A stretch of 64,000 bases of DNA, taken from Ruminococcus sp. (GTDB lineage: Bacteria; Bacillota; Clostridia; Oscillospirales; Ruminococcaceae). The notes under the pieces were generated by a model that worked only from the letters and a program-made list of their open reading frames with translations, ran no database searches and was not told the DNA's origin. The position numbers and the translations under genes were made by a program. Shown here piece after piece: positions 1 to 64,000 of the stretch. Location of the stretch: positions 80,765 through 144,764 of the forward strand of contig JAIDTI010000023.1 of the NCBI GenBank assembly GCA_029060755.1. Reading direction: 5' to 3'. The first letter of the stretch is position 1, and each line of letters begins with the position of its first letter.

Positions 1-560
1 ATTTCCGATACTTGTAACGCTTTCGGGAATCGTTACTGATGTCAGACCTGAAGCATAAAATGCCCCTTCTCCGATATATGTAACGCTGTCAGGAATCGTT
101 ACTGATGTCAGACCTGAACCAGAAAATGCTCCTTTTCCGATACTTGTAACACTTTCGGGAATCGTTACTGATGTCAGACCCGAACAATCCATAAATACCC
201 CTACTCCGATACTTGTAATGCTGTCGGGAATCGTTACTGATGTCAGACCCCAACAATCCCTGAATGCATAAGACCCGATACTTGTAACGCTGTCAGGAAT
301 CGTTACTGATTTCAGATGCCAACACTTATAAAATGCATCTCTTCCGATACTTGTAACGCTTTCGGGAATAGTTACTGATGTCAGACCTGAACAATCATAA
401 AATACCCCTTCTTCGATACTTGTAATACTTTCAGGAATCGTTACTGATGTCAGACCTGAACAACCCTGAAATGCCTTATCTCCGATACTTGTAACGCTTT
501 CGGGAATTGTTATTGATGTAAGACCTGAACAATTATAAAATGCAGAATATCTGATACTTG
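1..560 (-). repeat. tandem 66-69 bp repeats encoding LRR_5 units
   Basis: About eight in-frame units at 66 or 69 bp spacing share long nearly identical blocks (for example GGAATCGTTACTGATGTCAG). Conservation at silent sites suggests recent expansion or gene conversion, not only protein-level selection. Confidence 0.8.
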
Positions 561-807
561 TAACAGACAAGCCCTCAATTTCAGCAGGAATAACAACTTC
601 TGTTGCTTCTTTGTCACAGCCTGAAATCTCAACATAATCGCTGTATTTTTTGTATGTAAGCTGTTCATATGTTCCCTCTGTATATTCTTTCTCATCAACC
701 GCATCTGCTGTAATTACAGTATTGCTTGTCACATTCGCAGAAGTCGGCATAACTCCGCCCACAATACAGCAGGCAAGAACACCTGCAAAAATCTTATTCA
801 TATTCAT
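1..807 (-). CDS. BspA-like leucine-rich-repeat secreted protein (3' end outside window)
   Basis: Open from the ATG at 807 to the window edge (269 codons), so the C-terminus is missing. A good site (GGAGG, 816-820) precedes the start. The N-terminus (MNMNKIFAGVLACCIVGG) is a signal peptide, followed by about 45 residues of spacer and then LRR_5 (BspA/TpLRR) units of 22-23 residues with the core SGLTSVTIPESVTSIG. Such proteins are surface or secreted and are usually linked to adhesion or binding; no enzymatic role can be read here. The repeats are nearly identical at DNA level. A C-terminal dockerin or anchor may lie beyond the window. The family is clear; the ligand is unknown. Confidence 0.85.
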   Translation of the reverse strand, partial: MNMNKIFAGVLACCIVGGVMPTSANVTSNTVITADAVDEKEYTEGTYEQLTYKKYSDYVEISGCDKEATEVVIPAEIEGLSVTSIRYSAFYNCSGLTSITIPESVTSIGDKAFQGCSGLTSVTIPESITSIEEGVFYDCSGLTSVTIPESVTSIGRDAFYKCWHLKSVTIPDSVTSIGSYAFRDCWGLTSVTIPDSITSIGVGVFMDCSGLTSVTIPESVTSIGKGAFSGSGLTSVTIPDSVTYIGEGAFYASGLTSVTIPESVTSIGN

Positions 808-839
808 GATAAAAACCTCCGTTTGAATCTGTTTGTATT

Positions 840-868
840 ATTATAACATTTTTTTCGTGATATGTCAA
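840..868 (-). promoter_or_regulatory. promoter of the BspA-like gene
   Basis: On the minus strand, TTGACA (863-868) and TATAAT (840-845) are separated by 17 bp, placed just upstream of the ribosome site at 816-820. Confidence 0.7.
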
Positions 869-880
869 GTTATTTTGGTT

Positions 881-910
881 AAAAAAGTGAACCCGATTGA
901 ACAGGTTCAC
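881..910 (-). terminator. terminator after the GH74 gene
   Basis: Stem GTGAACC/GGTTCAC (887-893 with 904-910) with a ten-base loop. On the minus strand it is followed by a run of six T, just after the GH74 stop. Confidence 0.75.
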
Positions 911-923
911 AGTTTTTATGATA

Positions 924-3590
924 TTATTCAGAAGTATCAGGGAGCTTGCTTATCTGCTTTGCTTCAAGTTTCTGGAGTGCAAGAGCGTCAAGACCTGTTA
1001 CACCGTCGCCGACGTTACAGCAGTCCGCATTTGCAAGACCCTGTTCAGAAAGAGCGTACTTGTCTTTGTTTCCGAGATGCTGTACAATTGCTGTTGCATC
1101 AGCAATATTTACTTCTTCGTCGCAATTTGCGTCACCAAGAAGTGAAACAGCAACAGAAACTATAGTTGTAGTGGTTGTTGTACCTGATGTTGCAGGAGCT
1201 TTTGTTGTGGTAGGAGTTGTTGATGATGTGCCGACATTTTCAGCAAGTTTTCCGCATACAATACCAGCTCCGACTGTTGACATGAATACTGTACCAAATT
1301 CATTCATATCGCCGACAAGGAAATTTCCGTTGCCTGTACCGCCGTAAAGTCTGTCAGTATTGATGCAGTCCCATGATTTACCGCCGTCAGTTGAACGGTA
1401 GATGCCTTCAACGTCTGTTTCAGACGGCTTGCCGTAGATAAAGAGAGTATTTACACCGCCCTCTTTTTCAGGTGCGCCATAGCCGACAGTTTTTGCATAG
1501 AATACATCAGTTTTTTCAGCTTTTGTGCCTTCCTCTGTAATGATATACAAGCCGTTCCAGCCGACAGCCATAGCAATTGTATCGCTTGTAACATAAGCAG
1601 GGTCGCCTGTATGGTCGCACATATCGTATTTGCAGATTGGATTTTCCTCCCATGTCTTGCCATAGTCGTGACTTACGTACATGGAGTAGTGACATTCGTC
1701 AAAAGTAGGTTCTTTTTTGTTAGGGTCAGAACTCCAGTACTGGTTATATGTGATAGCAGAAGCGTAAACAAGGGACGGGTCTTCAGGGTCAACAAGAATA
1801 TAGGACGGTTTGTCGCCTCTTATGCCTGTTGCATCTTCCCATGTCCTGCCGAAGTCGTCAGAATATACAAGCGAACCGCTTTCCTTGCCGGATTTGATAA
1901 TTCTGTACTTGTCTTCAGAAAGCTGTGTTATAGCAGCCTTACCGCCTGTAGAAACTTTCATTCCTCTCCATGTCTTACCGCCGTCAAGAGTATAGTAACC
2001 GCTTGCCTGATTATTTGCGTCACCCTCTGCTATACGAATCATAACATCAGGATTCTGCGGACAATATGCAATAGCAGAAGTTGAACCCATGTTCGGCTTG
2101 TACTGTTCGGGTATTGCATTTATGTCTCTGTGGATAAAGCCGTCATAGTCGCCGATTGCGGAGAAGTTCTCACCGCCCGGAACACTTACAAAGTCAAGAG
2201 CAACAACTTCCTCAACGCCGTCGGGCTGGAAATAGAACTGAACTCCCTTTTCGTCCCATACGTTATCGCAGGCGAAAACGCCGTTGCCTGATGTTAGAAG
2301 TATTCTGTCGGAATTTCGTGGGTCAATGATAATACTGCTTCCCCAGTGACAAGCCTTGCCGTAAATCCAGTCGTAGCCGTTTGTACCCATATAGTTTGAT
2401 ACCTGCCACTTCTCACCCCATGGACCTTCCTCTGCACCGGGAGTAATATCCTGCCATGTTTCACCGCCGTCAGTTGAACGGAAAAACTGGTCGCCCCATG
2501 CAGGAGAAGCATCTTCAGTCCATGCTTCATAGAGTTGAGAACCCCATACACCGCAAGTTCTTGCAAGAAGCTTATTAGGGTCGCTTCTGTCTGCCTCAAT
2601 CATACCGACAGCCTGGTCACTGACAGAAAGTTTAGTAACCGTGCCGTCTTTGATGTTGTACTTGTATGCACCGCCTGCCATACCTGCAAAAGCAAGACCT
2701 GCAATATAAGTAAAGAAAAGATTTCCCTGACCGTCATTTGTTATGGAAAGCGGATAATTTTCTGTCGGCAAATCTTTTGTAAGAACGGTGAATTTGTCGT
2801 CCTTTACGTCTGCAACGTGTATATTAGCCTGACCTGTAACGGAAGTACCAACATATACTTTACCGCCCTCAATGTGAATACAGCCGATACCGTTCTGCTG
2901 ATTGTACTCTTTAGTAGGTTCAGTACCTCTTACCATATTATCTGTCCACATAGGGTACTTGAGTTCACCGGAGAACAGACCTAATTCATCATAGCCCATA
3001 ACCGGATTCCATGTTTTACCGCCGTCGGTGGACTTGATAAGACCTGATTTGCCTGCTGTAACGTCACCGCCTGCATAGATAGTGTCGGTGTTGTCGGGGT
3101 CAATTGCAATAGGCTCAATACACTCACGACCGTCACCGTTTCCGTGTACCTGAATATGTTCGGTTACATCTGATTGTGTGAACGTTTTACCGCCGTCAGT
3201 AGTTTTGAAGATAACAGTACGTGCATCACTGAAATAAGCACAACCGCAGAGGAAATAAGCGGTATTATCGTCCGTCGGGTCGATTGCGATACCTTTTACA
3301 GACAACAAACCTCTGTCAGCTTCATTAAGGAAAGCGAAAAGCTGTTCCCATTCATTTTTTTCATAGTTGTACTTGTAAGCACCGCCGACATCTGTACGGA
3401 GATACATTTCTTTTTGTCCTGACACGATACCTGAAACGAATCCTGCTCCGCCTATTTTTACAGAATCCCATACCATAGTATCTGTTATATCTTTTGCAGA
3501 TACATTGACAAGACTGTTTGCAGGTGTAAGGCATATTATGCTCATGCAGAGAGCCAGCGCACCTGACATAGTTTTCTTGAGTAATTTCAT
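924..3590 (-). CDS. GH74 xyloglucanase with C-terminal type I dockerin
   Basis: This 888-residue protein has a signal peptide (about 1-32), a long GH74 region made of two beta-propellers with repeated Asp-box motifs (STDGGKTW type), a Thr-rich linker (about 775-815) and a dockerin (about 815-888). The RTDVGG motif near residue 67 and the GDYDGF motif mid-protein match the places where GH74 enzymes carry their catalytic Asp residues. The dockerin shows two calcium-loop repeats (GDANCDEEVNIADA and ADCCNVGDGVTGLDA). Family knowledge: GH74 enzymes hydrolyse the beta-1,4-glucan backbone of xyloglucan, and dockerins attach enzymes to scaffoldin cohesins. So this is probably a cellulosomal plant cell wall enzyme. 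It has its own promoter and terminator. Confidence 0.93.
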   Translation of the reverse strand: MKLLKKTMSGALALCMSIICLTPANSLVNVSAKDITDTMVWDSVKIGGAGFVSGIVSGQKEMYLRTDVGGAYKYNYEKNEWEQLFAFLNEADRGLLSVKGIAIDPTDDNTAYFLCGCAYFSDARTVIFKTTDGGKTFTQSDVTEHIQVHGNGDGRECIEPIAIDPDNTDTIYAGGDVTAGKSGLIKSTDGGKTWNPVMGYDELGLFSGELKYPMWTDNMVRGTEPTKEYNQQNGIGCIHIEGGKVYVGTSVTGQANIHVADVKDDKFTVLTKDLPTENYPLSITNDGQGNLFFTYIAGLAFAGMAGGAYKYNIKDGTVTKLSVSDQAVGMIEADRSDPNKLLARTCGVWGSQLYEAWTEDASPAWGDQFFRSTDGGETWQDITPGAEEGPWGEKWQVSNYMGTNGYDWIYGKACHWGSSIIIDPRNSDRILLTSGNGVFACDNVWDEKGVQFYFQPDGVEEVVALDFVSVPGGENFSAIGDYDGFIHRDINAIPEQYKPNMGSTSAIAYCPQNPDVMIRIAEGDANNQASGYYTLDGGKTWRGMKVSTGGKAAITQLSEDKYRIIKSGKESGSLVYSDDFGRTWEDATGIRGDKPSYILVDPEDPSLVYASAITYNQYWSSDPNKKEPTFDECHYSMYVSHDYGKTWEENPICKYDMCDHTGDPAYVTSDTIAMAVGWNGLYIITEEGTKAEKTDVFYAKTVGYGAPEKEGGVNTLFIYGKPSETDVEGIYRSTDGGKSWDCINTDRLYGGTGNGNFLVGDMNEFGTVFMSTVGAGIVCGKLAENVGTSSTTPTTTKAPATSGTTTTTTIVSVAVSLLGDANCDEEVNIADATAIVQHLGNKDKYALSEQGLANADCCNVGDGVTGLDALALQKLEAKQISKLPDTSE

Positions 3591-3623
3591 ATTATCAACT
3601 CCGAAATATTTTTTTGTAATTTA

Positions 3624-3652
3624 ATTCTATCATTTTTTTTATTGAAAGTCAA
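3624..3652 (-). promoter_or_regulatory. promoter of the GH74-dockerin gene
   Basis: On the minus strand, TTGACT (3647-3652) and TAGAAT (3624-3629) with a 17 bp spacer, 34 bp from the start codon. Confidence 0.6.
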
Positions 3653-3729
3653 GGAAAATGGATATTTTTAAAATATTAATTTAGGATAAAATTTTTTCAT
3701 ATTATGGGAAAAAAAATTATTGTAATCCA

Positions 3730-3758
3730 TTGAAAAATCCGTAAATTTGTGATATAAT
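3730..3758 (+). promoter_or_regulatory. promoter of the decarboxylase-holB operon
   Basis: TTGAAA (3730-3735), 17 bp, TATAAT (3753-3758). It is the only clear promoter before the six closely packed genes ending at 8345. Confidence 0.7.
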
Positions 3759-3792
3759 CAGTATACAGCATCATAAAAAAGAGGTGAACGCA

Positions 3793-4089
3793 TTGTCAAG
3801 GCGTGAGGCATACAGCGAAACTTTTACAGGCAGAGCTGATGAGAGAATAAGAGTTATTTTAGGTGAAAGCAAGGGCGAATCGGAACATAGCAGACTGAAA
3901 AAAATTCTTGTGAAAGTGATACAGAACGAACTTACAGAAAAACAGCGCAACATTGTACTTATGTACTACTATAAAAATATGGATATGACGGAAATTTCAA
4001 AGCATACAGGCGTAACAGTACAAGCCGTATCTGCGACTATGGCAAGGGCAAGACTGCGTATCTATAAAATACTGAAATACTATATATAA
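3793..4089 (+). CDS. small sigma-70 region 4-like HTH protein
   Basis: The protein is 98 residues when started at the TTG at 3793, six bases after the ribosome site GAGGTG (3781-3786); a GTG at 3784 is possible but overlaps that site. The C-terminal half (LTEKQRNIVLMYYYKNMDMT then EISKHTGVTVQAVSATMARA) is a sigma region 4 / LuxR-type helix-turn-helix. No region 2 is seen, so it is not a full sigma factor. It heads the operon with the decarboxylase and holB, and its stop nearly abuts the next gene. It may be a DNA-binding regulator or a remnant of a sigma factor; the target is unknown. Confidence 0.7.
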   Translation: MSRREAYSETFTGRADERIRVILGESKGESEHSRLKKILVKVIQNELTEKQRNIVLMYYYKNMDMTEISKHTGVTVQAVSATMARARLRIYKILKYYI

Positions 4090-4100
4090 TGGAGTTGAAT

Positions 4101-5405
4101 ATGAATACACCTATAGTTGATTTTCTTGAAAAATATACTGCATCTGATACAGTCCGCTGTCATATGCCGGGGCATAAGGGGAAAAACGGTATCTACAGAT
4201 ATGATATTACAGAGATAAAGGGTGCGGACAGCTTGTTTGAAGCGAACGGAATAATACTTGAAAGCGAAAAAAATATGTCCATGCTTTACAGTACAAAAGC
4301 ATCTTTTTACTCTGTATCAGGCTCAACACTATGTATACAGGCAATGCTTTTTGCTATGAAACTGGAGAACAGAAAGATTATAGCAGTCCGTAACGCTCAC
4401 AGGGCATTTATAAATGCTTCTGCACTTCTTAATCTTGATGTTGAATGGATTCTGCCCGACTACAGAACAGGTATACTTTCAGGCAGAATTGATTTACAGC
4501 AGGTTGAGGACAGACTGAAAGCAACTGAAAACGGTTGTTTGTACGTCACATCTCCCGATTATACTGGCAGAATGGCTGATATAAAGTCGCTTGCGGAAAT
4601 ATGCCACAGATACGGTGCTGTACTTCTGGTGGACAATGCACACGGCGCACATCTTCATTTTTTCCCTGAAAGTCGTCACCCTATAGCAATCGGGGCTGAT
4701 ATATGTTGCGATTCTGCGCACAAAATGCTTGTCGGTCTGACAGGTTCGGCAGTTCTGCATACATCAAGTGAAAAGTATGCACGTATTTTAAGACAGTGCA
4801 TGAGCATATTTGCTTCAACAAGTCCGTCTTATCTTATACTTGCATCTCTTGATTTGTGCTGTAAGTATATTGACGAAAAAATAAAAGATGACATACTGAA
4901 AAATCTGCAATACATAGAGGATTTCAGAAATGATTACAAAGGGCTTGTGTTATCAGAGAGCGACCCTTTTCATATTACAATGAATACAGCGAAATATGGT
5001 TACAACGGTAATGAATTTGCCGAAAATCTGCGTAAAAACGGCATAGAATGTGAATATTCCGATGATAATACTATTATCCTACTCATGTCGCCCGTGAATA
5101 TGGCAGACGACTATACAAGAATTTCAGAAGCTCTTGAAACTTCTTTTGAAACGACAGATATAGATTATATTCCTGATATGCCTTTTCTGAAAAAGTTACC
5201 CGAAAAAGCAATGACTATAGGACAAGCGGTATATATGCCATGTGAGGAGATTCCCATAGAACACGCAGAGGGCAGAATTTGCGCATCTGTAAAAGTTCCT
5301 TGTCCGCCTGCAATACCTATAGCAGTAAGCGGTGAAATAATAGACAGCAACTGCATAGAAATATACAGAAGATACGGAATAAAAAGGGTTATGGTGATTA
5401 AGTGA
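4101..5405 (+). CDS. Orn/Lys/Arg decarboxylase family PLP enzyme (YaaO-like)
   Basis: Fold-type I PLP enzyme of about 434 residues. The motif DSAHKMLVGLTGSAVLH contains the SxHK lysine that binds PLP, and VDNAHGAHLHF supplies the PLP-ring Asp/His region. The N-terminal CHMPGHKGK is typical of the Orn/Lys/Arg decarboxylase major domain. I prefer the ATG at 4101 because GGAG (4091-4094) lies six bases upstream; the ATG at 4089 overlaps the previous stop. Family members make cadaverine, putrescine or agmatine; the substrate cannot be decided here. In Bacillus, yaaO lies in the same neighbourhood as holB and yaaT, which supports the name. Confidence 0.85.
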   Translation: MNTPIVDFLEKYTASDTVRCHMPGHKGKNGIYRYDITEIKGADSLFEANGIILESEKNMSMLYSTKASFYSVSGSTLCIQAMLFAMKLENRKIIAVRNAHRAFINASALLNLDVEWILPDYRTGILSGRIDLQQVEDRLKATENGCLYVTSPDYTGRMADIKSLAEICHRYGAVLLVDNAHGAHLHFFPESRHPIAIGADICCDSAHKMLVGLTGSAVLHTSSEKYARILRQCMSIFASTSPSYLILASLDLCCKYIDEKIKDDILKNLQYIEDFRNDYKGLVLSESDPFHITMNTAKYGYNGNEFAENLRKNGIECEYSDDNTIILLMSPVNMADDYTRISEALETSFETTDIDYIPDMPFLKKLPEKAMTIGQAVYMPCEEIPIEHAEGRICASVKVPCPPAIPIAVSGEIIDSNCIEIYRRYGIKRVMVIK

Positions 5406-6394
5406 AAAAAATATACGGAAACAAATATCTTATTGATACTCTTGATAAAATGAACGTCAGCGGAAAAACAGCCCACGCACTTATACTTTACGGCGAAAGA
5501 GGTTCGGGAAAAAAACTGATTGCCGATTATTATACATCTCTGTTGCTTTGCGAAAATACGCAGGACGGTAAGCCATGCGGAAAGTGTAATTCGTGCAGAA
5601 ATGCGGAATCCCATGTTCACCCTGATGTTACCTATGTAAAGACGGACGGAAAACTTGAGGGGTATTCCGTAAAGACTGCAAGAGAAATTATTTCAGATGC
5701 TTTCATAAAGCCGAACAACAGTTCGGGCAGAAAGATTTATATATTCCGTGACTGCCGTAATATGAGCGTACAAACTCAAAATATGCTTCTTAAACTCATT
5801 GAAGAACCGCCGGATTATGCTTATTTTATCTTCACGGCTGAATCAAAATATGAATTTCTTGCAACTATTATTTCACGCTGTATATGTATCGGCGTTGCAC
5901 TTTGTACGGCGCAGGAAGCTGAAATATCACTTGCTGAATCGGGATATAATCAGACTGAAATAAAAAAAGCTGTAGACTGTTTTCACGGAAATATCGGGAA
6001 ATGTATTGAGTATATTTCAGATGAAAAAGTGCGTAATCAGATTGATTTGACAAAACGCATAGCAGATAGTATAATAAAAGGCAACGAATATGAACTGAAT
6101 GTTATTTTTTATTCTGTAGGCAGTGAACGCAATGAACTTTACAGCGTTTTTTCAGTTATCGATAATCTTGTAAGGGACTGCGCTGTACTTATACAGGATA
6201 AAAATGCAGAGAATATTGGTTGTTTTCGTGATTCAGCACTTGCACTTGCAGATATTATGTCATCATATCAGGCGATACAGATTCATAATAAAATTGAGGA
6301 GGCATGGAAAGCTATACAGGCAAATGTAAATGCTTCTCTTGCCGTAACTTGTCTTTGTGCTGAAATTATGCAGATAAGGAGTGGAAAATTTTGA
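5402..6394 (+). CDS. holB: DNA polymerase III delta' subunit
   Basis: This is the 330-residue clamp-loader subunit. It has a Walker A-like GERGSGKK (31-38), a zinc site of four Cys (50, 59, 62, 65), the LLKLIEEPP segment and the SRC motif (IISRCICIG) of AAA+ clamp loaders. It starts at a GTG that overlaps the decarboxylase stop by four bases, so translation is probably coupled. In the replisome it works with delta and tau/gamma to load the beta clamp. Followed by yaaT with a four-base overlap, the same order as in other Firmicutes. Confidence 0.9.
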   Translation: MKKIYGNKYLIDTLDKMNVSGKTAHALILYGERGSGKKLIADYYTSLLLCENTQDGKPCGKCNSCRNAESHVHPDVTYVKTDGKLEGYSVKTAREIISDAFIKPNNSSGRKIYIFRDCRNMSVQTQNMLLKLIEEPPDYAYFIFTAESKYEFLATIISRCICIGVALCTAQEAEISLAESGYNQTEIKKAVDCFHGNIGKCIEYISDEKVRNQIDLTKRIADSIIKGNEYELNVIFYSVGSERNELYSVFSVIDNLVRDCAVLIQDKNAENIGCFRDSALALADIMSSYQAIQIHNKIEEAWKAIQANVNASLAVTCLCAEIMQIRSGKF

Positions 6395-7257
6395 AAGAGA
6401 TAGTCGGAATAAGATTTAAAAAGGGCGGAAAGGTTTACTATTTTTCGCCTGAAGGAATAAAATTTGAACTTGGTGAATGTGCCGTTGTTGATACGGCAAG
6501 AGGTATAGAATGTGGAGAGATTGTTATTGCAAATCGTGAAATAGAGGACAATGCAATATCATCACCGCTGAAACCGATTCTGCGCAAGGCAGATGAAAAA
6601 GACCTTAAAACAGTTGAGAAAAACAAGCAGAAAGAGAAAGAAGCTTTTGCTATATGTGAGGAGAAAATAAAACTCCGAAAGATGAAAATGAATCTTATAG
6701 ATGTTGAATGGGCATTTGATAACAGCAAGATTCTGTTTTATTTTACGGCAGAAACAAGAATTGATTTCCGTGAACTTGTAAAAGATTTGGCTGGTGTATT
6801 CCGTACACGTATTGAACTCCGTCAGATTGGTGTCAGAGATGAAGCAAAAGTCCTTGGCGGTCTTGGAATATGCGGGCGTGAATTTTGCTGTAAGGGATAT
6901 ATGGGCGACTTCAACCCTGTTTCGATTAAAATGGCAAAGGAGCAGGGACTTTCTCTGAATCCCACAAAAATTTCAGGTACTTGTGGCAGACTTATGTGTT
7001 GTCTCAAAAATGAACAGCCTGCTTATGATGCACTTCTCAAAATAACGCCAAAAGTCGGCGCAGTGGTAGTAACTCCCGAAGGTGACAAAGGCAAGGTTAT
7101 TGAAGTAAATCTGATTACGGGAAAACTGAAAGTAAAAACAGACAAATCAGAAGTACCGGCTACATTGGACAGAAACGAAGTAAAACTGCTAAAAGACGCT
7201 GAAATCAAGCTGAATAAAGAGGAAATGCGTGCATTGAAAAATCTTGAGGAAAAATAA
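6391..7257 (+). CDS. yaaT: PSP1-domain protein YaaT/RicT
   Basis: The 288-residue PSP1 protein has the typical Cys-rich centre: GICGREFCCKGY followed by SGTCGRLMCC, near residues 155-215, with the conserved FNPVSIKMAKEQ segment between. Starts at a TTG (6391) that overlaps the holB stop, with AAGGAG a few bases upstream. In Bacillus subtilis, YaaT (RicT) forms the Y-complex with YlbF and YmcA, binds iron-sulfur clusters and affects RNase Y-dependent mRNA processing; that role is known from the family, not visible here. Confidence 0.9.
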   Translation: MKEIVGIRFKKGGKVYYFSPEGIKFELGECAVVDTARGIECGEIVIANREIEDNAISSPLKPILRKADEKDLKTVEKNKQKEKEAFAICEEKIKLRKMKMNLIDVEWAFDNSKILFYFTAETRIDFRELVKDLAGVFRTRIELRQIGVRDEAKVLGGLGICGREFCCKGYMGDFNPVSIKMAKEQGLSLNPTKISGTCGRLMCCLKNEQPAYDALLKITPKVGAVVVTPEGDKGKVIEVNLITGKLKVKTDKSEVPATLDRNEVKLLKDAEIKLNKEEMRALKNLEEK

Positions 7258-7258
7258 T

Positions 7259-7885
7259 ATGCAGAAGACAAACTATGGAAAAATGCTTGATACTAAGCTT
7301 GAATATCTTGCAAAAAACGGCGAAAAACCGTCGCTTATGCTTCATGCGTGCTGTGCGCCGTGTTCAAGTCATACTCTGCTTTATCTTTATAATCATTTTG
7401 ATATAACTGTATTTTTTTTCAATCCGAACATAGCACCTGAATCCGAATACGATTTCAGAAAACAGGAGCTGAAAAGACTTATTGCTGAAATGAATCTTGA
7501 TGTAAAAATGATTGATGCCGACTATAATCCGCAACCTTTCTATGAGCTTGCAAGAGGACTTGAAAATCTTTCCGAAAGAGGATTGAGATGCCAGAGATGT
7601 ATTGAATACCGACTGCGCAGGACTGCTGAATCAGCCAGAAATGCAGGTGCAGACTATTTCACAACTACGCTTACAATAAGTCCGCATAAAGACTGCGATT
7701 TCATTAATAAGTGCGGTGGTATGATTGCTGATGAAACGGGCGTGCAGTATCTTTTTTCGGATTTCAAGAAACATGACGGCTACAAACATTCTATCGAATT
7801 ATCAAAGCAGTATAATCTTTACAGACAGAATTATTGCGGTTGTATCTATAGTAAAAGGGGGAGTGAGAATGGGCAAGGAAGTTAA
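7259..7885 (+). CDS. queH: epoxyqueuosine reductase QueH
   Basis: This 208-residue protein has the QueH (formerly DUF208) signatures: HACCAPCSSH near residue 30, FFFNPNIAPESEYDFRK, the pair CQRC, TTLTISPHKD and the C-terminal YCGC. QueH reduces epoxyqueuosine to queuosine in tRNA wobble position 34, replacing QueG. The ATG at 7259 is chosen because GAGG (7246-7249) lies nine bases upstream; an in-frame TTG at 7244 is less likely. Lies one base after the yaaT stop. Confidence 0.9.
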   Translation: MQKTNYGKMLDTKLEYLAKNGEKPSLMLHACCAPCSSHTLLYLYNHFDITVFFFNPNIAPESEYDFRKQELKRLIAEMNLDVKMIDADYNPQPFYELARGLENLSERGLRCQRCIEYRLRRTAESARNAGADYFTTTLTISPHKDCDFINKCGGMIADETGVQYLFSDFKKHDGYKHSIELSKQYNLYRQNYCGCIYSKRGSENGQGS

Positions 7886-8345
7886 GACAAATGCAATGCG
7901 ATTTCTTGACAAATCAAAGATAGCATACACAATTCAGACTTATGAGTGTGAGGAATTTATCGACGGCGTACACGTTGCGGAAAAACTGAATCAGCCACTT
8001 GACGAAACATTCAAAACTCTCATAGCACAAGGCAAATCGGGAAATTATTATTGTTTTCTCCTGCCCGTTGCAATGGAGCTTGATTTGAAAAAGTCCGCAA
8101 GAAGTGTAGGTGAAAAATCGGTTGAACTGCTCCACGTTAAAGATATTACAAAGGTGACAGGCTATGTGCGTGGCGGTTGTACTCCCATAGGCATGAAAAA
8201 GCAGTTCATGACCGTAATTCACAAATCGGCTGAAAATCTGGAGCTGTTCTATATCAGTGGCGGACGTATCGGCACGCAGATAAGACTTTCACCAAATGAA
8301 CTTGTAAAAGCGATACGAGGAAAATTTGAAGATATAGTCTTGTAA
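7869..8345 (+). CDS. ybaK: Cys-tRNA(Pro)/Cys-tRNA(Cys) deacylase, YbaK/EbsC family
   Basis: From the ATG at 7869 (after GGGGGAGTGAG) this gives a 158-residue YbaK-type editing protein. The segments DETFKTLIAQGKSG, MELDLKKSARSVGEK and VTGYVRGGCTPIGMKK are characteristic. These proteins hydrolyse mischarged aminoacyl-tRNA in trans. The start overlaps the end of queH by 17 bases in another frame, so it closes the tRNA-related part of the operon. A terminator follows. Confidence 0.9.
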   Translation: MGKEVKTNAMRFLDKSKIAYTIQTYECEEFIDGVHVAEKLNQPLDETFKTLIAQGKSGNYYCFLLPVAMELDLKKSARSVGEKSVELLHVKDITKVTGYVRGGCTPIGMKKQFMTVIHKSAENLELFYISGGRIGTQIRLSPNELVKAIRGKFEDIVL

Positions 8346-8356
8346 AACCAACAAAA

Positions 8357-8397
8357 AAGCAGTTGCTGAAATCAATCGGCAACTGCTTTATCTTTTT
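8357..8397. terminator. bidirectional terminator between ybaK and hsp20
   Basis: Stem AAGCAGTTGC (8357-8366) with GCAACTGCTT (8379-8388), T-rich on both sides, between two convergent genes. Confidence 0.8.
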
Positions 8398-8830
8398 ACT
8401 TTATTTCAAGACTTTTTGAAACAGGTTCTTGCGGTTTTTTCTTTGGAAGTTCGATAGTAAGAATACCATTTTTGTATTCAGCAGAAATTTCCTCTGCATT
8501 TACGTCAGAAATACCGAAACTTCTCTTGAATGAGCCGTAGGAACGTTCACGGCGGATATATCTTCCGTTTTCGATATTGTTTTCCTCATTCTTTTCGGAC
8601 TTGCGTTCTGCTGAAATGGTGATATAGTCGCCTTTGATGTCAAGCTTGATGTCCTCTTTTTCAAAGCCGGGAAGTTCAGACTCCATAATATATTTATCGC
8701 CCATATCTCTTACATCAGTGCGACAAGTGTTGATTGCCATGCTTCCGCTTGAAAAGTCTCTGTCGAGTTCGTCGAGAGCATTGAAAATGCTGAAAGCGTT
8801 TCTTGTGAAAGGTGTTAAACCGTACATCAT
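8396..8830 (-). CDS. Hsp20/alpha-crystallin small heat-shock protein
   Basis: This is a 144-residue holdase. The alpha-crystallin domain runs from about residue 38 (TDVRDMGDKYIMESELPGF) to the conserved AEYKNGILTIELPKK strand, followed by a short tail ending SLEIK. AGGAGG sits eight bases before the start; a second in-frame ATG at 8827 is possible. Small heat-shock proteins bind unfolding proteins without ATP and hand them to DnaK/ClpB. A perfect CIRCE operator 164 bp upstream points to HrcA repression. Confidence 0.92.
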   Translation of the reverse strand: MMYGLTPFTRNAFSIFNALDELDRDFSSGSMAINTCRTDVRDMGDKYIMESELPGFEKEDIKLDIKGDYITISAERKSEKNEENNIENGRYIRRERSYGSFKRSFGISDVNAEEISAEYKNGILTIELPKKKPQEPVSKSLEIK

Positions 8831-8993
8831 AATAAATTCCTCCTGAAATACATTTTTTAATACTGATAGTTTATGTTCTTTCTTTTGAAATATACTTTGT
8901 GATTCATTGGAATCATTCCTTTCGTTTCATTGTCTATATAATACAGCGGTTTTTTGATGAGAATATTACAGTTATGTGAAAATCAGATGAAAT

Positions 8994-9043
8994 TTAGCAC
9001 TCTCATATGTAGAGTGCTAACAGTCGCTGTGCGAGAGTGCTAA
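8994..9043. promoter_or_regulatory. CIRCE operator (HrcA site) plus an extra half-site
   Basis: TTAGCACTC (8994-9002), nine-base spacer, GAGTGCTAA (9012-9020) matches the CIRCE consensus with no mismatch. A third half-site GAGTGCTAA lies at 9035-9043. The sites lie between hsp20 (minus) and the nadB promoter (plus) and most likely control hsp20. Confidence 0.9.
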
Positions 9044-9074
9044 TAAACTGAATTAAAAAAATAGTGAAAATATA

Positions 9075-9103
9075 GTGACAAATGCAGATTTCTGTGATAT
9101 AAT
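9075..9103 (+). promoter_or_regulatory. promoter of nadB
   Basis: GTGACA (9075-9080), 17 bp, TATAAT (9098-9103), 35 bp before the nadB ATG. I see no NiaR-type operator that I can support. Confidence 0.6.
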
Positions 9104-9138
9104 ATATTTGTATATATTTTTGTAAAGGACGTGTTAAT

Positions 9139-10596
9139 ATGTCTGTAAATTATGATGTTATTATTGTGGGCTGTGGTGTGGCAGGACTTTACGGTGCACT
9201 GAATCTGCCCGAAAACGTAAGAATACTGATTATCTGTAAGAAAGAGCTGTCATTGTGCAACTCAATGCTTGCGCAGGGCGGTATTGCAGGTGTTTACAAT
9301 TCGCCGTCGGACAATATACAGTATCATCAGAACGATACGCTTATAGCAGGAAGTTTCAAGAATAATGTTGATGCTGTTCATACTCTTGTAAGTGAAGCAT
9401 CAAAGGATTTGGAACATATCATTGAGCTTGGCGTTGAATTTGACAAAAATCCCGACGGAACATATCACAGAACACTTGAGGGCGGTCACAGTCACCACAG
9501 AATATTCCACCGTGCCGACTCAACAGGCAAGGAAATCACAACAACACTGCTTGAAAACGTGCAGAAATGCCCTAATATTACAATTATGGAAAATACTATC
9601 ATGTGCGACGTGAAAAAAACGTCAACAGGCTATTCGGCATTTCTTAAAGATGCAGAAAACAACTACACAACGGCAAACTGTCACTTCATGATACTTGCAA
9701 CAGGCGGTATAGGCAGAGTTTACCAGTTTACGACAAATTCTGCTATAGCAACAGGTGACGGCATAACATTCGCCTATGAAATGGGAGCAAAAATAAAGAA
9801 TCTTAGCTATGTGCAGTTCCACCCGACAGCTTTCAACAACCGTGCCACAAGAGAATGTTTCCTGATTTCCGAAGCTGTACGTGGTGAGGGAGCGTATCTT
9901 CTTAACTGCCACAAGGAACGTTTTATGCACAATTATGACAAGCGTCTTGAACTTGCGCCACGTGACGTAGTTTCACACGCTATCGTACTTGAATCACGCA
10001 AGCAGAAATCAACCGACTTTTATCTTGATATAAGCTACAAAGACAGTGAATTTCTGAAAAAACGTTTCCCTATGATTTACAAGAACTTGCTGGAGCAGGG
10101 CTACGACCTTACAAAAGAGCCTGTCCCAATATTTCCGTGTCAGCATTATCTTATGGGCGGTATTGATGTAAACCAGAACTCCGAAACAACACTCCCGAAT
10201 CTTTATGCCTGCGGAGAATGTTCACATACGGGCGTACACGGCAGTAACCGTCTTGCAAGCAACTCACTTTTAGAAGCACTTGTATTCTCACGCCGTGCAA
10301 CTGAAAGTATCGCATCAAAGCTTGATTCTGCACCGTCACATTTTGAGGAAGTACAGTTTGATGCACATATCGGAGCTGAACATATTCCGGCTGGCATACG
10401 TACGGAGACAAGAAAAATCATGCAGAACAGCTATTTTGTAATTCCCGACAAGGATTCAGCCGTTGAGGGTGTAAAGCGTGTTGAGGAGATACGCAACGAC
10501 CTGTTAAGCGGAAAATATCTTGTTGATGCGGACTATGTTCTTGCAAAGTCGATTGTAACAGTTGCTTATATAATTCTCAATGAGGTTATACAGTGA
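9139..10596 (+). CDS. nadB: L-aspartate oxidase
   Basis: This 485-residue flavoprotein oxidises L-aspartate to iminoaspartate in de novo NAD synthesis. The FAD fold GCGVAGLYG is at 11-19, then AQGGIAGVY. The substrate region HPTAFNNRATRECFLISEA and the FAD-binding GVHGSNRLASNSLLEALVF are clear. Shorter than the Escherichia coli enzyme (540) because the C-terminal helical domain is reduced. The fumarate reductase flavoprotein is related, but the gene order with nadC supports NadB. No nadA is present nearby. Confidence 0.93.
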   Translation: MSVNYDVIIVGCGVAGLYGALNLPENVRILIICKKELSLCNSMLAQGGIAGVYNSPSDNIQYHQNDTLIAGSFKNNVDAVHTLVSEASKDLEHIIELGVEFDKNPDGTYHRTLEGGHSHHRIFHRADSTGKEITTTLLENVQKCPNITIMENTIMCDVKKTSTGYSAFLKDAENNYTTANCHFMILATGGIGRVYQFTTNSAIATGDGITFAYEMGAKIKNLSYVQFHPTAFNNRATRECFLISEAVRGEGAYLLNCHKERFMHNYDKRLELAPRDVVSHAIVLESRKQKSTDFYLDISYKDSEFLKKRFPMIYKNLLEQGYDLTKEPVPIFPCQHYLMGGIDVNQNSETTLPNLYACGECSHTGVHGSNRLASNSLLEALVFSRRATESIASKLDSAPSHFEEVQFDAHIGAEHIPAGIRTETRKIMQNSYFVIPDKDSAVEGVKRVEEIRNDLLSGKYLVDADYVLAKSIVTVAYIILNEVIQ

Positions 10597-11342
10597 TGAT
10601 TGATTCCAACAAGTTGAGTTATGAACTCTTTATTGGCGATACTGATAAACGTGGTTTTGAATGTTTTATATGCCCTGAAACCGAATTTTCGGACAAAAGT
10701 CTGACTGAAATAAAAAATGTGAAAGACAGTATATGGAATTGTGATAATTATATGGGTATTTATTTCGATTTACACATTTCGTCACATATTGTGAGATTTA
10801 TTTGTGAGTGGATATACGTTGATAAAAAGTATCATAAAGAAATACTGGAGTGCCTTATAAATGGACTGAATGGCATTTCGGGAATTTCTAAAGTTGTTAT
10901 CGGTGATGTAAGCGATGATAAAGAGGAGGATAATACTATGAATGAGGAATTTGATGAAATATTTGATGAAATGGATTTCGACTGGACAAAATCAATGGGT
11001 CTTGACAAGCTTGGACTTTACTACAGTATCAAAGTAGACGGCATAGACGGCGAATGTTTTCACTACAGCGTGTACCTTGACGGTGACGTTACAGAGGAAA
11101 AATGTAATGAAATCGGCAAGGCAATAAGCGACTATTTCAAGCCTTATGACGAAAAAGAAATATATACAGGCTATCTTGATATTTCCACAGATGATGACAA
11201 AATTGAGATTTATCTTGATTTAGGAAATGTTAAGCCACAGTATGAAAATGTTTCAATCAACGGCATTTTACAGGCTCTCAACAATGTATCAGGCATAAAG
11301 TCTGTTGTTATTAATGAGGGTATTGATGATTTTGATTTTTAA
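10596..11342 (+). CDS. unknown protein of two related halves, between nadB and nadC
   Basis: This 248-residue protein was not recognised. It starts at the ATG at 10596, which shares its A with the nadB stop. The two halves look like copies: each begins with YELF/YYSI-type strands and ends with a matching segment (ISGISKVVIGDV near 105, NVSGIKSVVINEG near 235). A very acidic linker joins them. At the joint lies a perfect ribosome site AGGAGG (10924-10929), eight bases before an in-frame ATG (10938), so the second half could also be made alone as a 134-residue protein. Position suggests a link to NAD synthesis, but no catalytic motif is visible. Confidence 0.75.
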   Translation: MIDSNKLSYELFIGDTDKRGFECFICPETEFSDKSLTEIKNVKDSIWNCDNYMGIYFDLHISSHIVRFICEWIYVDKKYHKEILECLINGLNGISGISKVVIGDVSDDKEEDNTMNEEFDEIFDEMDFDWTKSMGLDKLGLYYSIKVDGIDGECFHYSVYLDGDVTEEKCNEIGKAISDYFKPYDEKEIYTGYLDISTDDDKIEIYLDLGNVKPQYENVSINGILQALNNVSGIKSVVINEGIDDFDF

Positions 11343-11354
11343 GAGGTGATTTCT

Positions 11355-12200
11355 ATGAAACTTTTACAGTGCTATATTGACAATATCATAACAACCGCAC
11401 TCATGGAGGACATCAACTATATTGATGCTTCTGCTGATAATCTGATACCGCCCGAGCATCAGAGTTCTGCATACTATGTTGCAAAAGATACGGGTGTTGT
11501 CTGCGGAATTGACATTGCAAAGAGAGTGTTTGAACTTGCAGGCGGTGACGTTGATTTCAGAATACTCATGCAGGACGGTACTAAAGTCAACAAGGGCGAT
11601 ATTATTGCAGAAATGAACGGCAGTACGCTTACGCTCCTCAAAGGCGAAAGAACTGCATTGAATATCTTACAGCATATGTCAGGTATCGCAACGGCTACAA
11701 ATAAATGCGTGGAGCTTGTTTCGGGTACAAACGCATCTGTCACTGATACAAGAAAAACGCTCCCTGGACTTCGTGCTTTACAAAAATACGCTGTTACAGT
11801 CGGAGGAGGAAAGAATCACAGATATAATCTTTCCGATTGTGCAATGCTTAAAGATAATCATATTGACGCTTACGGCGGAATTACTCCTGCTGTTGCCGAA
11901 CTCCGCAAGAAAATCGGACATACTGTCAAGATTGAAGTTGAAGTGCGTACACTTGATGAACTCCGTGAAGCACTTGCAAACAAGGTTGAAATTATCATGC
12001 TTGACAATATGAGCTGTAGTGAAATGGCAGAAGCTGTTGCAATCACGGACGGCAATGCACTGCTTGAAGCATCAGGAAATGTGACTGCTGAAAATATCCG
12101 TCAGGTTGCGGAAACAGGTGTAAACATAATTTCTTTAGGCGCATTGACTCACTCTGTAAAATGCTTTGATATTTCAATGAAAATACACAAAACTACTTGA
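11355..12200 (+). CDS. nadC: nicotinate-nucleotide diphosphorylase (quinolinate PRTase)
   Basis: This 281-residue enzyme converts quinolinate and PRPP to nicotinate mononucleotide. The motifs TDTRKTLPGLR, KYAV, GGGKNHRYNLSDCAMLKDNH and the later IEVEVRTLDE and IMLDNMS match the QPRTase active site. The ATG at 11355 has AGAGGTG (11342-11348) six bases upstream; the GTG at 11346 lies inside that site. Follows the unknown gene by a few bases, so it is in one operon with nadB. Confidence 0.94.
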   Translation: MKLLQCYIDNIITTALMEDINYIDASADNLIPPEHQSSAYYVAKDTGVVCGIDIAKRVFELAGGDVDFRILMQDGTKVNKGDIIAEMNGSTLTLLKGERTALNILQHMSGIATATNKCVELVSGTNASVTDTRKTLPGLRALQKYAVTVGGGKNHRYNLSDCAMLKDNHIDAYGGITPAVAELRKKIGHTVKIEVEVRTLDELREALANKVEIIMLDNMSCSEMAEAVAITDGNALLEASGNVTAENIRQVAETGVNIISLGALTHSVKCFDISMKIHKTT

Positions 12201-12225
12201 CAAACAGAAATATTTCTGATATAAT
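12197..12225 (+). promoter_or_regulatory. promoter of the sugar transport cluster
   Basis: TTGACA (12197-12202), 17 bp, TATAAT (12220-12225). The -35 overlaps the nadC stop codon. Confidence 0.75.
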
Positions 12226-12249
12226 TAATCATACGGGGGGCTTTTTTCT

Positions 12250-14970
12250 ATGCTTAGAAAATCCTTTTACTTTGATTTATTTTGCTTTTTTTCTATAATT
12301 GCCTGTCTGTTGCTTATTGCAAAAGGTACTTATATAGACTGTTCTTATTACCTCCCCCCCGTACTATATAATGAAATAAATTCAGCCGTAAACGCTCCCG
12401 AAGATATAGTTGTCACGGATTGCGGAACGGCTGATTCGTCATATAGAATAAACGTTCGTGAGACTGGCGACTACTGTCTTTATCTGCGCTATCTTGCAAA
12501 GAAGTCGAACAGTCCGCAGATTGAATTTTCCCTGAAGATTGACGGGGCTGTACCTTTCAGCAAGTCAGCAAGACTTATCCTGAAACGGACATGGACGAAC
12601 GAACACGACATATACACGGATTCAAGAGGAAATCAGGTGCGCCCCTCACAAGTGCAGTGTGAAACATGGCAGGAGTGCTTTATCCGTGACCCTGACGGAC
12701 TTTCAGGCGAACCGCTTGTGTTCCACCTTGAAAAAGGTGTGCATGAAGTATCTTTTGAATCGGAATCGGAATTTGAACTTGATTTTTTCAGCTTCTGCAA
12801 TCCGCCATCACCCGAAAAATACTCCGCACACAACATCACCCCGACAGATGCAGACGTAATCAGGATTGAGGGAGAAAATGCGCTGTATAAGTCTGATGCC
12901 ATACTCTCTCCGACCTACGACAATTCAGACTGCCTTGTATCACCGTCCGACCCTGTTAAAGTGGTGTACAACACAATCGGAGCAGGCAGAACATGGGAAA
13001 ATGCTTTGCAGTCGCTCACATGGGAATTTGATGCAGTCGAAAGCGGTTGGTACAGATTAGGCATAAAGGCACGCCAGAATCAGATGAGGGGACTTTATTC
13101 CAGCAGGCGCATATATATTGACGGAGAAGTACCATATCAGGAGCTTGAACAGGTCAGGTTTTTCTATGGCAGAAAGTGGAGTATCGTAACTCCGCAGACT
13201 GAATCGGGCGAAGACGTATATCTTTACATAGAAAAAGGCTCTCACTCAATCACCCTTGAATGTGTTACGGGCGAAATCGGCAAGTCTTTACAGCGACTTG
13301 AATCTGTCGTTGACCGCCTGAATGAGTGCTACAGCGAAATAATCATGGTGACAAGCCCGAATCCCGACAAATATACTGATTACTACGTCCACGAAAAAAT
13401 CCCCGACATAACAGAACGGCTTTCGGATATATCAACGGAACTGAAAAATATACAGTCGGAGATTGAAACAGTTTCAGAAGGTTCAGAAGTTGCGCTGATT
13501 GGCAATATGGCGGTGATACTTGACAAATGCGTGAAAAATCCGCTTAAAATACCTGAATATCTCTGGCAAATCAAAGAGAACATAGTTTCTGTCTCTGCTC
13601 TTATGTACGACTATTGCAAACAGCCCCTTGAAATTGATTACATGGAGCTTGCACCGTATGGCAGGGACTTTTCTGTCTGCAACGGCACACTGTTTCAGGA
13701 ATGTATGTTCGGACTGCAATCGTTCATAGGCTCTTTTTTTGAGGACTACACAACACTATCAGATGTAACGGACAAAGAAGCGGTTGAAGTGTGGGTTGCA
13801 TCAGGCAGAGACAATGCGCAGGTGATACGGGAACTTACAGAAAGCGGATTCATGGCGGAATATGATGTGCCTGTTGCGGTTAATCTTGTATCGGGAGGAA
13901 TAATTGAAGCATCACTTTCGGGTCGTGAGCCTGATGTTGCGCTGTTTGTCGGCGGAGAACTGCCAGTAAATCTCGCATCACGTGGACTTCTTGCCGACGT
14001 ATCGCAGTACAGCGGATTTGACACGGTTTCAGCACGTTTTCAGGAAAATGCACTCACGCACTATCAGTACAAAGACGGAACATACGGTCTGCCATTAACT
14101 CAATCTTTTGCAATGATGTTCTGCCGAACAGATATTCTTTCTACTCTTAGTATAACTTCTCCGCCTGAAACGTGGGACGACTTTATGAAGATTCTCCCCG
14201 AAATACAGCGAAATTATATGTCAGTCGGACTTGTACTGCCCTCCGCAGATATATCCCCCGCAACAGAATCGGGACATACTTTCGCTATGCTGATGCTACA
14301 GCAGGACAAATCCTACTACAACAGCGACCTCACACGCTCTGTTCTTGATTCGGCAGATGCGGTGCAGACTTTTGAACGCTGGACAGACTTCTACACGGAT
14401 TACGGCTTTTCTCAAAGTTACGACCCTTTCACACGATTCAGAACGGGCGAATATCCCATAGTTATTGCGGACTACTCCTTTGCGCTACAACTTGAATCTG
14501 CGTCACCTGAAATACGTGGCTTGTGGGACTTCTGCCCTGTTCCTGCAACTCTGCGCTTCGACGGCTCACTATCTCATGCGGTAAACTCAAATACAACAGG
14601 TGCGGTGATATTTAGCACTTCAGACAAGAAAAATGATGCGTGGAGTTACATAAAATGGCTCACTCAAACGGACGTACAAGCGCAGTATGGCAACAGAATT
14701 GAGGGTATACAAGGTACTATGGGACGATACCAGACTGCTAACCTGAACGCTATGGAGATGCTGTCATGGTCGGACAGTCAGCTTGCACAACTGAAAGCAC
14801 AACAGAGTGAACTTGCGGAAATCCCGATAACTCCTGCTTCATACGCCGTCACACGCAACATAATGAACGCTTTCAGAGAGACTGTCAACAGCGGAGAAAA
14901 TCCCCGAAACACGCTTATATGGTACAACAAGGATATTAATGATGAACTTGAAAGAAAAAATCGGACGTAA
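12250..14970 (+). CDS. large extracellular solute-binding protein (family 1) with N-terminal beta-sandwich domains
   Basis: The 906-residue protein starts with a membrane or signal segment (about 8-27). Two beta-rich regions follow (about 30-190 and 210-345), each ending in a pattern like LEKGVHEVSFESE and IEKGSHSITLECV that resembles carbohydrate-binding or PA14-like modules. A helical region with coiled-coil character follows (about 370-470). The last 400 residues (about 510-900) look like a family 1 sugar-binding protein: YGLPLTQSFAMMFCRTD, PPETWDDF, and SYIKWLTQTDVQAQYG. Usual binding proteins have about 450 residues, so this is a fusion twice that size. Overlaps the permease gene downstream, with which it should form a transporter. 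The ligand is unknown, probably an oligosaccharide. Confidence 0.82.
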   Translation: MLRKSFYFDLFCFFSIIACLLLIAKGTYIDCSYYLPPVLYNEINSAVNAPEDIVVTDCGTADSSYRINVRETGDYCLYLRYLAKKSNSPQIEFSLKIDGAVPFSKSARLILKRTWTNEHDIYTDSRGNQVRPSQVQCETWQECFIRDPDGLSGEPLVFHLEKGVHEVSFESESEFELDFFSFCNPPSPEKYSAHNITPTDADVIRIEGENALYKSDAILSPTYDNSDCLVSPSDPVKVVYNTIGAGRTWENALQSLTWEFDAVESGWYRLGIKARQNQMRGLYSSRRIYIDGEVPYQELEQVRFFYGRKWSIVTPQTESGEDVYLYIEKGSHSITLECVTGEIGKSLQRLESVVDRLNECYSEIIMVTSPNPDKYTDYYVHEKIPDITERLSDISTELKNIQSEIETVSEGSEVALIGNMAVILDKCVKNPLKIPEYLWQIKENIVSVSALMYDYCKQPLEIDYMELAPYGRDFSVCNGTLFQECMFGLQSFIGSFFEDYTTLSDVTDKEAVEVWVASGRDNAQVIRELTESGFMAEYDVPVAVNLVSGGIIEASLSGREPDVALFVGGELPVNLASRGLLADVSQYSGFDTVSARFQENALTHYQYKDGTYGLPLTQSFAMMFCRTDILSTLSITSPPETWDDFMKILPEIQRNYMSVGLVLPSADISPATESGHTFAMLMLQQDKSYYNSDLTRSVLDSADAVQTFERWTDFYTDYGFSQSYDPFTRFRTGEYPIVIADYSFALQLESASPEIRGLWDFCPVPATLRFDGSLSHAVNSNTTGAVIFSTSDKKNDAWSYIKWLTQTDVQAQYGNRIEGIQGTMGRYQTANLNAMEMLSWSDSQLAQLKAQQSELAEIPITPASYAVTRNIMNAFRETVNSGENPRNTLIWYNKDINDELERKNRT

Positions 14971-15826
14971 TGCTGAATGTTACCTCATGCTTGCGCCGTT
15001 CATGCTGTTTTTTACTGTTTTTACGGTGATACCTGTTGCAATGTCATTGCCGATTGGATTCACGGACTTTAACATGGTGCAGACCCCGAAATTTGTCGGG
15101 CTTGACAACTATATCACCCTCTTTTTGTCGGACAAGGTGTTTATGAAGTCAATCCGCACAACGATTATATTCGCCTTTGTCACTGCTCCGTTAAGCTATG
15201 TGATGTGCTTTCTGCTTGCATGGCTGATAAGCGGAATGAAACGTCCTTTGCGAAACGTTCTCACGCTGATATTTTACATACCGTCTATGGCGAACGTGTA
15301 TGCAGTCTGGCGGATTATTTTCAGCGGTGACATGAACGGCTGGCTAAATTCGTTCCTGATTGACATAGGCTTTTTGCAGTCCCCTGTACAATGGCTCACG
15401 GATTCACGCTATGTATTAGGTGTGGCGATAGTCGTACAGTTGTGGATTTCGTTAGGCGCAGGCTTTCTTGCATTAAGTGCTGGATTCAGGAGTATCGACA
15501 AATCACTTTACGAAACAGCGTACATAGAGGGCATGGACAGCAAGTGGCAGGAACTTGTGTATATTGTGATACCGTGCATGAAACCGCAGATGCTTTTTGC
15601 AGGGATAATGCAGATAGTCAGCTCTTTCACGGCTGATTCTGTGGTGCGTGAGCTTGTGGGATTTCCGTCAACCGACTACAAGGCGCACACTATCATGACC
15701 CACGCTTTCGACTATGGTTGGGTACGCTTTGAAATGGGCTATGCTTCGGCAATATGTACGGTGCTTTTCGTTGTGATGTTCGTGTGCAGTCGGTTTGTCA
15801 ACCGCATTTTCGGGAGTGAGAAATGA
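14939..15826 (+). CDS. sugar ABC transporter permease (MalF/UgpA type)
   Basis: This 295-residue permease has six membrane helices and the EAA loop (ETAYIEGMDSKWQELVYIVIP) that docks the ATPase. Starts inside the solute-binding protein gene (32-base overlap), with ATG at 14939 or 14942 behind AAGG. Pairs with the next gene. No ATP-binding gene occurs in the cluster, so a shared MsmX-type ATPase encoded elsewhere is likely. Confidence 0.9.
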   Translation: MMNLKEKIGRNAECYLMLAPFMLFFTVFTVIPVAMSLPIGFTDFNMVQTPKFVGLDNYITLFLSDKVFMKSIRTTIIFAFVTAPLSYVMCFLLAWLISGMKRPLRNVLTLIFYIPSMANVYAVWRIIFSGDMNGWLNSFLIDIGFLQSPVQWLTDSRYVLGVAIVVQLWISLGAGFLALSAGFRSIDKSLYETAYIEGMDSKWQELVYIVIPCMKPQMLFAGIMQIVSSFTADSVVRELVGFPSTDYKAHTIMTHAFDYGWVRFEMGYASAICTVLFVVMFVCSRFVNRIFGSEK

Positions 15827-16662
15827 TAAAGTCAAAAAAACAAAAGTTCGGCGGTCTGATTACAGAAATACTGCTGATTATACTTGCTGTATATATGTTC
15901 CTGCCGATTTATCTTACTGTTGTCATGTCAATCAAGCCGACAGAGGAGCTTTTTGTATTCCCGCCGAAACTCTACACGCTCCGCCCGACACTCTCCAACT
16001 TTACAAGTATGCTTGAATCAGCCCGACAAAACCGTGTGCCGTTTTCAAGGTATCTGTTCAATACTGTTGCGGTCACATTTTCTGTAACTTTATGTCAGTG
16101 CGTGTTTGTTTCTATGGGTGCATTTGTGCTTGCGAAGTGCGAATTTTACGGCAAAAGGATAGTCAATGCGCTGATTATTACAGCACTCCTCTATCAAAGC
16201 AACGTAATCTACATAATGCAGTATATGGTTATGTCGAAAGTCGGGATTATCAATACTCCGCTTGCGCTGATACTGCCGTCCATAGCATCTCCGATAGGCT
16301 TTTTTCTGATGAAGCAGTCAATAGCGCAGATACCCGATTCCATGATTGAATCCGCAAAAATAGACGGTGCAGGACTGTTTCGTATCTGCTGGCAGATTGT
16401 CATGCCAAACCAGAAACCTGCCCTGATGACGCTGATTATATTCGCATTTCAGGCATCATGGAACATTCAGGGCGGTAGTCTGATTTTTGATGAACAGCTA
16501 AAAACGCTCCCGTCAGTGATATTGCAGATTTCGTCGTCGGGACTTGCAAGGGCAGGTGAAACAATGGCATCAGCGGTCTTTCTGTTGATACCGCCTGTTG
16601 TGGTGTTCATGCTTGCACAACGTCAGATTATGGACACTATGGTACATTCGGGCATAAAGTAA
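15823..16662 (+). CDS. sugar ABC transporter permease (MalG/UgpE type)
   Basis: Permease of 279 residues and six helices, with an EAA-type loop (SMIESAKIDGAGLFRICWQIVMP). ATG overlaps the previous stop (ATGA). The island repeat begins four bases after its stop codon, so the operon is broken right here. Confidence 0.9.
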   Translation: MIKSKKQKFGGLITEILLIILAVYMFLPIYLTVVMSIKPTEELFVFPPKLYTLRPTLSNFTSMLESARQNRVPFSRYLFNTVAVTFSVTLCQCVFVSMGAFVLAKCEFYGKRIVNALIITALLYQSNVIYIMQYMVMSKVGIINTPLALILPSIASPIGFFLMKQSIAQIPDSMIESAKIDGAGLFRICWQIVMPNQKPALMTLIIFAFQASWNIQGGSLIFDEQLKTLPSVILQISSSGLARAGETMASAVFLLIPPVVVFMLAQRQIMDTMVHSGIK

Positions 16663-16665
16663 ACC

Positions 16666-16787
16666 GCACGCCTTTTGTCTTTCCGTACGCCGACCGTACG
16701 CCCCCTGTACGCCTGAATTTCCCGATTTACAGCCATTGGTACGCCTGTACGCCCTGAAAGCAACTTATATTAAAAAAGAATTTTTCT
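16666..16787 (+). repeat. iteron-bearing repeat, copy A (left edge of island)
   Basis: Copy A has GCACGCC at 16666 and GTACGCC at 16685, 16696, 16707, 16739 and 16747 (steps 19, 11, 11, 32, 8), followed by the shared tail CCTGAAAGCAACTTATAT and an A/T-rich end. Bases 16680-16787 match copy B over 108 bp with about four differences; copy C is the inverted counterpart. Confidence 0.9.
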
Positions 16788-16815
16788 TGATTTTTTTCGC
16801 AGAATATGTTATAAT
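16787..16815 (+). promoter_or_regulatory. promoter of the Rpn gene
   Basis: TTGATT (16787-16792), 17 bp, TATAAT (16810-16815). The -35 box begins on the last base of repeat A, so the repeat end forms part of the promoter. Confidence 0.7.
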
Positions 16816-16849
16816 AAATCTGAAAGATATACAGACAGGAGTGATTCCG

Positions 16850-17671
16850 TTGTTAAAACCAGTAAAAATCCTTACTCCCGAAGAACAGCATCAGAAAAAT
16901 CTTGAACAGCTTGCAAATTACCGTCCGCTTGATGATGATTTCATGCGTGAGCTGTTCAGGAATAATCTTGAACTGACAGAGTTTGTTCTTAGAATTATAA
17001 TTGACCGTCCCGATTTGAAGCTCATAAAAGAAGAAACTCAATACGACTTACAGCATCTTTTTGGAGAGCGCTCAATCTGCTTTGATGTATTCGGCATTGA
17101 CAGCGACGGACAGCAGTATGATTTTGAAGTACAGCGTGCCGATAAAGGTGCAGACCCTCGCCGTGCAAGATACCATTCAAGTGCTATGGACGTGGACAAT
17201 CTGAAAGCAAAAAAGCAGTTCAGTACACTTCCAAACACTTATGTAATTTTCATTACTGAAAACGATTTCTTCGGCAAAGACAAGGCAATTTATCCGATAG
17301 AGCGTATTAATATCGCTACAAATGAACCTTTCAACGACGGTGAGCATATTCTTTATGTAAACGGTGCTTACAGCAATGAGGCGGATAATTCCGACCTTGC
17401 AAAGCTGATACATGATTTCAGATGCAGTAATGCGGACGATATGCTTCTGAAACCATTGGCAGACAAAACAAGATTTTTCAAAGAAACACCGAAAGGAGTG
17501 GAGTATATGTGCAAGGCTATGGAGGAAAGACTTAATGAAAACTCAATTCAGATTGCATTAAATCTTCTTAAAATGAAAATAGGTACTGAAGAAGATATTG
17601 CCAAAGCTACAGGAATTGCACTTGAAAAAATCAAAGAACTTGCAGTTCAGATTAACTCTGCAACCGTATAA
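16850..17671 (+). CDS. Rpn family recombination-promoting nuclease / PD-(D/E)XK putative transposase
   Basis: Started at the TTG at 16850 (AGGAGTG at 16837-16843, six-base spacing) the protein has 273 residues. The nuclease core shows CFDVFGIDSDGQQYDFEVQRAD (given here in parts: FDVFGID about 78-84, then DFEVQ 91-95), the D...ExQ form of the PD-(D/E)XK motif used by Rpn/YhgA proteins. Family knowledge: Rpn proteins are RecA-independent DNA nucleases, and their genes can encode a small C-terminal antitoxin from an internal start. That arrangement is seen here (17507). It lies between direct repeats A and B. Confidence 0.85.
   Translation: MLKPVKILTPEEQHQKNLEQLANYRPLDDDFMRELFRNNLELTEFVLRIIIDRPDLKLIKEETQYDLQHLFGERSICFDVFGIDSDGQQYDFEVQRADKGADPRRARYHSSAMDVDNLKAKKQFSTLPNTYVIFITENDFFGKDKAIYPIERINIATNEPFNDGEHILYVNGAYSNEADNSDLAKLIHDFRCSNADDMLLKPLADKTRFFKETPKGVEYMCKAMEERLNENSIQIALNLLKMKIGTEEDIAKATGIALEKIKELAVQINSATV
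17507..17671 (+). CDS. putative intragenic small protein (RpnS-like) inside the Rpn gene
   Basis: An in-frame ATG at 17507 (residue 220 of the nuclease) has AAGGAG (17493-17498) eight bases upstream, better than the site of the full-length protein. The product would be 54 residues: MCKAMEERLNENSIQIALNL, then a short HTH-like part (EEDIAKATGIALEKIKEL). Known for the family: short C-terminal Rpn forms block the toxic full-length nuclease. That it is made here is inferred; the stand-alone copy at 17698 supports it strongly. Confidence 0.6.
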   Translation: MCKAMEERLNENSIQIALNLLKMKIGTEEDIAKATGIALEKIKELAVQINSATV

Positions 17672-17697
17672 ATCAGCGTATAAGGAGTAATATATAT

Positions 17698-17868
17698 ATG
17701 TGCAGAGCTATGGAGGAAAGACTTAACGAAAACTCAACAATGAAAGCTATTCAGATTGCAATGAATTTTTTAAAGCTGGGTACAGTATCTCATGAAGATA
17801 TTGCCAAAGCTACAGGAATTTCAATTGAAGATGTCAAAGAGCTTGCAAATCAGATTAATCCCACGTAA
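17698..17868 (+). CDS. stand-alone RpnS-like small protein
   Basis: This 56-residue gene has its own ribosome site (AAGGAG, 17682-17687). The protein MCRAMEERLNENS...EDIAKATGISIEDVKELANQ repeats the last 54 residues of the nuclease upstream, with a small insertion (TMKA) and substitutions that keep the hydrophobic pattern. It begins 27 bases after the nuclease stop. It probably arose by tandem duplication of the gene's 3' end and may be a second, separable antitoxin. A terminator follows. Confidence 0.75.
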   Translation: MCRAMEERLNENSTMKAIQIAMNFLKLGTVSHEDIAKATGISIEDVKELANQINPT

Positions 17869-17880
17869 ATCAGCACATCA

Positions 17881-17910
17881 TGCACAATCTTTTTCAAGGT
17901 TGTGCATTTT
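17881..17910 (+). terminator. terminator after the Rpn unit
   Basis: Stem TGCACAATC (17881-17889) with GGTTGTGCA (17898-17906), one T-G pair, followed by TTTT. It ends as repeat B begins. Confidence 0.7.
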
Positions 17911-18015
17911 CCGCACGCCGACCGCACGCCCCCTGCACTCCTGAATTTCCCGATTTACAGCCATTGGTACGCCTGTACGCCCTGAAAGCAACTTATATTA
18001 AAAAAGAATTTTTCT
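17908..18015 (+). repeat. iteron-bearing repeat, copy B (internal)
   Basis: 108 bp, same orientation as copy A and without gaps against it. Motifs at 17913, 17924, 17935 (GCACGCC, GCACGCC, GCACTCC), 17967 and 17975 (GTACGCC): steps 11, 11, 32, 8. Bases 17998-18015 also encode the last codons and stop of the helicase gene on the minus strand. Confidence 0.9.
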
Positions 18016-19380
18016 GTAAACTCCTTTGAATCCTCTTACATATTTTCCGTCTGCCATAATATGAGTTGAGTATGTTATATTATACTTTTTTTCGTTCTGC
18101 CTAATCCAGTTTATAAAACCCTCTCTTTTTATGTGTTCAAGTCCGTTGTGCGAACACCATGAACAATATGTATTAAAGAGATTAACGCTTGATATGGAGC
18201 TTTCAGGGGCAAATTCAAGCCAGTCGTCCTCCAGAAACTCAACTATATTGCAGTTGTTTCCGACAGCTTCTTTTCTGTTCTGCAATGTTTTTGCCGAAAG
18301 AGTGAATCTGAAATTGTTGTCTACAAGTCTGCGGAGACCGTCGAACAGCCAATAGAAAATGCGTGTTTTTTCCTGAATAAAGTCATCAGCAATAAACGGA
18401 TTATCAATTCTGCCATGTTTTTTCGGCTTTGTGGACAGGATAATCATACGTCTTGAAAAGCCCTCTGTCTTGTCGTATAATGCACGTGGAGAGCCATTCC
18501 CGAAGCAGAGGAAACGACAGTATATATTTGCCTGAAAACTCTGCTCAAACTTGCGTTCGACTTCTATCGGCGTTTCTGCTGTTACAATCGTCTTGAACAT
18601 ACCTGTTGAACTAAGAGCCTGCAACTGCAAATCGTCATCAATCATCAACAGCTTGTCCACAAGATTACTAACAAAAAATTTGTCTGTCTCAATTCTGTGA
18701 AGACTTGCTGTTACCATAGAACTGCCGAAAATCTCTTTAAGTATGATGCCTAATCTTGACTTGCCCTCACCGCCATTTCCTATGATAAACATTGCAGACT
18801 GACCTTTTGTACACGGCACTAAACAATAGCCTAAATACTCCTGCAAGGTGATTATATCATCATCTTCAAGCAGTTCATGGAGAAAAGCAAGAAACTTTTC
18901 AGGCTCATAGTTTTCGGGACGTTGTGAATAGTACTCAAAATTGAAGCGGTTTACACAAATCATCTTTTCGGGGAAAAACTTGCCGTCATAGCAGAGAATA
19001 CCATTTGCGACATTTATTCTGTCCTCATGAATTTTATCAGTTCTGCCGTTTTCCATAAGTATTTTCATGGCATTGAAAAGAGAATTTACTCTCTCTCTGA
19101 TTCTTGTGCGGTAATAAGGGAAAATCTCATGCGCAATATTCGTCTTTATAACGTCGTCTTCTTGCAATCCGTTCATATCGTAGAATCTGCCGTTGAACTG
19201 TTTTATATTGTACTTGCCGATATACCAGCCGACGAACTGTGGCTCATCAATCATCTTGTCTGTTACAGCCCATGACGGCGGAAGCTGACCTTTGAACATA
19301 TCACGCCTTTTCTGTTCGGGTGTTCTTTCGTCCTTTTTCGGCTGATTCTGATTAGGCTGATTCTGATTATTATATGCCAT
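17998..19380 (-). CDS. phage/plasmid P4-alpha-like SF3 helicase (primase-helicase family, short form)
   Basis: The protein has 460 residues from the ATG at 19380; GGAGG lies eight bases upstream, so the in-frame TTG at 19395 is less likely. It begins with a Gln/Asn-rich tail. The SF3 helicase part has Walker A GNGGEGKSRLG (about residue 205), Walker B KLLMIDDDLQ and a motif C-like CFGNGSP, the pattern of D5/P4 alpha and DUF5906 proteins. P4 alpha proteins have about 770 residues with an N-terminal primase; no primase domain is seen here, so this is either a helicase-only form or truncated. In P4, alpha binds iterons at the origin; the flanking iteron repeats fit such a role. Opposite in strand to the operon. 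Confidence 0.8.
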   Translation of the reverse strand: MAYNNQNQPNQNQPKKDERTPEQKRRDMFKGQLPPSWAVTDKMIDEPQFVGWYIGKYNIKQFNGRFYDMNGLQEDDVIKTNIAHEIFPYYRTRIRERVNSLFNAMKILMENGRTDKIHEDRINVANGILCYDGKFFPEKMICVNRFNFEYYSQRPENYEPEKFLAFLHELLEDDDIITLQEYLGYCLVPCTKGQSAMFIIGNGGEGKSRLGIILKEIFGSSMVTASLHRIETDKFFVSNLVDKLLMIDDDLQLQALSSTGMFKTIVTAETPIEVERKFEQSFQANIYCRFLCFGNGSPRALYDKTEGFSRRMIILSTKPKKHGRIDNPFIADDFIQEKTRIFYWLFDGLRRLVDNNFRFTLSAKTLQNRKEAVGNNCNIVEFLEDDWLEFAPESSISSVNLFNTYCSWCSHNGLEHIKREGFINWIRQNEKKYNITYSTHIMADGKYVRGFKGVYRKILF

Positions 19381-19431
19381 AATAAGCACCTCCAAAAAAT
19401 ATATCTTTCATAAGAGGGCAAAAAAAGCACC

Positions 19432-19464
19432 TTTTTCAATCAAAAAACATTGATTATTGAAAAA
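19432..19464. repeat. inverted repeat upstream of the helicase gene
   Basis: TTTTTCAAT (19432-19440) and ATTGAAAAA (19456-19464), 15 bp apart, about 52 bp before the helicase start. It could be an operator or hairpin; nothing else supports a role. Confidence 0.4.
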
Positions 19465-19492
19465 TGTTCACAAAAAGTTTACAATTACAAAG

Positions 19493-19612
19493 AAAAAATC
19501 TTTCTTATATAAGTTGCTTTCATGGCGTACAGGCGTACCAAAGGCTATAAATCGGGAAATTCAGGAGTACAGAGGGCGTGCGGTCGGCGTGCGGAAAGAC
19601 AAAGGGGCGTAC
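19493..19612 (-). repeat. iteron-bearing repeat, copy C (inverted, right edge of island)
   Basis: Reads as the reverse complement of copy A. Motifs on the plus strand: GGCGTAC at 19524 and 19532, GGAGTAC at 19564, GGCGTGC at 19575 and 19586, GGCGTAC at 19606: steps 8, 32, 11, 11, 20, the mirror of copy A. Like A and unlike B it includes the outer motif and the TTTGTCTTTCC stretch. Confidence 0.88.
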
Positions 19613-19617
19613 AGAAC

Positions 19618-20943
19618 ATGGATTCTTATAATTATGACAGAAATAATCTGCCGATACCGTCGCAGGCAGGATATACGGCTGAAACGTCCGTAAACGGCTA
19701 TACTATGGGAGTTGGTGCGCTTTCGTCGCCATCCGATATATTCCACGCAGGAAGACTGTTCTGGATTGCCGACACGGGCAACGACAGAATTATCGCGGCA
19801 ATCAATGACTTTTCCAAAGCCATGACCCTTGACACATTCACACGCCCCGACGGCACGCAGACTTCACTGAAATCCCCGACTGGTGTATTTGTATCGGGAA
19901 ACATTATCTATATCGCAGACAGTGGTAATTCACGCATCATTATAGCCGATTCTATGGGAAATGTTGTGAATGAGATAACAAAGCCCGATTCCGTGATATA
20001 CGACAGCAACAAAACATTCGTTCCGCAGAAAGTTCTTGCCGACGGAAACGGGAATATCTATGTTGTACTCAATAACATCACATCAGGCACGGCTTTATTT
20101 TCGGCTGATTGTGAGTTTAGGGGCTTTTTCGGTGCGGACAGAGTAAACAGGACTTCCGATGCGCTCCGTGATTACCTTGCGTTTCTGTTCGTCTCCGATT
20201 CAAAGAGGTCAAGACAGACAAGAAGTATTCCGACAGGTATCGCAAATTTCGACATTGACGGAGATTTCATTTTCACGTGCAGTCCGTCGTCAGTGCGCAG
20301 GCTGAATCCGTCGGGTGATGATATATTCGAATCAGAAAATACCGTTTTCGGCGACTACAAGCCATTATACGATACATCAGGCTATAATATTCCGTCAGCA
20401 GATATTGTTGATTTGGACGTTTCAGCAGACGACTATATAAACTGTCTTGACCGCTCAACAGGGCGCATCTTCCAGTATGACAGTGAGGGCAACCTGATTT
20501 TCATAATAGGCGGAGAGGGTAAACAGTCGGGCTTATTTCAGCAGGCTTGTGCAGTTGAATCAGTGGACGGCAGAATATATGTTCTTGATTCCATGAAAAA
20601 CAGCGTGACAGTGTTCGCAGAAACAGAGTTCGGACGCATTGTGCATCAGGCAAACGACCTCTGCAATGACGGATATTATGAGGAATCACTTGAATTATGG
20701 CAGAAAGTACTTGAAATGGACGGCAATTACAATCACGCCTATGAGGGTCTTGCATCAGCCTACCTACAAAAAGGCGAATACGAAAAGTCAATGCACTATG
20801 CGGAATTATCGTACTCACAAGAGATATACAACAAGGCTTATGAGGGATTCCGTCGTGATTTTGTGAAGTCGCACTTCGGACTTATATTCAGTGTGATTAT
20901 ATTATCAGTCGTACTGCTGAAAAAGATGAGGAAAAAGAAATGA
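19618..20943 (+). CDS. NHL-repeat/TPR membrane protein, N-terminally cut by the island
   Basis: From the ATG at 19618 there are 441 residues. NHL-type propeller units are visible (LFWIADTGNDRII, IIYIADSGNSRIIIAD, GRIYVLDSMKNSVTVF), then TPR-like helices (EGLASAYLQKGEYEKSMHYAEL) and a C-terminal membrane segment before a Lys-rich tail. As I recall the family, such proteins start with a signal peptide; here the frame upstream runs into repeat C and encodes only low-complexity Arg/Gly-rich sequence. The original start and signal seem lost, so export may fail. The reading frame is otherwise intact, with an ATGA overlap to the Yip1 gene. Confidence 0.75.
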   Translation: MDSYNYDRNNLPIPSQAGYTAETSVNGYTMGVGALSSPSDIFHAGRLFWIADTGNDRIIAAINDFSKAMTLDTFTRPDGTQTSLKSPTGVFVSGNIIYIADSGNSRIIIADSMGNVVNEITKPDSVIYDSNKTFVPQKVLADGNGNIYVVLNNITSGTALFSADCEFRGFFGADRVNRTSDALRDYLAFLFVSDSKRSRQTRSIPTGIANFDIDGDFIFTCSPSSVRRLNPSGDDIFESENTVFGDYKPLYDTSGYNIPSADIVDLDVSADDYINCLDRSTGRIFQYDSEGNLIFIIGGEGKQSGLFQQACAVESVDGRIYVLDSMKNSVTVFAETEFGRIVHQANDLCNDGYYEESLELWQKVLEMDGNYNHAYEGLASAYLQKGEYEKSMHYAELSYSQEIYNKAYEGFRRDFVKSHFGLIFSVIILSVVLLKKMRKKK

Positions 20944-21560
20944 GTGAGATAAAATGGCTAAAATACGCACTGATTCACATCTCCGACGGATTTGAGGAAC
21001 TGCGTTTCAGGAAAAAAGGTTCAGCGAAAATTGCGGTTGTTATAGTGCTGATGTTCTTTGTTGCGGATATTGTTTCAGACCGCCTTTGCAGTATCAGTTT
21101 TCACATATCGCAGGACGAAACTTTCAGCATCATACCTTACATAACATCAAGCATAGTGCTTTTTCTTGCGTGGGTGACGGGCTGTTCTGCCGTGAGTACG
21201 TTTCTTGACGGTGAGGGAACAGCAAGGAATACAGCGATATACAGTGCATACGCCCTTGTGCCGTATATTGTACAGAAGTTCGTCAACACACTGCTGTCGC
21301 ATATTGTGGTATCGGACGAACTCATATTTCTGCAAATAATCCAGACCGCAGGCACGCTATGGACAGCAATACTTCTTTTCTGCGCAGTGAAAGCAGTCCA
21401 CCGTTATACTTTTATACGCACTGTAATATCTGTTGTGATGACAATAGCTTTCATACTGATAATGCTATTCCTGCTCATACTGTTCATGTCGCTGATTCAG
21501 CAGATGTGGCTCTTTGTATCGGCAGTAGGCACGGAAATCCTCTATAGAATAAGGGGTTGA
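20940..21560 (+). CDS. Yip1-family integral membrane protein
   Basis: This 206-residue protein has five or six hydrophobic helices after a charged N-terminus, with the Yip1-like ILFLAWVTGCSAVSTFLDGEGTARNT segment (shown by its core SAVSTFLDGEGTARNT) and the later YALVPYI. Overlaps the NHL gene by four bases. Its function in these transporter clusters is not known to me; physical coupling suggests that it works in the membrane with the permeases or the NHL protein. Confidence 0.7.
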   Translation: MSEIKWLKYALIHISDGFEELRFRKKGSAKIAVVIVLMFFVADIVSDRLCSISFHISQDETFSIIPYITSSIVLFLAWVTGCSAVSTFLDGEGTARNTAIYSAYALVPYIVQKFVNTLLSHIVVSDELIFLQIIQTAGTLWTAILLFCAVKAVHRYTFIRTVISVVMTIAFILIMLFLLILFMSLIQQMWLFVSAVGTEILYRIRG

Positions 21561-21579
21561 AAAAATTTTTTAAAAAGTA

Positions 21580-21608
21580 TTGCAATTTGTATTTCATTAT
21601 GATATAAT
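21580..21608 (+). promoter_or_regulatory. promoter of brnTA
   Basis: TTGCAA (21580-21585), 17 bp, TATAAT (21603-21608), directly before the toxin gene. BrnA usually represses its own promoter; I could not define the operator. Confidence 0.7.
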
Positions 21609-21629
21609 AAAATAAAGGGAAGTGATAAA

Positions 21630-21911
21630 GTGCTTTTTGAGTGGGACGATAATAAAGAAAAGATTAATATCAAAAAACATAAGATAAGTTTTAAAATAGC
21701 AAGGCGTGTCTTTGATGATGACAACCGACTTGAAATATTTGATGACGAACATTCAGAGTATGAAGACCGATATATAACAATAGGTTTGATAAATGATATT
21801 CCAATGATTGTAATGGTTTCATACACTGAAAGAGGCGAAAGAGTAAGAATTATTTCAGCACGTAAAGCAACACCTCAAGAAAGGAGACAATATTATGAGA
21901 GTTTATTATGA
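21630..21911 (+). CDS. brnT: BrnT family ribonuclease toxin
   Basis: This 93-residue toxin starts at a GTG (21630). The pattern FEWDDNKEKINIKKHKISF at the N-terminus and RVRIISARKATPQERRQYYE at the end is diagnostic for BrnT, a RelE-fold ribonuclease of type II toxin-antitoxin systems. Toxin comes first and overlaps the antitoxin start by 17 bases, the usual brnTA order. It has its own promoter inside the sugar transport cluster. Confidence 0.9.
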   Translation: MLFEWDDNKEKINIKKHKISFKIARRVFDDDNRLEIFDDEHSEYEDRYITIGLINDIPMIVMVSYTERGERVRIISARKATPQERRQYYESLL

Positions 21912-22209
21912 TGATGATTTCAGCAAACCTTTGACAGAAGAAGAAATTGAAATGCTCAATGCACTTGCTGATATGCCAGCTGAACCTGACGAGGACTGCC
22001 CCGAACTTACGGACGAACAGCTTGCAAAACTCGCTGAACAGGCAAGAATCAGAAGACAGCAGAGAGGTACAAAGCAGACTGTTGCTATAAGATTATCACC
22101 GCAGGCTTTAACAAAAGCTAAATCATTAGGTAAAGGCTACACTACTATATTAAGTCGTATTTTAGAAGAAACACTTGCAAACAATGAACTTATCAAACAA
22201 TATCTGTAA
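21895..22209 (+). CDS. brnA: BrnA family antitoxin
   Basis: This 104-residue antitoxin has an acidic N-terminal part and a C-terminal RHH-type domain (KQTVAIRLSPQALTKAKSLG then YTTILSRILEETL), as expected of BrnA, which neutralises BrnT and binds the operon promoter. The last 26 bases overlap the start of the DUF5696 gene in another frame. Confidence 0.88.
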   Translation: MRVYYDDDFSKPLTEEEIEMLNALADMPAEPDEDCPELTDEQLAKLAEQARIRRQQRGTKQTVAIRLSPQALTKAKSLGKGYTTILSRILEETLANNELIKQYL

Positions 22210-24391
22210 TAAAAAAAAAATTAAAACTGTAAAAAAACGGAAATATCCTGCATTATGTGGGATATTCTTGTTTTTCGTCTGTTTTTCGGGGAATATTGAT
22301 GCTTACGAATATGCGGTGGAAACTGTTGAAATCAGTGTGGAAACTGTTGAAAGTGTGGGAGAGACGTTCACAAAATGCGCTGAAAATGACGGTTATATCA
22401 TGCTTGCCGACTATAATTCGGGTATCATTGCGCTTGAAAACAAGTCAACGGGCTATACGTGGTATTCGTCCCCTCCCGACGCAAAAAACGACAGCACGGC
22501 ATCTGCACTTATACAAGACGAACTGCTTTCGTCAAATACTCTCCGCTATGGTACTCCGAAAAAACGCACCGACAGTCTTGCACGCTCAAATACAAGTGAC
22601 TGCAATTTTACAGTAAGTGCAATTGATGACGGCGTACGCATAACATACAACTACAGCGCAGGATTTCATTTCCCTGTTGACTATGTTCTTATGGGCGATT
22701 ATCTCCGTGCAAGCCTGAAAGTGTCTGAAATTGCGGAGACAAACCCCGATAACACCGCAACAGAAGTTACAGTTATGGGCAGTTTCGGCGCATCATCAGG
22801 TGAGGACGGTTATTTTGTGATTCCCGACGGTTCGGGGGCATTAGTCCGATTCAACAGTAATACAACGTCCGACACCAACGCATATTCACGCACAATTTAC
22901 GGCAGTGACGTTTCAGCAGTACCCGACTACAACACCGCATCATCTCAACAGATTTACTTGTCAGCGTTCGGCATTGTGAGAGAAGATAATGCAATGCTTG
23001 TTGTTGCATCAAAGGGCGATTCAAATGCGTACATCAACGCAAAAATCGCAGGACAGTCCAACAGCAGTTACAACTTATGCAACTTCACTTTCGTCCTGCG
23101 CAACAAAGATACTTTCTATATGTCGGGCAGTTCAACAGATAAGTTTACGGTATTTGAATCGGGTGATATTTGTGCAGACGATATTGAACTGCGCTACTAT
23201 CCCATTTCAAAAAAAGATGCAGACTATATTGACATTGCAGAAAAATACAGAGAGTATATTAATATTACGCCGAAAAAAAACAGTCCTGCATTGTATGTCA
23301 ACTTGTACGGCGGAGCAGAGAAAAAAAAGAGTGTATCTGGTATACCCATAACCATGAAACAGTCCGCAACAAGCTATAGTCAGGCAGTTGAAATACTGTC
23401 GGAACTGAAAATCAAGGGGGCGGACAATATAGTTGCATCATACGTGAACTGGACGGACTACAGCATGGAAAACAAGATTGACACAACCGCAGAGCCGTCA
23501 TATACTTTAGGTTATAGGCGTGATTTCAGTAAGCTGAAAGAGTTCGCCGACGAAAATAACATCTCCCTTTATCCCGCAGTTCACAACCGTGACTTCATTT
23601 CAGGCAACGGCTATAATCTGTTTCATGCGTGCATACGTGCATCAGGCGCATACTCACGCATAGTAAGCTACGACAGGGCATACGGCATACCCGACGGACG
23701 ACTGAAAAACAAATCCCTTATTTCACCGAAGTATTTCAGCAAAATCTACTCCGAAACAGCCATAAACTACAGTTCAAGACAGATTTCAGGCATATTTCCG
23801 CAGTATCTCACGTCATCACTATACGGCGACTACAGCAAAAACAAAATATCACGCTTTCAGGCAATGCAGTACACGACAGATACACTTGAATCGCTCTCCG
23901 AAAGTCTTGATATTCTTGCGGATTGTGCAAACGCTTATGCCCTGCCGTATGTAAGTCATATAACTGATATGCCGTTGAGTTCAGGGCAGTACGATATATT
24001 CAGTGAGGACGTTCCGTTCATGCAGATTGTACTGCACGGAGTTATCCCATATTCGACAGTTATAAACAGTTCGCCGAATCCGACCGAAACACTCCTGAAA
24101 GCTGTTGCTGTAGGCAGTATGCCGTGCTATGATATTATCGCAGAGGAAACGGATGTTCTTAGAAACACCGAACTTGATGTGTACTACTATGCACGCTCCT
24201 ATGGTACGGCTGAAAAATATGCACTGATTAAGCCGATTTTTGAGGATATATCACAAAGCACCATAACAGGCTACGAATCAGACGGCAGTACAATAACAAC
24301 AACATATTCCAACGGCACTATTATAGTGACAGACCTGAATAAACAGACTGTAAACTTCAACGGCACGGAAATATACATGGGTGAGGAGTGA
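22184..24391 (+). CDS. DUF5696 protein, secreted or membrane-anchored
   Basis: This 735-residue protein begins at the ATG at 22184, inside the end of brnA; no ATG exists between the brnA stop and the signal peptide. The signal segment is about residues 25-42 (YPALCGIFLFFVCFSGNIDA). The rest is a large beta-rich then TIM-barrel-like protein, with YTWYSSPPDAKND and FVIPDGSGALVRFN near the N-terminus. I recognise the family as DUF5696 from its place between such permeases and binding proteins. A glycoside-binding or hydrolase role is possible but I cannot name catalytic residues. Confidence 0.7.
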   Translation: MNLSNNICNKKKIKTVKKRKYPALCGIFLFFVCFSGNIDAYEYAVETVEISVETVESVGETFTKCAENDGYIMLADYNSGIIALENKSTGYTWYSSPPDAKNDSTASALIQDELLSSNTLRYGTPKKRTDSLARSNTSDCNFTVSAIDDGVRITYNYSAGFHFPVDYVLMGDYLRASLKVSEIAETNPDNTATEVTVMGSFGASSGEDGYFVIPDGSGALVRFNSNTTSDTNAYSRTIYGSDVSAVPDYNTASSQQIYLSAFGIVREDNAMLVVASKGDSNAYINAKIAGQSNSSYNLCNFTFVLRNKDTFYMSGSSTDKFTVFESGDICADDIELRYYPISKKDADYIDIAEKYREYINITPKKNSPALYVNLYGGAEKKKSVSGIPITMKQSATSYSQAVEILSELKIKGADNIVASYVNWTDYSMENKIDTTAEPSYTLGYRRDFSKLKEFADENNISLYPAVHNRDFISGNGYNLFHACIRASGAYSRIVSYDRAYGIPDGRLKNKSLISPKYFSKIYSETAINYSSRQISGIFPQYLTSSLYGDYSKNKISRFQAMQYTTDTLESLSESLDILADCANAYALPYVSHITDMPLSSGQYDIFSEDVPFMQIVLHGVIPYSTVINSSPNPTETLLKAVAVGSMPCYDIIAEETDVLRNTELDVYYYARSYGTAEKYALIKPIFEDISQSTITGYESDGSTITTTYSNGTIIVTDLNKQTVNFNGTEIYMGEE

Positions 24392-24395
24392 GAAC

Positions 24396-25295
24396 TTGAA
24401 AAAAATATCATACCGAAAAAAAAAGGAGCTGTACGGCTACAGCTTTATAAGTATATGGTTTGTGGGAGCAGTAATATTTTTCCTGATACCGCTTGTGAAG
24501 TCGTTTTTGTGGTCGTTCAATGATGTGACTATTGAAACGGGCGGAGCAGATACGTCATGGGTCGGACTGAAAAACTACGTCTACTCAATAAATACGGACG
24601 AAAAATATACTCTGCTCCTGAAAGATACTCTGCTTGAAACACTCTGGAAAACTCCGCTTATACTTGTATTCTCCATGTTCACCGCCGTTATACTGAATCA
24701 GAAATTCAGGGGTCGGACTGTTGCAAGGGCAATATTTTTTCTGCCTGTTATAATTGCGACTGGTGCAGTTTATGAGATTATCAGCGGAGATTTAGGCAGA
24801 AGTGGAAATATCAGTGCAGGACAGTTTTCAACACTCTTTTCAACAAATTCAACAGGCAGGCTTTTGCAGTTTTTAGGCATCTACGGTATAAGCGACAAGT
24901 TTAATGAGATGATTTCCGCAATAACTGACAATATTTTTAGTATAGTATGGTCGGGAGGTATACAGACACTGATTTTTTTAGGTGCATTGCAGAATATTCC
25001 GAAATCGGCAAGGGAATCGGCATTGCTGGAGGGTGCAACAGGCTGGACTTTCTTCTGGAAAATCACATTGCCATATATAAGTCCGTTCATACTTGCAAAC
25101 CTGATTTTCACGGTTACAGACTCTTTCACAAGTCCGCTGAATAAGGTTATGCGGAGGATTTATTCAATGCGTGATGAGTTCCGTTTCGGTGAAGCATCTG
25201 CTATGGCGTGGATTTACTTCGGCATTATTCTTGCATCAATCGGCATTATAACATCACTATTCAGAAAATTCACTGATGAGGAGCAAGGCAAATGA
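24396..25295 (+). CDS. sugar ABC transporter permease (MalF/UgpA type), second pair
   Basis: Permease of about 299 residues with six helices and EAA loop (SARESALLEGATGWTFFWKI). Start chosen at the TTG at 24396, with AGGAG seven bases upstream; the GTG at 24381 lies before that site. Follows the DUF5696 gene directly. Confidence 0.88.
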   Translation: MKKISYRKKKELYGYSFISIWFVGAVIFFLIPLVKSFLWSFNDVTIETGGADTSWVGLKNYVYSINTDEKYTLLLKDTLLETLWKTPLILVFSMFTAVILNQKFRGRTVARAIFFLPVIIATGAVYEIISGDLGRSGNISAGQFSTLFSTNSTGRLLQFLGIYGISDKFNEMISAITDNIFSIVWSGGIQTLIFLGALQNIPKSARESALLEGATGWTFFWKITLPYISPFILANLIFTVTDSFTSPLNKVMRRIYSMRDEFRFGEASAMAWIYFGIILASIGIITSLFRKFTDEEQGK

Positions 25296-26182
25296 ATAAA
25301 GTATGGGCTTTTTTCAGGTTTATCATAGTAACGGGACTTAGCTTTGTAATACTCTATCCGCTGATATATATGGTAAGCTGTTCATTCCGTGACAGAATTG
25401 ACATGACCGACCCGACTGTTATGTGGATTCCACGTCACCTGACTATTGCAGTCATAAAAGAAACAATCGAAGTAATGGACTTATGGAACACGCTGAAAAA
25501 TACGCTTATAATCAATATCGGCTGTTCAGTTGTGCAGGTGTTTTCGTGCGCCCTGACTGGTTACGGCTTTGCAAGATTCGATTTCAGGGGTAAAAGAGTA
25601 CTTTTCGGCATTGTCATAATGATGATACTTGTCCCGATACAGATAATATCCATGCCACTCTATTCGCTGTTCAGAAATTTCGGTATCGGCAGTTTTTCTG
25701 TCAACCTGATTAACAGTGCGCTGACCATGTATCTCCCTGCAATGACCGCCAACGGCATACGCTCCGGACTGATGATACTGATATTCCGTCAGGCTTTCAG
25801 GGGTATACCTAAAGAACTTGAAGACGCATCTTATATTGACGGCTGTAGTCCTCTGCGAACATTCGTTCAGATTATCATACCTAATGCTTCATCTGCTTTC
25901 CTGACGGTATTTCTGTTTTCAGTCGTATTTTACTGGAACGACTATTATGTCAGCTCCACTTTTTTCACCAACTCCGAAACATTAGGACTGATGCTGAAAA
26001 ATATCGACAGTGAACTGAAAATGCGCCTGTTCAATACGGTTGCAGTTGACGCTGACCCCCGTGAACAGATTGTGTGGAAAGAGGCAGGCTGTCTGCTCTC
26101 AATCACTCCCCTGCTGATTATGTACATCTTCCTACAGAAATACTTCACTGAAGGCATAGAACATTCAGGCATTGTCGGGTAA
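25292..26182 (+). CDS. sugar ABC transporter permease (MalG/UgpE type), second pair
   Basis: Permease of 296 residues and six helices, EAA loop ELEDASYIDGCSPLRTFVQI. ATGA overlap with the previous gene. The second permease pair has no binding protein of its own in the window, so it may share the giant binding protein at 12250 or use the DUF5696 protein. Last gene of the cluster. Confidence 0.9.
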   Translation: MNKVWAFFRFIIVTGLSFVILYPLIYMVSCSFRDRIDMTDPTVMWIPRHLTIAVIKETIEVMDLWNTLKNTLIINIGCSVVQVFSCALTGYGFARFDFRGKRVLFGIVIMMILVPIQIISMPLYSLFRNFGIGSFSVNLINSALTMYLPAMTANGIRSGLMILIFRQAFRGIPKELEDASYIDGCSPLRTFVQIIIPNASSAFLTVFLFSVVFYWNDYYVSSTFFTNSETLGLMLKNIDSELKMRLFNTVAVDADPREQIVWKEAGCLLSITPLLIMYIFLQKYFTEGIEHSGIVG

Positions 26183-26311
26183 GCTGTCATCAAAACGGCT
26201 TTCCATTATCTGAATATAGTCATTAGTAAAGCCGTTAATACCTTCCATAAAAATTTCCCATGCCTTTTCTTCTGCAAGTTGTACTTCCTGAATAAATTTC
26301 ACCGTCAACAT
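26165..26311 (-). CDS. small unknown protein (48 residues)
   Basis: The ATG at 26311 has a perfect AGGAGGTG six bases upstream. The product, MLTVKFIQEVQLAEEKAWEI followed by FMEGINGFTNDYIQIMESRF and an acidic tail, is amphipathic. It overlaps the end of the last permease gene by 18 bases, convergent. No family recognised; the strong ribosome site is the main support. Confidence 0.5.
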   Translation of the reverse strand: MLTVKFIQEVQLAEEKAWEIFMEGINGFTNDYIQIMESRFDDSLPDNA

Positions 26312-26349
26312 AAACAACACCTCCTGCTTATCAAGGTATTTCTAAAAAT

Positions 26350-26396
26350 TTTCGTTCAAGTGAAAGCTCCCCGATTTTTTATGTCAGGGAGCTTTC
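26350..26396 (-). terminator. terminator after the cytidylate-kinase-like gene
   Basis: Stem GAAAGCTCCC (26362-26371) with GGGAGCTTTC (26387-26396). The T-rich stretch on the minus-strand downstream side (26344-26352) fits termination of the gene at 26413. Confidence 0.65.
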
Positions 26397-26412
26397 CAAT
26401 AGAGAAGTATAA

Positions 26413-27033
26413 TTATGAAAAACGCTTATTGTATTCGTTATAGGCTTTTACAATTATTTCTGCGCAGAGTTCGTCACCAAGTTCACTGCTGTTCAGGCAG
26501 AGTGAATATATATCCTTGTCCTGCCAGCTTTTACCCGTGTTCACGTTAAAGAACGTTTCACGGCGTTTGTCTGCCTTTTTCATGATGCTTTCAGCTTTTT
26601 TTTCGTTTACTCCGTATTCCTCAACAGCACGCTTTATTCTGTATTCCTCCGGAGCATATATATACACACTGAAACAGCCTTTTTCCTCAAGAATATAGTT
26701 TCCGCATCTTCCGACAAGTACAAAACTTTCCTCACGCTCCGAAATTTCCGTGATGATACGGCTTTCCATCAAAAAAACCTTGTCCGACAACGGCAGATTA
26801 TCTTCTGTTGAGTGCGTAGTATTTGCCGTCATAAGAAGTGAGTACAGAAAACTTGTCGGAACACTTTCCTCCGCTGATTCAAGATTTTCAGCAGAAATTC
26901 CACATCGTTCAGCCGTCATGTCAAGAATTTTCCTGTTATAGTAGCTTATACCAAGCTTTTCAGCAGTAAGCTTTCCTATGATGCTTCCACCGCTTCCGTA
27001 CTGTCTTTCAATCGTTATAATAGATTTCTTCAA
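26413..27033 (-). CDS. cytidylate kinase-like family protein
   Basis: The 206-residue protein starts at a TTG (27033) with GGAGGAG six bases upstream. N-terminal MKKSIITIERQYGSGGSIIG contains a P-loop variant (GSGGS in place of GxxxxGKS), as in the AAA-type 'cytidylate kinase-like' family common in Clostridia; LVGRCGNYIL and the later KRAVEEYGV are also typical. It is probably a nucleotide-binding kinase, but the usual Lys of the P-loop is absent, so the substrate and activity are uncertain. Confidence 0.75.
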   Translation of the reverse strand: MKKSIITIERQYGSGGSIIGKLTAEKLGISYYNRKILDMTAERCGISAENLESAEESVPTSFLYSLLMTANTTHSTEDNLPLSDKVFLMESRIITEISEREESFVLVGRCGNYILEEKGCFSVYIYAPEEYRIKRAVEEYGVNEKKAESIMKKADKRRETFFNVNTGKSWQDKDIYSLCLNSSELGDELCAEIIVKAYNEYNKRFS

Positions 27034-27075
27034 TGGGAACTCCTCCGTTTCAGTGAATTACATTTCTTATATATT

Positions 27076-27103
27076 ATTATACCATAAGATGACAGAATTT
27101 CAA
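27076..27103 (-). promoter_or_regulatory. promoter of the cytidylate-kinase-like gene
   Basis: On the minus strand, TTGAAA (27098-27103), 16 bp, TATAAT (27076-27081). Confidence 0.6.
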
Positions 27104-27184
27104 GACAAAATATTCCAAAATATCAAAATCTCCCTTTTTCACAAGTTTTTGTTGAAAATATTGTGCATATTGACGAATAAGTGT

Positions 27185-27436
27185 TGTTCCGTGTGAAATA
27201 ATGATACTGCAAAAAATATTCCACGTTGAACAATCGCACCGAAAAAAACTATCGTTCCGCAAAAAACAATGATACTGCAAGAAATGTTCCGTGTGAAACA
27301 GTGATACCGCAAAAAAATGTTCCACGTGGAACAATCACACCGAAAAAGAACTATCGTTCCGCAAAAAATAATAATATGGCAAGAAATATTCCGTGTGAAA
27401 CAGTGATACCGTAAAAAAAATGTTCCACGTGGAACA
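27185..27436. repeat. array of six parS-like palindromes in three ~101 bp units
   Basis: Perfect palindromes TGTTCCACGTGGAACA at 27318-27333 and 27421-27436 match the ParB/Spo0J (parS) consensus. Near copies: 27185-27200 and 27285-27300 (TGTTCCGTGTGAAA type), 27217-27232 (TATTCCACGTTGAACA) and 27387-27402. The odd and even sites each recur every 100-103 bp. Related stretches (CGTTCCGCAAAAAA) fill the spacers and continue to about 27530. No gene is seen in 27060-27640. Confidence 0.75.
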
Positions 27437-27542
27437 ATTGCACCGAAAAAGAACTTTTGTTCTGCACAAAACAAAAGTACCGCAAAAAAACTATTGTTCC
27501 ATACAAAACAATGATACTGTAAAAAAATTATTCGTTCTCCAC

Positions 27543-27571
27543 TTGACATATTGACAATTATCGTATATAAT
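27543..27571 (+). promoter_or_regulatory. promoter of pckG
   Basis: TTGACA (27543-27548), 17 bp, TATAAT (27566-27571). A second TTGACA at 27551 is too close to be the -35. Confidence 0.75.
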
Positions 27572-27644
27572 AGTAAATGAGGGATAATTTGATTTTTCTC
27601 TCACTGATACATGACTATATTTTATACAGGAGGCTGATTTACCA

Positions 27645-29477
27645 ATGTCACTTACTACAAATGTAAACGTAAACAAGTGGGTTGAGGAGATGATTGAACT
27701 CTGTAAACCTGAAAAAGTTGTCTGGATTGACGGCTCAAAAGAACAGCTTGACGAACTTACAAAAGAAGTTACTTCACTCCCCGACGGCGACCCTAACAAA
27801 ATGTACTATCTCAATCAGGAGAAGTTGCCGGGCTGTCTCTATCACAGAACAGCTGTAAATGATGTTGCACGTGTTGAGGACAGAACATTCATTTGTACAA
27901 GAACAAAAGAAGCTGCTGGTCCGACTAACAACTGGTGCGACCCGCAGGAGATGTATGCAAAGCTCCGTCCTATGTACGATGGCGTTATGAAGGGACAGAC
28001 TATGTACATTATCCCGTATTCAATGGGTCCTGTTGCTTCACCTATCTCAAAAGTTGGTGTTGAGATTACAGACTCAATCTATGTTGTACTTAACATGAAC
28101 ATCATGACAAGAATGGGCAAGGCTGCTTTTGACAAGCTCGGCGATTCAAATGACTTTGTACGTGGACTTCACTCAAAGGCTGATGTTGACCCTGAAAACA
28201 GATATATTGTACAGTTCCCTGAAGACAACACAATCTGGTCAATCAATTCAGCTTACGGCGGAAACGTTATTCTTTCAAAGAAATGTTTCGCACTCCGTAT
28301 AGCATCATTCCAGGGCAAGAATGAAGGCTGGATGGCTGAACATATGCTTATACTTGGTGTTCAGAAGCCTGACGGCGAAACAAAGTATGTATGTGCTGCA
28401 TTTCCTTCTGCTTGCGGAAAAACTAACCTTGCAATGCTTATTCCGCCAGAGGGATACATCAAGGACGGCTACAAAGTATTTACAGTCGGCGATGATATTG
28501 CATGGCTCAAACCTGGCAAGGACGGCAGACTTTATGCTATCAATCCTGAAAACGGCTTCTTTGGTGTTGCACCGGGTACAAATGCAAAGTCAAACTACAA
28601 TGCACTTGCTTCTACAATGAAAAATGCTATCTTCACAAACGTAGCACTCAACAATGCTGAAAATACAGTATGGTGGGAGGGTCTTGACAAGAATCCGCCT
28701 GAAGATGCTACAGAGTGGAAAGGCTCAAAGGTAAACGGCAAGGAGTTCACATCTGTTATCGGTGCAGACGGCAAGCCACAGAAACTTGCTCACCCGAACT
28801 CACGTTTCACTGCTCCTGCAACAAACTGCCCTTGCATCTCACCTGAATTTGACAACCCGGAGGGTGTTCCGATTTCTGCAATCGTATTCGGCGGACGTCG
28901 TGCATCTACAACTCCTCTTGTATATCAGTCATTCGACTGGACACATGGTACTTATGTAGGTTCTGCCGTATCATCTGAAACAACTGCTGCTGCTGCTGGT
29001 GCTGTCGGCGTACTCCGTCACGACCCAATGGCTATGAAACCATTTATCGGCTACAACGTTGGCGACTACTGGAATCACTGGCTTGAAATGGGCGAAAAGC
29101 TTGGCGACAAAGCTCCTAAGATTTTCAACGTAAACTGGTTCAAGCAGGACGAAAACGGCAACTTCATCTGGCCTGGCTTTGGTGACAATATGCGTGTTCT
29201 TGACTGGATTATCAAGCGTTGTGAGGGTACTGTTGACGCTGTTGAGACAGCTATCGGCTATCTCCCGAAGAAAGAGGACATCAATGTTGCAGGTATCGAA
29301 GACGAAGTTACACCTGAAATTATGGATAAGCTCCTCAATGTAGATAAAGACCTCTGGAAAGCTGAAATCGCTGAAATGAGAAGATACTACAATGATGATA
29401 TTTCTGCAAAGGGCGGTAATATCCCGCAGGCTCTCTATGATGAACTTGACAAGATTGAAGCACGTCTTAACGCATAA
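27645..29477 (+). CDS. pckG: phosphoenolpyruvate carboxykinase (GTP)
   Basis: This 610-residue enzyme has the length and motifs of the GTP-type PEPCK: the P-loop FPSACGKTNLAML, VGDDIAWLK with metal-binding Asp residues, and FGGRRASTTPLVY. It interconverts oxaloacetate and PEP; in fibre-degrading rumen bacteria it often works in the carboxylating direction towards succinate (known physiology, inferred here). Codon use is that of a highly expressed gene. It has its own promoter and terminator. Confidence 0.95.
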   Translation: MSLTTNVNVNKWVEEMIELCKPEKVVWIDGSKEQLDELTKEVTSLPDGDPNKMYYLNQEKLPGCLYHRTAVNDVARVEDRTFICTRTKEAAGPTNNWCDPQEMYAKLRPMYDGVMKGQTMYIIPYSMGPVASPISKVGVEITDSIYVVLNMNIMTRMGKAAFDKLGDSNDFVRGLHSKADVDPENRYIVQFPEDNTIWSINSAYGGNVILSKKCFALRIASFQGKNEGWMAEHMLILGVQKPDGETKYVCAAFPSACGKTNLAMLIPPEGYIKDGYKVFTVGDDIAWLKPGKDGRLYAINPENGFFGVAPGTNAKSNYNALASTMKNAIFTNVALNNAENTVWWEGLDKNPPEDATEWKGSKVNGKEFTSVIGADGKPQKLAHPNSRFTAPATNCPCISPEFDNPEGVPISAIVFGGRRASTTPLVYQSFDWTHGTYVGSAVSSETTAAAAGAVGVLRHDPMAMKPFIGYNVGDYWNHWLEMGEKLGDKAPKIFNVNWFKQDENGNFIWPGFGDNMRVLDWIIKRCEGTVDAVETAIGYLPKKEDINVAGIEDEVTPEIMDKLLNVDKDLWKAEIAEMRRYYNDDISAKGGNIPQALYDELDKIEARLNA

Positions 29478-29497
29478 TCAATCCGCAGAATAAAACA

Positions 29498-29537
29498 AAA
29501 AATCCTGTATCGCTTTATGCTTTGCAGGATTTTTTTA
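29498..29537 (+). terminator. terminator after pckG
   Basis: Stem AAAAATCCTG (29498-29507) with CAGGATTTTT (29525-29534), then a T-run. Confidence 0.8.
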
Positions 29538-29791
29538 TTTTGAAAATTTCGTTGCTTTTTAACGAACTTTCACAAAAAATAACTGATATATCAGGCATAT
29601 CGCACAAAAAAATATACTCTGACATACAAATTTTCAAATTTTTTTAAAATTAAGGACATATCAGATGTGTGATACACTTTATAAAAATTTTTGCAGGACG
29701 TATAAGAAAAAACTGCACCTTCAAAAAAATATATATAGTATAATGTTTTAATTATCAGAAAATCTCCACCAACTTGACAGATTTTTAGCTC
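29538..29791. other. A/T-rich intergenic region without a gene
   Basis: About 315 bases lie between pckG and the next start codon. I see low-complexity A/T sequence, a lone TTGACA near 29774 and no ORF or hairpin worth naming. Confidence 0.5.
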
Positions 29792-29819
29792 TTGACATTT
29801 TTCAGAAATGATTTATAAT
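29792..29819 (+). promoter_or_regulatory. promoter of the 165-residue unknown gene
   Basis: TTGACA (29792-29797), 16 bp, TATAAT (29814-29819), followed by an AAAGGAGGG ribosome site. Confidence 0.7.
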
Positions 29820-29851
29820 ATATATATCACACAAAAGGAGGGTTTTTTCTT

Positions 29852-30349
29852 ATGAAATTACCAGATATAGCCATGGCGAATATAAACAACCAAATCAAAA
29901 CAGGAACACAATTCACTAAGTACAAACTACAAAATTCAAGCGCCCACATAACAAGGGCTCACGGAACTCCTGTCAACGGTACTGTAAGCGACGTATATTT
30001 CTATACAATTTCAGCAGGTAATCAAGGTTGGTGGGGAATCACTAAAAACGTTCTCCAGCAACTTCAGAATATAACACGCAACAATCCGAATACCGAAGAA
30101 GCATATGTTGTAGTTGTTGACAAATCAACATTCAGCAATATTAGTGATAAATATTTGAATGATATTATTACTATCAATGATTTGGATTGGATTCAATGCC
30201 TTATTTTTGACGTAAACACAATTCAACAGCAATTGAAACTTTCTGAAACTGATACGGCATATCAGTTCACCTTGCAACATCTGAAAGACTATAAATTTAT
30301 GCCATTGATTCAGGCTGTTTCCGAACGCATTGACGCTTCTATAATATAA
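29852..30349 (+). CDS. unknown protein (165 residues)
   Basis: Not recognised. The gene has a strong promoter and ribosome site. The protein has no signal peptide or membrane segment; it contains GTVSDVYFYTISAGNQGWWG and a hydrophobic strand EEAYVVVVDKS followed by LDWIQCLIFDV, which look like core strands of a small alpha/beta fold. Its stop adjoins that of the convergent ExbD-like gene. I assign no function. Confidence 0.65.
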   Translation: MKLPDIAMANINNQIKTGTQFTKYKLQNSSAHITRAHGTPVNGTVSDVYFYTISAGNQGWWGITKNVLQQLQNITRNNPNTEEAYVVVVDKSTFSNISDKYLNDIITINDLDWIQCLIFDVNTIQQQLKLSETDTAYQFTLQHLKDYKFMPLIQAVSERIDASII

Positions 30350-30772
30350 TCAGTCTGTCTGTTCCTGTTCTATGTATTTTATGTCATTGTCTTTCAGTGC
30401 ATTTATAAGCTCATCATAAGCTTTTTTTGATGCGTTATCATCAACTATCCGCACCATAAAATCATCTTCAGAGGAGTTTATTTCCGCTGTTATTTCGTCA
30501 GATGTCATTTTTTTGCTGTTAAAAATATAGTCGCTCCCCGATACAAGAATATCTACATACTGTATTTCGTCAGCAACGATTTCAGATGATTCATCTACAG
30601 GAATTTCCGCCATGACAGGTTTTGAACTCTCGCCGAAGCCGATACCGTTTCCACCGCCGAATCCGAAAAGACCTGACTTCCAGAATAACAATGCAACAAC
30701 AAACAGAAACAGTAAAATCAGAATAAACGGCAAAGCAGATGACTTTTTTCTGGATTTTTTTTCTTTTGACAT
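30350..30772 (-). CDS. ExbD/TolR-like single-pass membrane protein
   Basis: This 140-residue protein has a Lys-rich N-terminus, one membrane helix (about 14-31), a Gly-rich linker and an extracellular domain with the ExbD-like pattern (VDILVSGSDYIFNSKKMTSD then KKAYDELINALKDNDIKYIE). Third gene of the trio with the two upstream genes. The membrane Asp of true ExbD proteins is not visible in this helix, so it may be a partner, not the proton-binding subunit. Confidence 0.65.
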   Translation of the reverse strand: MSKEKKSRKKSSALPFILILLFLFVVALLFWKSGLFGFGGGNGIGFGESSKPVMAEIPVDESSEIVADEIQYVDILVSGSDYIFNSKKMTSDEITAEINSSEDDFMVRIVDDNASKKAYDELINALKDNDIKYIEQEQTD

Positions 30773-30776
30773 ATTT

Positions 30777-31358
30777 TCACTCTCTTTCTATGGAAATATC
30801 AACGTCTGAACAGAAAAAGTGCTGATAGTCCTTTTTCAGAATCTCAAACATCTCTTTTACTGATTTATATGCGGAGTTTGTACCATTTTCCGAAGCATCA
30901 TACACGAAAACACATAGTATTGTATCATCTTTTGTATAGCCTTTCTGCTCAATAATATCAGCAAACTTTCTGCTCATTGATTCAGGCGTATCATCGGAAA
31001 TACTCTCTATAAAATCATCACCGCAGAAAACGTCAGTACTCATGCTGTCCATATTGAGATTAAGCCGTAAATTGATACCCTTGCTGAACTCAATAATACT
31101 CTTGATATTGTAAGCATTTCTTTTTCCAGCCTGCTGAGCCTCCGAAAGAAGTTCATCTGCCTGAGCATCTTTCATTTCAGCACTTGCAAGTAAATCCTCT
31201 GCATCTTCCATAAGCTGATTATATTCAGTCTGCATCTTTTCTTTTTCCTCAATAGCCTGAATTGTTTCGTAGTGTGAGAACAGTATGAAAAAGAAAAGAA
31301 TTATCATAATAACATCAAGCAGGGACGTGAAATCAAGTATAATTTCTCTTTTATTCAT
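30777..31358 (-). CDS. ExbD/MotB-like membrane protein
   Basis: The 193-residue protein has a single N-terminal helix that begins REIILDFTSLLDVIMIILFF, with Asp residues placed as in ExbD/TolR/MotB, where one binds the proton. A coiled coil follows (about 33-80), then a periplasmic-type domain. Overlaps the ExbB-like gene by eight bases. With that protein it should form a proton-driven motor or channel; the load is unknown. Confidence 0.72.
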   Translation of the reverse strand: MNKREIILDFTSLLDVIMIILFFFILFSHYETIQAIEEKEKMQTEYNQLMEDAEDLLASAEMKDAQADELLSEAQQAGKRNAYNIKSIIEFSKGINLRLNLNMDSMSTDVFCGDDFIESISDDTPESMSRKFADIIEQKGYTKDDTILCVFVYDASENGTNSAYKSVKEMFEILKKDYQHFFCSDVDISIERE

Positions 31359-31749
31359 ATGATTTCTCCAGAAGTTTCTTTAATTTTTCAATCTGCGCTT
31401 CTATGTACGGCTGGAAAAAAGCGTTCAGCACCTTGAAAACAACAGCAAAGATAATCCCCCATTCTGTCGTATCAAGAGCCTGAAAGAAGTTGTTTTTCAG
31501 TGCAGACGTTTCACCCGATAAATCAAGATTGAGAAGTGCAAGAACAGTTCCAAGCATACCAAGAAGCGGAAATATTGATATAAGCGTTATGAATACTGTA
31601 TATGGTATGTCAAGAAAATAGTACATAGTCCGCTTGAATTCGTATTCACTGCCTTTTTTTATTCTTTTTTCAATTTTTTTCGCAACAGCAACTGAAAAAA
31701 CAAGCAGAATAATTGAAATCAGGGCGGTTGCCTGAATAACAGAAATCAT
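31351..31749 (-). CDS. MotA/TolQ/ExbB-like proton channel protein
   Basis: This 132-residue protein has three membrane segments. The part FPLLGMLGTVLALLNL followed by ALDTTEWGIIFAVVFKVL is the MotA/TolQ/ExbB signature. Start at the ATG at 31749, since AGAGGA lies nine bases upstream; the ATG at 31758 is next to that site. Short for ExbB (about 240), lacking a large cytoplasmic part. Confidence 0.78.
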   Translation of the reverse strand: MISVIQATALISIILLVFSVAVAKKIEKRIKKGSEYEFKRTMYYFLDIPYTVFITLISIFPLLGMLGTVLALLNLDLSGETSALKNNFFQALDTTEWGIIFAVVFKVLNAFFQPYIEAQIEKLKKLLEKSYE

Positions 31750-31786
31750 TGTTATCATTCCTCTGCATTAAAAATCTCTACTTTAT

Positions 31787-31815
31787 ATAATATCACATTA
31801 CTGATATATTGTCAA
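31787..31815 (-). promoter_or_regulatory. promoter of the ExbB/ExbD-like operon
   Basis: On the minus strand, TTGACA (31810-31815), 17 bp, TATTAT (31787-31792). Confidence 0.7.
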
Positions 31816-31863
31816 TGGATTTGTTATTTGATATTAAATTTTACAGAAAAACAAAAAAATCCC

Positions 31864-31892
31864 TTGCATATTGTAAAATTATATGGTATAAT
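31864..31892 (+). promoter_or_regulatory. promoter of the LysR-type regulator gene
   Basis: TTGCAT (31864-31869), 17 bp, TATAAT (31887-31892). Confidence 0.65.
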
Positions 31893-31929
31893 ATGATTAT
31901 CATATTTACAAGGCGGAGGGGTGGCATTT

Positions 31930-32886
31930 ATGAAAATACAACAGCTTGAATACGTCATTGCAATTGCGCAGGCAGGAAGCATTACATCAGCAGCTAAAAA
32001 TCTGTATCAGGCACAGCCAAATATAAGCATTGCACTGAAAGAACTTGAATCGGAAATAGGTATGCAGATTTTCTGGCGTACACCAAATGGCATGGTTCTT
32101 ACACCGGAGGGCGAAAATTTTCTTATAAGAGCGAAAGATATTGTTGAAAGTATGCACACTCTTGAATCCGACTACACAAACAGAATAAACAACAATATAC
32201 CACTTAAATTAGCCTCTGCACGTTCGTCATATATTGCGTCTGCTGTCAGTGAGTGGGTTGAAAAAATCAGACCTGAAAACAGAATTAATATAAGTATTCT
32301 TGAAGTTATGACAAACAACGTAATCGACTGCATAAACAGCGGTAAGGCTGATATAGGAATTATCCGCATACCAAAAAATCAGCTTGATATATATTCCGAA
32401 CAGCTTTCAAACAGAAAAATTGCTTACAGAAATCTCATGAGCTTCTATATGAAAATCCTGATACGCTCTGACAATCCGCTTGCAAAATACGATGATATAC
32501 CGTTTGAGGAGCTGAAAAACTATATCGAAATAGTACACGGCGACGACGAAATGAACCTTTTTGGCAGAACTTTCATAAACAAGAACTATGTGAATGATGA
32601 GAACAGAAACAGAATATGCGTCCATGACAGCGGTAACAAGATAACAATGATTGACTTTATAAAAAATACATATATGTGGGTTTCTCCGTCAACACTTGGA
32701 AATATTATTTCTCCCGACCGTCTTATTGTAAAAAAGTGTTCATATGCAAACATAGAGATATGCGACATGATAATCTGCAAAAAAAGCAAGGAAAACAACA
32801 GGATTGTAAAGTCATGTACTGATTTTATCACAGATTACACCCGTGAAATGCATATCAACTATAAAAAAAGATTCAACGAAACATAA
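31930..32886 (+). CDS. LysR-type transcriptional regulator
   Basis: Regulator of 318 residues from the ATG at 31930 (GGAGGG at 31915-31920). The N-terminal winged HTH (IQQLEYVIAIAQAGSITSAA, then LYQAQPNISIALKELESEIG) is typical, followed by a substrate-binding domain. It is divergent from the ExbB/ExbD-like operon, and LysR proteins often control the divergent unit, so that operon is a candidate target. The effector is unknown. A terminator follows. Confidence 0.9.
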   Translation: MKIQQLEYVIAIAQAGSITSAAKNLYQAQPNISIALKELESEIGMQIFWRTPNGMVLTPEGENFLIRAKDIVESMHTLESDYTNRINNNIPLKLASARSSYIASAVSEWVEKIRPENRINISILEVMTNNVIDCINSGKADIGIIRIPKNQLDIYSEQLSNRKIAYRNLMSFYMKILIRSDNPLAKYDDIPFEELKNYIEIVHGDDEMNLFGRTFINKNYVNDENRNRICVHDSGNKITMIDFIKNTYMWVSPSTLGNIISPDRLIVKKCSYANIEICDMIICKKSKENNRIVKSCTDFITDYTREMHINYKKRFNET

Positions 32887-32889
32887 AAA

Positions 32890-32922
32890 ATGAGGAACTT
32901 TCAGCCGTTCCTCATTCTTTTT
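32890..32922. terminator. bidirectional terminator between LysR and NUDIX genes
   Basis: Stem ATGAGGAAC (32890-32898) with GTTCCTCAT (32907-32915), A-run before and T-run after. Confidence 0.8.
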
Positions 32923-32926
32923 TGCC

Positions 32927-33340
32927 CTATATGGACTCTTTTATAGCAGATTTTGCCTTTGTAACTATTGTCTTGTCATTTTCATAAGAAAGAATATTTG
33001 ATGCGTAAGATATATCAACCCATCGTATTTCGGCAATCTCATTCTCCTGTGGGTGAAAGAATACATTTTTTGCTTTTGCAATAAAATAGACAACAACTTT
33101 CATAGTGTCTTTTTTCGGAGAATAAGTAACAGTTTCCCTGAAAGTCGGGTCGATAATGACATCAATATCAGTTTCCTCTTTTATTTCACGCTTTGCCGTC
33201 TCAAACTCTGTTTCGCCTGCTTCAACATGACCTTTCGGAAAAGACCAGTGTCCACTGTTTATATGCTTTATCAGCAATATTTCTGTGTTTCCGTGATACT
33301 TTCGGTAAACAATAGCACCACATGATTTTTCGTGAAACAT
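32927..33340 (-). CDS. NUDIX hydrolase (Ap4A hydrolase-like)
   Basis: This 137-residue protein has the complete Nudix box: GHVEAGETEFETAKREIKEE followed by TDI, with SFPKGHVE before it. The start CGAIVYRKYHG and the size fit the bis(5'-nucleosyl)-tetraphosphatase subgroup; the substrate is inferred. It has its own promoter. Confidence 0.88.
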   Translation of the reverse strand: MFHEKSCGAIVYRKYHGNTEILLIKHINSGHWSFPKGHVEAGETEFETAKREIKEETDIDVIIDPTFRETVTYSPKKDTMKVVVYFIAKAKNVFFHPQENEIAEIRWVDISYASNILSYENDKTIVTKAKSAIKESI

Positions 33341-33393
33341 ATTTTAACTCCTTTCTGCCGTCTGACTTTTTATTGTTTACTAAATTCACAATT

Positions 33394-33422
33394 ATTATAA
33401 CATATTTTGTTGATTTTGTCTA
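33394..33422 (-). promoter_or_regulatory. promoter of the NUDIX gene
   Basis: On the minus strand, TAGACA (33417-33422), 17 bp, TATAAT (33394-33399). Confidence 0.6.
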
Positions 33423-33443
33423 TAGGGTATAATGTAAAAAAAG

Positions 33444-33475
33444 TAAAAAAAATGCCTTAAGCATAAGCAAAAGGC
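33444..33475 (-). terminator. terminator after the AEC transporter gene
   Basis: On the minus strand, stem GCCTT/AAGGC (33471-33475 with 33454-33458) followed by a run of eight T. The stem is short. Confidence 0.5.
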
Positions 33476-34425
33476 TAAATATAATCAAGAGTTTTAAGAA
33501 TAAACAGCCACGCTGTCAGGGTAAAGGCACTTCCAAGAGTTGTAAGCATTACTGAAAATGCTGTTATAGTACCCTTGTGACCGAAATTTTTCGCCATGAC
33601 AAAACAGCTTCCTGTTGTTGCACTTCCAAGCATTACAAGTATAGCAATGAGTTTTTCGTCCCTGAATCCCAGCCACACGGCAACAGGCAGAAATATTCCG
33701 CAGAATATAATCAGTTTCAGCAGTGATATGCCAAGAGTTACACGGAGTTTGCCTTTTGCATCACTTGTCCTGAATGATGCACCAAGCGCAATAAGTGAAA
33801 GCGGAGTAGCCATATTTGCAAGATATGTAACCGATTTTTCAAGTATAACAGGTTGAGGGATTTTCAGCAGTGACCATGCCATACCCACAAAAATACCTAT
33901 AATTATCGGATTTGTTACAATGCCTTTAAGCGTATCAAGAAATAATTTTCTGCCACTGCCTTTTTTTTCGGGTGACGTGAGCGACAGCGATATAACTGCA
34001 ATAATATTATACAGCGGAACTGTACCTGCAATCATAAGTGCCGCCATTGTAGCTTCGCCGTAAATATTCTTTACAAATGCAATTCCAAGAACAGCCGCAC
34101 TGCTTCTGTAAGATGCCTGTATTATCTCACCACGCTCCGCCTTGTCCTTGTGCATAAGCGAATACAAAAAAGCTATCAGCACACTGACAGATGTTGCCCC
34201 GATACAGAACAGTACAAACTTAGTGTCCCATACTGCACGGAAATCAGCCTGCGACAAGTCAATAAACAGAAGTGCAGGGAGAGTTGTCTTGAATGTGAAT
34301 TTATTAAGTTTTGCTGTTGTATGTTCGTCAAGCAGTCCGACTTTCTGACAGAACCACCCGAAAATCATCATAAGAAATACAGGAACAGTCGCATTAAGAC
34401 TGAATTGCAGATTTTCAATAAACAT
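33475..34425 (-). CDS. AEC family (auxin efflux carrier-type) transporter
   Basis: The 316-residue membrane protein has about ten helices in two halves and the N-terminal pattern LNATVPVFLMMIFGWFCQK of AEC/MleP-like carriers. Members move organic acids such as malate in bacteria; the substrate here is unknown. 15 bases after the YitT gene, so in the same transcript. Confidence 0.85.
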   Translation of the reverse strand: MFIENLQFSLNATVPVFLMMIFGWFCQKVGLLDEHTTAKLNKFTFKTTLPALLFIDLSQADFRAVWDTKFVLFCIGATSVSVLIAFLYSLMHKDKAERGEIIQASYRSSAAVLGIAFVKNIYGEATMAALMIAGTVPLYNIIAVISLSLTSPEKKGSGRKLFLDTLKGIVTNPIIIGIFVGMAWSLLKIPQPVILEKSVTYLANMATPLSLIALGASFRTSDAKGKLRVTLGISLLKLIIFCGIFLPVAVWLGFRDEKLIAILVMLGSATTGSCFVMAKNFGHKGTITAFSVMLTTLGSAFTLTAWLFILKTLDYI

Positions 34426-34440
34426 CAGTTTGTATCCTTT

Positions 34441-35334
34441 TCAGCTTTTGTCCTGATTTACAGAAAAAATATCAGCGACTTCATTTAATGTTATATATGC
34501 AAGAGGGTCTATTTTCTGCACGATTTCTTTCATCTTCATAATTTGGAAACGGTTTACGACAAAATAAATCATCTTTCTGTCCTGACCTGAATAACCGCCC
34601 TTTGCATCGATTATAGTCATACCACATGAAAACTCATTCTGCAAAGCTCTGCATATTTCGTCCGAATGTGACGTAACAATAAAAGCAGCTTTTGAACGTT
34701 CAAGACCGTCAACAATAAAGTCTACTGTTTTAAGTGCTGCATAGTACGTTACTATTGAATATAACGGCAGAATCCAGCTCTGAATCACAAATCCGCATAT
34801 AATATAGAGTATCACGTTATAGACCATGACAAACGAACCAACGGAAAGACCCATTTTCTTTGCAAATATAACAGCCATAACTTCTATGCCGTCCATAGCA
34901 CCGCCATAGCGTATCGCAAGACCGCTTCCCGTTCCTGATATGATACCGCCGAACAATGCACACAACAATAAATCTGTACCCGCAAGAGGTGATGCAATGC
35001 TTACATCTATGGGCAGAACATCAGTTATCAGCCATGCCATAACAGAATAGACTATAACCGTATAAATCGCACATATTGTAAATGCTCCACCCTGCTTTTT
35101 CAGTCCGTACAGAAATAACGGTACATTCAGAATCATGAGAAATACTGACAATGACAGTTCAGGCGGTGTAATCTGCGAAAGCAACATTGCTGTGCCTGAT
35201 ATTCCGCTGTCGTACAGTTTTACGGGAGTAAGAAAAAGTGTAACACCAAAAGCATTTATAACTCCTGCAATGGTGAGCATAAGAAAATTGATTAGTTTTA
35301 TTGACTTGAAAGCCTGTAGAAATTTCTGCATCAT
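34441..35334 (-). CDS. YitT family membrane protein (DUF2179 C-terminus)
   Basis: The 297-residue protein has about six helices (N-terminal INFLMLTIAGVINAFGVTLFL type) and a soluble C-terminal DUF2179 domain (GGYSGQDRKMIYFVVNRFQI). Two ATG codons (35334, 35331) are adjacent. Family function is unknown to me beyond membrane transport predictions. One-base overlap with the small gene upstream. Confidence 0.87.
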   Translation of the reverse strand: MMQKFLQAFKSIKLINFLMLTIAGVINAFGVTLFLTPVKLYDSGISGTAMLLSQITPPELSLSVFLMILNVPLFLYGLKKQGGAFTICAIYTVIVYSVMAWLITDVLPIDVSIASPLAGTDLLLCALFGGIISGTGSGLAIRYGGAMDGIEVMAVIFAKKMGLSVGSFVMVYNVILYIICGFVIQSWILPLYSIVTYYAALKTVDFIVDGLERSKAAFIVTSHSDEICRALQNEFSCGMTIIDAKGGYSGQDRKMIYFVVNRFQIMKMKEIVQKIDPLAYITLNEVADIFSVNQDKS

Positions 35335-35558
35335 TACTTCTTGAACTTTCCGATAAGACCGCCTATTTTGTCGCCTATGTCATCAGCTGTAAGCTTTGCT
35401 TTTATTCCGCTGACAATCTTGTTGACTTCCTCATCAGGCAAATCTACACCAATAATGCTCTCAATAGTCTTTGTAGGATTCTCCTTGAAATTCTTGCTGA
35501 AGTCCTTGTCATTCTTTACCTTTGAGACAATCTCATCAACTTTTGCTTTAATATCCAT
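35334..35558 (-). CDS. small helical protein (74 residues), unknown
   Basis: Start at the ATG at 35558 behind AGAGG; longer in-frame extension upstream has no ribosome site. The sequence FSKNFKENPTKTIESIIGVD followed by LPDEEVNKIVSGIKAKL resembles the helical part of Nif11-like leader peptides, but there is no double-Gly cleavage site; the end is GGLIGKFKK. No modification genes lie near, so it is not called a precursor peptide. It stands first in the small-yitT-AEC unit. Confidence 0.7.
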   Translation of the reverse strand: MDIKAKVDEIVSKVKNDKDFSKNFKENPTKTIESIIGVDLPDEEVNKIVSGIKAKLTADDIGDKIGGLIGKFKK

Positions 35559-35592
35559 AAAAAAACCTCTTTCCAAAAAATTTACAGTTATA

Positions 35593-35621
35593 ATTATATC
35601 ACAATCTGCTGAAATAATCAA
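35593..35621 (-). promoter_or_regulatory. promoter of the small protein-yitT-AEC unit
   Basis: On the minus strand, TTGATT (35616-35621), 17 bp, TATAAT (35593-35598), just past the deoD stop. Confidence 0.65.
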
Positions 35622-35622
35622 G

Positions 35623-36339
35623 TCATTTTTTTGAAATTGATATAGCTGTTTCAAGTGCAATTTTCATCATATCATGGAAAGAAGTCTGTCGCTCCTCTGC
35701 TGTAGTTGAGAGATTACGCAACGGGCAATCTGATACAGTGAGAATACAGAGTGCATTTTTTCCTGCTCTTGCGGCGTTCATATATAATGCGGCTGATTCC
35801 ATTTCAATTGCAAGCACGCCCATTTTCTGCCATTCAGAAAGACTGTCTGAATCGTCGTAGAATGTGTCGCTTGAAAGAATATTTCCAACATGATACACAC
35901 TTCCGCCTGCCTCTGCATTTTTTACAGCCTCTGAAATAAGATTCCATGATGCAGTAGGTGCATAAGTTCCGGGAAGTCTGTACTGATTTGCGTATGCGGA
36001 GTTGGTACTTGCACTCATTGCTATAACAATATCCCTTAGATTTATATTGTCCGCAATTGCTCCTGCCGTGCCGATTCTGATAATGTTCTCAACGTCGTAT
36101 TCGTTGTAGAGTTCGTGTGAATATATACCCATAGACGGCATACCCATTCCACTGCCCTGAACTGATACGCATACACCCTTGTAAGTGCCTGTAAATCCGA
36201 ACATACCACGCACTTCATTATAGCATACAACATCTTCAAGATAGTTTTCGGCAATGAATTTCGCTCTCAACGGGTCGCCTGGCATGAGTACAGTTTTGGC
36301 AATATCGCCTTTTTTTGCATTGTTATGTGGTGTTGACAT
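35623..36339 (-). CDS. deoD: purine nucleoside phosphorylase (hexameric, DeoD type)
   Basis: This 238-residue enzyme splits purine (deoxy)nucleosides with phosphate. The phosphate-binding VLMPGDPLRAKFIAE, GSGMGMPSMGIYSHEL, and the nucleoside site AIEMESAALY plus SDCPL are all clear. It lies behind the flippase gene by 18 bases on the same strand. Confidence 0.93.
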   Translation of the reverse strand: MSTPHNNAKKGDIAKTVLMPGDPLRAKFIAENYLEDVVCYNEVRGMFGFTGTYKGVCVSVQGSGMGMPSMGIYSHELYNEYDVENIIRIGTAGAIADNINLRDIVIAMSASTNSAYANQYRLPGTYAPTASWNLISEAVKNAEAGGSVYHVGNILSSDTFYDDSDSLSEWQKMGVLAIEMESAALYMNAARAGKNALCILTVSDCPLRNLSTTAEERQTSFHDMMKIALETAISISKK

Positions 36340-36357
36340 AAAAAATCCTCCCTGAAA

Positions 36358-37785
36358 TTATTTTCTCATCATTTTATTTAATGTGGACACAAGTGACTTG
36401 TAATTGAAAAGGAATACAACAACAAACAGCAGTATCACCCATCTCTGCCAGCTACATTGTTCAAAAATAATAAGACAGCACATAATAAATATGAGTGCCG
36501 TATTGAACATAGACCTCTTTGCATTGAACTTGAACGGAACATAATATCTTGCATCTATAATTCTTGCCCAGAAACATACATAATAACTCAAAAATGTTGC
36601 CATTGATGCACCCTGCACGCCCCATTCAGGAATGAGAAAATAGTTCATCACAAGATTGACTGTACAGGCAACAAAGCTTGTCCAGAAGCTGTTTTTTGAA
36701 TGTTTGGTGGCATTGTATATTCCGCCTAAAAACTGATTGAGTGACATGAATACAACTGCAACAATCAAAATAGGAGTATAGATGTATATTGTACCGTACT
36801 CTGCATAGTTTGAAGTATTTGTAAAGAAATTTGAAACAGGTTTTATAAGCATGAGAAGTCCTGCTGATGCGATAAACAGAATAGCTTCATACGCTCTGTA
36901 TACACGTGCATAGAATCTGCTGACATCTTTTGAGCCGTTTTCGGTTATAGCAGACATATTCCAAGCCTGAAAAAATATAGTCGAAACCATTGAAATAAGA
37001 TTAGGAATTTTATTTGCGACACTGTAAAGTCCTGCTGTATCTTCTCCGAGCTGAACTCTTGTGCTGTGCATATTTGTAATAAAAAGTCTGTCAGAAAGAC
37101 TTGTTATAGTCCACATTACAATAGTCGGAATAAGAGGAAGTGAAAATCGGAGCATAGACCTTGTAAGTCTCTTGCTGAAATACTTCAGACGGAAAAATCT
37201 GCCGAGATTTGCCATGCCGAAAAGAAAAATTGCCGAACACAAATCAGAAAGTATTACAGAAATCATAAATCCCTTTACACCCATTTTCAATCCTACTATA
37301 AATACAAAATTGAATATGAAAAGTGTGAGAGTTGCAAGAATACCATCAAGTGAAAACAGCTTTACCATATCTCTTGAGCGAACAAACTGTGCAAACAACA
37401 TTCTTATTGACGACATACACGTATACAGCGCAAGAAGCATTGCATAGCCGTTTATAAAGCTGAAAACAGGTATAAAACGCAGTCCCGGAACTATCAGTAT
37501 AACAGCAAAAAGTCCGATAGCTGTAATGCAGACTGATGTTGTGAACACCTCTTTTTTGTTGTATCTTTTGTCAAGTCCGAATCTTATCATATACTCCTGC
37601 AAAGCGAATGTAAAAATCGGCTGTAGGAAAAGCACCATTGTTTCAAGCATTTCCTTTGTGTACATATCGGCAGGACTGATGTGTTTGGTGTAAAGCCTTG
37701 TAAGGAGCAGAACAAGTATTTTTGAGCCGAAAGTTCCTATACCGAAAATTATGGTATTAAACGCAAGTTTTTTGTATTTATTCAT
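36358..37785 (-). CDS. polysaccharide flippase (Wzx/MATE-like, MOP superfamily)
   Basis: The 475-residue membrane protein has 12-14 helices; NTIIFGIGTFGSKILVLLLT at the N-terminus is typical of the polysaccharide biosynthesis (RfbX/Wzx) family. Start at 37785 behind AGGAGGGTG, eight bases inside the birA end. Such proteins flip lipid-linked glycans across the membrane. No glycosyltransferases lie next to it, so the cargo is unclear. Confidence 0.85.
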   Translation of the reverse strand: MNKYKKLAFNTIIFGIGTFGSKILVLLLTRLYTKHISPADMYTKEMLETMVLFLQPIFTFALQEYMIRFGLDKRYNKKEVFTTSVCITAIGLFAVILIVPGLRFIPVFSFINGYAMLLALYTCMSSIRMLFAQFVRSRDMVKLFSLDGILATLTLFIFNFVFIVGLKMGVKGFMISVILSDLCSAIFLFGMANLGRFFRLKYFSKRLTRSMLRFSLPLIPTIVMWTITSLSDRLFITNMHSTRVQLGEDTAGLYSVANKIPNLISMVSTIFFQAWNMSAITENGSKDVSRFYARVYRAYEAILFIASAGLLMLIKPVSNFFTNTSNYAEYGTIYIYTPILIVAVVFMSLNQFLGGIYNATKHSKNSFWTSFVACTVNLVMNYFLIPEWGVQGASMATFLSYYVCFWARIIDARYYVPFKFNAKRSMFNTALIFIMCCLIIFEQCSWQRWVILLFVVVFLFNYKSLVSTLNKMMRK

Positions 37786-38731
37786 GCGCACCCTCCTGAA
37801 TTTTCCTGACAAGACTTGCTTCGCCTGATGACAGATGTATGATGCCCTTTTCAGTCTGCACTATAAGATTTGCATTGTCGTCAATTCCTGATGCTTTGCC
37901 GATAATCTTTTCAGCACCGAAATTTGCGGAAATCATGTTTCCCGTGAGTATTTCTCTCTCCCTGTACTTTTCAAGGTGCGAACGTTCTGTTATTCTGCTA
38001 ATCCAGAAGTCAAGGCGATTCAGAATCTTTTCACAAAGTCTGTTCCTGTTGACGATTTTTCCCGTCTCACGCTCAATTGATGATACACGCTGATTAAGTT
38101 CGCCGAAATCGTAGTCACGCACATTTACTCCAATACCTGCAACAGCATAATCAAGTGAATTGTATTCAAGTCCTAAAGAAGCTTCTGTAAGTATACCGCA
38201 GATTTTCTTGTCATTCAGATAAACGTCATTCACCCATTTGATGCCAGCACTGTGTTCAGTAAGTTCCTCAACAGCCTCCGCAACTGCAACAGATACGGCA
38301 GAAGTTATAAGCGGAGCATATTCAACATCAAAATCAGGTCGCATTATAACACTCATATACAAGCCTTTTCCTGATGGTGAAACAAAAGTTCTTCCTAATC
38401 TTCCTTTACCTGTATTCTGTGATTCTGCAATAACTACAGTACCGCTTTCCGCACCCTCTGCCGTGATTTTCTTTGCATAGTTGTTTGTTGAATCAACCTC
38501 ATCAAGCACAATTATTTTTCCTTTATATGAAATAAACTCCGCTGAAATTTTATCGCAGTCAGGTGAAAGCCTGTAGCCTTTTGATGTAACAGATTCTATA
38601 ATATATCCGTCATTTTTGAGCGACTGTATACACTTCCATACAGCATTTCTGCTTACTCCTATACTGTCAGCAATTTCTGCACCTGAAATATATTCACCGC
38701 CTGAAAGTTTCTGTAAAATTATTTCCTTCAT
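37778..38731 (-). CDS. birA: bifunctional biotin-[acetyl-CoA-carboxylase] ligase / biotin repressor
   Basis: This 317-residue protein has an N-terminal winged HTH (EIADSIGVSRNAVWKCIQSL) and the ligase domain with SQNTGKGRLGRTFVSPSGKG (biotinyl-AMP loop) and KWVNDVYLNDKKICGIL. Start at 38731 behind GGGAGG. It attaches biotin to carboxylases and represses biotin genes. I do not see a clear biotin operator near its own promoter. Confidence 0.93.
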   Translation of the reverse strand: MKEIILQKLSGGEYISGAEIADSIGVSRNAVWKCIQSLKNDGYIIESVTSKGYRLSPDCDKISAEFISYKGKIIVLDEVDSTNNYAKKITAEGAESGTVVIAESQNTGKGRLGRTFVSPSGKGLYMSVIMRPDFDVEYAPLITSAVSVAVAEAVEELTEHSAGIKWVNDVYLNDKKICGILTEASLGLEYNSLDYAVAGIGVNVRDYDFGELNQRVSSIERETGKIVNRNRLCEKILNRLDFWISRITERSHLEKYREREILTGNMISANFGAEKIIGKASGIDDNANLIVQTEKGIIHLSSGEASLVRKIQEGAHE

Positions 38732-38755
38732 AAAAAAATACCTCCCCTGTTTTTT

Positions 38756-38784
38756 ATTATACCATAGATTAACTGAAATTACAA
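38756..38784 (-). promoter_or_regulatory. promoter of birA
   Basis: On the minus strand, TTGTAA (38779-38784), 17 bp, TATAAT (38756-38761). Its -35 lies four bases from the -35 of the divergent promoter. Confidence 0.65.
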
Positions 38785-38788
38785 TAGA

Positions 38789-38817
38789 TTGACAACTCAT
38801 AATTTTTGATGTATAAT
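38789..38817 (+). promoter_or_regulatory. promoter of the FNT-like gene
   Basis: TTGACA (38789-38794), 17 bp, TATAAT (38812-38817). Confidence 0.75.
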
Positions 38818-38854
38818 AAGTTGATAATTATTTGTCAAAGAAAGGACATTTTTT

Positions 38855-39469
38855 ATGAAAAAGATTTTTACAGATGCTGTTTTAGCAGGAATTATGATAA
38901 GTATAGGCGGAATAGTATACTTATCGGCAGAAAATAAAACAACAGGAGCATTTCTGTTCAGTTTCGGACTTTTTACAATTATCCGTTACGGCTTCGGCTT
39001 ATATACGGGAAAAGTCGGATATATCCCCGAAAACAAGCTTAAATATATACCCGAAGTTTTAATGACATTTGTCGGAAATATGGTCGGCACGGGCTTAATC
39101 TCCATACTTATAAGATTTACACGCATATGGGATAAAATTCATAAAAATGCAGAAATTTCGATGTCATTAAAAATCTCCGACAGTTTTCAGAGCAATTTTA
39201 TTTTAGGCATTTTATGCGGACTGCTTATGTATCTTGCTGTAGAGAACGGAAAAAAATGTCTGAATAAATCTGATGTATCATTTGTATTCGGAACGTTCGT
39301 TCCTGTTATGATTTTCATTTTAAGCGGATTCAATCATTCAATAGCAGATTGTTTCTATTATTTTTCAGCCGTTCCCGATTTGCAGGGTTTTTTGTATATA
39401 CTTACTGTAGCAGGAGGAAATGCAGTCGGCGGAATGATTGTACCGCTTGCAAAAAAAATTCGCAAATAA
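38855..39469 (+). CDS. formate/nitrite transporter (FNT) family channel, short
   Basis: This 204-residue membrane protein is shorter than FocA/NirC (about 270) yet keeps their pattern: ISIGGIVYLSAENKTTGAFL near the start, GFNHSIADCFYYFSA with the pore His, and AGGNAVGGMIVP near the end. It is probably a channel for a small anion such as formate. A fermenting species exporting formate would fit. AAAGGA lies before the ATG. Confidence 0.75.
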   Translation: MKKIFTDAVLAGIMISIGGIVYLSAENKTTGAFLFSFGLFTIIRYGFGLYTGKVGYIPENKLKYIPEVLMTFVGNMVGTGLISILIRFTRIWDKIHKNAEISMSLKISDSFQSNFILGILCGLLMYLAVENGKKCLNKSDVSFVFGTFVPVMIFILSGFNHSIADCFYYFSAVPDLQGFLYILTVAGGNAVGGMIVPLAKKIRK

Positions 39470-39474
39470 AAATC

Positions 39475-39503
39475 TTGACAAACACAATTTTTTATGGTAT
39501 TAT
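39475..39503 (+). promoter_or_regulatory. promoter in front of a possible small RNA
   Basis: TTGACA (39475-39480), 17 bp, TATTAT (39498-39503). No ORF of size follows before the hairpin at 39557. Confidence 0.65.
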
Positions 39504-39509
39504 ATTAGT

Positions 39510-39592
39510 GGTTAAAGTGCATCAGGGTTTACTCTGTTGTTCATAATGTTGTAAAAGGAAACCGTCATTTATGACGGCTTTCCATTTTATAT
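39510..39592 (+). ncRNA. candidate small RNA (about 80 nt)
   Basis: A consensus promoter is followed by about 80 bases without an ORF, ending in a strong hairpin (GGAAACCGTCAT at 39557-39568 with ATGACGGCTTTCC at 39571-39583, one bulge) and a T-rich stretch. It is not recognised as a known RNA. It could also be just a promoter plus terminator left by rearrangement. Confidence 0.35.
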
Positions 39593-39666
39593 ACTTGACT
39601 ATTCACAAAGTTTACTGATTAATTAAGACAATCATACAAAGCAAAAAAATTCGTAAATAAAAAGTC

Positions 39667-39695
39667 TTGACAAATGGAAAAGAATATTGTATAAT
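39667..39695 (+). promoter_or_regulatory. promoter of the zinc-ribbon gene
   Basis: TTGACA (39667-39672), 17 bp, TATAAT (39690-39695). Confidence 0.75.
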
Positions 39696-39726
39696 ATTAT
39701 TAATCTGAATTTCAGGAGTGAAAATT

Positions 39727-40152
39727 ATGCCATTTGTTGAAGTTAAATGTCCGTCATGTGCATCTGTTTTTCCTGTTGAGAAAGCAAAAGATGTATGGAT
39801 TTGCGGTTACTGCGGAAAACCGTTTATTGTTGAGAAAGCTCTTGCTGAATATAAAAAAGCCAACGGGACAAAAGATGTAACAGTTCCCGATACCGTAAAA
39901 TCTATTGAATATCTCGATTTTTCAGGCTGTGACAATATCCAGTCAATAACTATAAATGTACAGAGTATCGGAAGTTTTGATTTTTCCGACTGTAAAAATT
40001 TGCAGTCAATCAATATAAATGCAAACAGTATTGACTCGCTTGACATTACAAACTGCCAGAGTTTGCAGATTGTAAATATTCCACGAACTGCAAAAATAGA
40101 AAATATTGATATTTCCGATTGTAAAAATCTGAAATCCATAAATAAAAAATAA
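39727..40152 (+). CDS. zinc-ribbon protein with short leucine-rich repeats
   Basis: The 141-residue protein starts at the ATG at 39727 (AGGAGTG at 39712-39718). Two Cys pairs (CPSC near 9, CGYC near 31) form a zinc ribbon. Then about five 20-21-residue repeats of the type FSDCKNLQSININANSIDSL make a short LRR-like solenoid. No signal peptide or membrane segment is present, so it is cytoplasmic, unlike the other LRR proteins here. Function unknown. Confidence 0.7.
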   Translation: MPFVEVKCPSCASVFPVEKAKDVWICGYCGKPFIVEKALAEYKKANGTKDVTVPDTVKSIEYLDFSGCDNIQSITINVQSIGSFDFSDCKNLQSININANSIDSLDITNCQSLQIVNIPRTAKIENIDISDCKNLKSINKK

Positions 40153-40159
40153 AAACCAC

Positions 40160-40188
40160 TTGACAATCTGCCGTAAATGTGATAATAT
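40160..40188 (+). promoter_or_regulatory. promoter of the T-box/thrS transcript
   Basis: TTGACA (40160-40165), 17 bp, TAATAT (40183-40188). Confidence 0.6.
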
Positions 40189-40204
40189 ATTTACATAACC
40201 TAAA

Positions 40205-40428
40205 ACGTTGATAAGGAAGGCTTTTTTCCGATACGATATTTTCAGAGAACTGTTGTACGGTGCGAAACAGTAATATCAGGAATCAGGCATACCGCCTTTG
40301 AGTGCGTCCAATACACGCCGGTTTGCTACCGTTAAAGAGCTTTTGAGGTGCAGGATTTTTCTGCATGAAATCGGGTGGAATCACGGTAAATTATCGTCCC
40401 TTGTGCTTTTGCATGAGGGACTATTTTA
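40205..40428 (+). promoter_or_regulatory. T-box leader (threonine, controls thrS transcript)
   Basis: The T-box core GGGTGGAATCACGG is at 40373-40386. A terminator follows: GTCCCT...AGGGAC (40396-40401 with 40416-40421) plus T-rich tail; the core can pair to form the antiterminator. In stem I, AAGGC near 40215 can pair with GCCTT (40294-40298), which puts ACC (40291-40293), a Thr codon, in the specifier loop. Uncharged tRNA-Thr would favour readthrough. The specifier assignment is by eye. Confidence 0.85.
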
Positions 40429-40446
40429 ATTGAAAGGAGGGAGAAT

Positions 40447-40818
40447 ATGAGCAACATCAAATACAATGAGGAACAGGAAGCCTTTGAACTGCCCTATAAG
40501 TTGTGGGATAATGCGATTACTGTGCGTTTCTATGCCGACAGTGAAGAAGATATTATCAGTAATCTTAGCGAAATTGCCGTTCAGCTTGAATACGTCAACA
40601 GCAACAAGAAAGCAATTGCTACTCTTATAGCTGATGAGGGACTTTATGACGGCGCAGACGAAGTTCTTATAAAACATATCTGCCTTGAAAGCATCTATGT
40701 TGATGTTGATGATGAGGAAATTGTTGTCTGCTTCACTGTTGACAGCACCGACGGATATATGACTTCCGTCAATATTGAACTTTATGAAACTGAATTTGAA
40801 ATTACAAGCAGAAATTAA
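40447..40818 (+). CDS. unknown acidic protein between T-box and thrS
   Basis: The 123-residue protein follows a strong ribosome site (AAAGGAGGG). It is acidic, without Cys motifs of note or a membrane segment: MSNIKYNEEQEAFELPYKLW at the start and DVDDEEIVVCFTVDSTDGY near residue 90. No family recognised. It lies inside the threonine T-box transcript, 14 bases before the thrS ATG, so it should rise on threonine starvation together with ThrRS. Confidence 0.75.
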   Translation: MSNIKYNEEQEAFELPYKLWDNAITVRFYADSEEDIISNLSEIAVQLEYVNSNKKAIATLIADEGLYDGADEVLIKHICLESIYVDVDDEEIVVCFTVDSTDGYMTSVNIELYETEFEITSRN

Positions 40819-40831
40819 AGGAGTGTTTAAG

Positions 40832-42778
40832 ATGATAAAATTAACTTTAAAAGACGGCAGTATCAGAGAAATTGAAGCCTCTGCACCTGCTTATGAAATT
40901 ATCAAGGGAATCGGCATGGGACTTTACAAAGCATCATGCTGTGTAAAAATCAACGGCGAAGTGAAAGACCTCCGCACAATTATTGACAGCGACTGCGATT
41001 TTGAAGTATGTACTTTCGATACGGTTGAGGGCAAAAAGACTTTCTGGCATACTGCATCTCATATTCTTGCACAAGCTGTAAAAAGACTCTATCCGCAGGC
41101 TAAACTTGCTATCGGTCCTGCTATCGACAATGGCTTCTACTATGATTTTGACCTTGAAAAGCCGTTCACACAAGATGAACTGGACAAGATTGAAGCAGAA
41201 ATGAAAAAAATCGTCAAAGAGGGTATTGAACTGGAACAGTTTGAACTCTCTCCAGAAGATGCTGTTGCAAAACTCAAGGAAATGGACGAGCCTTACAAGG
41301 TTGAATTGTGCGAAGAACACGCTGACAAGGGTGAGCCGATTTCATTCTATAAGCAGGGTGAATTTATTGACCTCTGTGCAGGTCCTCACCTTATGACGAC
41401 TGCACCCGTAAAGGCTTTCAAGCTTCTTTCATGTACTGGTGCATACTGGAGAGGTTCAGAGAAAAACAAGATGCTTTCAAGAGTATATGCTGTTGCTTAT
41501 CCGAAGTCGGCAGACCTCGAAGCAGACATTAAACAGCGTGAAGAAGCAAAACTCCGTGACCACAACAAGCTCGGACGTGAACTTGAATACTTCACAACTG
41601 TTGAGTGCGTCGGACAGGGACTTCCGATAATCCTCCCGAAAGGTGCAAGAGTTATTCAGACTTTACAACGCTGGGTTGAAGATGTTGAACAGAAACACGG
41701 CTATTTACTTACAAAAACTCCTTACCTTGCAAAGAGAGAACTCTATAAAATTTCAGGTCACTGGGAACACTATCTCGACGGTATGTTCGTACTCGGCGAT
41801 CCATACGACGAAACAAAGGAATGTTTTGCACTCCGTCCGATGACTTGTCCTTTTCAGTATCAGGTATACCTTAACAGACAGCGTTCATACCGTGATTTGC
41901 CAATGAGACTTGGTGAAACATCAACACTTTTCAGAAAAGAAGATTCAGGCGAAATGCATGGTCTTATCAGAGTGAGACAGTTTACAATTTCCGAAGGACA
42001 TCTTGTACTCCGTCCCGACCAGTTGGAAGAAGAATTTAAAGACTGTCTTGAACTTGCTAAAGAGATGCTCGGCACTGTAGGACTTCTTGAAGACTGTACT
42101 TTCAGATTCTCACAGTGGGACCCTGCAAATCCGAAAAACAAATATGAGGGTACAGCTGAACAGTGGGAAGAAGCACAGAATGTAATGGCGAAGATTCTCG
42201 ACCATCTCGGAGTAGAGTATACAATAGGTATTGACGAAGCTGCATTTTATGGACCTAAACTTGATATTCAGTATAAGAACGTATATGGCAAAGAAGATAC
42301 ACTTGTAACAATTCAGATTGATATGCTTCTTGCTGAACGTTTCGGCATGGAGTACATTGATGCAGACGGTACAAAGAAAACTCCATATATCATTCACAGA
42401 ACATCACTTGGCTGTTATGAGCGTACTCTTGCATATCTCATTGAAAAATATGCAGGTGCATTGCCGTTGTGGATTGCACCTGAACAGGTGAGAATTGTAC
42501 CGGTTGCAGACAGACATCTTGATTATTGCCGTGAGATTATGGCAAAACTTGATGCTATGGGTGTGAGATGCTCAATTGATGACAGAGCAGAAAAAGTAGG
42601 AAAGAAAGTACGTGACGCAAGACTTGAAAAACTGCCTATGTGGATTACAGTCGGCGACAAGGAAGTCGAAAACGCTACAGTTTCAGTAACTTCAAGACGT
42701 GAGGGCGATTTAGGCTCAATGACACAGGCTGACTTAATCACAAAGCTTATTGATGACATTTCAAAGAAAGTAAGATAA
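40832..42778 (+). CDS. thrS: threonyl-tRNA synthetase
   Basis: The 648-residue enzyme starts at the ATG at 40832 (AAGGAG eight bases upstream). Domains in order: TGS (1-60), editing domain with HTASHILAQAVKRLYP and FIDLCAGPHL, class II catalytic core with LRPMTCPFQYQVY (zinc Cys), motif 2 around YRDLPMRLGETSTLFRKE, and motif 3 SLGCYERTLAYLIEKY, then the anticodon-binding domain (APEQVRIVPVADRHLDY). It charges tRNA-Thr. Control by the upstream T-box is clear. Confidence 0.97.
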   Translation: MIKLTLKDGSIREIEASAPAYEIIKGIGMGLYKASCCVKINGEVKDLRTIIDSDCDFEVCTFDTVEGKKTFWHTASHILAQAVKRLYPQAKLAIGPAIDNGFYYDFDLEKPFTQDELDKIEAEMKKIVKEGIELEQFELSPEDAVAKLKEMDEPYKVELCEEHADKGEPISFYKQGEFIDLCAGPHLMTTAPVKAFKLLSCTGAYWRGSEKNKMLSRVYAVAYPKSADLEADIKQREEAKLRDHNKLGRELEYFTTVECVGQGLPIILPKGARVIQTLQRWVEDVEQKHGYLLTKTPYLAKRELYKISGHWEHYLDGMFVLGDPYDETKECFALRPMTCPFQYQVYLNRQRSYRDLPMRLGETSTLFRKEDSGEMHGLIRVRQFTISEGHLVLRPDQLEEEFKDCLELAKEMLGTVGLLEDCTFRFSQWDPANPKNKYEGTAEQWEEAQNVMAKILDHLGVEYTIGIDEAAFYGPKLDIQYKNVYGKEDTLVTIQIDMLLAERFGMEYIDADGTKKTPYIIHRTSLGCYERTLAYLIEKYAGALPLWIAPEQVRIVPVADRHLDYCREIMAKLDAMGVRCSIDDRAEKVGKKVRDARLEKLPMWITVGDKEVENATVSVTSRREGDLGSMTQADLITKLIDDISKKVR

Positions 42779-42780
42779 TT

Positions 42781-43323
42781 GTGCGTTATATAAAAGTTGA
42801 TGTGAAAATAAGCCGATATGACCTCAAAGGACTTATCGGCTTTGTGAAAAAAGGCGGGACAATTCTGTCAATTGTACAGAAAGTTCCCGAAAAAATACTT
42901 GTTGGGATTGTCACAAGCAAAATCACACGAAAAGCTTTTCTTCCTAATATTATTTCAAAGGTGAACAAAAACCTTTCAAAAGAGGGCAATATTATGATTG
43001 ATAATCTTGAAATTGAAAATACAGGCGACAGAAGTCTTGATGTAAGATTCAATCTGAAATTCAAGGACTATGCTTCTTTTCTTCCGCTTATTACGGATAA
43101 AATCAACGGTAAAATAAAAGACGAAAAAATTAATTCCATTGTAAATACTGCTATGGACGTTATCTTTTCGGAAATTCCTGATAATGTAAAGGACAGAATA
43201 ATCAACGGCATTATTTCTGGTGCTTCAAATGAAATATGTGACTTTATTACAGATGCTTTGAAAAAGAAAGCTATTCCTGTTGAAATTGGTGACATTGAAA
43301 TTAAAGCAGATGTTCAAAAATAA
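42781..43323 (+). CDS. unknown protein (180 residues) after thrS
   Basis: Starts at a GTG (42781) or the TTG at 42780, two bases after thrS, without a strong ribosome site; probably translated by coupling. The sequence is Ile/Lys-rich with an N-terminal Gly-Phe segment (GLIGFVKKGGTILSIVQKVP) and no membrane helix of full length. No known motif. Good coding character (long frame, codon use like the neighbours) supports a real gene. Confidence 0.65.
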   Translation: MRYIKVDVKISRYDLKGLIGFVKKGGTILSIVQKVPEKILVGIVTSKITRKAFLPNIISKVNKNLSKEGNIMIDNLEIENTGDRSLDVRFNLKFKDYASFLPLITDKINGKIKDEKINSIVNTAMDVIFSEIPDNVKDRIINGIISGASNEICDFITDALKKKAIPVEIGDIEIKADVQK

Positions 43324-43352
43324 GATAATAATAAAATCATGAGGTGATTTTA

Positions 43353-45590
43353 ATGAAAAAAAACAGAATTATTGCTGTCGGCATGGCTTTTGCTCTTTCG
43401 TTTACCGCTTTACAGACAAACTTTCTGCCGACAGCTTTACACAATAGTTTTACTTCCAGTGCATCTGAAGAAGAAATTACTTACAACGAAATGACTTTTT
43501 CCGTTTATGAAAAGGAGCTTCTTCTTATATCTTACAGCGGTACTGATTCATATATTGAAGTCCCTGAAAAGATTGACGGATATACAGTTACAGAAATCGG
43601 AAATTATGCTTTCAGAGACAATACTCAATTAAAAAGCATAAAACTGCCTGACACTATAAATGATATAGGAATATCAGCTTTTCAGAATACGGGTCTTGTA
43701 TCATTTGATGTTCCCGAAAATGTAACCAGCATACATACGAATACTTTTGCTGACTGCATCAACCTTGAAAAGATAAATCTTTCCGACAACGTATCATATA
43801 TGTATCTTTCTGCTTTTACGAATACAAAAGTTGACCCCTGTTCACTTGTAAAAGAAGATATGATTTTTTCGTATAATGGAATATTATATAATGCTATGGA
43901 CGGTGAAATTTGTGTTCTTGGAATTGAACCCAGTGAAAAAAAACTAATCAAAGATAATGTTGTTATTCCTGACAATTTCAATGGTTTTCCCGTGACAAGA
44001 ATATCAGACAGTGCTTTTTCCAGAGATTCAAACGGCATAAAGTCGTTTACACTTCCCGACAGCATTTATGATATTGATAAATCAGCATTTTTCGGCATAA
44101 CAACGCTTGAATCAATCAATATCCCGAAAAATGTTTCTGTTATCCAGAAAGAGACTTTCAGAAAATGTTCAAATCTTTCAGATGTAAAATTCCATAACGA
44201 TATAGAAATAATTGATATAACAGCATTTGAGGAAACAAAAGTAACAATTCCTGACAATCTTATATCAAAGATATATGACGACCCTGCAAATAAAGTTGTC
44301 AATGTTTCAAAGGATATATTCGGTTCAGAGGATACTTATGTAATAACCGATTCAACTGTTGAACTCAATCTTTCTGTCAACAGGATATTAAATTATGCTC
44401 TGACAGGATTTGACAATCTGAAAACAATAAATCTCAGTTGTTCGGGAGAACTTGAAATAAACAACTATGCTTTTTCATACTGTCCTGCACTTGAATCCAT
44501 AAATTTTTCACCTGAATACAGCAAAGTAAAAATATCAGGAAAAAATATAATCGACAGGACTTCCGTTTCGCAGATTGAAATAAATTCCCCATGTGAGATA
44601 ATGCCAGATGCTTTTACAAGGTGTGAAACGCTTGAATCCGTCTCACTGAAAAAAGATGCAAAAGTCCTTAGAAACGCATTTGCAGACTGTAAAAACCTGA
44701 CTGAACTTGAGTTAGGCGGAGTATCGGATATTGGATTGGGCGCATTTTCAGGCTGTCCTATACAGAATTTAATCATCTCTGAAAATACTGAAATTGTATC
44801 AAGAGGACTGAATAACTGTACAGAACTTATGAACATCAATGGCGAACCTGCTTTCGACAGCAAAACAGGTGATTTCAATGCAAAGTACAAGGATTTTATT
44901 TTCAAGTCATTTTACAATGCAGATGAAATCGGCTTTATTAATGAGTATGTTCAGGCAAATGTTGAACGAATTGTAAGTGAAAATACTGATTCACGCATGA
45001 GTGAAATAGAAAAAGTAAAGATTCTGCACGATTGGGTATGCGATAATACAGTATATGACCCCGACGAAGAAAAAGTATATGCACCTGAAAACAGAAATGA
45101 CGCTTCTGTACTTATGAATGGTAAATCCGTATGTGTCGGATATGCTAAAATGTGCAATCTGCTTTTCAATGAAGCTGGTATTGAGACTTATTTTATTGAG
45201 TCACCAAGTCATGCGTGGAATATTGTAAAAATCGGCGGTCACTATTTCCACGTTGATTCAACATGGGACGATGGAGACAGTATTTCATACAACTTCTTCA
45301 TGAAATCCGACAATGAAATTTCCGACGATACACACATCAACTATTCAGCCGAAAAACCAAGCTCTCTCCATGCTTTTCAGAAAGACGGTATGCCCGAATG
45401 TAGTTACTCAATGGGCGACTGCAATACGGACAACGAAATTTCCATTGCTGATTTAGTGTGTATGAATAAATATATACTCAATCAGCAGAAAATCAGTGCA
45501 GATGATGCAATATTATACGACCTTGATTTCAGCGGAAAAATTGATGTATTTGATGTAATAAAAATGCGTCAGATAGTTGTAAAACAATAA
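43353..45590 (+). CDS. secreted BspA-type LRR protein with transglutaminase-like domain and dockerin
   Basis: This 745-residue protein starts at the ATG at 43353 (GAGGTG seven bases upstream). It has a signal peptide (1-30), LRR_5 repeats (about 70-515), a transglutaminase/protease-like domain (about 545-665) and a type I dockerin at the end (GDCNTDNEISIADLVCMNKY, then DLDFSGKIDVFDVIKMRQI). The catalytic triad is present: Cys in GKSVCVGYAK, His in SHAWNIV and Asp in HVDSTWDD. It is thus an enzyme likely fixed to the cellulosome, acting on proteins or peptide cross-links; the reaction is uncertain. Confidence 0.88.
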   Translation: MKKNRIIAVGMAFALSFTALQTNFLPTALHNSFTSSASEEEITYNEMTFSVYEKELLLISYSGTDSYIEVPEKIDGYTVTEIGNYAFRDNTQLKSIKLPDTINDIGISAFQNTGLVSFDVPENVTSIHTNTFADCINLEKINLSDNVSYMYLSAFTNTKVDPCSLVKEDMIFSYNGILYNAMDGEICVLGIEPSEKKLIKDNVVIPDNFNGFPVTRISDSAFSRDSNGIKSFTLPDSIYDIDKSAFFGITTLESINIPKNVSVIQKETFRKCSNLSDVKFHNDIEIIDITAFEETKVTIPDNLISKIYDDPANKVVNVSKDIFGSEDTYVITDSTVELNLSVNRILNYALTGFDNLKTINLSCSGELEINNYAFSYCPALESINFSPEYSKVKISGKNIIDRTSVSQIEINSPCEIMPDAFTRCETLESVSLKKDAKVLRNAFADCKNLTELELGGVSDIGLGAFSGCPIQNLIISENTEIVSRGLNNCTELMNINGEPAFDSKTGDFNAKYKDFIFKSFYNADEIGFINEYVQANVERIVSENTDSRMSEIEKVKILHDWVCDNTVYDPDEEKVYAPENRNDASVLMNGKSVCVGYAKMCNLLFNEAGIETYFIESPSHAWNIVKIGGHYFHVDSTWDDGDSISYNFFMKSDNEISDDTHINYSAEKPSSLHAFQKDGMPECSYSMGDCNTDNEISIADLVCMNKYILNQQKISADDAILYDLDFSGKIDVFDVIKMRQIVVKQ

Positions 45591-45594
45591 CAGA

Positions 45595-45629
45595 ATGCCC
45601 CTGCACGAACAAGCAGGGGCATTTTTTTG
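45595..45629 (+). terminator. terminator after the dockerin-transglutaminase gene
   Basis: Stem ATGCCCCTGC (45595-45604) with GCAGGGGCAT (45613-45622), then seven T. Confidence 0.9.
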
Positions 45630-45665
45630 TAACGATAAAAAATTATATTAAGTGCAATTATAACT

Positions 45666-46118
45666 TCAGAGAATACCTGTGATAAACACAACACCAGTTG
45701 CCATAAAAAATGCACTTAATGACAATAAAGTTAATGGTACTCTCCATATGTAGTTGTTGGAATAAATACCATCTTTTGAAAATGAAGTCAGTTTTGTTTG
45801 AAGTGTAGTATGTATTGATACTACTTTATAAGGATTATCTTTTCTTACTTTCAGAACAATTTTTAAACCAACATCAGGTGGACCAAGCATAAAATAAGAA
45901 CTGTATCTGTATCTTGGACAAGCTACTTCATGATAAGTATTAGCCTTTATTTTATATCTTATATAAATATAATGAGTATCTGGACTTTCACCAATCACTA
46001 TCCCATTAACTGATTTGACTCCACGGATTGCATCCCGAATCCAAAAATATATTAATATAAAGAGTAATATCAGACCCATGATAATATAAAACCACCCTAA
46101 TTTTACGTCACTATCCAT
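45666..46118 (-). CDS. DUF3592-like membrane protein, unknown
   Basis: The 150-residue protein starts at the ATG at 46118, since AAAGGA is nine bases upstream; the TTG at 46136 lies before that site. One N-terminal helix (about 9-27), a beta-rich middle (GIVIGESPDTHYIYIRYKIK then Pro/Tyr-rich) and one C-terminal helix. The layout resembles DUF3592 proteins, but I am not sure. Confidence 0.6.
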   Translation of the reverse strand: MDSDVKLGWFYIIMGLILLFILIYFWIRDAIRGVKSVNGIVIGESPDTHYIYIRYKIKANTYHEVACPRYRYSSYFMLGPPDVGLKIVLKVRKDNPYKVVSIHTTLQTKLTSFSKDGIYSNNYIWRVPLTLLSLSAFFMATGVVFITGIL

Positions 46119-46219
46119 ATTGAATATCCTTTCCAAAGTCTAACTAAAAAATTCAGATAATATCACATACTTCTATTATTTATTGTATAATAAAAAATTC
46201 AATCCGTCAATACTTTTTA

Positions 46220-46251
46220 TAAAAAAAGGCTGTATCAAAAATAATACAGCC
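46220..46251 (-). terminator. terminator after the GH13 gene
   Basis: On the minus strand, stem GGCTGTAT/ATACAGCC (46228-46235 with 46244-46251) followed by seven T. It lies about 90 bases past the GH13 stop. Confidence 0.75.
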
Positions 46252-46342
46252 ATTCAGAAAAATTATAATATAGAAGGGGAATTGGAGGATTTATTTAATC
46301 CTGTCAGTATTATATATCGCAAACCTTAAAATAATCTTAAAT

Positions 46343-48229
46343 TTACTTGATAAATCTTGCTTTTATTATGGTGTAGCCATATGGTGCGATAGTAACGCAG
46401 TCGTTCTTGTATTCGCCGTTGAACTCCTCAAAATCTGTAAAACGCTGAAGTTTATTTGAAATATCCCTGACTTCAACAACAGTTTCTGTTCTGTTTATAA
46501 AGAAGATGTAATCTGTTTCACCCTGTCTTGTAAATGCAACGATTCTGTCGTCAATAGTCTGTCCGTCATTGATGACAAAATATGTTCTGCCATCTTTCAT
46601 GTTCGGGATTGACTTTCTTACACGGCTCAACTCTGAAACATAGCTTATAAGTTCAAAGTCCTCATTTCCCCATGGATAACAACGTCTGTTGAACGGGTCT
46701 TTATAACCCTGCAAGCCTGCTTCGTCACCATAATATATACTTGGCACACCAGGTAAAAAGAACATAAGTGCAAGAGCAGTTTTAAGCATATTCTTTCCCT
46801 TTTCGTACTGTTCGGGAGTGAGATAACGTTCAGCCATCCAGTCTTTGCTTTTGTCGTCGCAGTAATCACCAGCAAGACGGTTAATAGCTCTCTCAATATC
46901 ATGAGTTGAAACAAAGTTCATGAGTACATCAATAGACGGCTTCGGGTAATTTTCAAGAATTGTCATAATGGAGTAAATGAAGTCTCGTGGAGTACCGCCC
47001 TTGACAAAGTTTATGATAGCCTCACGGAACGGATAGTTCATTACAGAGTCAAGCTGTTCGCCAAGAAGATAACGTCTCTTTATACCATAGCTTTCCTTAT
47101 TTGACGCATCTTCCCATACTTCACCGATAACAATTTTGTCCTCTCCGAACTTCTTCACGGATTTTCTTAAATTGTTAAGGAACTTGTCGGGCAGTTCGTC
47201 CGCAACGTCAAGACGGAATCCGGCTGCACCCTTGCTTAACCAGTAATGGAGTACACCCTCATCACCGCATATAAATTCCGTGTAGGATTCGTTGTTTTCC
47301 CATACATTCGGCAATGTATCAATACCCCACCATGCCTCATAAGTATCAGGATAATTTATAAAGCTGTACCATTCATAATACTTGCTTTCCTTCGATTGAT
47401 AAGCACCAGCTTCATCAGTATATCTGCCGAACTTGTTAAAATAACGGCTGTCCGCACCGGTATGAGAGAATACGCCGTCAAGAATTACAGAAATACCGTA
47501 TTTTTTTGCTTCTTTGCAGAGTTCCTCAAAGTCGTCATTAGTACCAAGAAGCGGGTCTGCTTTCATGTAATCGGCTGTATTGTAGCGGTGATTTTCATGT
47601 GATTCAAAAATCGGGTTGAGATAGATACAAGTTACACCAAGATTGCTGAGATACTGCAATTTTGACTGTATACCTGCAAAATCCCCGCCGAAATAGTCGT
47701 TATTCCATACGTGACCGTTATGGTCGGGCTTGTAAAAAGGTGTGCCGTTCCAGTCGTCACGGAGAATACGACCATAAGGGATATTTTCATGAACTTTGTC
47801 ACTTTTGCAGAATCGGTCGGGGAAAATCTGATACATTACACCGCCTTTGAGAAAATCAGGCGTATTGTAGTCGCTTGCATATACAGTCAGCTGAAAAAGT
47901 CCACCATCTTTAACGTCGCCCTCATGACAGTTGACTTTCTTTATATACTGTCTCATTCCGTTGACTGTATATGAGAAATAGTAATAATGCACATCGCTGT
48001 ATCGTGGACTGTAATCGCATGAATACACAAAGCAGTCTCTTTCCTCTGCCGTTACGTCCATAGGCAGAAAACGCTCTTTGAATCCCGTACGGAAAAGTAC
48101 CATAACAGGCGGAAAATCGGGGCGAATATCTTTTGAAAGACGTATAGAAAAATGGCAGGTTTCAAACTGTCTTACTGCACCAAAAATTGATTTATAGCTT
48201 AAATCCCATGTATCGTAAATAGGTTTCAT
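46343..48229 (-). CDS. GH13 alpha-glucan hydrolase (neopullulanase/maltogenic amylase-like)
   Basis: From the ATG at 48229 (GGAG eight bases upstream) the enzyme has 628 residues and no signal peptide, so it acts in the cytoplasm. It has an N-terminal beta-sandwich, then the GH13 barrel with MYQIFPDRF, DGVFSHTG (region I), GFRLDVADEL (nucleophile Asp), IGEVWED (acid/base Glu) and FVSTHDIER (third Asp). It probably cleaves maltodextrins or cyclodextrins. Directly downstream of glgP, which fits intracellular glycogen and maltodextrin breakdown. Confidence 0.9.
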   Translation of the reverse strand: MKPIYDTWDLSYKSIFGAVRQFETCHFSIRLSKDIRPDFPPVMVLFRTGFKERFLPMDVTAEERDCFVYSCDYSPRYSDVHYYYFSYTVNGMRQYIKKVNCHEGDVKDGGLFQLTVYASDYNTPDFLKGGVMYQIFPDRFCKSDKVHENIPYGRILRDDWNGTPFYKPDHNGHVWNNDYFGGDFAGIQSKLQYLSNLGVTCIYLNPIFESHENHRYNTADYMKADPLLGTNDDFEELCKEAKKYGISVILDGVFSHTGADSRYFNKFGRYTDEAGAYQSKESKYYEWYSFINYPDTYEAWWGIDTLPNVWENNESYTEFICGDEGVLHYWLSKGAAGFRLDVADELPDKFLNNLRKSVKKFGEDKIVIGEVWEDASNKESYGIKRRYLLGEQLDSVMNYPFREAIINFVKGGTPRDFIYSIMTILENYPKPSIDVLMNFVSTHDIERAINRLAGDYCDDKSKDWMAERYLTPEQYEKGKNMLKTALALMFFLPGVPSIYYGDEAGLQGYKDPFNRRCYPWGNEDFELISYVSELSRVRKSIPNMKDGRTYFVINDGQTIDDRIVAFTRQGETDYIFFINRTETVVEVRDISNKLQRFTDFEEFNGEYKNDCVTIAPYGYTIIKARFIK

Positions 48230-48281
48230 AGTTTTTCTCCATATTTCAATAAATTTTTGTAAATCATTTCTGTATCGCAAA

Positions 48282-48309
48282 AAGGGAACGGACTTTAACA
48301 CGTTCCCTT
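48282..48309 (-). terminator. terminator between glgP and the GH13 gene
   Basis: Stem AAGGGAACG (48282-48290) with CGTTCCCTT (48301-48309); on the minus strand TTTTT follows. The GH13 gene would then depend on readthrough or its own weak promoter. Confidence 0.75.
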
Positions 48310-48328
48310 ATTCTGCAATTATTTCATC

Positions 48329-50737
48329 TTAGCGAAGATGCCAGATATTGTCAGCATATTCAGTAACAGCACGGTCAGCAGAGAATATTCCTGCTCCTGC
48401 AATGTTATTGAGTGACATCTTAGCCCACTTTGTCTTGTCGTTGTAGCACTCTGTAATATAAGCCTGTGCCTTGCGATAGCTGTCGAAGTCGGCAAGAACC
48501 ATATAAGGGTCACGGTCTTTGAGTGAGTTTGCAACATCATTGAAAGTACAGCCGTTGATACCGTGATACATACGCTCAATAGCCTCTTTGATTCTGCCGT
48601 CTGAATTGAAGTAGTCGTTAGGATTGTAACCTCTTGCCTTGAGTGCATTAACTTCAGGAGTTGTCATACCAAAGATAACAATATTGTCATCGCCTGCTGC
48701 TTCCTTGATTTCAATGTTAGCACCGTCAAGAGTACCCAAAGTAACAGCACCGTTAAGCATAAACTTCATATTTCCTGTACCTGATGCTTCTGTACCAGCA
48801 AGTGAAATCTGTTCAGAAATGTCAGATGCAGGCATAAGGTGTTCGGAGAGTGTTACACAGTAGTTTTCAAGGAATACAACCTGCAAATTCTTGCTGATAT
48901 TAGGATTCTTTCTGATTTCCTCTGAAATTGCCCATATCATCTTGATAATCTGCTTTGCAAGATAGTATCCGGGAGCAGCCTTTGCAGCAAAAATATATGT
49001 TTTCGGAGTAAACGGAGCGTTCGGATTTGCAAGAAGATAAGCATAGTCTGCAAGAATATTCATAACATTAAGATGCTGTCTCTTGTATTCGTGGAGACGC
49101 TTAACCTGAACATCAAAAATTCTGTTTGTATCAAGAATAATTCCCGAATTTGATTTTACATACTTAGCAAACTTCTGCTTGTTGTCTTTCTTTACAGCCA
49201 TGAGCTTTTCAAGTACAGCAGAGTCATTTTCAAATGCTCTGAACTTTTCAAGCTCTGCACCGTCATTGATAAACTTGTTGCCTATAGTCTCACTAAGGAG
49301 CTTTGTAAGTCCAGGATTTGACTGATAAAGCCATCTTCTGTATGCGATACCGTTTGTGACATTCTTGAACTTTTCAGGAGTGTTTTCAAATTCATCATGG
49401 AATACAGAATCCTTGATAATTTCAGAATGGAGCTTTGAAACACCGTTTACACTGTGTGATGCAACAACACAAAGAGTTGCCATGTGAATCATGTTATCCT
49501 TAATAATTGACATTCTTGTTGTCTTTGCACTGTCGTTTCCGTTTTTCTCCATGAGTGACTGGCAGTATCTATTGTTTATTTCAACGATAATTGAGAAAAT
49601 ACGTGGAATAACAGTTCTTACAAGGTTAACGTCCCATTTTTCAAGAGCTTCTGCCATAACAGTGTGATTTGTATAAGCGAAAGTTCTTGTAACAATATCC
49701 CATGCCTTTTCCCATGTATAACCGCAGTCATCAAGGAGAATACGCATAAGTTCAGGAATAGCAAGAGTCGGGTGAGTGTCGTTGATGTGGATTGCAACCT
49801 TGTCAGCAAGATTTTCAAGTGTACCGTAAATCATCATGTGACTGTTTACAATGTCACCGACAGATGCGGCACAAAGGAAATACTGCTGTCTCAAACGGAG
49901 AGCTTTTCCCTCTGCGTGATTGTCGTTAGGATAGAGGATTTTTGAAATTGCATTAGCTGTAGCATTTTGTGCAAGAGCCTTTGCATAGTTGCCTTCATTA
50001 AAGTCGCTCATGTTGAAGTTAGGAGCTTTTGCAGACCAGAGACGAAGTACAGAAACACCCTCTCCGCCATAACCTGCAACATACATATCATAAGGAGTTG
50101 CAACAACTGTATTATAATTCACATGAGAAATATAGTGATACTGATTGTCCCAGTATTCCTGAATTTCACCCTCAAAATGAATATCGATTGAAAGTTCAGG
50201 CTTAGGAACAAGCCATACACTTCCACCCGGAAGCCAGTTATCAGGCAATTCAGTCTGCCAGCCGTCCTCAAGTTTCTGCTGGAAGATACCATATTCATAG
50301 CAGAGTGAATAACCCATTGCAGGGAAACCAGTTGTAGCAAGACCGTCAAGGTAGCAGGCTGCAAGTCGTCCAAGACCGCCGTTTCCAAGACCTGCATCAG
50401 GCTCATGCTCAAATATCTTATCAAGATTTATTGTGTGCTTTTTAAGCATTGCACGAACTTCGTCAGCAATTTCAAGATTATATATGCTTGTTTTAAGTGA
50501 ACGTCCCATAAGAAATTCCATTGAAAGGTAGTAAATCTGCTTACCGCCTACAGAGTGAGTGTGATTGATAAAACTCTGTCTCTTTGCGTTGAGAATTTCA
50601 ACGATAATAGAAGAAAGCACCTGATAAACCTGCTTGTCGGAAGCCTCCTCAGGTGTAACACTGTAAATAGCCTGTAACTTTTTCGGAAAATCACTTTTGA
50701 TTTTATCCATAATAGCGGTTGTGTTTGTATTAGCCAT
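48329..50737 (-). CDS. glgP: glycogen/maltodextrin phosphorylase
   Basis: This 802-residue GT35 enzyme releases glucose 1-phosphate from alpha-1,4-glucans. It has YYLSMEFLMGRSL, EPDAGLGNGGLGRLAACYLD and the PLP site EASGTGNMKFMLNGAVTLGT. Length and motifs are complete. It has its own promoter and is followed by the GH13 enzyme. Confidence 0.96.
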   Translation of the reverse strand: MANTNTTAIMDKIKSDFPKKLQAIYSVTPEEASDKQVYQVLSSIIVEILNAKRQSFINHTHSVGGKQIYYLSMEFLMGRSLKTSIYNLEIADEVRAMLKKHTINLDKIFEHEPDAGLGNGGLGRLAACYLDGLATTGFPAMGYSLCYEYGIFQQKLEDGWQTELPDNWLPGGSVWLVPKPELSIDIHFEGEIQEYWDNQYHYISHVNYNTVVATPYDMYVAGYGGEGVSVLRLWSAKAPNFNMSDFNEGNYAKALAQNATANAISKILYPNDNHAEGKALRLRQQYFLCAASVGDIVNSHMMIYGTLENLADKVAIHINDTHPTLAIPELMRILLDDCGYTWEKAWDIVTRTFAYTNHTVMAEALEKWDVNLVRTVIPRIFSIIVEINNRYCQSLMEKNGNDSAKTTRMSIIKDNMIHMATLCVVASHSVNGVSKLHSEIIKDSVFHDEFENTPEKFKNVTNGIAYRRWLYQSNPGLTKLLSETIGNKFINDGAELEKFRAFENDSAVLEKLMAVKKDNKQKFAKYVKSNSGIILDTNRIFDVQVKRLHEYKRQHLNVMNILADYAYLLANPNAPFTPKTYIFAAKAAPGYYLAKQIIKMIWAISEEIRKNPNISKNLQVVFLENYCVTLSEHLMPASDISEQISLAGTEASGTGNMKFMLNGAVTLGTLDGANIEIKEAAGDDNIVIFGMTTPEVNALKARGYNPNDYFNSDGRIKEAIERMYHGINGCTFNDVANSLKDRDPYMVLADFDSYRKAQAYITECYNDKTKWAKMSLNNIAGAGIFSADRAVTEYADNIWHLR

Positions 50738-50859
50738 AAAAAATCTCCAATCTGCCGTATCTGCACGGCTGTTTTACTGCTTGTATATTTATTCTTTATT
50801 TTTACCTACAGCACATTTCTGAAAAATGCCGTATATTCCTCACAAACAGCATATACTAT

Positions 50860-50888
50860 ATTTTATCATATTTTCACTTTTTTTTCAA
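50860..50888 (-). promoter_or_regulatory. promoter of glgP
   Basis: On the minus strand, TTGAAA (50883-50888), 17 bp, TAAAAT (50860-50865). Confidence 0.55.
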
Positions 50889-51097
50889 CTGTATAATTAC
50901 ACAAATATTTATCAACGTAATTTACATATTACTGCAAAAAAACTGCATTATTCGTCTCTTTGATTAAAAAAGGCGAAAAACTAATGTGCATTTTGACGAA
51001 TTAACAATTATTTAATATTTGTTTTTGGTGCATTAATACAAGAATGATATGCAATACATTTTTTTTAAAAAAATTTCAAAAAAATATTAAAAAACAT
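50889..51097. other. A/T-rich intergenic region between divergent genes
   Basis: The whole space from 50738 to 51187 has no gene. It holds the two divergent promoters (50860-50888 and 51098-51126) and otherwise A/T-rich sequence in which I see no structure. Confidence 0.5.
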
Positions 51098-51126
51098 TTG
51101 AAATTCAGGGAAATATATGTTATAAT
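51098..51126 (+). promoter_or_regulatory. promoter of the S26-like gene
   Basis: TTGAAA (51098-51103), 17 bp, TATAAT (51121-51126). Confidence 0.65.
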
Positions 51127-51187
51127 ATCTTTAATACCATTTAAGATGTGTACGAACAATATTTCACAATGGAAAGGACAATGCCCT

Positions 51188-52360
51188 ATGGAAAAAAAGA
51201 AACGATTTTCAATATTAAAACTTTTACTAGTTATCATCTGTATCACTTCGATAATATTATCGTTAGGAATCAACATTTTATTCTATGGAAATAATATTCC
51301 GATTATTTTCGACAGAGTAATCTATGTTGTTGATGACAGCAATCCAATGGAAGGCGATATTACCACAGGCTCGGCACTTATCGCAAGGGAAGCATCAGAT
51401 ATAACCGTTATTGCCGGTGATATTGTACTCTGCTATCCTGCTGATACTCCGAATAATGTTTGTCTAAGAAGTATCAACTATATTGTTGAATCAGAAGACG
51501 GCTCACAAAGATACTTCACAAGAGATGCTTTCCATGAAGACCAGACAGACTCAATCCCGAAAGAAAACATTGTCGCAATATGTACGGGATATAAGGAAAG
51601 TCCCGAACTTGGAAAATTCATCACTTTTGCAACAAGTGTAGCTGGTGTTCTTACACTTCTTGCAGGTGCAGGAATTATTCTTGTCATAATGATTATAATT
51701 GCAATTGTAAATTCTCAGACGGACAAAGAAGAACAGGAAGAAGTTGAACTTTACAGCTATGAGGGAAACAAAAAGAAAAAGTCGCAGAAAGATAATCCCT
51801 CAGCTTATTCAAATTCCAACCCAAACCCTGACATCGAAAGAAAGAAAATGTCAATTGCTGATAATTTCAGTCAGAAACAGGTAAATCCCGATTCTCCGTA
51901 TCAGAAAGAAAGAGAAAAAGAACGTACAATGCAGTTTAAGGCTCAGCGTGGAAACATACAGAACACTAATAATCAGACTGATTCTTTCCCGGTTAAAACT
52001 TTGCCGTCAAAAAATTCGTCTCCGACAACAGATTCTCTCAGAGACAGCATGAACCGCAGGAATGATATGGAGAAAACCGGAGTTTACAATATTAAGGGCA
52101 GTATAAATAATCCTCAGCCTGTCAATGATAATACAGGTATAATTTCAAAATCAGAAGTTGAACAGCTTTCACGCAAGGAATCATTTGTAAATAATATACA
52201 GCCTCAGAAAACTGCTCCGAAAAATCAGAACACAAACAATTCCCCTGATATTTCTGATATAATCAAAAAGAGCGAAGAAGCAAGAAGAAAAAGAAGTTCG
52301 TCTGATATGTCTGTAGATGATTTGATAAAGATGATTGAAAACGAAAAGAAGAAGTTGTAA
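51188..52360 (+). CDS. S26 signal-peptidase-like membrane protein, probably inactive
   Basis: From the ATG at 51188 (AAGGA upstream) the protein has 390 residues: one helix (about 12-32), an extracellular domain, a second helix (about 155-178) and a long disordered cytoplasmic tail rich in Asn, Ser and Lys. The domain follows the SipW-type plan: VDDSNPMEGDITTGSALIAR, GDIVLCYPAD, SEDGSQRYFTRDA. Where SipW has the catalytic Ser (SGSMEP), this has SNPMEG, so the nucleophile seems missing. The THR-type Lys/His segment is also altered. Likely a non-catalytic homologue; role unknown. Confidence 0.6.
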   Translation: MEKKKRFSILKLLLVIICITSIILSLGINILFYGNNIPIIFDRVIYVVDDSNPMEGDITTGSALIAREASDITVIAGDIVLCYPADTPNNVCLRSINYIVESEDGSQRYFTRDAFHEDQTDSIPKENIVAICTGYKESPELGKFITFATSVAGVLTLLAGAGIILVIMIIIAIVNSQTDKEEQEEVELYSYEGNKKKKSQKDNPSAYSNSNPNPDIERKKMSIADNFSQKQVNPDSPYQKEREKERTMQFKAQRGNIQNTNNQTDSFPVKTLPSKNSSPTTDSLRDSMNRRNDMEKTGVYNIKGSINNPQPVNDNTGIISKSEVEQLSRKESFVNNIQPQKTAPKNQNTNNSPDISDIIKKSEEARRKRSSSDMSVDDLIKMIENEKKKL

Positions 52361-52415
52361 AAAAACTTGTGCAGGCGTTCCTAAAGAGCGTCTGCTTACT
52401 TTATGTGAGGTAAAA

Positions 52416-53210
52416 ATGATAAAGAATAAGGCAATTAAAATTATAGCAGTCCTTTCCATTGTTGTAGTTCTTTTTACAGTTCTGCTTATTTATATAGTTG
52501 CAAAGCAGGAAGCTAATAATACTTATATAACCATAAATCCCGACACAATGAAGCTTATACAGCTTGAATCACCAAAAAACGGCGATACTATTGCAATTGC
52601 AGATACAACATTAGGTGAGTTCAGATTTGTACTATATCCCGAACAGTCACCAAATGCTGTAAAAAATTTCATTGAACTTGCTGAAAGCGGATATTATGAC
52701 GGCACTTATATTTTCAACTCTGAAAGCGGAGTATATTCAGCAGGAGGAAGCAAGCTGAAAAATGGTGAAATGCCGGAGGAATACGACAAATCCCGTGAAC
52801 TTGTTGAGCGTGAACTAAGTCAGGATTTATGGACTTTCAAAGGTGCTATATGCAGTATGACTACAACGGCAGACCGCTCATTCAAGGAAAAATTTTTCGG
52901 TGGAGGAACATATTTCAATGGAAGTCGCTTTCTGATTGTGAACTCAATAAATTTTGACGACGAAACCAAAAAGGCACTCCTTGAAAATTCAGGCAATGAA
53001 AAATTAGGACAGGCTTTTATTGAAAAAGGCGGTATACCGAACTTTGCACAGCAGATGACTGTAATCGGACAGACTTATCAGGGTTTTGACGTTATAGAAG
53101 CTCTTGCAAATCTTGAAACTGAAAACAGCGGTATATATAAAATCCCGAAGGAAGATATAATGATTAACTCAATAAAAATCGCTGTATATGAAGAAGAAAA
53201 TGCTGAATAG
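52416..53210 (+). CDS. membrane-anchored cyclophilin-type peptidyl-prolyl isomerase
   Basis: The 264-residue protein starts at the ATG at 52416 (GAGG upstream). It has an N-terminal membrane anchor (about 6-28), then a cyclophilin domain recognisable by LGEFRFVLYPEQSPNAVKNF and IELAESGYYDGTYIFN. The usual active-site Arg-Phe pair (FHRI) reads YIFN, so isomerase activity is doubtful. It stands directly before a related lipoprotein. Confidence 0.78.
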   Translation: MIKNKAIKIIAVLSIVVVLFTVLLIYIVAKQEANNTYITINPDTMKLIQLESPKNGDTIAIADTTLGEFRFVLYPEQSPNAVKNFIELAESGYYDGTYIFNSESGVYSAGGSKLKNGEMPEEYDKSRELVERELSQDLWTFKGAICSMTTTADRSFKEKFFGGGTYFNGSRFLIVNSINFDDETKKALLENSGNEKLGQAFIEKGGIPNFAQQMTVIGQTYQGFDVIEALANLETENSGIYKIPKEDIMINSIKIAVYEEENAE

Positions 53211-53286
53211 TATGTCAATTGATATAATTATCATAAGGCTTTTTACAAACCTTTTTTTGATAATAAACAAAAATGCCGGCAGACTA

Positions 53287-53315
53287 TTTACAAATTGATT
53301 TTTATGTAGTATAAT
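53287..53315 (+). promoter_or_regulatory. promoter of the double-cyclophilin gene
   Basis: TTTACA (53287-53292), 17 bp, TATAAT (53310-53315). Confidence 0.6.
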
Positions 53316-53365
53316 TATGGAAGTCACCAATTATGAATAAATTATAAATTAAAGAGGTTTTTACT

Positions 53366-54886
53366 ATGATTAAAAAGAAATTACTTGCACTTATATTGTG
53401 CGGAATTACAGCATCAGCATTAATGACAAGCTGTGGACAGAAAGTTGATTTCACAACCGACCCGTCAGCAGGCGATACGGAGTTATCAGGCGAAAACTCT
53501 GAATCTCCAGAGACTCCCACACAAGCTCCTGAAAATGTTGACATCATGAACTTTACACCGCCTGAAAAGGGTGATAAAGTAATTGAACTTACATTCAAGG
53601 ACTATGGTACTGTAAAATTCAGGCTTTTCCCCGAATATGCAGATTTAGGCGTGGAAAACTTTATCGGACTTGCAGAAGACGGATTCTATGACGGTCTCAC
53701 ATTCCACCGCATTATCAAAGATTTCATGATTCAGGGCGGTGACCCTCTTGGAAACGGAACAGGCGGTAAATCTTTATGGGGAAGCACTTTTGACGGCGGT
53801 ACAGACCCACATCTTATACATCTTTCGGGTGCTGTGGCTTATGCAAACAGCAGTACAACTGCATCAAATACAAGTCAGTTCTACATTGTAACAGGTGAAG
53901 AAATAAATGACGAAACGTTTGAGATGTATTCGTCTTATGGCGAATATAGTTTTTCCGACAAGGCAAAAGAAGCTTACAAGCAAAACGGCGGTATACCGTA
54001 CCTTGACGGCAATTACACGGTATTCGGACAGGTTTTTGACGGTCTTGACATCATCTATCAGATTCAGTGCAAGGCTACAGATACAAATGACAAACCGCTT
54101 GACGATGTAATCATTGAGTCTGTAAAAGTTACAGAGTATAATGGTGAGGAACTCAAGTGGAACATAAGCGACTATGATTTTGACGACCCGACAACTCATG
54201 AAGTGGACAACTTTACTCCGCCTGAAATTGATGACGAAATCGTTGTAATGAATATCAAGGATTATGGCGAAGTTAAGATAAGAGTATTCCCTGAACTTAT
54301 TCCGCAAGGTTCAGAAAATTTCATTGAACTTGCAAGACAAGGCTATTATGACGGTCTGACTTTCCACCGTGTAATCAAGGATTTCATGATTCAGGGCGGT
54401 GATCCTAACGGAAACGGAACAGGCGGTGCATCAATATGGGGCGAAAAATTTGACGGCGGTAAATATTTCAATCTTATCCATGCTGCTGGTGCTGTTGCAT
54501 ATGCAAATTCAGGTGCAACATCTACAAACGGCAGTCAGTTCTATATTGTTACGGGTAAGGTTTACGGAAAAGAAAGCCTTGAAGGTTTAACAGAAAGTGC
54601 AAAAGAAGTATACTCAACAGTAGGCGGTACACCGTACCTTGACGGCAATTATACTGTTTTCGGTCAGGTTATTGATGGTCTTGACATTATTTTTAAAATT
54701 CAGAATGTTGAAACAGATACAACAAATGACAAGCCTGTTGAAGATGTTGTTATTGAATCAATGACAGTTGAAAAATATGACGGAAGTGATATACACTGGT
54801 ATATTTCAGATACAAATGATACAGATGATACAACAGAATCAAATACAGACAGCGAAGAAACTACAGAAGAAGAAACTGCTGAATAA
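53366..54886 (+). CDS. lipoprotein with two cyclophilin domains
   Basis: The 506-residue protein has a lipobox (ALMTSC, Cys 23) after a signal sequence, an acidic linker, then two cyclophilin domains (about 70-260 and 290-470). Each has its complete active site (GLTFHRIIKDFMIQGGDP and GLTFHRVIKDFMIQGGDP) and an ending DGNYTVFGQV. Cyclophilins isomerise X-Pro bonds; outside the membrane this helps folding of secreted proteins, such as the many Pro/Thr-rich secreted ones of such bacteria. The acidic Thr/Glu tail is disordered. Confidence 0.92.
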   Translation: MIKKKLLALILCGITASALMTSCGQKVDFTTDPSAGDTELSGENSESPETPTQAPENVDIMNFTPPEKGDKVIELTFKDYGTVKFRLFPEYADLGVENFIGLAEDGFYDGLTFHRIIKDFMIQGGDPLGNGTGGKSLWGSTFDGGTDPHLIHLSGAVAYANSSTTASNTSQFYIVTGEEINDETFEMYSSYGEYSFSDKAKEAYKQNGGIPYLDGNYTVFGQVFDGLDIIYQIQCKATDTNDKPLDDVIIESVKVTEYNGEELKWNISDYDFDDPTTHEVDNFTPPEIDDEIVVMNIKDYGEVKIRVFPELIPQGSENFIELARQGYYDGLTFHRVIKDFMIQGGDPNGNGTGGASIWGEKFDGGKYFNLIHAAGAVAYANSGATSTNGSQFYIVTGKVYGKESLEGLTESAKEVYSTVGGTPYLDGNYTVFGQVIDGLDIIFKIQNVETDTTNDKPVEDVVIESMTVEKYDGSDIHWYISDTNDTDDTTESNTDSEETTEEETAE

Positions 54887-54949
54887 GAAAAAATTTCCGA
54901 AAAAAGAACAGATTCAGGAATTTGCCTGAAATTTAAGGAGAGATTTATT

Positions 54950-56251
54950 TTGGATAAATTTGTTATTAAAGGCGGAAGAAAACTTACAGGCGAAGTTACT
55001 ATAAGTGGTGCAAAAAATGCTGCTGTTGCGATACTTCCTGCTGTTATTCTGTCAGATGAGGCGTGTACAATTGAGAATGTGCCGTCAATAAGCGACGTGA
55101 ATATCTGCATACAGATTCTTACGGAAATGGGAGCATCTGTTACAAAAATCGACAAGGAAACCTACAGAATAGACCCGACAACAATCAAAAACTGTTGTGT
55201 GCCTTATGAATACGCAAGAAAAATGCGTGCATCATATTACTTTTTAGGTGCATTGCTTGGAAAATTCAAGAAAGCAAGAGTATCAATGCCGGGCGGTTGT
55301 CCTCTGGGAGACAGACCTATCGACCAGCATCTCAAAGCATTTTCGGCATTAGGTGCGGAACACACTCTCACGCAAGGAATGGTTGATTTAACCGCAGATA
55401 AACTCATTGGAAGTCAGATATTTTTTGATGTTGTAACAGTCGGCGCAACAATGAACGCAATGCTTGCGGCTGTAAAAGCAGAGGGACTTACTGTTATTGA
55501 AAATGCGGCAAAAGAACCTCATATTGTTGACCTTGCAAACTTCCTTAACTCAATGGGTGCTGATATTATGGGAGCAGGTACGGACGTTATAAAAATACGT
55601 GGTGTAGCTCATCTTCACGGTGCTGATTATGCGGTAATTCCCGACCAGATTGAAGCAGGAACATTTATGGCTGCTGTTGCAGCTACAAAAGGCGATGTAA
55701 TGATTAAGAACGTGATACCGAAACACCTTGAATCAATCACAAAAAAACTTGAAAAAATCGGTGTGAATATTGAGCAGTTCGATGACAGTATTCGTGTATG
55801 GGTTGATGGTCCTTTGGTAAAAGCAAATGTCAAGACAGCTCCGCACCCCGGATTCCCGACAGATATGCAGTCGCAGATTGCAACGCTTCTCACACTGGCA
55901 GAGGGTACAAGTATAGTTACGGAAAACATATGGGAACAGCGATTCCGCTATGTTGACGAACTTCGCAGAATGGGTGCTGATATAACAGTAAACGGCAAAG
56001 TCGCACTGATTGAGGGTACTGGAAAACTTATGGGCGCACCTGTCAAGGCTTGTGATTTGCGTGCAGGTGCAGCACTGATAATTGCAGGACTTGCCGCAAG
56101 CGGTGTAACTGAAATTGAAGACATATACCATATAGAGCGTGGCTATGACTGTATGGAGGGTAAACTCCGTGCATTGGGTGCTGATATTGAAAAAGTCAGC
56201 GTACCTGATAAGCAGTCCGTAAAGCATGAGGAAGTCAAGAAAGCTATATAA
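54950..56251 (+). CDS. murA: UDP-N-acetylglucosamine 1-carboxyvinyltransferase
   Basis: This 433-residue enzyme starts at the TTG at 54950 (AAGGAGAG upstream). SGAKNA holds Lys22 and Asn23, and PGGCPLGDRPIDQH holds the catalytic Cys117, which is the target of fosfomycin. It carries out the first committed step of peptidoglycan synthesis, adding enolpyruvate from PEP to UDP-GlcNAc. Confidence 0.96.
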   Translation: MDKFVIKGGRKLTGEVTISGAKNAAVAILPAVILSDEACTIENVPSISDVNICIQILTEMGASVTKIDKETYRIDPTTIKNCCVPYEYARKMRASYYFLGALLGKFKKARVSMPGGCPLGDRPIDQHLKAFSALGAEHTLTQGMVDLTADKLIGSQIFFDVVTVGATMNAMLAAVKAEGLTVIENAAKEPHIVDLANFLNSMGADIMGAGTDVIKIRGVAHLHGADYAVIPDQIEAGTFMAAVAATKGDVMIKNVIPKHLESITKKLEKIGVNIEQFDDSIRVWVDGPLVKANVKTAPHPGFPTDMQSQIATLLTLAEGTSIVTENIWEQRFRYVDELRRMGADITVNGKVALIEGTGKLMGAPVKACDLRAGAALIIAGLAASGVTEIEDIYHIERGYDCMEGKLRALGADIEKVSVPDKQSVKHEEVKKAI

Positions 56252-56260
56252 AATGTTCAG

Positions 56261-56299
56261 AAAAAGTCTTGTTTCTGTGATATGAGATAAGACTTTTTT
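56261..56299 (+). terminator. terminator after murA
   Basis: Stem AAAAAGTCTT (56261-56270) with AAGACTTTTT (56289-56298) ending in a T-run. Confidence 0.75.
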
Positions 56300-56327
56300 C
56301 ATATGCAAAAATTTTTTTCTGAAATAG

Positions 56328-56356
56328 TGTAAGGTTTTTCTGTAAAAGTTGTGTAT
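56328..56356 (+). promoter_or_regulatory. possible ECF-type promoter of the sigma operon
   Basis: TGTAAGG (56328-56334) followed after 16 bp by GTGTAT (56351-56356) before the sigma gene. No housekeeping promoter is visible there. The resemblance to autoregulated ECF promoters is weak and by eye only. Confidence 0.3.
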
Positions 56357-56398
56357 ATTAATAGAACACATCAAAAAGCAGAAATGAGGTGCATATCT

Positions 56399-56959
56399 AT
56401 GGAAGATAAGGATATTGTGCAGTTGTTTTGGGACAGAAATGAACAGGCAATAACTGAAACATCTTCAAAATACGGTCACTACTGTTTCAGCATAGCCAGA
56501 AATATACTCAATAACCGTGAAGATGCTGAAGAATGTGTCAATGACACGTATCTGAACACATGGAAAAGTATACCTCCGCACAAGCCTGAAATGCTTTCTA
56601 CTTTTCTTGGAAAAATCGTCAGAAATCTGTCTTTTAACAAATACAAGTCTGTTCACTCTATGAAGCGTGGCGGATATGAAATTTCTCTGATACTTGATGA
56701 ACTGGCAGAAATTGTTTCTGATGAAGAATCTGTTGAGGATAATATAATTAGAAACGAACTGCTAAAAACTATTGATAATTTTATCAGCACACTTTCAGCT
56801 GAAAAAAAATATATATTTATCCGTCGATACTGGTACTCCGACAAAATAACAGCAATTGCAAATCAATGCGGACGCACTGAAAACTCTGTTAATGTTGAAC
56901 TAAACCGCATAAGAAAAAAATTGCGTGATTATCTTACAGAAAGAGGGTATGAAATATGA
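56399..56959 (+). CDS. ECF-type RNA polymerase sigma factor
   Basis: The protein has 186 residues from the ATG at 56399 (GAGGTG upstream). Region 2 (NNREDAEECVNDTYLNTWKS) and region 4 (KYIFIRRYWYSDKITAIANQ then RTENSVNVELNRIRKKLRDY) are present; region 3 is absent, as in ECF sigma factors. Its stop overlaps the next gene, which encodes a single-pass membrane protein and is the likely anti-sigma or sensor. Confidence 0.88.
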   Translation: MEDKDIVQLFWDRNEQAITETSSKYGHYCFSIARNILNNREDAEECVNDTYLNTWKSIPPHKPEMLSTFLGKIVRNLSFNKYKSVHSMKRGGYEISLILDELAEIVSDEESVEDNIIRNELLKTIDNFISTLSAEKKYIFIRRYWYSDKITAIANQCGRTENSVNVELNRIRKKLRDYLTERGYEI

Positions 56960-57534
56960 AAAAAGAGCAGTTTTATGCACTTCTTGGTGATATTGATGAA
57001 GCGACCGTTAAATCTGCCGAAAATCCACCTGTCAGGAAAAAGCATATATGGCTGAAATATACTGTTTCTCTGGTTGCCTGTTCTGTATTGATTATTGGCA
57101 TAGGATTCAGCCTTAAAAACAGAGGCGAACATTTGATTGAGTATTCCACTATTGATACTTCAGAAGAAAATATAGCATTGGAACATAAAAATATCAATGT
57201 TTATTATGTGAGTAATAATGAGTTGCTTTCTGTATCTGAATATCTGCCTTGTTCACCTGATGAAGTATTCAGAGCATGGAAAAAAGCAAATAATATCGGA
57301 AATGAAGTGGAATTAATTAAAGTCGAAATTAAAAGCAACGGAATGGAAAGCAAGGATTCATTTACAGCAAATTATACTGTTGGTGACAAGTTTATTATGG
57401 AAGTAACCATAACGGAAAACCTTAAAGACTATTATTCGATGATACCTGAAGATAAATTGCTTGAATCGTTACACTTGTCATTAATCGGATACCATAATAT
57501 TGATTTTGATGAGTATTATATTAACTTTGAATAA
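56956..57534 (+). CDS. single-pass membrane protein, putative anti-sigma partner
   Basis: The 192-residue protein has a cytoplasmic N-terminus (about 1-34), one helix (about 35-52) and an extracellular domain of about 140 residues. Coupled to the sigma gene by an ATGA overlap. The N-terminal MKKEQFYALLGDIDEATVKS is common in proteins encoded after such sigma factors in Clostridia. No zinc anti-sigma (HxxxCxxC) motif is seen, so the role is inferred from position. Confidence 0.6.
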   Translation: MKKEQFYALLGDIDEATVKSAENPPVRKKHIWLKYTVSLVACSVLIIGIGFSLKNRGEHLIEYSTIDTSEENIALEHKNINVYYVSNNELLSVSEYLPCSPDEVFRAWKKANNIGNEVELIKVEIKSNGMESKDSFTANYTVGDKFIMEVTITENLKDYYSMIPEDKLLESLHLSLIGYHNIDFDEYYINFE

Positions 57535-57542
57535 TAACAATA

Positions 57543-57584
57543 GGACAGATGCTTTTTATTGTGGGAGTGTCTGTCTTTTTCTTT
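57543..57584 (+). terminator. terminator after the sigma operon
   Basis: GACAGA (57545-57550) can pair with TCTGTC (57570-57575), followed by a T-rich stretch. Short stem with a long loop. Confidence 0.45.
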
Positions 57585-57592
57585 TCAAATGA

Positions 57593-57621
57593 TTGACTTT
57601 TTCAATATAGTTTGATATAAT
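57593..57621 (+). promoter_or_regulatory. promoter of the BspA-type gene at 57756
   Basis: TTGACT (57593-57598), 17 bp, TATAAT (57616-57621). It leaves a leader of about 130 bases without a feature I can name. Confidence 0.65.
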
Positions 57622-57755
57622 ATATGTAGAATTTGCTTTTTAATAAGAGTAAACACAAAAAATTTATAGTTACTTTTGCAACTGAAATTATCCTGAATAT
57701 TGTTGTGGCGATATTTTCTATGTAACAGTTTACATAATGAGTATGGGAGAAAATT

Positions 57756-58649
57756 ATGTACAAAAAATATGGCGTGTTTGATTACGAAATTTTTGAGGAT
57801 TGTATTATTATTGCAGGCTGTGACGAATCAGCAGCAAAAATTGAAATTCCTGCTGAAATAGAGGGACTGACTGTTGAAGTTATTAACGAAAATGCCTTTG
57901 CAAATCATCAGAATCTGACATCTGTTGTAATTCCCGACAGCGTGAAGTATATTGAACAGTTTGCCTTTTCAGACTGTATAAATCTAAAATCAGTGAATAT
58001 TTCAAACAAGCTGAAATATATAAGCAGAGGTGCTTTTTTCAATTGTCAGAGTTTAGAATCAATAACACTTCCTGAAAGTATTGAGGTTATTTCAGAAAAC
58101 GCATTTGAGGAATGTACAAAGCTACAGTCCATAAATCTTCCATATGGCTTAATATGCATAAAAACAGAGACTTTTTCAGGCTGTGAAAGTCTGAAATCAA
58201 TAAAACTGCCCGAAAGTCTGATATATATTGATAATTTTGCATTTTCTAATTGCTGGGAACTTACATCAATCGTAATTCCCGATAATGTATACTGCATCAG
58301 CTACGGAATATTCATGAACTGCGAAAAGCTGGAATCTGTAAAAATTTCAAAGAACGCTGAAACTATAAGTCCGCAGGCTTTCAGAAGTTGTGAGAGCCTG
58401 AAATCAGTAACAATTCCCGCAGGAGTGAAAAGTATCGGACTATGTGCATTTTGGAACTGCACAAGTCTGACATCAGTAACAATATTAAGTCACGAATGTT
58501 ATATTCACGACAGACCTGATACATTTTCAGATTTTTACAATAATTTCAATGGTACTATTTACGGCTATGACAATTCAACTGCACAAAAATATGCCGAAAA
58601 ATACAACAGAAAATTTATTTCACTTGATAAAGCTTTTGATAATAAATAA
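57756..58649 (+). CDS. BspA-type leucine-rich-repeat protein without signal peptide
   Basis: This 297-residue protein consists almost wholly of LRR_5 units of about 23 residues (FSDCINLKSVNISNKLKYIS type), nine or so in a row, ending in a capping region YGYDNSTAQKYAEKYNRKFI. No signal peptide, dockerin or anchor is present, so it is cytoplasmic or exported by another route. The repeats are more diverged than those at 1-560. Confidence 0.82.
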   Translation: MYKKYGVFDYEIFEDCIIIAGCDESAAKIEIPAEIEGLTVEVINENAFANHQNLTSVVIPDSVKYIEQFAFSDCINLKSVNISNKLKYISRGAFFNCQSLESITLPESIEVISENAFEECTKLQSINLPYGLICIKTETFSGCESLKSIKLPESLIYIDNFAFSNCWELTSIVIPDNVYCISYGIFMNCEKLESVKISKNAETISPQAFRSCESLKSVTIPAGVKSIGLCAFWNCTSLTSVTILSHECYIHDRPDTFSDFYNNFNGTIYGYDNSTAQKYAEKYNRKFISLDKAFDNK

Positions 58650-58683
58650 AAAAGCTTTAAGTTAAACTTACAGCTTAAATATT

Positions 58684-59064
58684 ATGGAAGAATATTATGT
58701 GTGGAGAATATGGACTAATGAAAGGATTGATTGGCAAATGATTAAAGTTGATGGCAAAAAGATTATAACAAATACAGGTTAATTATTATTTGAAAAGAAT
58801 GTTATAGAAGCTGTTGAAGAAAATGACATAATTATCATTGTTTTTGATACCGATGAGCATAGAAATGTGTATTGTTACACAATCAATCATCAGCTTTTGT
58901 GGTAGATAGAAAAAGTTCCAGTCGAAATAGGTGGAACAGAAGAATGTACATATGTTAGTGTAGGTTTAAATAATGGTGTTTGTAGAGTTGTTGATTTTTG
59001 GGGTAGAAGTTTTGTTGTTGACATTACAAACGGAAAAGTAATATCTATGAATATTGTTAAATAA
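58684..59064 (+). pseudogene. pseudogene of an unknown protein (two in-frame stops)
   Basis: A frame from the ATG at 58684 (MEEYYVWRIWTNERIDWQ) to the stop at 59062 keeps good coding character over 126 codons but is broken by TAA at 58780 and TAG at 58903. Both are one C-to-T change from Gln codons (CAA, CAG), so the intact protein would read NTGQLLFEKN and LLWQIEKVPV there. Recent decay is likely. The family is not recognised. Confidence 0.7.
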
Positions 59065-59133
59065 ATTGAGGCAGGCGATAAAGTTCTTTCTGAAAATTAT
59101 GGAGATTGTATTAAACAGAACAGGAGATTTATT

Positions 59134-59272
59134 ATGAAATATCGAATTTCAAAATATCACCCATTATTTTCAAAATATGTTGATGACTGGACTTCTTTAA
59201 CTGATATTGGCGACAAAAGATATAATTTAACATTGGAAATATATTTTCAATATGAAGATATGTATAGTGACA
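59134..59272 (+). pseudogene. 5' part of an unknown gene split by an IS605-type element
   Basis: The frame MKYRISKYHPLFSKYVDDWT continues through YEDMYSD up to 59272 and resumes at 60630. Joining these two points restores one frame of 170 codons (MYSD-I-KSVMNLLD). No ribosome site problem: AGGAGA precedes the ATG. The family is not named, though I recall similar proteins in related bacteria. Confidence 0.75.
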
Positions 59273-59400
59273 TCCTCCCCCACTTAAAGAGGCGGGGGCT
59301 TCCTCTTGCTAAAGCAAGCAGTCGGTTCTCGTTCGATAGCACCAATGTACTAAGCATAAGCGAGCTAACCCCGTGTGTCCCACGGTTTTTTTATTTTGAG
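59273..59400 (-). ncRNA. probable omega RNA (reRNA) of TnpB
   Basis: The 128 bases between the tnpB stop and the right end carry two hairpins (59276-59297 and CTTGCTAAAGCAAG, 59305-59318). In this family the 3' end of the tnpB transcript forms the guide RNA scaffold, and the bases just outside the element act as guide, here TGTCACTATACATATC on the minus strand. The 5' limit is not visible and probably lies inside tnpB. Confidence 0.55.
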
Positions 59401-60498
59401 TTATGCTAAAACTAACCGCATACCTTCGTTTCTGATATTTATTGCGGCGTTTATGTCTCTGTCATGATGTGTTCCGCAATCTGGACAATCCCACGCACGT
59501 ATACTAAGATTCTTTGTTTCTGAATTTTTGTAACCACAGCAGGAACAAATCTGACTGCTTGCAAAAAACTTATCCACTTTTACAAGTTTTCTGCCCATTT
59601 CTTCAAGTTTGTACTGCAAAAAAATTGTGAACATACCCCAGCCGTTATCAGCAACAGATTTACCGAAATGCAGGGATTGTGCCATTGCTTTCATATCCAG
59701 ATTTTCAATGCAGATACAATCATAGGCATTGGCTATCTGCCTTGACTGCTTGTGCAGAAAATCTTTACGCTGATTTGCAACTTTTTCATGCAGTTCTGCG
59801 ACCTTAATCCGCTGTTTATTACAATTATTTGAGCCTTTCTGCATAAGTGACAATTTTCTCTGTTCACGTTTCAGACGTTTTTCGGCTTGCCTGTAATATC
59901 TTGGATAACACGGCTCATTTCCGTTGCTGTCCTTATATAATTCGTGCATGGAAAAGTCAAGACCTAAAAAATTATTAAGTTCTGTTTCATGTACTTGGTT
60001 TTCATACTCAAACAGAACACTTGCATAATATTTTCCGCTTGATGTCTGACTGACTGTCACAGATTTCAGCTTATAATCTGATGGAATATTCCTATGCTGT
60101 TTCAGTTTCACAAGTCCAACTTTAGGCAATTTAATATAACCATTTTCAATTTTGATATTACTGCCAATACAATTGGTTGTATAGCTTTTTCTGTTTTTAT
60201 GTCTGGACTTGAATTTCGGAAATCCACTTTTAGGATTGGAAAAAAAGTTAGTAAACGCTTTTTGAAGATTCATCTGTGCATTTGCAAGTGCCAGACTGTC
60301 AACTTCTTTCAGCCATTCAAATTCAGTTTTGTATTGTGCAGGCGTATTATTTAACTTTTGTTTAGTTTCTTCATAATACTTGATTTTATCTAACAACATT
60401 TTGTTATAAATAAATCTTGCACAGCCAAAAGTTCTGGCAAACAGAACTTTCTGTTCTTCATCGGGATATATTCTGAATTTATAGGCTTTGTTTGCCAT
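59401..60498 (-). CDS. tnpB: RNA-guided endonuclease TnpB
   Basis: The 365-residue protein starts at the ATG at 60498, six bases after GAGGTG; the ATG at 60519 lies upstream of that site. Full TnpB layout: N-terminal HTH region (KFRIYPDEEQKVLFARTFGC), RuvC Asp181 (GLDFS), Glu265 (CIENLDM), a zinc ribbon (Cys318, 321, 338, 341) and Asp348 (HDRDINAAINI). All catalytic residues are present, so the nuclease may be active. TnpB cuts DNA guided by the RNA from its own 3' end and keeps the element at the donor site. Confidence 0.93.
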   Translation of the reverse strand: MANKAYKFRIYPDEEQKVLFARTFGCARFIYNKMLLDKIKYYEETKQKLNNTPAQYKTEFEWLKEVDSLALANAQMNLQKAFTNFFSNPKSGFPKFKSRHKNRKSYTTNCIGSNIKIENGYIKLPKVGLVKLKQHRNIPSDYKLKSVTVSQTSSGKYYASVLFEYENQVHETELNNFLGLDFSMHELYKDSNGNEPCYPRYYRQAEKRLKREQRKLSLMQKGSNNCNKQRIKVAELHEKVANQRKDFLHKQSRQIANAYDCICIENLDMKAMAQSLHFGKSVADNGWGMFTIFLQYKLEEMGRKLVKVDKFFASSQICSCCGYKNSETKNLSIRAWDCPDCGTHHDRDINAAINIRNEGMRLVLA

Positions 60499-60629
60499 TG
60501 CTTTCACCTCTACTTTCATAATATCATTTTATCATATCATCTTTTATTTGTCAACAATCTGATGCAATTCATCCCCCACTTTTGCTCACTTTGTTCGCTT
60601 AGAAGTGGGGGATTTCTTGCTGATATTGG

Positions 60630-61003
60630 TTAAAAGTGTCATGAATTTATTGGACATAAATAATGATAACAAAATTAAAATAACTGATTTTGAGGGTTCG
60701 TTTAAATGGGATAATTTACAAGCAAAACAATATGAGTTAGATGAATCTGTACTTGCATTATATGAAAAAGACTATACAAAAGATATATATCTGGATTTAT
60801 ATAATGGCAAAAGATTTTTTGATTATTGCAAACTTCCGTCGTTGCTTAAAATTTTGTTAAGAGAAGAAGCATGGTTTGTCATATCTGTTGATGATTATAA
60901 AATTGATGTTGGGTATGATTATTATATTCATATAGATACATCACAAGATTTAATCAAAAAAGCAAATCTGATTCCTGATGGAATATATCTTGAAAAATTT
61001 TGA
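60630..61003 (+). pseudogene. 3' part of the unknown gene split by the IS element
   Basis: Continues the frame begun at 59134, with KSVMNLLDINNDNKIKITDF and ending DGIYLEKF at the TGA at 61001. Without its 5' part it should not be made; a GTG inside the IS end (60605) could start a short product, but no ribosome site is seen. Confidence 0.72.
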
Positions 61004-61008
61004 TAAAC

Positions 61009-61040
61009 AAAAAAGCTGTAGGTTAGACTTACAGCTTTTT
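61009..61040. terminator. bidirectional terminator after the split gene and psd
   Basis: Stem AAAAGCTGTA (61011-61020) with TACAGCTTTT (61030-61039), A- and T-runs on the sides. It overlaps the psd stop. A similar sequence follows the LRR gene near 58650-58676. Confidence 0.7.
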
Positions 61041-61895
61041 TTTACCTATTTTTTCACCGTATCTGACAACTGTTTCATATCCTTGTACAGAATTTGCAAG
61101 TATATCCTTATCAACCGATACTGTATTTTTCTCAAAAAGCAATACCACAGTAGAACCGCCGTACTCAAACATACCCTTTTCCGCACCCTTTACAACAGTG
61201 TGTGTATGCAAGTGATGATTTTTTATGCGTCCGACAAGCATAGCACCGACTTCAATATATACAACATCTCCGAAATTTTCAGTATGGAGCATTGTATATT
61301 CACGGCTGTTTCTTTTGTAGATGTTGTATTTTTCAAGTGCAATCGGATTTACTGTATGAAGTTCACCGTTTATGTGAACATTTTCAGTCTTTGTGCCGTT
61401 ATCTATATAACAGTAGCGGTGATAATCGTCTACACAAAGGCGGAAAATCATACAGTAACCGCTCTTGTAACGTCTTGCAATGAAGTCATTGCAGAGCAGG
61501 TCGGAAATTCTGTAGTACGAATTTTTTATCCTGAAAATGCTTTTGTCATTTATTTTGTACACAGTCAGCTTTGAATCGCACGGACTTATCAGACTTTCTG
61601 CACTCATATCAATCGGACGGAGTTCAGGGCGGATTTTTCTTGTAAAGAAATCATTGAATGATGTATACTTTTTTTTGTGATATTCTGAAAGATTTATTCC
61701 GCTTTTCCTGATAAATGGCTTTATTATGGGTACTGATAAAGGCGAATCCATGAATTTGCCTGCAATTTCTGATATAACTGAAGCTGTCAGGACTTTTAGC
61801 AAAATACGTCCGAATATTGTATTATACAGAAAATCAAGTGCTTTGTCCTGTCCGCTGTCTGATTGAATAATTCTGCCATTTCTGTCTTTTATCAT
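61029..61895 (-). CDS. psd: phosphatidylserine decarboxylase proenzyme
   Basis: This 288-residue protein makes phosphatidylethanolamine. The C-terminal EYGGSTVVLLF contains the G-S-T site where the chain cuts itself to form the pyruvoyl group. FTRKIRPELRPID and SPCDSKLTVYKI are also typical, and DDYHRYCY carries the conserved His. Starts three bases after the DUF2262 gene, with its ribosome site (GAGGG) in that gene's end. Confidence 0.93.
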   Translation of the reverse strand: MIKDRNGRIIQSDSGQDKALDFLYNTIFGRILLKVLTASVISEIAGKFMDSPLSVPIIKPFIRKSGINLSEYHKKKYTSFNDFFTRKIRPELRPIDMSAESLISPCDSKLTVYKINDKSIFRIKNSYYRISDLLCNDFIARRYKSGYCMIFRLCVDDYHRYCYIDNGTKTENVHINGELHTVNPIALEKYNIYKRNSREYTMLHTENFGDVVYIEVGAMLVGRIKNHHLHTHTVVKGAEKGMFEYGGSTVVLLFEKNTVSVDKDILANSVQGYETVVRYGEKIGKKKL

Positions 61896-61897
61896 GA

Positions 61898-62731
61898 TTA
61901 TCCCTCAATTTGTGCAGTGTCAACACCATTTTCTATACTTCCATAAACTGTTACGGAATGTCCCCAGAACATATCATCATCATAAAACCAGAACGTAAAT
62001 TCTCCGTTTTTATAAACAGAAATATCACTTAATTCTATACGCTTTGCAAATTCTTCTTCTGTAATTTCAGGCGGTTCTATTATTTCGTCGTTTTCTTCGT
62101 CATAATCATCTTCAGCCCAGTCGTTAGCAAGTTCTGTAAGTTGTTCAGCAGCGGATTTTCTGATTATATCGTCCCATGTCTGCTGATTTTGTACTAAATT
62201 AACAGCCATTGCTATTATGTCATTCCAGTCAGATTGATTATTGATGTCAACTTCAATTGATATATTCACATCATTTCCGCACCATTTTATATCATTTTCA
62301 AAATTTCCAAACTCCTTGTTAAGAATAAGCTCACCAAGAACATCATCAGATATTTTGATTTCACGCTTATACTCTGTCAGTATTTCCTCAAACGGTTCAA
62401 AAGTGATATTCTGTTCGATAACATCAGTAATATAATAAATATTGTCACTGTTTTTGTTTCTTCTTGCATATATTCTGTAAATTGACAAATTATTGAAACG
62501 TTTTGCATATTCATAAGATTTTAATTCATCATCAGTGATTACCCATGATATACGACCGTCTTTATATGTTGCACCTGATTTAACATCATAAGAAGCTAAA
62601 AGTCTTGTCGATGCAGTCCAGAAGTCCTGATTGCCTGAACGTCCTGCTCCTGTAGCATTTTCTGCTGTAAGAATAATTATCTCACGCACTTCATCATAAT
62701 AGAGAGTATCTTCCTGTTTTGGAATATTCAT
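61898..62731 (-). CDS. DUF2262-like protein
   Basis: The 277-residue soluble, acidic protein starts at 62731 behind GAGG. The second half has the pattern LGELILNKEFGNFENDIKWC early and FWFYDDDMFWGHSVTVYGSI at the end, which I know from DUF2262 proteins. The first half (residues 1-110) is a separate domain, TYKDGRISWVITDDELKSYE, perhaps DUF7021-like. Function unknown. Co-directional and tightly spaced with psd. Confidence 0.65.
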   Translation of the reverse strand: MNIPKQEDTLYYDEVREIIILTAENATGAGRSGNQDFWTASTRLLASYDVKSGATYKDGRISWVITDDELKSYEYAKRFNNLSIYRIYARRNKNSDNIYYITDVIEQNITFEPFEEILTEYKREIKISDDVLGELILNKEFGNFENDIKWCGNDVNISIEVDINNQSDWNDIIAMAVNLVQNQQTWDDIIRKSAAEQLTELANDWAEDDYDEENDEIIEPPEITEEEFAKRIELSDISVYKNGEFTFWFYDDDMFWGHSVTVYGSIENGVDTAQIEG

Positions 62732-62734
62732 GAA

Positions 62735-63961
62735 TTACCTCCTCGCATTTGCAAGCATCAGCTTTATTCTGTTTTCCTGATTAACCCTTGTTGCACCAGG
62801 GTCATAGTCTATCGCAACAATATTCGCATTCGGATTATTCTGCTTGATTACACGTGACATACCCTTTGCAACTATATGATTCGGCAGACAGCCGAAAGGT
62901 TGAGTGCAGATAATATTTTCCACTCCTGATTGTGCAAGTGATGCCATTTCAGCAGGTATAAGCCAGCCCTCACCCATAACAACACCCTGATTGATGTATT
63001 CGTCAGCAAGTGAACGGAGATGCTCAAAATCGTGCAAAGGCTCAAACTTGCCGTTTTCTTTCATAACTTTTATAAGTTCTTTTTGTTTTGAGTATATGAG
63101 TTTATAGCCGATTTTGTATATTTCCGACTGCATAGTTTTGTGGTCGTATATTTTTGCATCATTGAATGTTCCAGCGGCACAATACATGACAAATTCAAGA
63201 AGTGACGGCACAATCGGCTCACACCCCTCTGAAATCAGAAAATCCTCAAGATGATTATTTGCAAGCGGAGAGTATTTTACATATATCTCCCCTACTATGC
63301 CGACTTTTATCTTTTTTTCATCAGACAATCTGATGTTGCCGAAATCATTCAGAATATTTCTGTACAGCTTTTTTGTATGGGTATACTCATTACTTCCCGT
63401 GCGGAAAATATCGCCTAATTTCTTTTGCCATTTATCAAGTGTTTTCTGCGCATCACCCTTATTTATCTCATAAGTACGGCACTTATTATAGCATGTCATA
63501 AGCAAATCGCCATAAAGTACAGCATAAAGCAATTTAAGAAACATTGGTGCTGTCACCTTGAAAGCACTGTCTTTTTCAAGTCCGCTGAAATTAAGTGATA
63601 CAACGGGAACTTGCGGAAAATTACGCTCAACAGCTTTTCTCAACAGGAATATATAATTTGATGCACGACAGCCACCGCCAGTTTGAGTAATAAGCAGTGC
63701 GGTTTTGTCGGGGTCGTATTTTCCGCTTTTGAGAGCGTCCATGAATTGTCCTATAACAAGGAGTGCAGGATAACAGGCATCATTGTGGACGTTTTTCAGT
63801 CCCTCATCAACAACATTTCTTGACTCATTTTCAAGCAGTTCCATATTATAGCCCTTGCTTTCAAAAATAGCTATAAGTAACTTGAAATGAATCGGGAGCA
63901 TATTCGGCACAAGTATTTTATGTGTTTTTATCATATCTTCGGTAAACTTGACATAAGCCAT
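62735..63961 (-). CDS. 2-hydroxyacyl-CoA dehydratase/activase-related protein
   Basis: The 408-residue protein starts at the ATG at 63961 with AGGAGGTG upstream. TQTGGGCRASNYIFLLRKA and GEGWLIPAEMASLAQSGVEN, then TQPFGCLPNHIVAKGM, carry Cys residues suited to an iron-sulfur cluster, as in the BcrC/BadD/HgdB superfamily and the C-terminal part of large activase-type proteins. The next gene upstream, of which only seven codons are in the window, probably encodes the partner. The substrate is unknown; such conserved Clostridia pairs need not act on hydroxyglutaryl-CoA. Confidence 0.78.
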   Translation of the reverse strand: MAYVKFTEDMIKTHKILVPNMLPIHFKLLIAIFESKGYNMELLENESRNVVDEGLKNVHNDACYPALLVIGQFMDALKSGKYDPDKTALLITQTGGGCRASNYIFLLRKAVERNFPQVPVVSLNFSGLEKDSAFKVTAPMFLKLLYAVLYGDLLMTCYNKCRTYEINKGDAQKTLDKWQKKLGDIFRTGSNEYTHTKKLYRNILNDFGNIRLSDEKKIKVGIVGEIYVKYSPLANNHLEDFLISEGCEPIVPSLLEFVMYCAAGTFNDAKIYDHKTMQSEIYKIGYKLIYSKQKELIKVMKENGKFEPLHDFEHLRSLADEYINQGVVMGEGWLIPAEMASLAQSGVENIICTQPFGCLPNHIVAKGMSRVIKQNNPNANIVAIDYDPGATRVNQENRIKLMLANARR

Positions 63962-63976
63962 TTTACAACACCTCCT

Positions 63977-64000
63977 TTATTTCTGTTCCATAGCGGCAAC
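63977..64000 (-). CDS. C-terminal end of an upstream gene (partial)
   Basis: Seven codons (VAAMEQK) and a stop are read in frame from the window edge, 15 bases before the next ATG. Probably the activase-like partner, but this cannot be shown from so few codons. Confidence 0.3.
   Translation of the reverse strand, partial: VAAMEQK

Follow-up and report, generated by a model that had tools for sequence, protein, structure and literature searches.

Three repeats of 97-119 bp lie around a helicase gene in the window analysed here, a stretch of 64,000 nucleotides of Ruminococcus sp. DNA (contig JAIDTI010000023.1), and the locus raises the question of whether such repeats serve as sites of replication initiation, as ends of a mobile unit, or as both. 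The genome containing the window (G000) was compared with other genomes, of which G109 is the nearest relative; all of them are drafts. The explanation that we consider probable is that repeat B, the helicase gene and repeat C are what an integrative element has kept as a pared-down replication module, with an origin split into two end arms.

Arrangement and motif grammar of the repeats

Repeat A (16680-16787) recurs in direct orientation as B (17908-18015), with 96% identity over 108 nt, and C (19488-19606) matches A (16671-16789) in inverted orientation at 87% over 119 nt; B and C share 93% over 97 nt. The motifs follow each other at steps of 20-11-11-32-8. Counted from the first motif of the 8-bp doublet (position 0), they start at -54, -43, -32, 0 and +8 in all three arms, and an extra outer motif is found at -73 in A and -74 in C, i.e. 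19 and 20 bp further out, respectively. The latter ends 5 bp short of the ATG (19618) of an NHL-repeat gene. Since B lacks the outermost motif and the G109 arms have outer motifs at -64 and -84, the ends of the repeats are not base-exact.

Table 1. Features of the locus (positions within the window)
Feature	Position	Strand	Remarks
Repeat A, putative half-origin arm	16666..16789	+	outer motif 16666, motifs 16685/16696/16707, core, doublet 16739/16747
Rpn-family PD-(D/E)XK nuclease gene	16850..17671	+	PF12784 4.1e-9; TIGR01784 3.5e-10 (under the TIGR01784 cut-off)
56-aa ORF, RpnS-like, duplicated Rpn C-terminus	17698..17868	+	67% over 54 aa
Repeat B, putative half-origin arm at helicase stop codon	17908..18015	+	outermost motif absent
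Predicted SF3/D5-type Rep helicase, 460 aa	17998..19380	-	ORF open to 19395; winged-helix-like C-terminus; T436 in wing
Repeat C, putative mirror half-origin arm, upstream of helicase	19488..19612	-	outermost motif 19606-19612

The fixed steps of 11, 11, 32 and 8 bp reported in the initial annotation were confirmed by the motif positions, and its remark that letters vary within the motifs (GTACGCC, GCACGCC, GTACTCC, GCACTCC) while the spacing stays fixed was correct. A strict scan for this grammar, conducted on loci picked for carrying arms, revealed 39 units in 26 loci of 8 genomes (some loci had none) and no unit in five mononucleotide shuffles per locus. Of the window arms, A alone fits the strict pattern, because B and C carry ..ACTCC variants. 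Repeats do exist apart from the helicase, which had been named as a sign against a functional link if combined with random spacing, but the spacing there is equally fixed. The exact degenerate arm pattern had no match in genome_contigs or viral_contigs, and an Rfam scan of positions 14000-23000 gave nothing at gathering scores.

The ORF between A and B, overlooked in the initial annotation, encodes an Rpn-type PD-(D/E)XK nuclease. The only PADLOC match, Csn2 for this protein at E 0.019, was taken as chance.

The helicase and its putative origin

By its sequence, the helicase is classified as an SF3/D5-type Rep related to the Rep of SaPIs. It matches the P4 family model TIGR01613 above its cut-off, yet the nearest known protein is the primase-helicase of SaPI5 and not P4 alpha, to which it had originally been likened. 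The 460-aa protein aligns from residue 332/333 of the SaPI5 protein onward, which leaves no room for a primase part. The helicase core (dN/dS 0.079 between G000 and G109) is under purifying selection. Canonical relatives are accompanied by a relaxase, a CHC2 zinc-finger protein and an integrase, all of which are absent from the window unit. A single-protein scan of genome_contigs yielded two loci (the G109 contig and a 28% archaeal match); the same type of scan found no relative in viral_contigs, where an alignment query identified 21 loci. In G121 (22 arm matches) and G054 (5) there was no helicase match at E <= 1e-10.

Many relatives of the helicase gene are followed, directly 3' of the stop codon, by a palindromic block whose grammar is close to that of the window repeats, with the steps 8-31-13-19, a centre, and 19-13-31-8; the full grammar, with a centre of 9 to 13, is present in loci L041, L070 and L074, and a near-full form in others. 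Each window repeat corresponds to one arm of this block. Mirrored 8-step doublets were detected downstream of the helicase in 23 of 49 testable loci, with scores (24-28) unmatched in 100 shuffles and coding control windows (one per locus) reaching at most 20; the remaining 26 failed this strict palindrome test. For 15 of these 23 loci the distance between the doublets is 121-147 bp, which is that of the full grammar, and for the other 8 it is 43-44 or 104-107 bp. Model R1, whose only input was 15 arms, either split or dispersed, from three genomes, matches the blocks behind six other helicases that are 40-51% identical to that of the window (G049 C68, G049 C21, G042 C128, G109 C86, G109 C198 and G122 C27), which is just 6 of the 29 best helicases (E <= 1e-78, with the two model-source helicases left out). 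Arms flanking the helicase on both sides were found by self-BLAST of 51 loci, some of them cut by contig ends, solely in the window and in G109. In L039 an inverted repeat surrounds the helicase gene, but it was rejected as an arm pair because it is not composed of arms.

The C-terminal domain of SaPI Rep recognizes an iteron origin located just 3' of the rep gene, according to PMC7581432, and PICI origins consist of two iteron sets flanking an AT-rich part, as stated in PMC6092414. The position of the palindromic block is that of SaPI/PICI origins.

A second line of evidence comes from a coupled difference. In five orthologous arm pairs, a motif T of G000 is replaced by C in G109 in 22 of 23 cases, the other columns having changed in 58 of 526 (if B instead of A is taken as the partner of the G109 left arm, the count is 19/20). 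Between the same two genomes the helicase wing differs by T436K, at a residue that begins a wing strand. K occupies this position in 10 of 12 C-motif and in none of 15 T-motif helicases, a count that ignores relatedness and includes near-copies (26 of the 27 sequences are different). The exceptions are L070 (R) and L078 (S). The other 24 of the 51 loci either yielded no doublet of the motif type in question or had a cut C-terminus; among them are L039, with another motif, and L047, whose motif AGACACC counts as neither T nor C. For L035, the motif was determined by inspecting the arms by eye. Further C-motif helicases lacking K, L079 (Q, by eye) and L167 (S), fall outside the 27. The G000 arms are mixed: C occurs at some outer motifs of B, C and C63l, and in the C4 doublet, even with a resident helicase of the T type. 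That G109 has lost GTAC in general was rejected as the cause of the motif difference, since GTAC is not rare there (92 seen, 93.2 expected) and is mostly kept outside the arms (24 of 32 aligned sites, with 2 changed to GCAC).

Because the same block lies 3' of the relatives and the motif changes together with the helicase wing, the repeats are very probably sites of the helicase at its origin. The earlier proposal of origin sites stands to this extent, but each repeat appears to be only half an origin. An origin function of the arms is very likely on these sequence grounds.

The inserted unit and its gene-free copies

Within the window no complete iteron origin follows the helicase gene directly: only B lies 3' of it, and C, the mirror arm, is on the 5' side. 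Both arms point their origin centre outward, so the B-helicase-C segment resembles a circle that has been opened at the origin dyad. In G095, G006 and G121 the site is empty, the permease stop and the NHL start being 20, 11 and 13 bp apart, respectively, which bears out the suggestion that B and C are end sites; the inserted unit is bordered by inverted terminal repeats. The orthologous insertion in G109 consists of arm, helicase and arm only, and the Rpn gene is absent from it (ORF list of L024), so A and the Rpn gene are probably a later addition.

Gene-free elements of approximately 230-510 bp with outward arms are present elsewhere in the window genome (C22 and C63) and in two other species (G109 C1 and three G054 sites, the third copy having one arm identified by the arm analysis and the other by a BLAST match). 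The inner parts of C22 and C63 are identical at 278 of 291 positions. Some gene conversion may have occurred between these two copies, as they are 95.5% alike inside though both sites are common with G109; conversion of whole arms is unlikely at C22, where letters peculiar to that site in the orthologous G000 arm persist in G109. Pairs of arms 1.8-4 kb apart in G121 were rejected as cargo elements, since the enclosed ORFs, judged by their sequence starts, look like ordinary chromosomal genes.

No transposase ORF was found between A and C or seen in the gene-free copies fetched, and no integrase between A and C, where the ORFs are the helicase, Rpn and short ORFs. A relaxase or site-specific recombinase was found neither among the unit's listed ORFs nor in six scanned ORFs; both L188 and L190 carry such genes. 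No target-site duplication was evident by eye, and none can be fixed because the nearest empty sites lie in species approximately 60% alike in the NHL protein.

Explanations of the locus and comparison with known systems

We propose that the helicase acts as an SF3 initiator similar to SaPI5 Rep and that the winged helix at its C-terminus would read the NYACGCC motif in an origin formed by a palindrome of two mirror arms, split here into one arm 3' and one 5' of the gene. As the dyad centre is outermost on both arms, a circle in which the two ends are joined would re-create the usual order of helicase and origin. In the course that seems most likely, the element would occur for a time as a replicating circle. 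This circle would break at its unwound palindrome centre, either through cutting of a cruciform or hairpin or through some recombinase, and the linear form could be captured at a chromosomal break. The gene-free elements would be non-autonomous passengers recognizable by the helicase in trans, and A-Rpn-B may have been added later, e.g. by an arm-bearing circle recombining with B. Tandem arms, present in G088, G121 and G122, are not explained by an opened circle.

The arms might instead be terminal inverted repeats of an ordinary transposon, cut by a transposase supplied in trans, with the helicase as a passenger. Long multi-site ends do resemble those of large transposons, and there are several copies as well as MITE-like derivatives with similar interiors. 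We consider this unlikely, given that in relatives the same blocks are an internal palindrome behind helicases, that the motif letter tracks the helicase wing, that no transposase ORF was seen between A and C or in the gene-free copies, and that no target duplication was seen. Slightly more doubtful is a dead relic, i.e. a decayed integrative mobilizable element reduced by deletions and local rearrangement to origin arms and helicase, with the dispersed arms as old debris. The missing genes of the canonical relatives would agree with such decay, as would the arms without a helicase match in G121 and G054; the low dN/dS, the joint change of dispersed arms at the motif letter and the recurrence of the outward-arm layout at several sites and in another species argue against it. 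Very improbable, in our view, are chromosomal decoys, half-origins of several specificities kept by the host to titrate the initiators of invading satellites and mobilizable elements (incompatibility immunity). G121 does contain many arms of differing motif types and no helicase match, arms match the resident helicase in G000 and G109, and the first two motif letters agree in 88 of 108 pairs within units versus 1589 of 2448 between units. The conserved interiors and outward ends of the gene-free elements are, however, those of mobile elements, and a resident helicase would gain nothing obvious.

Beyond the split-module explanation, we tentatively raise the rather doubtful idea that origin-ended elements are a new class of mobile DNA, with autonomous members composed of a lone SF3 initiator helicase and a split palindromic origin, and gene-free passengers bounded by outward half-origins. 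Replication at the joined ends would both amplify the circle and make the inserting break at the palindrome centre, so that a dedicated transposase would be unnecessary; a small change in the helicase wing would accompany a shift in the tuning of a genome's dispersed half-origins.

The locus ties a helicase family to its putative origins by a readable grammar, with a proposed, testable recognition residue, and what appear to be halves of an origin terminate both an inserted unit and gene-free copies. Should the ends indeed join, this would be a bacterial case of replication initiation and insertion as one process, and would account for an intergenic repeat family in the genus Ruminococcus. No description of half-origins as element ends came up among the open-access papers searched, judged by title and start of abstract (most subscription papers lay outside this scope).

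AAV provides a functional analogy, since its Rep is an SF3 helicase and the palindromic origin in its ITRs forms the element ends; the likeness to Rep is in the helicase fold only; the window protein has no HUH nuclease part, and hairpin ends are not demonstrated here. The gene-free copies resemble bacterial MITEs in being short, with inverted ends, at several intergenic sites, but their ends follow the helicase-origin grammar and no parent transposase was seen in the copies fetched; the words origin of replication, helicase and replicon are absent from a MITE review (PMC10969869). Phage P4 alpha carries a primase, and its primase-helicase fusion with a C-terminal ori-binding domain is not found in the window helicase. 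The Primase_Cterm/D5-type helicase, C-terminal DNA-binding domain and iterons are features shared with P4 alpha and with SCCmec Cch2, as PMC7581432 describes for the latter; unlike the window arms, the origins of these systems are not element ends. Integrative mobilizable elements with a CHC2-DUF5906 module (L188, L190) have a helicase of the same family, with the palindromic block directly 3', whereas the window unit has its arms at the ends and lacks relaxase, CHC2 protein and integrase. The nearest known kind is the SaPI5-type Rep-ori replicon of integrative elements, from which the window unit differs in having no primase domain, integrase or phage-related gene, in the arms placed either side of the gene, and in its dispersed gene-free copies.

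Repeats and genes of the window unit

Comparison of the window with itself, together with a read-out of the motifs, confirmed that the three repeats (A, B and C) are real, and the motif spacings given in the initial annotation, which had described iteron repeats of fixed spacing around the helicase (an SF3/D5-type Rep), proved to be exact. Repeats A and B have the same orientation and share 96% identity over 108 nt, and C is an inverted copy (87% identity to A over 119 nt and 93% to B over 97 nt). Relative to the doublet with the 8-bp step (start of its first motif), the motifs of all three start at -54, -43, -32, 0 and +8; an outer motif, at -73/-74 from the doublet start, is present in A and C only.

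Features of the window unit and its surroundings
Feature	Position in the window	Strand	Location	Remarks
Rpn-type nuclease gene	16850-17671		between A and B	
56-aa ORF	ends at 17868		directly behind the Rpn gene	repeats the Rpn C-terminus
Helicase gene	17998-19380	-	between B and C	460 aa; TIGR01613 (119.6 bits; cut-off 108.7) and DUF5906
AAAGGGG	within 19590-19618		spacer between the two outer motifs of C	
BrnT/BrnA toxin-antitoxin pair (Pfam)	21630-22209		downstream of the NHL gene	

The unit is flanked by an ABC permease gene on one side and an NHL-repeat gene on the other. In G095, G006 and G121, which belong to other species of the genus, only 20, 11 and 13 bp, respectively, separate the permease stop codon from the NHL start, so the unit represents an insertion. 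Inspection by eye against such empty sites revealed no target duplication. The nearest relative, G109, carries an insertion at the same place, composed of arm-helicase-arm only (an arm being a putative half-origin repeat of this type), without the Rpn gene; its two arms are 95.8% alike over 120 bp. This suggests that B-helicase-C is probably the older unit, to which A and the Rpn gene were added in the lineage of the window; loss in G109 is a conceivable alternative.

The 56-aa ORF resembles the C-terminal part of Rpn (67% over 54 aa), and the duplicated stretch (within 16850-17868) includes the surroundings of an internal ATG. For E. coli Rpn, PMC10327210 describes such C-terminal parts as antitoxins made from inside the gene; the antitoxin-like part of the window Rpn gene may have become a separate gene. 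The AAAGGGG of arm C may now be the ribosome-binding site of the NHL gene.

Probable origin block behind related helicases

All genomes compared were drafts. Relatives of the helicase were found in 51 of 125 genomes of the genus (E <= 1e-10) and in 63 of 396 genomes of the family (E <= 1e-20), and 51 of the fetched loci were examined. In many of these, a mirror-symmetric block of short motifs is located directly 3' of the helicase stop codon. Of the 49 loci with downstream DNA, some of which are near-copies, 23 passed a strict search for mirrored 8-step doublets within 320 bp, and for each of the 23 none of 100 dinucleotide shuffles reached the palindrome score. The distance between the mirrored doublets is 121-147 bp in 15 of the passing loci and 43-44 or 104-107 bp in the other eight, so that the 23 do not share one layout. 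Motif steps of 8-31-13-19, a centre of 9-13 and then 19-13-31-8 were read in L041, L070 and L074, with variations elsewhere; the steps of the window arm (8-32-11-11-20) correspond to one such half plus one extra 11-bp step. A sequence model trained on 15 arms, split or dispersed, from three genomes picked up this block downstream of six more helicases (40-51% identity with that of the window), out of 29 with E <= 1e-78 that had no part in the model.

Canonically, the helicase gene is followed by both arms, centre to centre. The window and G109 differ from this in that one arm is located behind the helicase and its mirror arm in front, the centre side facing outward in each; among the 51 loci, some of which end at contig ends, self-BLAST revealed arms on both sides of the helicase in these two only. 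Both failed the strict downstream palindrome test, as expected if the palindrome there is split. Judged from the order and polarity of the arms only, joining of the ends, as in a circle, would give the canonical order.

At approx. 1200-1380 of L039, a stretch of >100 bp interrupts the block that follows the G088 helicase (motif near TGCCTAA); a repeat within this stretch is found also upstream of the helicase.

Gene-free elements and dispersed arms

In the genome containing the window, the repeat is matched at eight places. Three of these are the window copies, four form inverted pairs on contigs C22 and C63, and the last is located on C4, close to a contig end. The two pairs enclose elements of approx. 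510 bp, centre sides outward, with interiors identical at 278 of 291 positions. The C22 element lies between parE-like and parC-like genes, and the last base of the parE-like stop codon is part of its outermost motif. At this site in nine relatives, the next start codon lies no more than about 50 bp from the parE-like stop in five and about 230 bp away in one, and another gene is present in three. In G109, both the C22 and the C63 site hold a copy, truncated by contig ends, and a further copy is present on its contig C1. A different gene-free element, also with arms outward, occurs at three sites (416, 245 and 230 bp, by matching stretches) in G054, in which the helicase has no match at E <= 1e-10. 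Lone, tandem and palindromic arms were found in G121, G122, G088, G085 and others. A strict grammar scan identified 39 units across the 26 loci chosen for it, against none in shuffled sequence, and tblastn (E <= 1e-3) detected no helicase remnant in 20 arm-bearing loci.

In G121 (L145-L151), tandem arms of different motif type adjoin (ATACGCC beside GCACGC-type in L149) and lie beside another dispersed palindromic repeat, GCGGAGGCTCTCCGC. In L002 (3927-4433), a 168-aa ORF ends inside a gene-free element, its last residues being encoded by the arm.

In several elements, arm polarity is explained most simply if the inserted form represents a circle that was opened at the centre of the origin, which we consider somewhat more likely than not; capture at a break, at the palindrome centre, is offered as a proposal only. 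The arms could alternatively be chromosomal decoys. Further explanation is required for tandem arms and for genomes without the helicase, and for these the decoy reading is retained as a rival.

Motif letter and helicase C-terminus

In five orthologous arm pairs of the window's genome and G109, the alignable motif T corresponds to C in G109 in 22 of 23 cases, the single exception lying in a gapped part of the alignment (19 of 20 when B instead of A is the partner of the left G109 arm). Outside these positions, the arms differ in 58 of 526 columns, and G109 has C at 11 of the 149 remaining T's. The arms of the window's genome are mixed at the outer motifs, and that on C4 has C in the doublet. 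GTAC is not rarer in G109 (92 observed vs 93.2 expected), and 24 of 32 aligned GTACs are kept in neighbouring, mostly coding DNA.

Alignment of the two helicases shows 36 differences, including 6 of 225 in region 126-350, 13 in the first 40 and 5 of 30 in region 431-460 (T436K, H440R, Y447R, K452N and Y455H). In a predicted model (mean pLDDT 78.5), strands 436-443 and 446-452 follow helices 398-411 and 419-428, which suggests a winged-helix-like layout of the C-terminus. The motif was read for 27 helicases: residue 436 is K in 10 of the 12 that have C at position 2 of the motif, and in none of the 15 that have T there (Fisher 7.8e-6, kinship ignored). On a tree from which the last part of the protein was left out, the motif letter requires five changes, three of them forced by well-supported branches. 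Between the window's genome and G109, dN/dS of the helicase is 0.13 for the whole gene, 0.079 for the core and 0.46 for the last 35 codons, and that of the permease is 0.124. These values indicate that selection has maintained the helicase gene, and that its DNA-reading end has changed faster.

The place and grammar of the arms, homology, and the coupled difference between motif and protein make it very likely that the helicase binds the arms as its origin. In the SaPI/PICI elements, as described in PMC7581432 and PMC6092414, origins occupy the same place, behind rep, and their iteron sets are read by the C-terminal domain of Rep.
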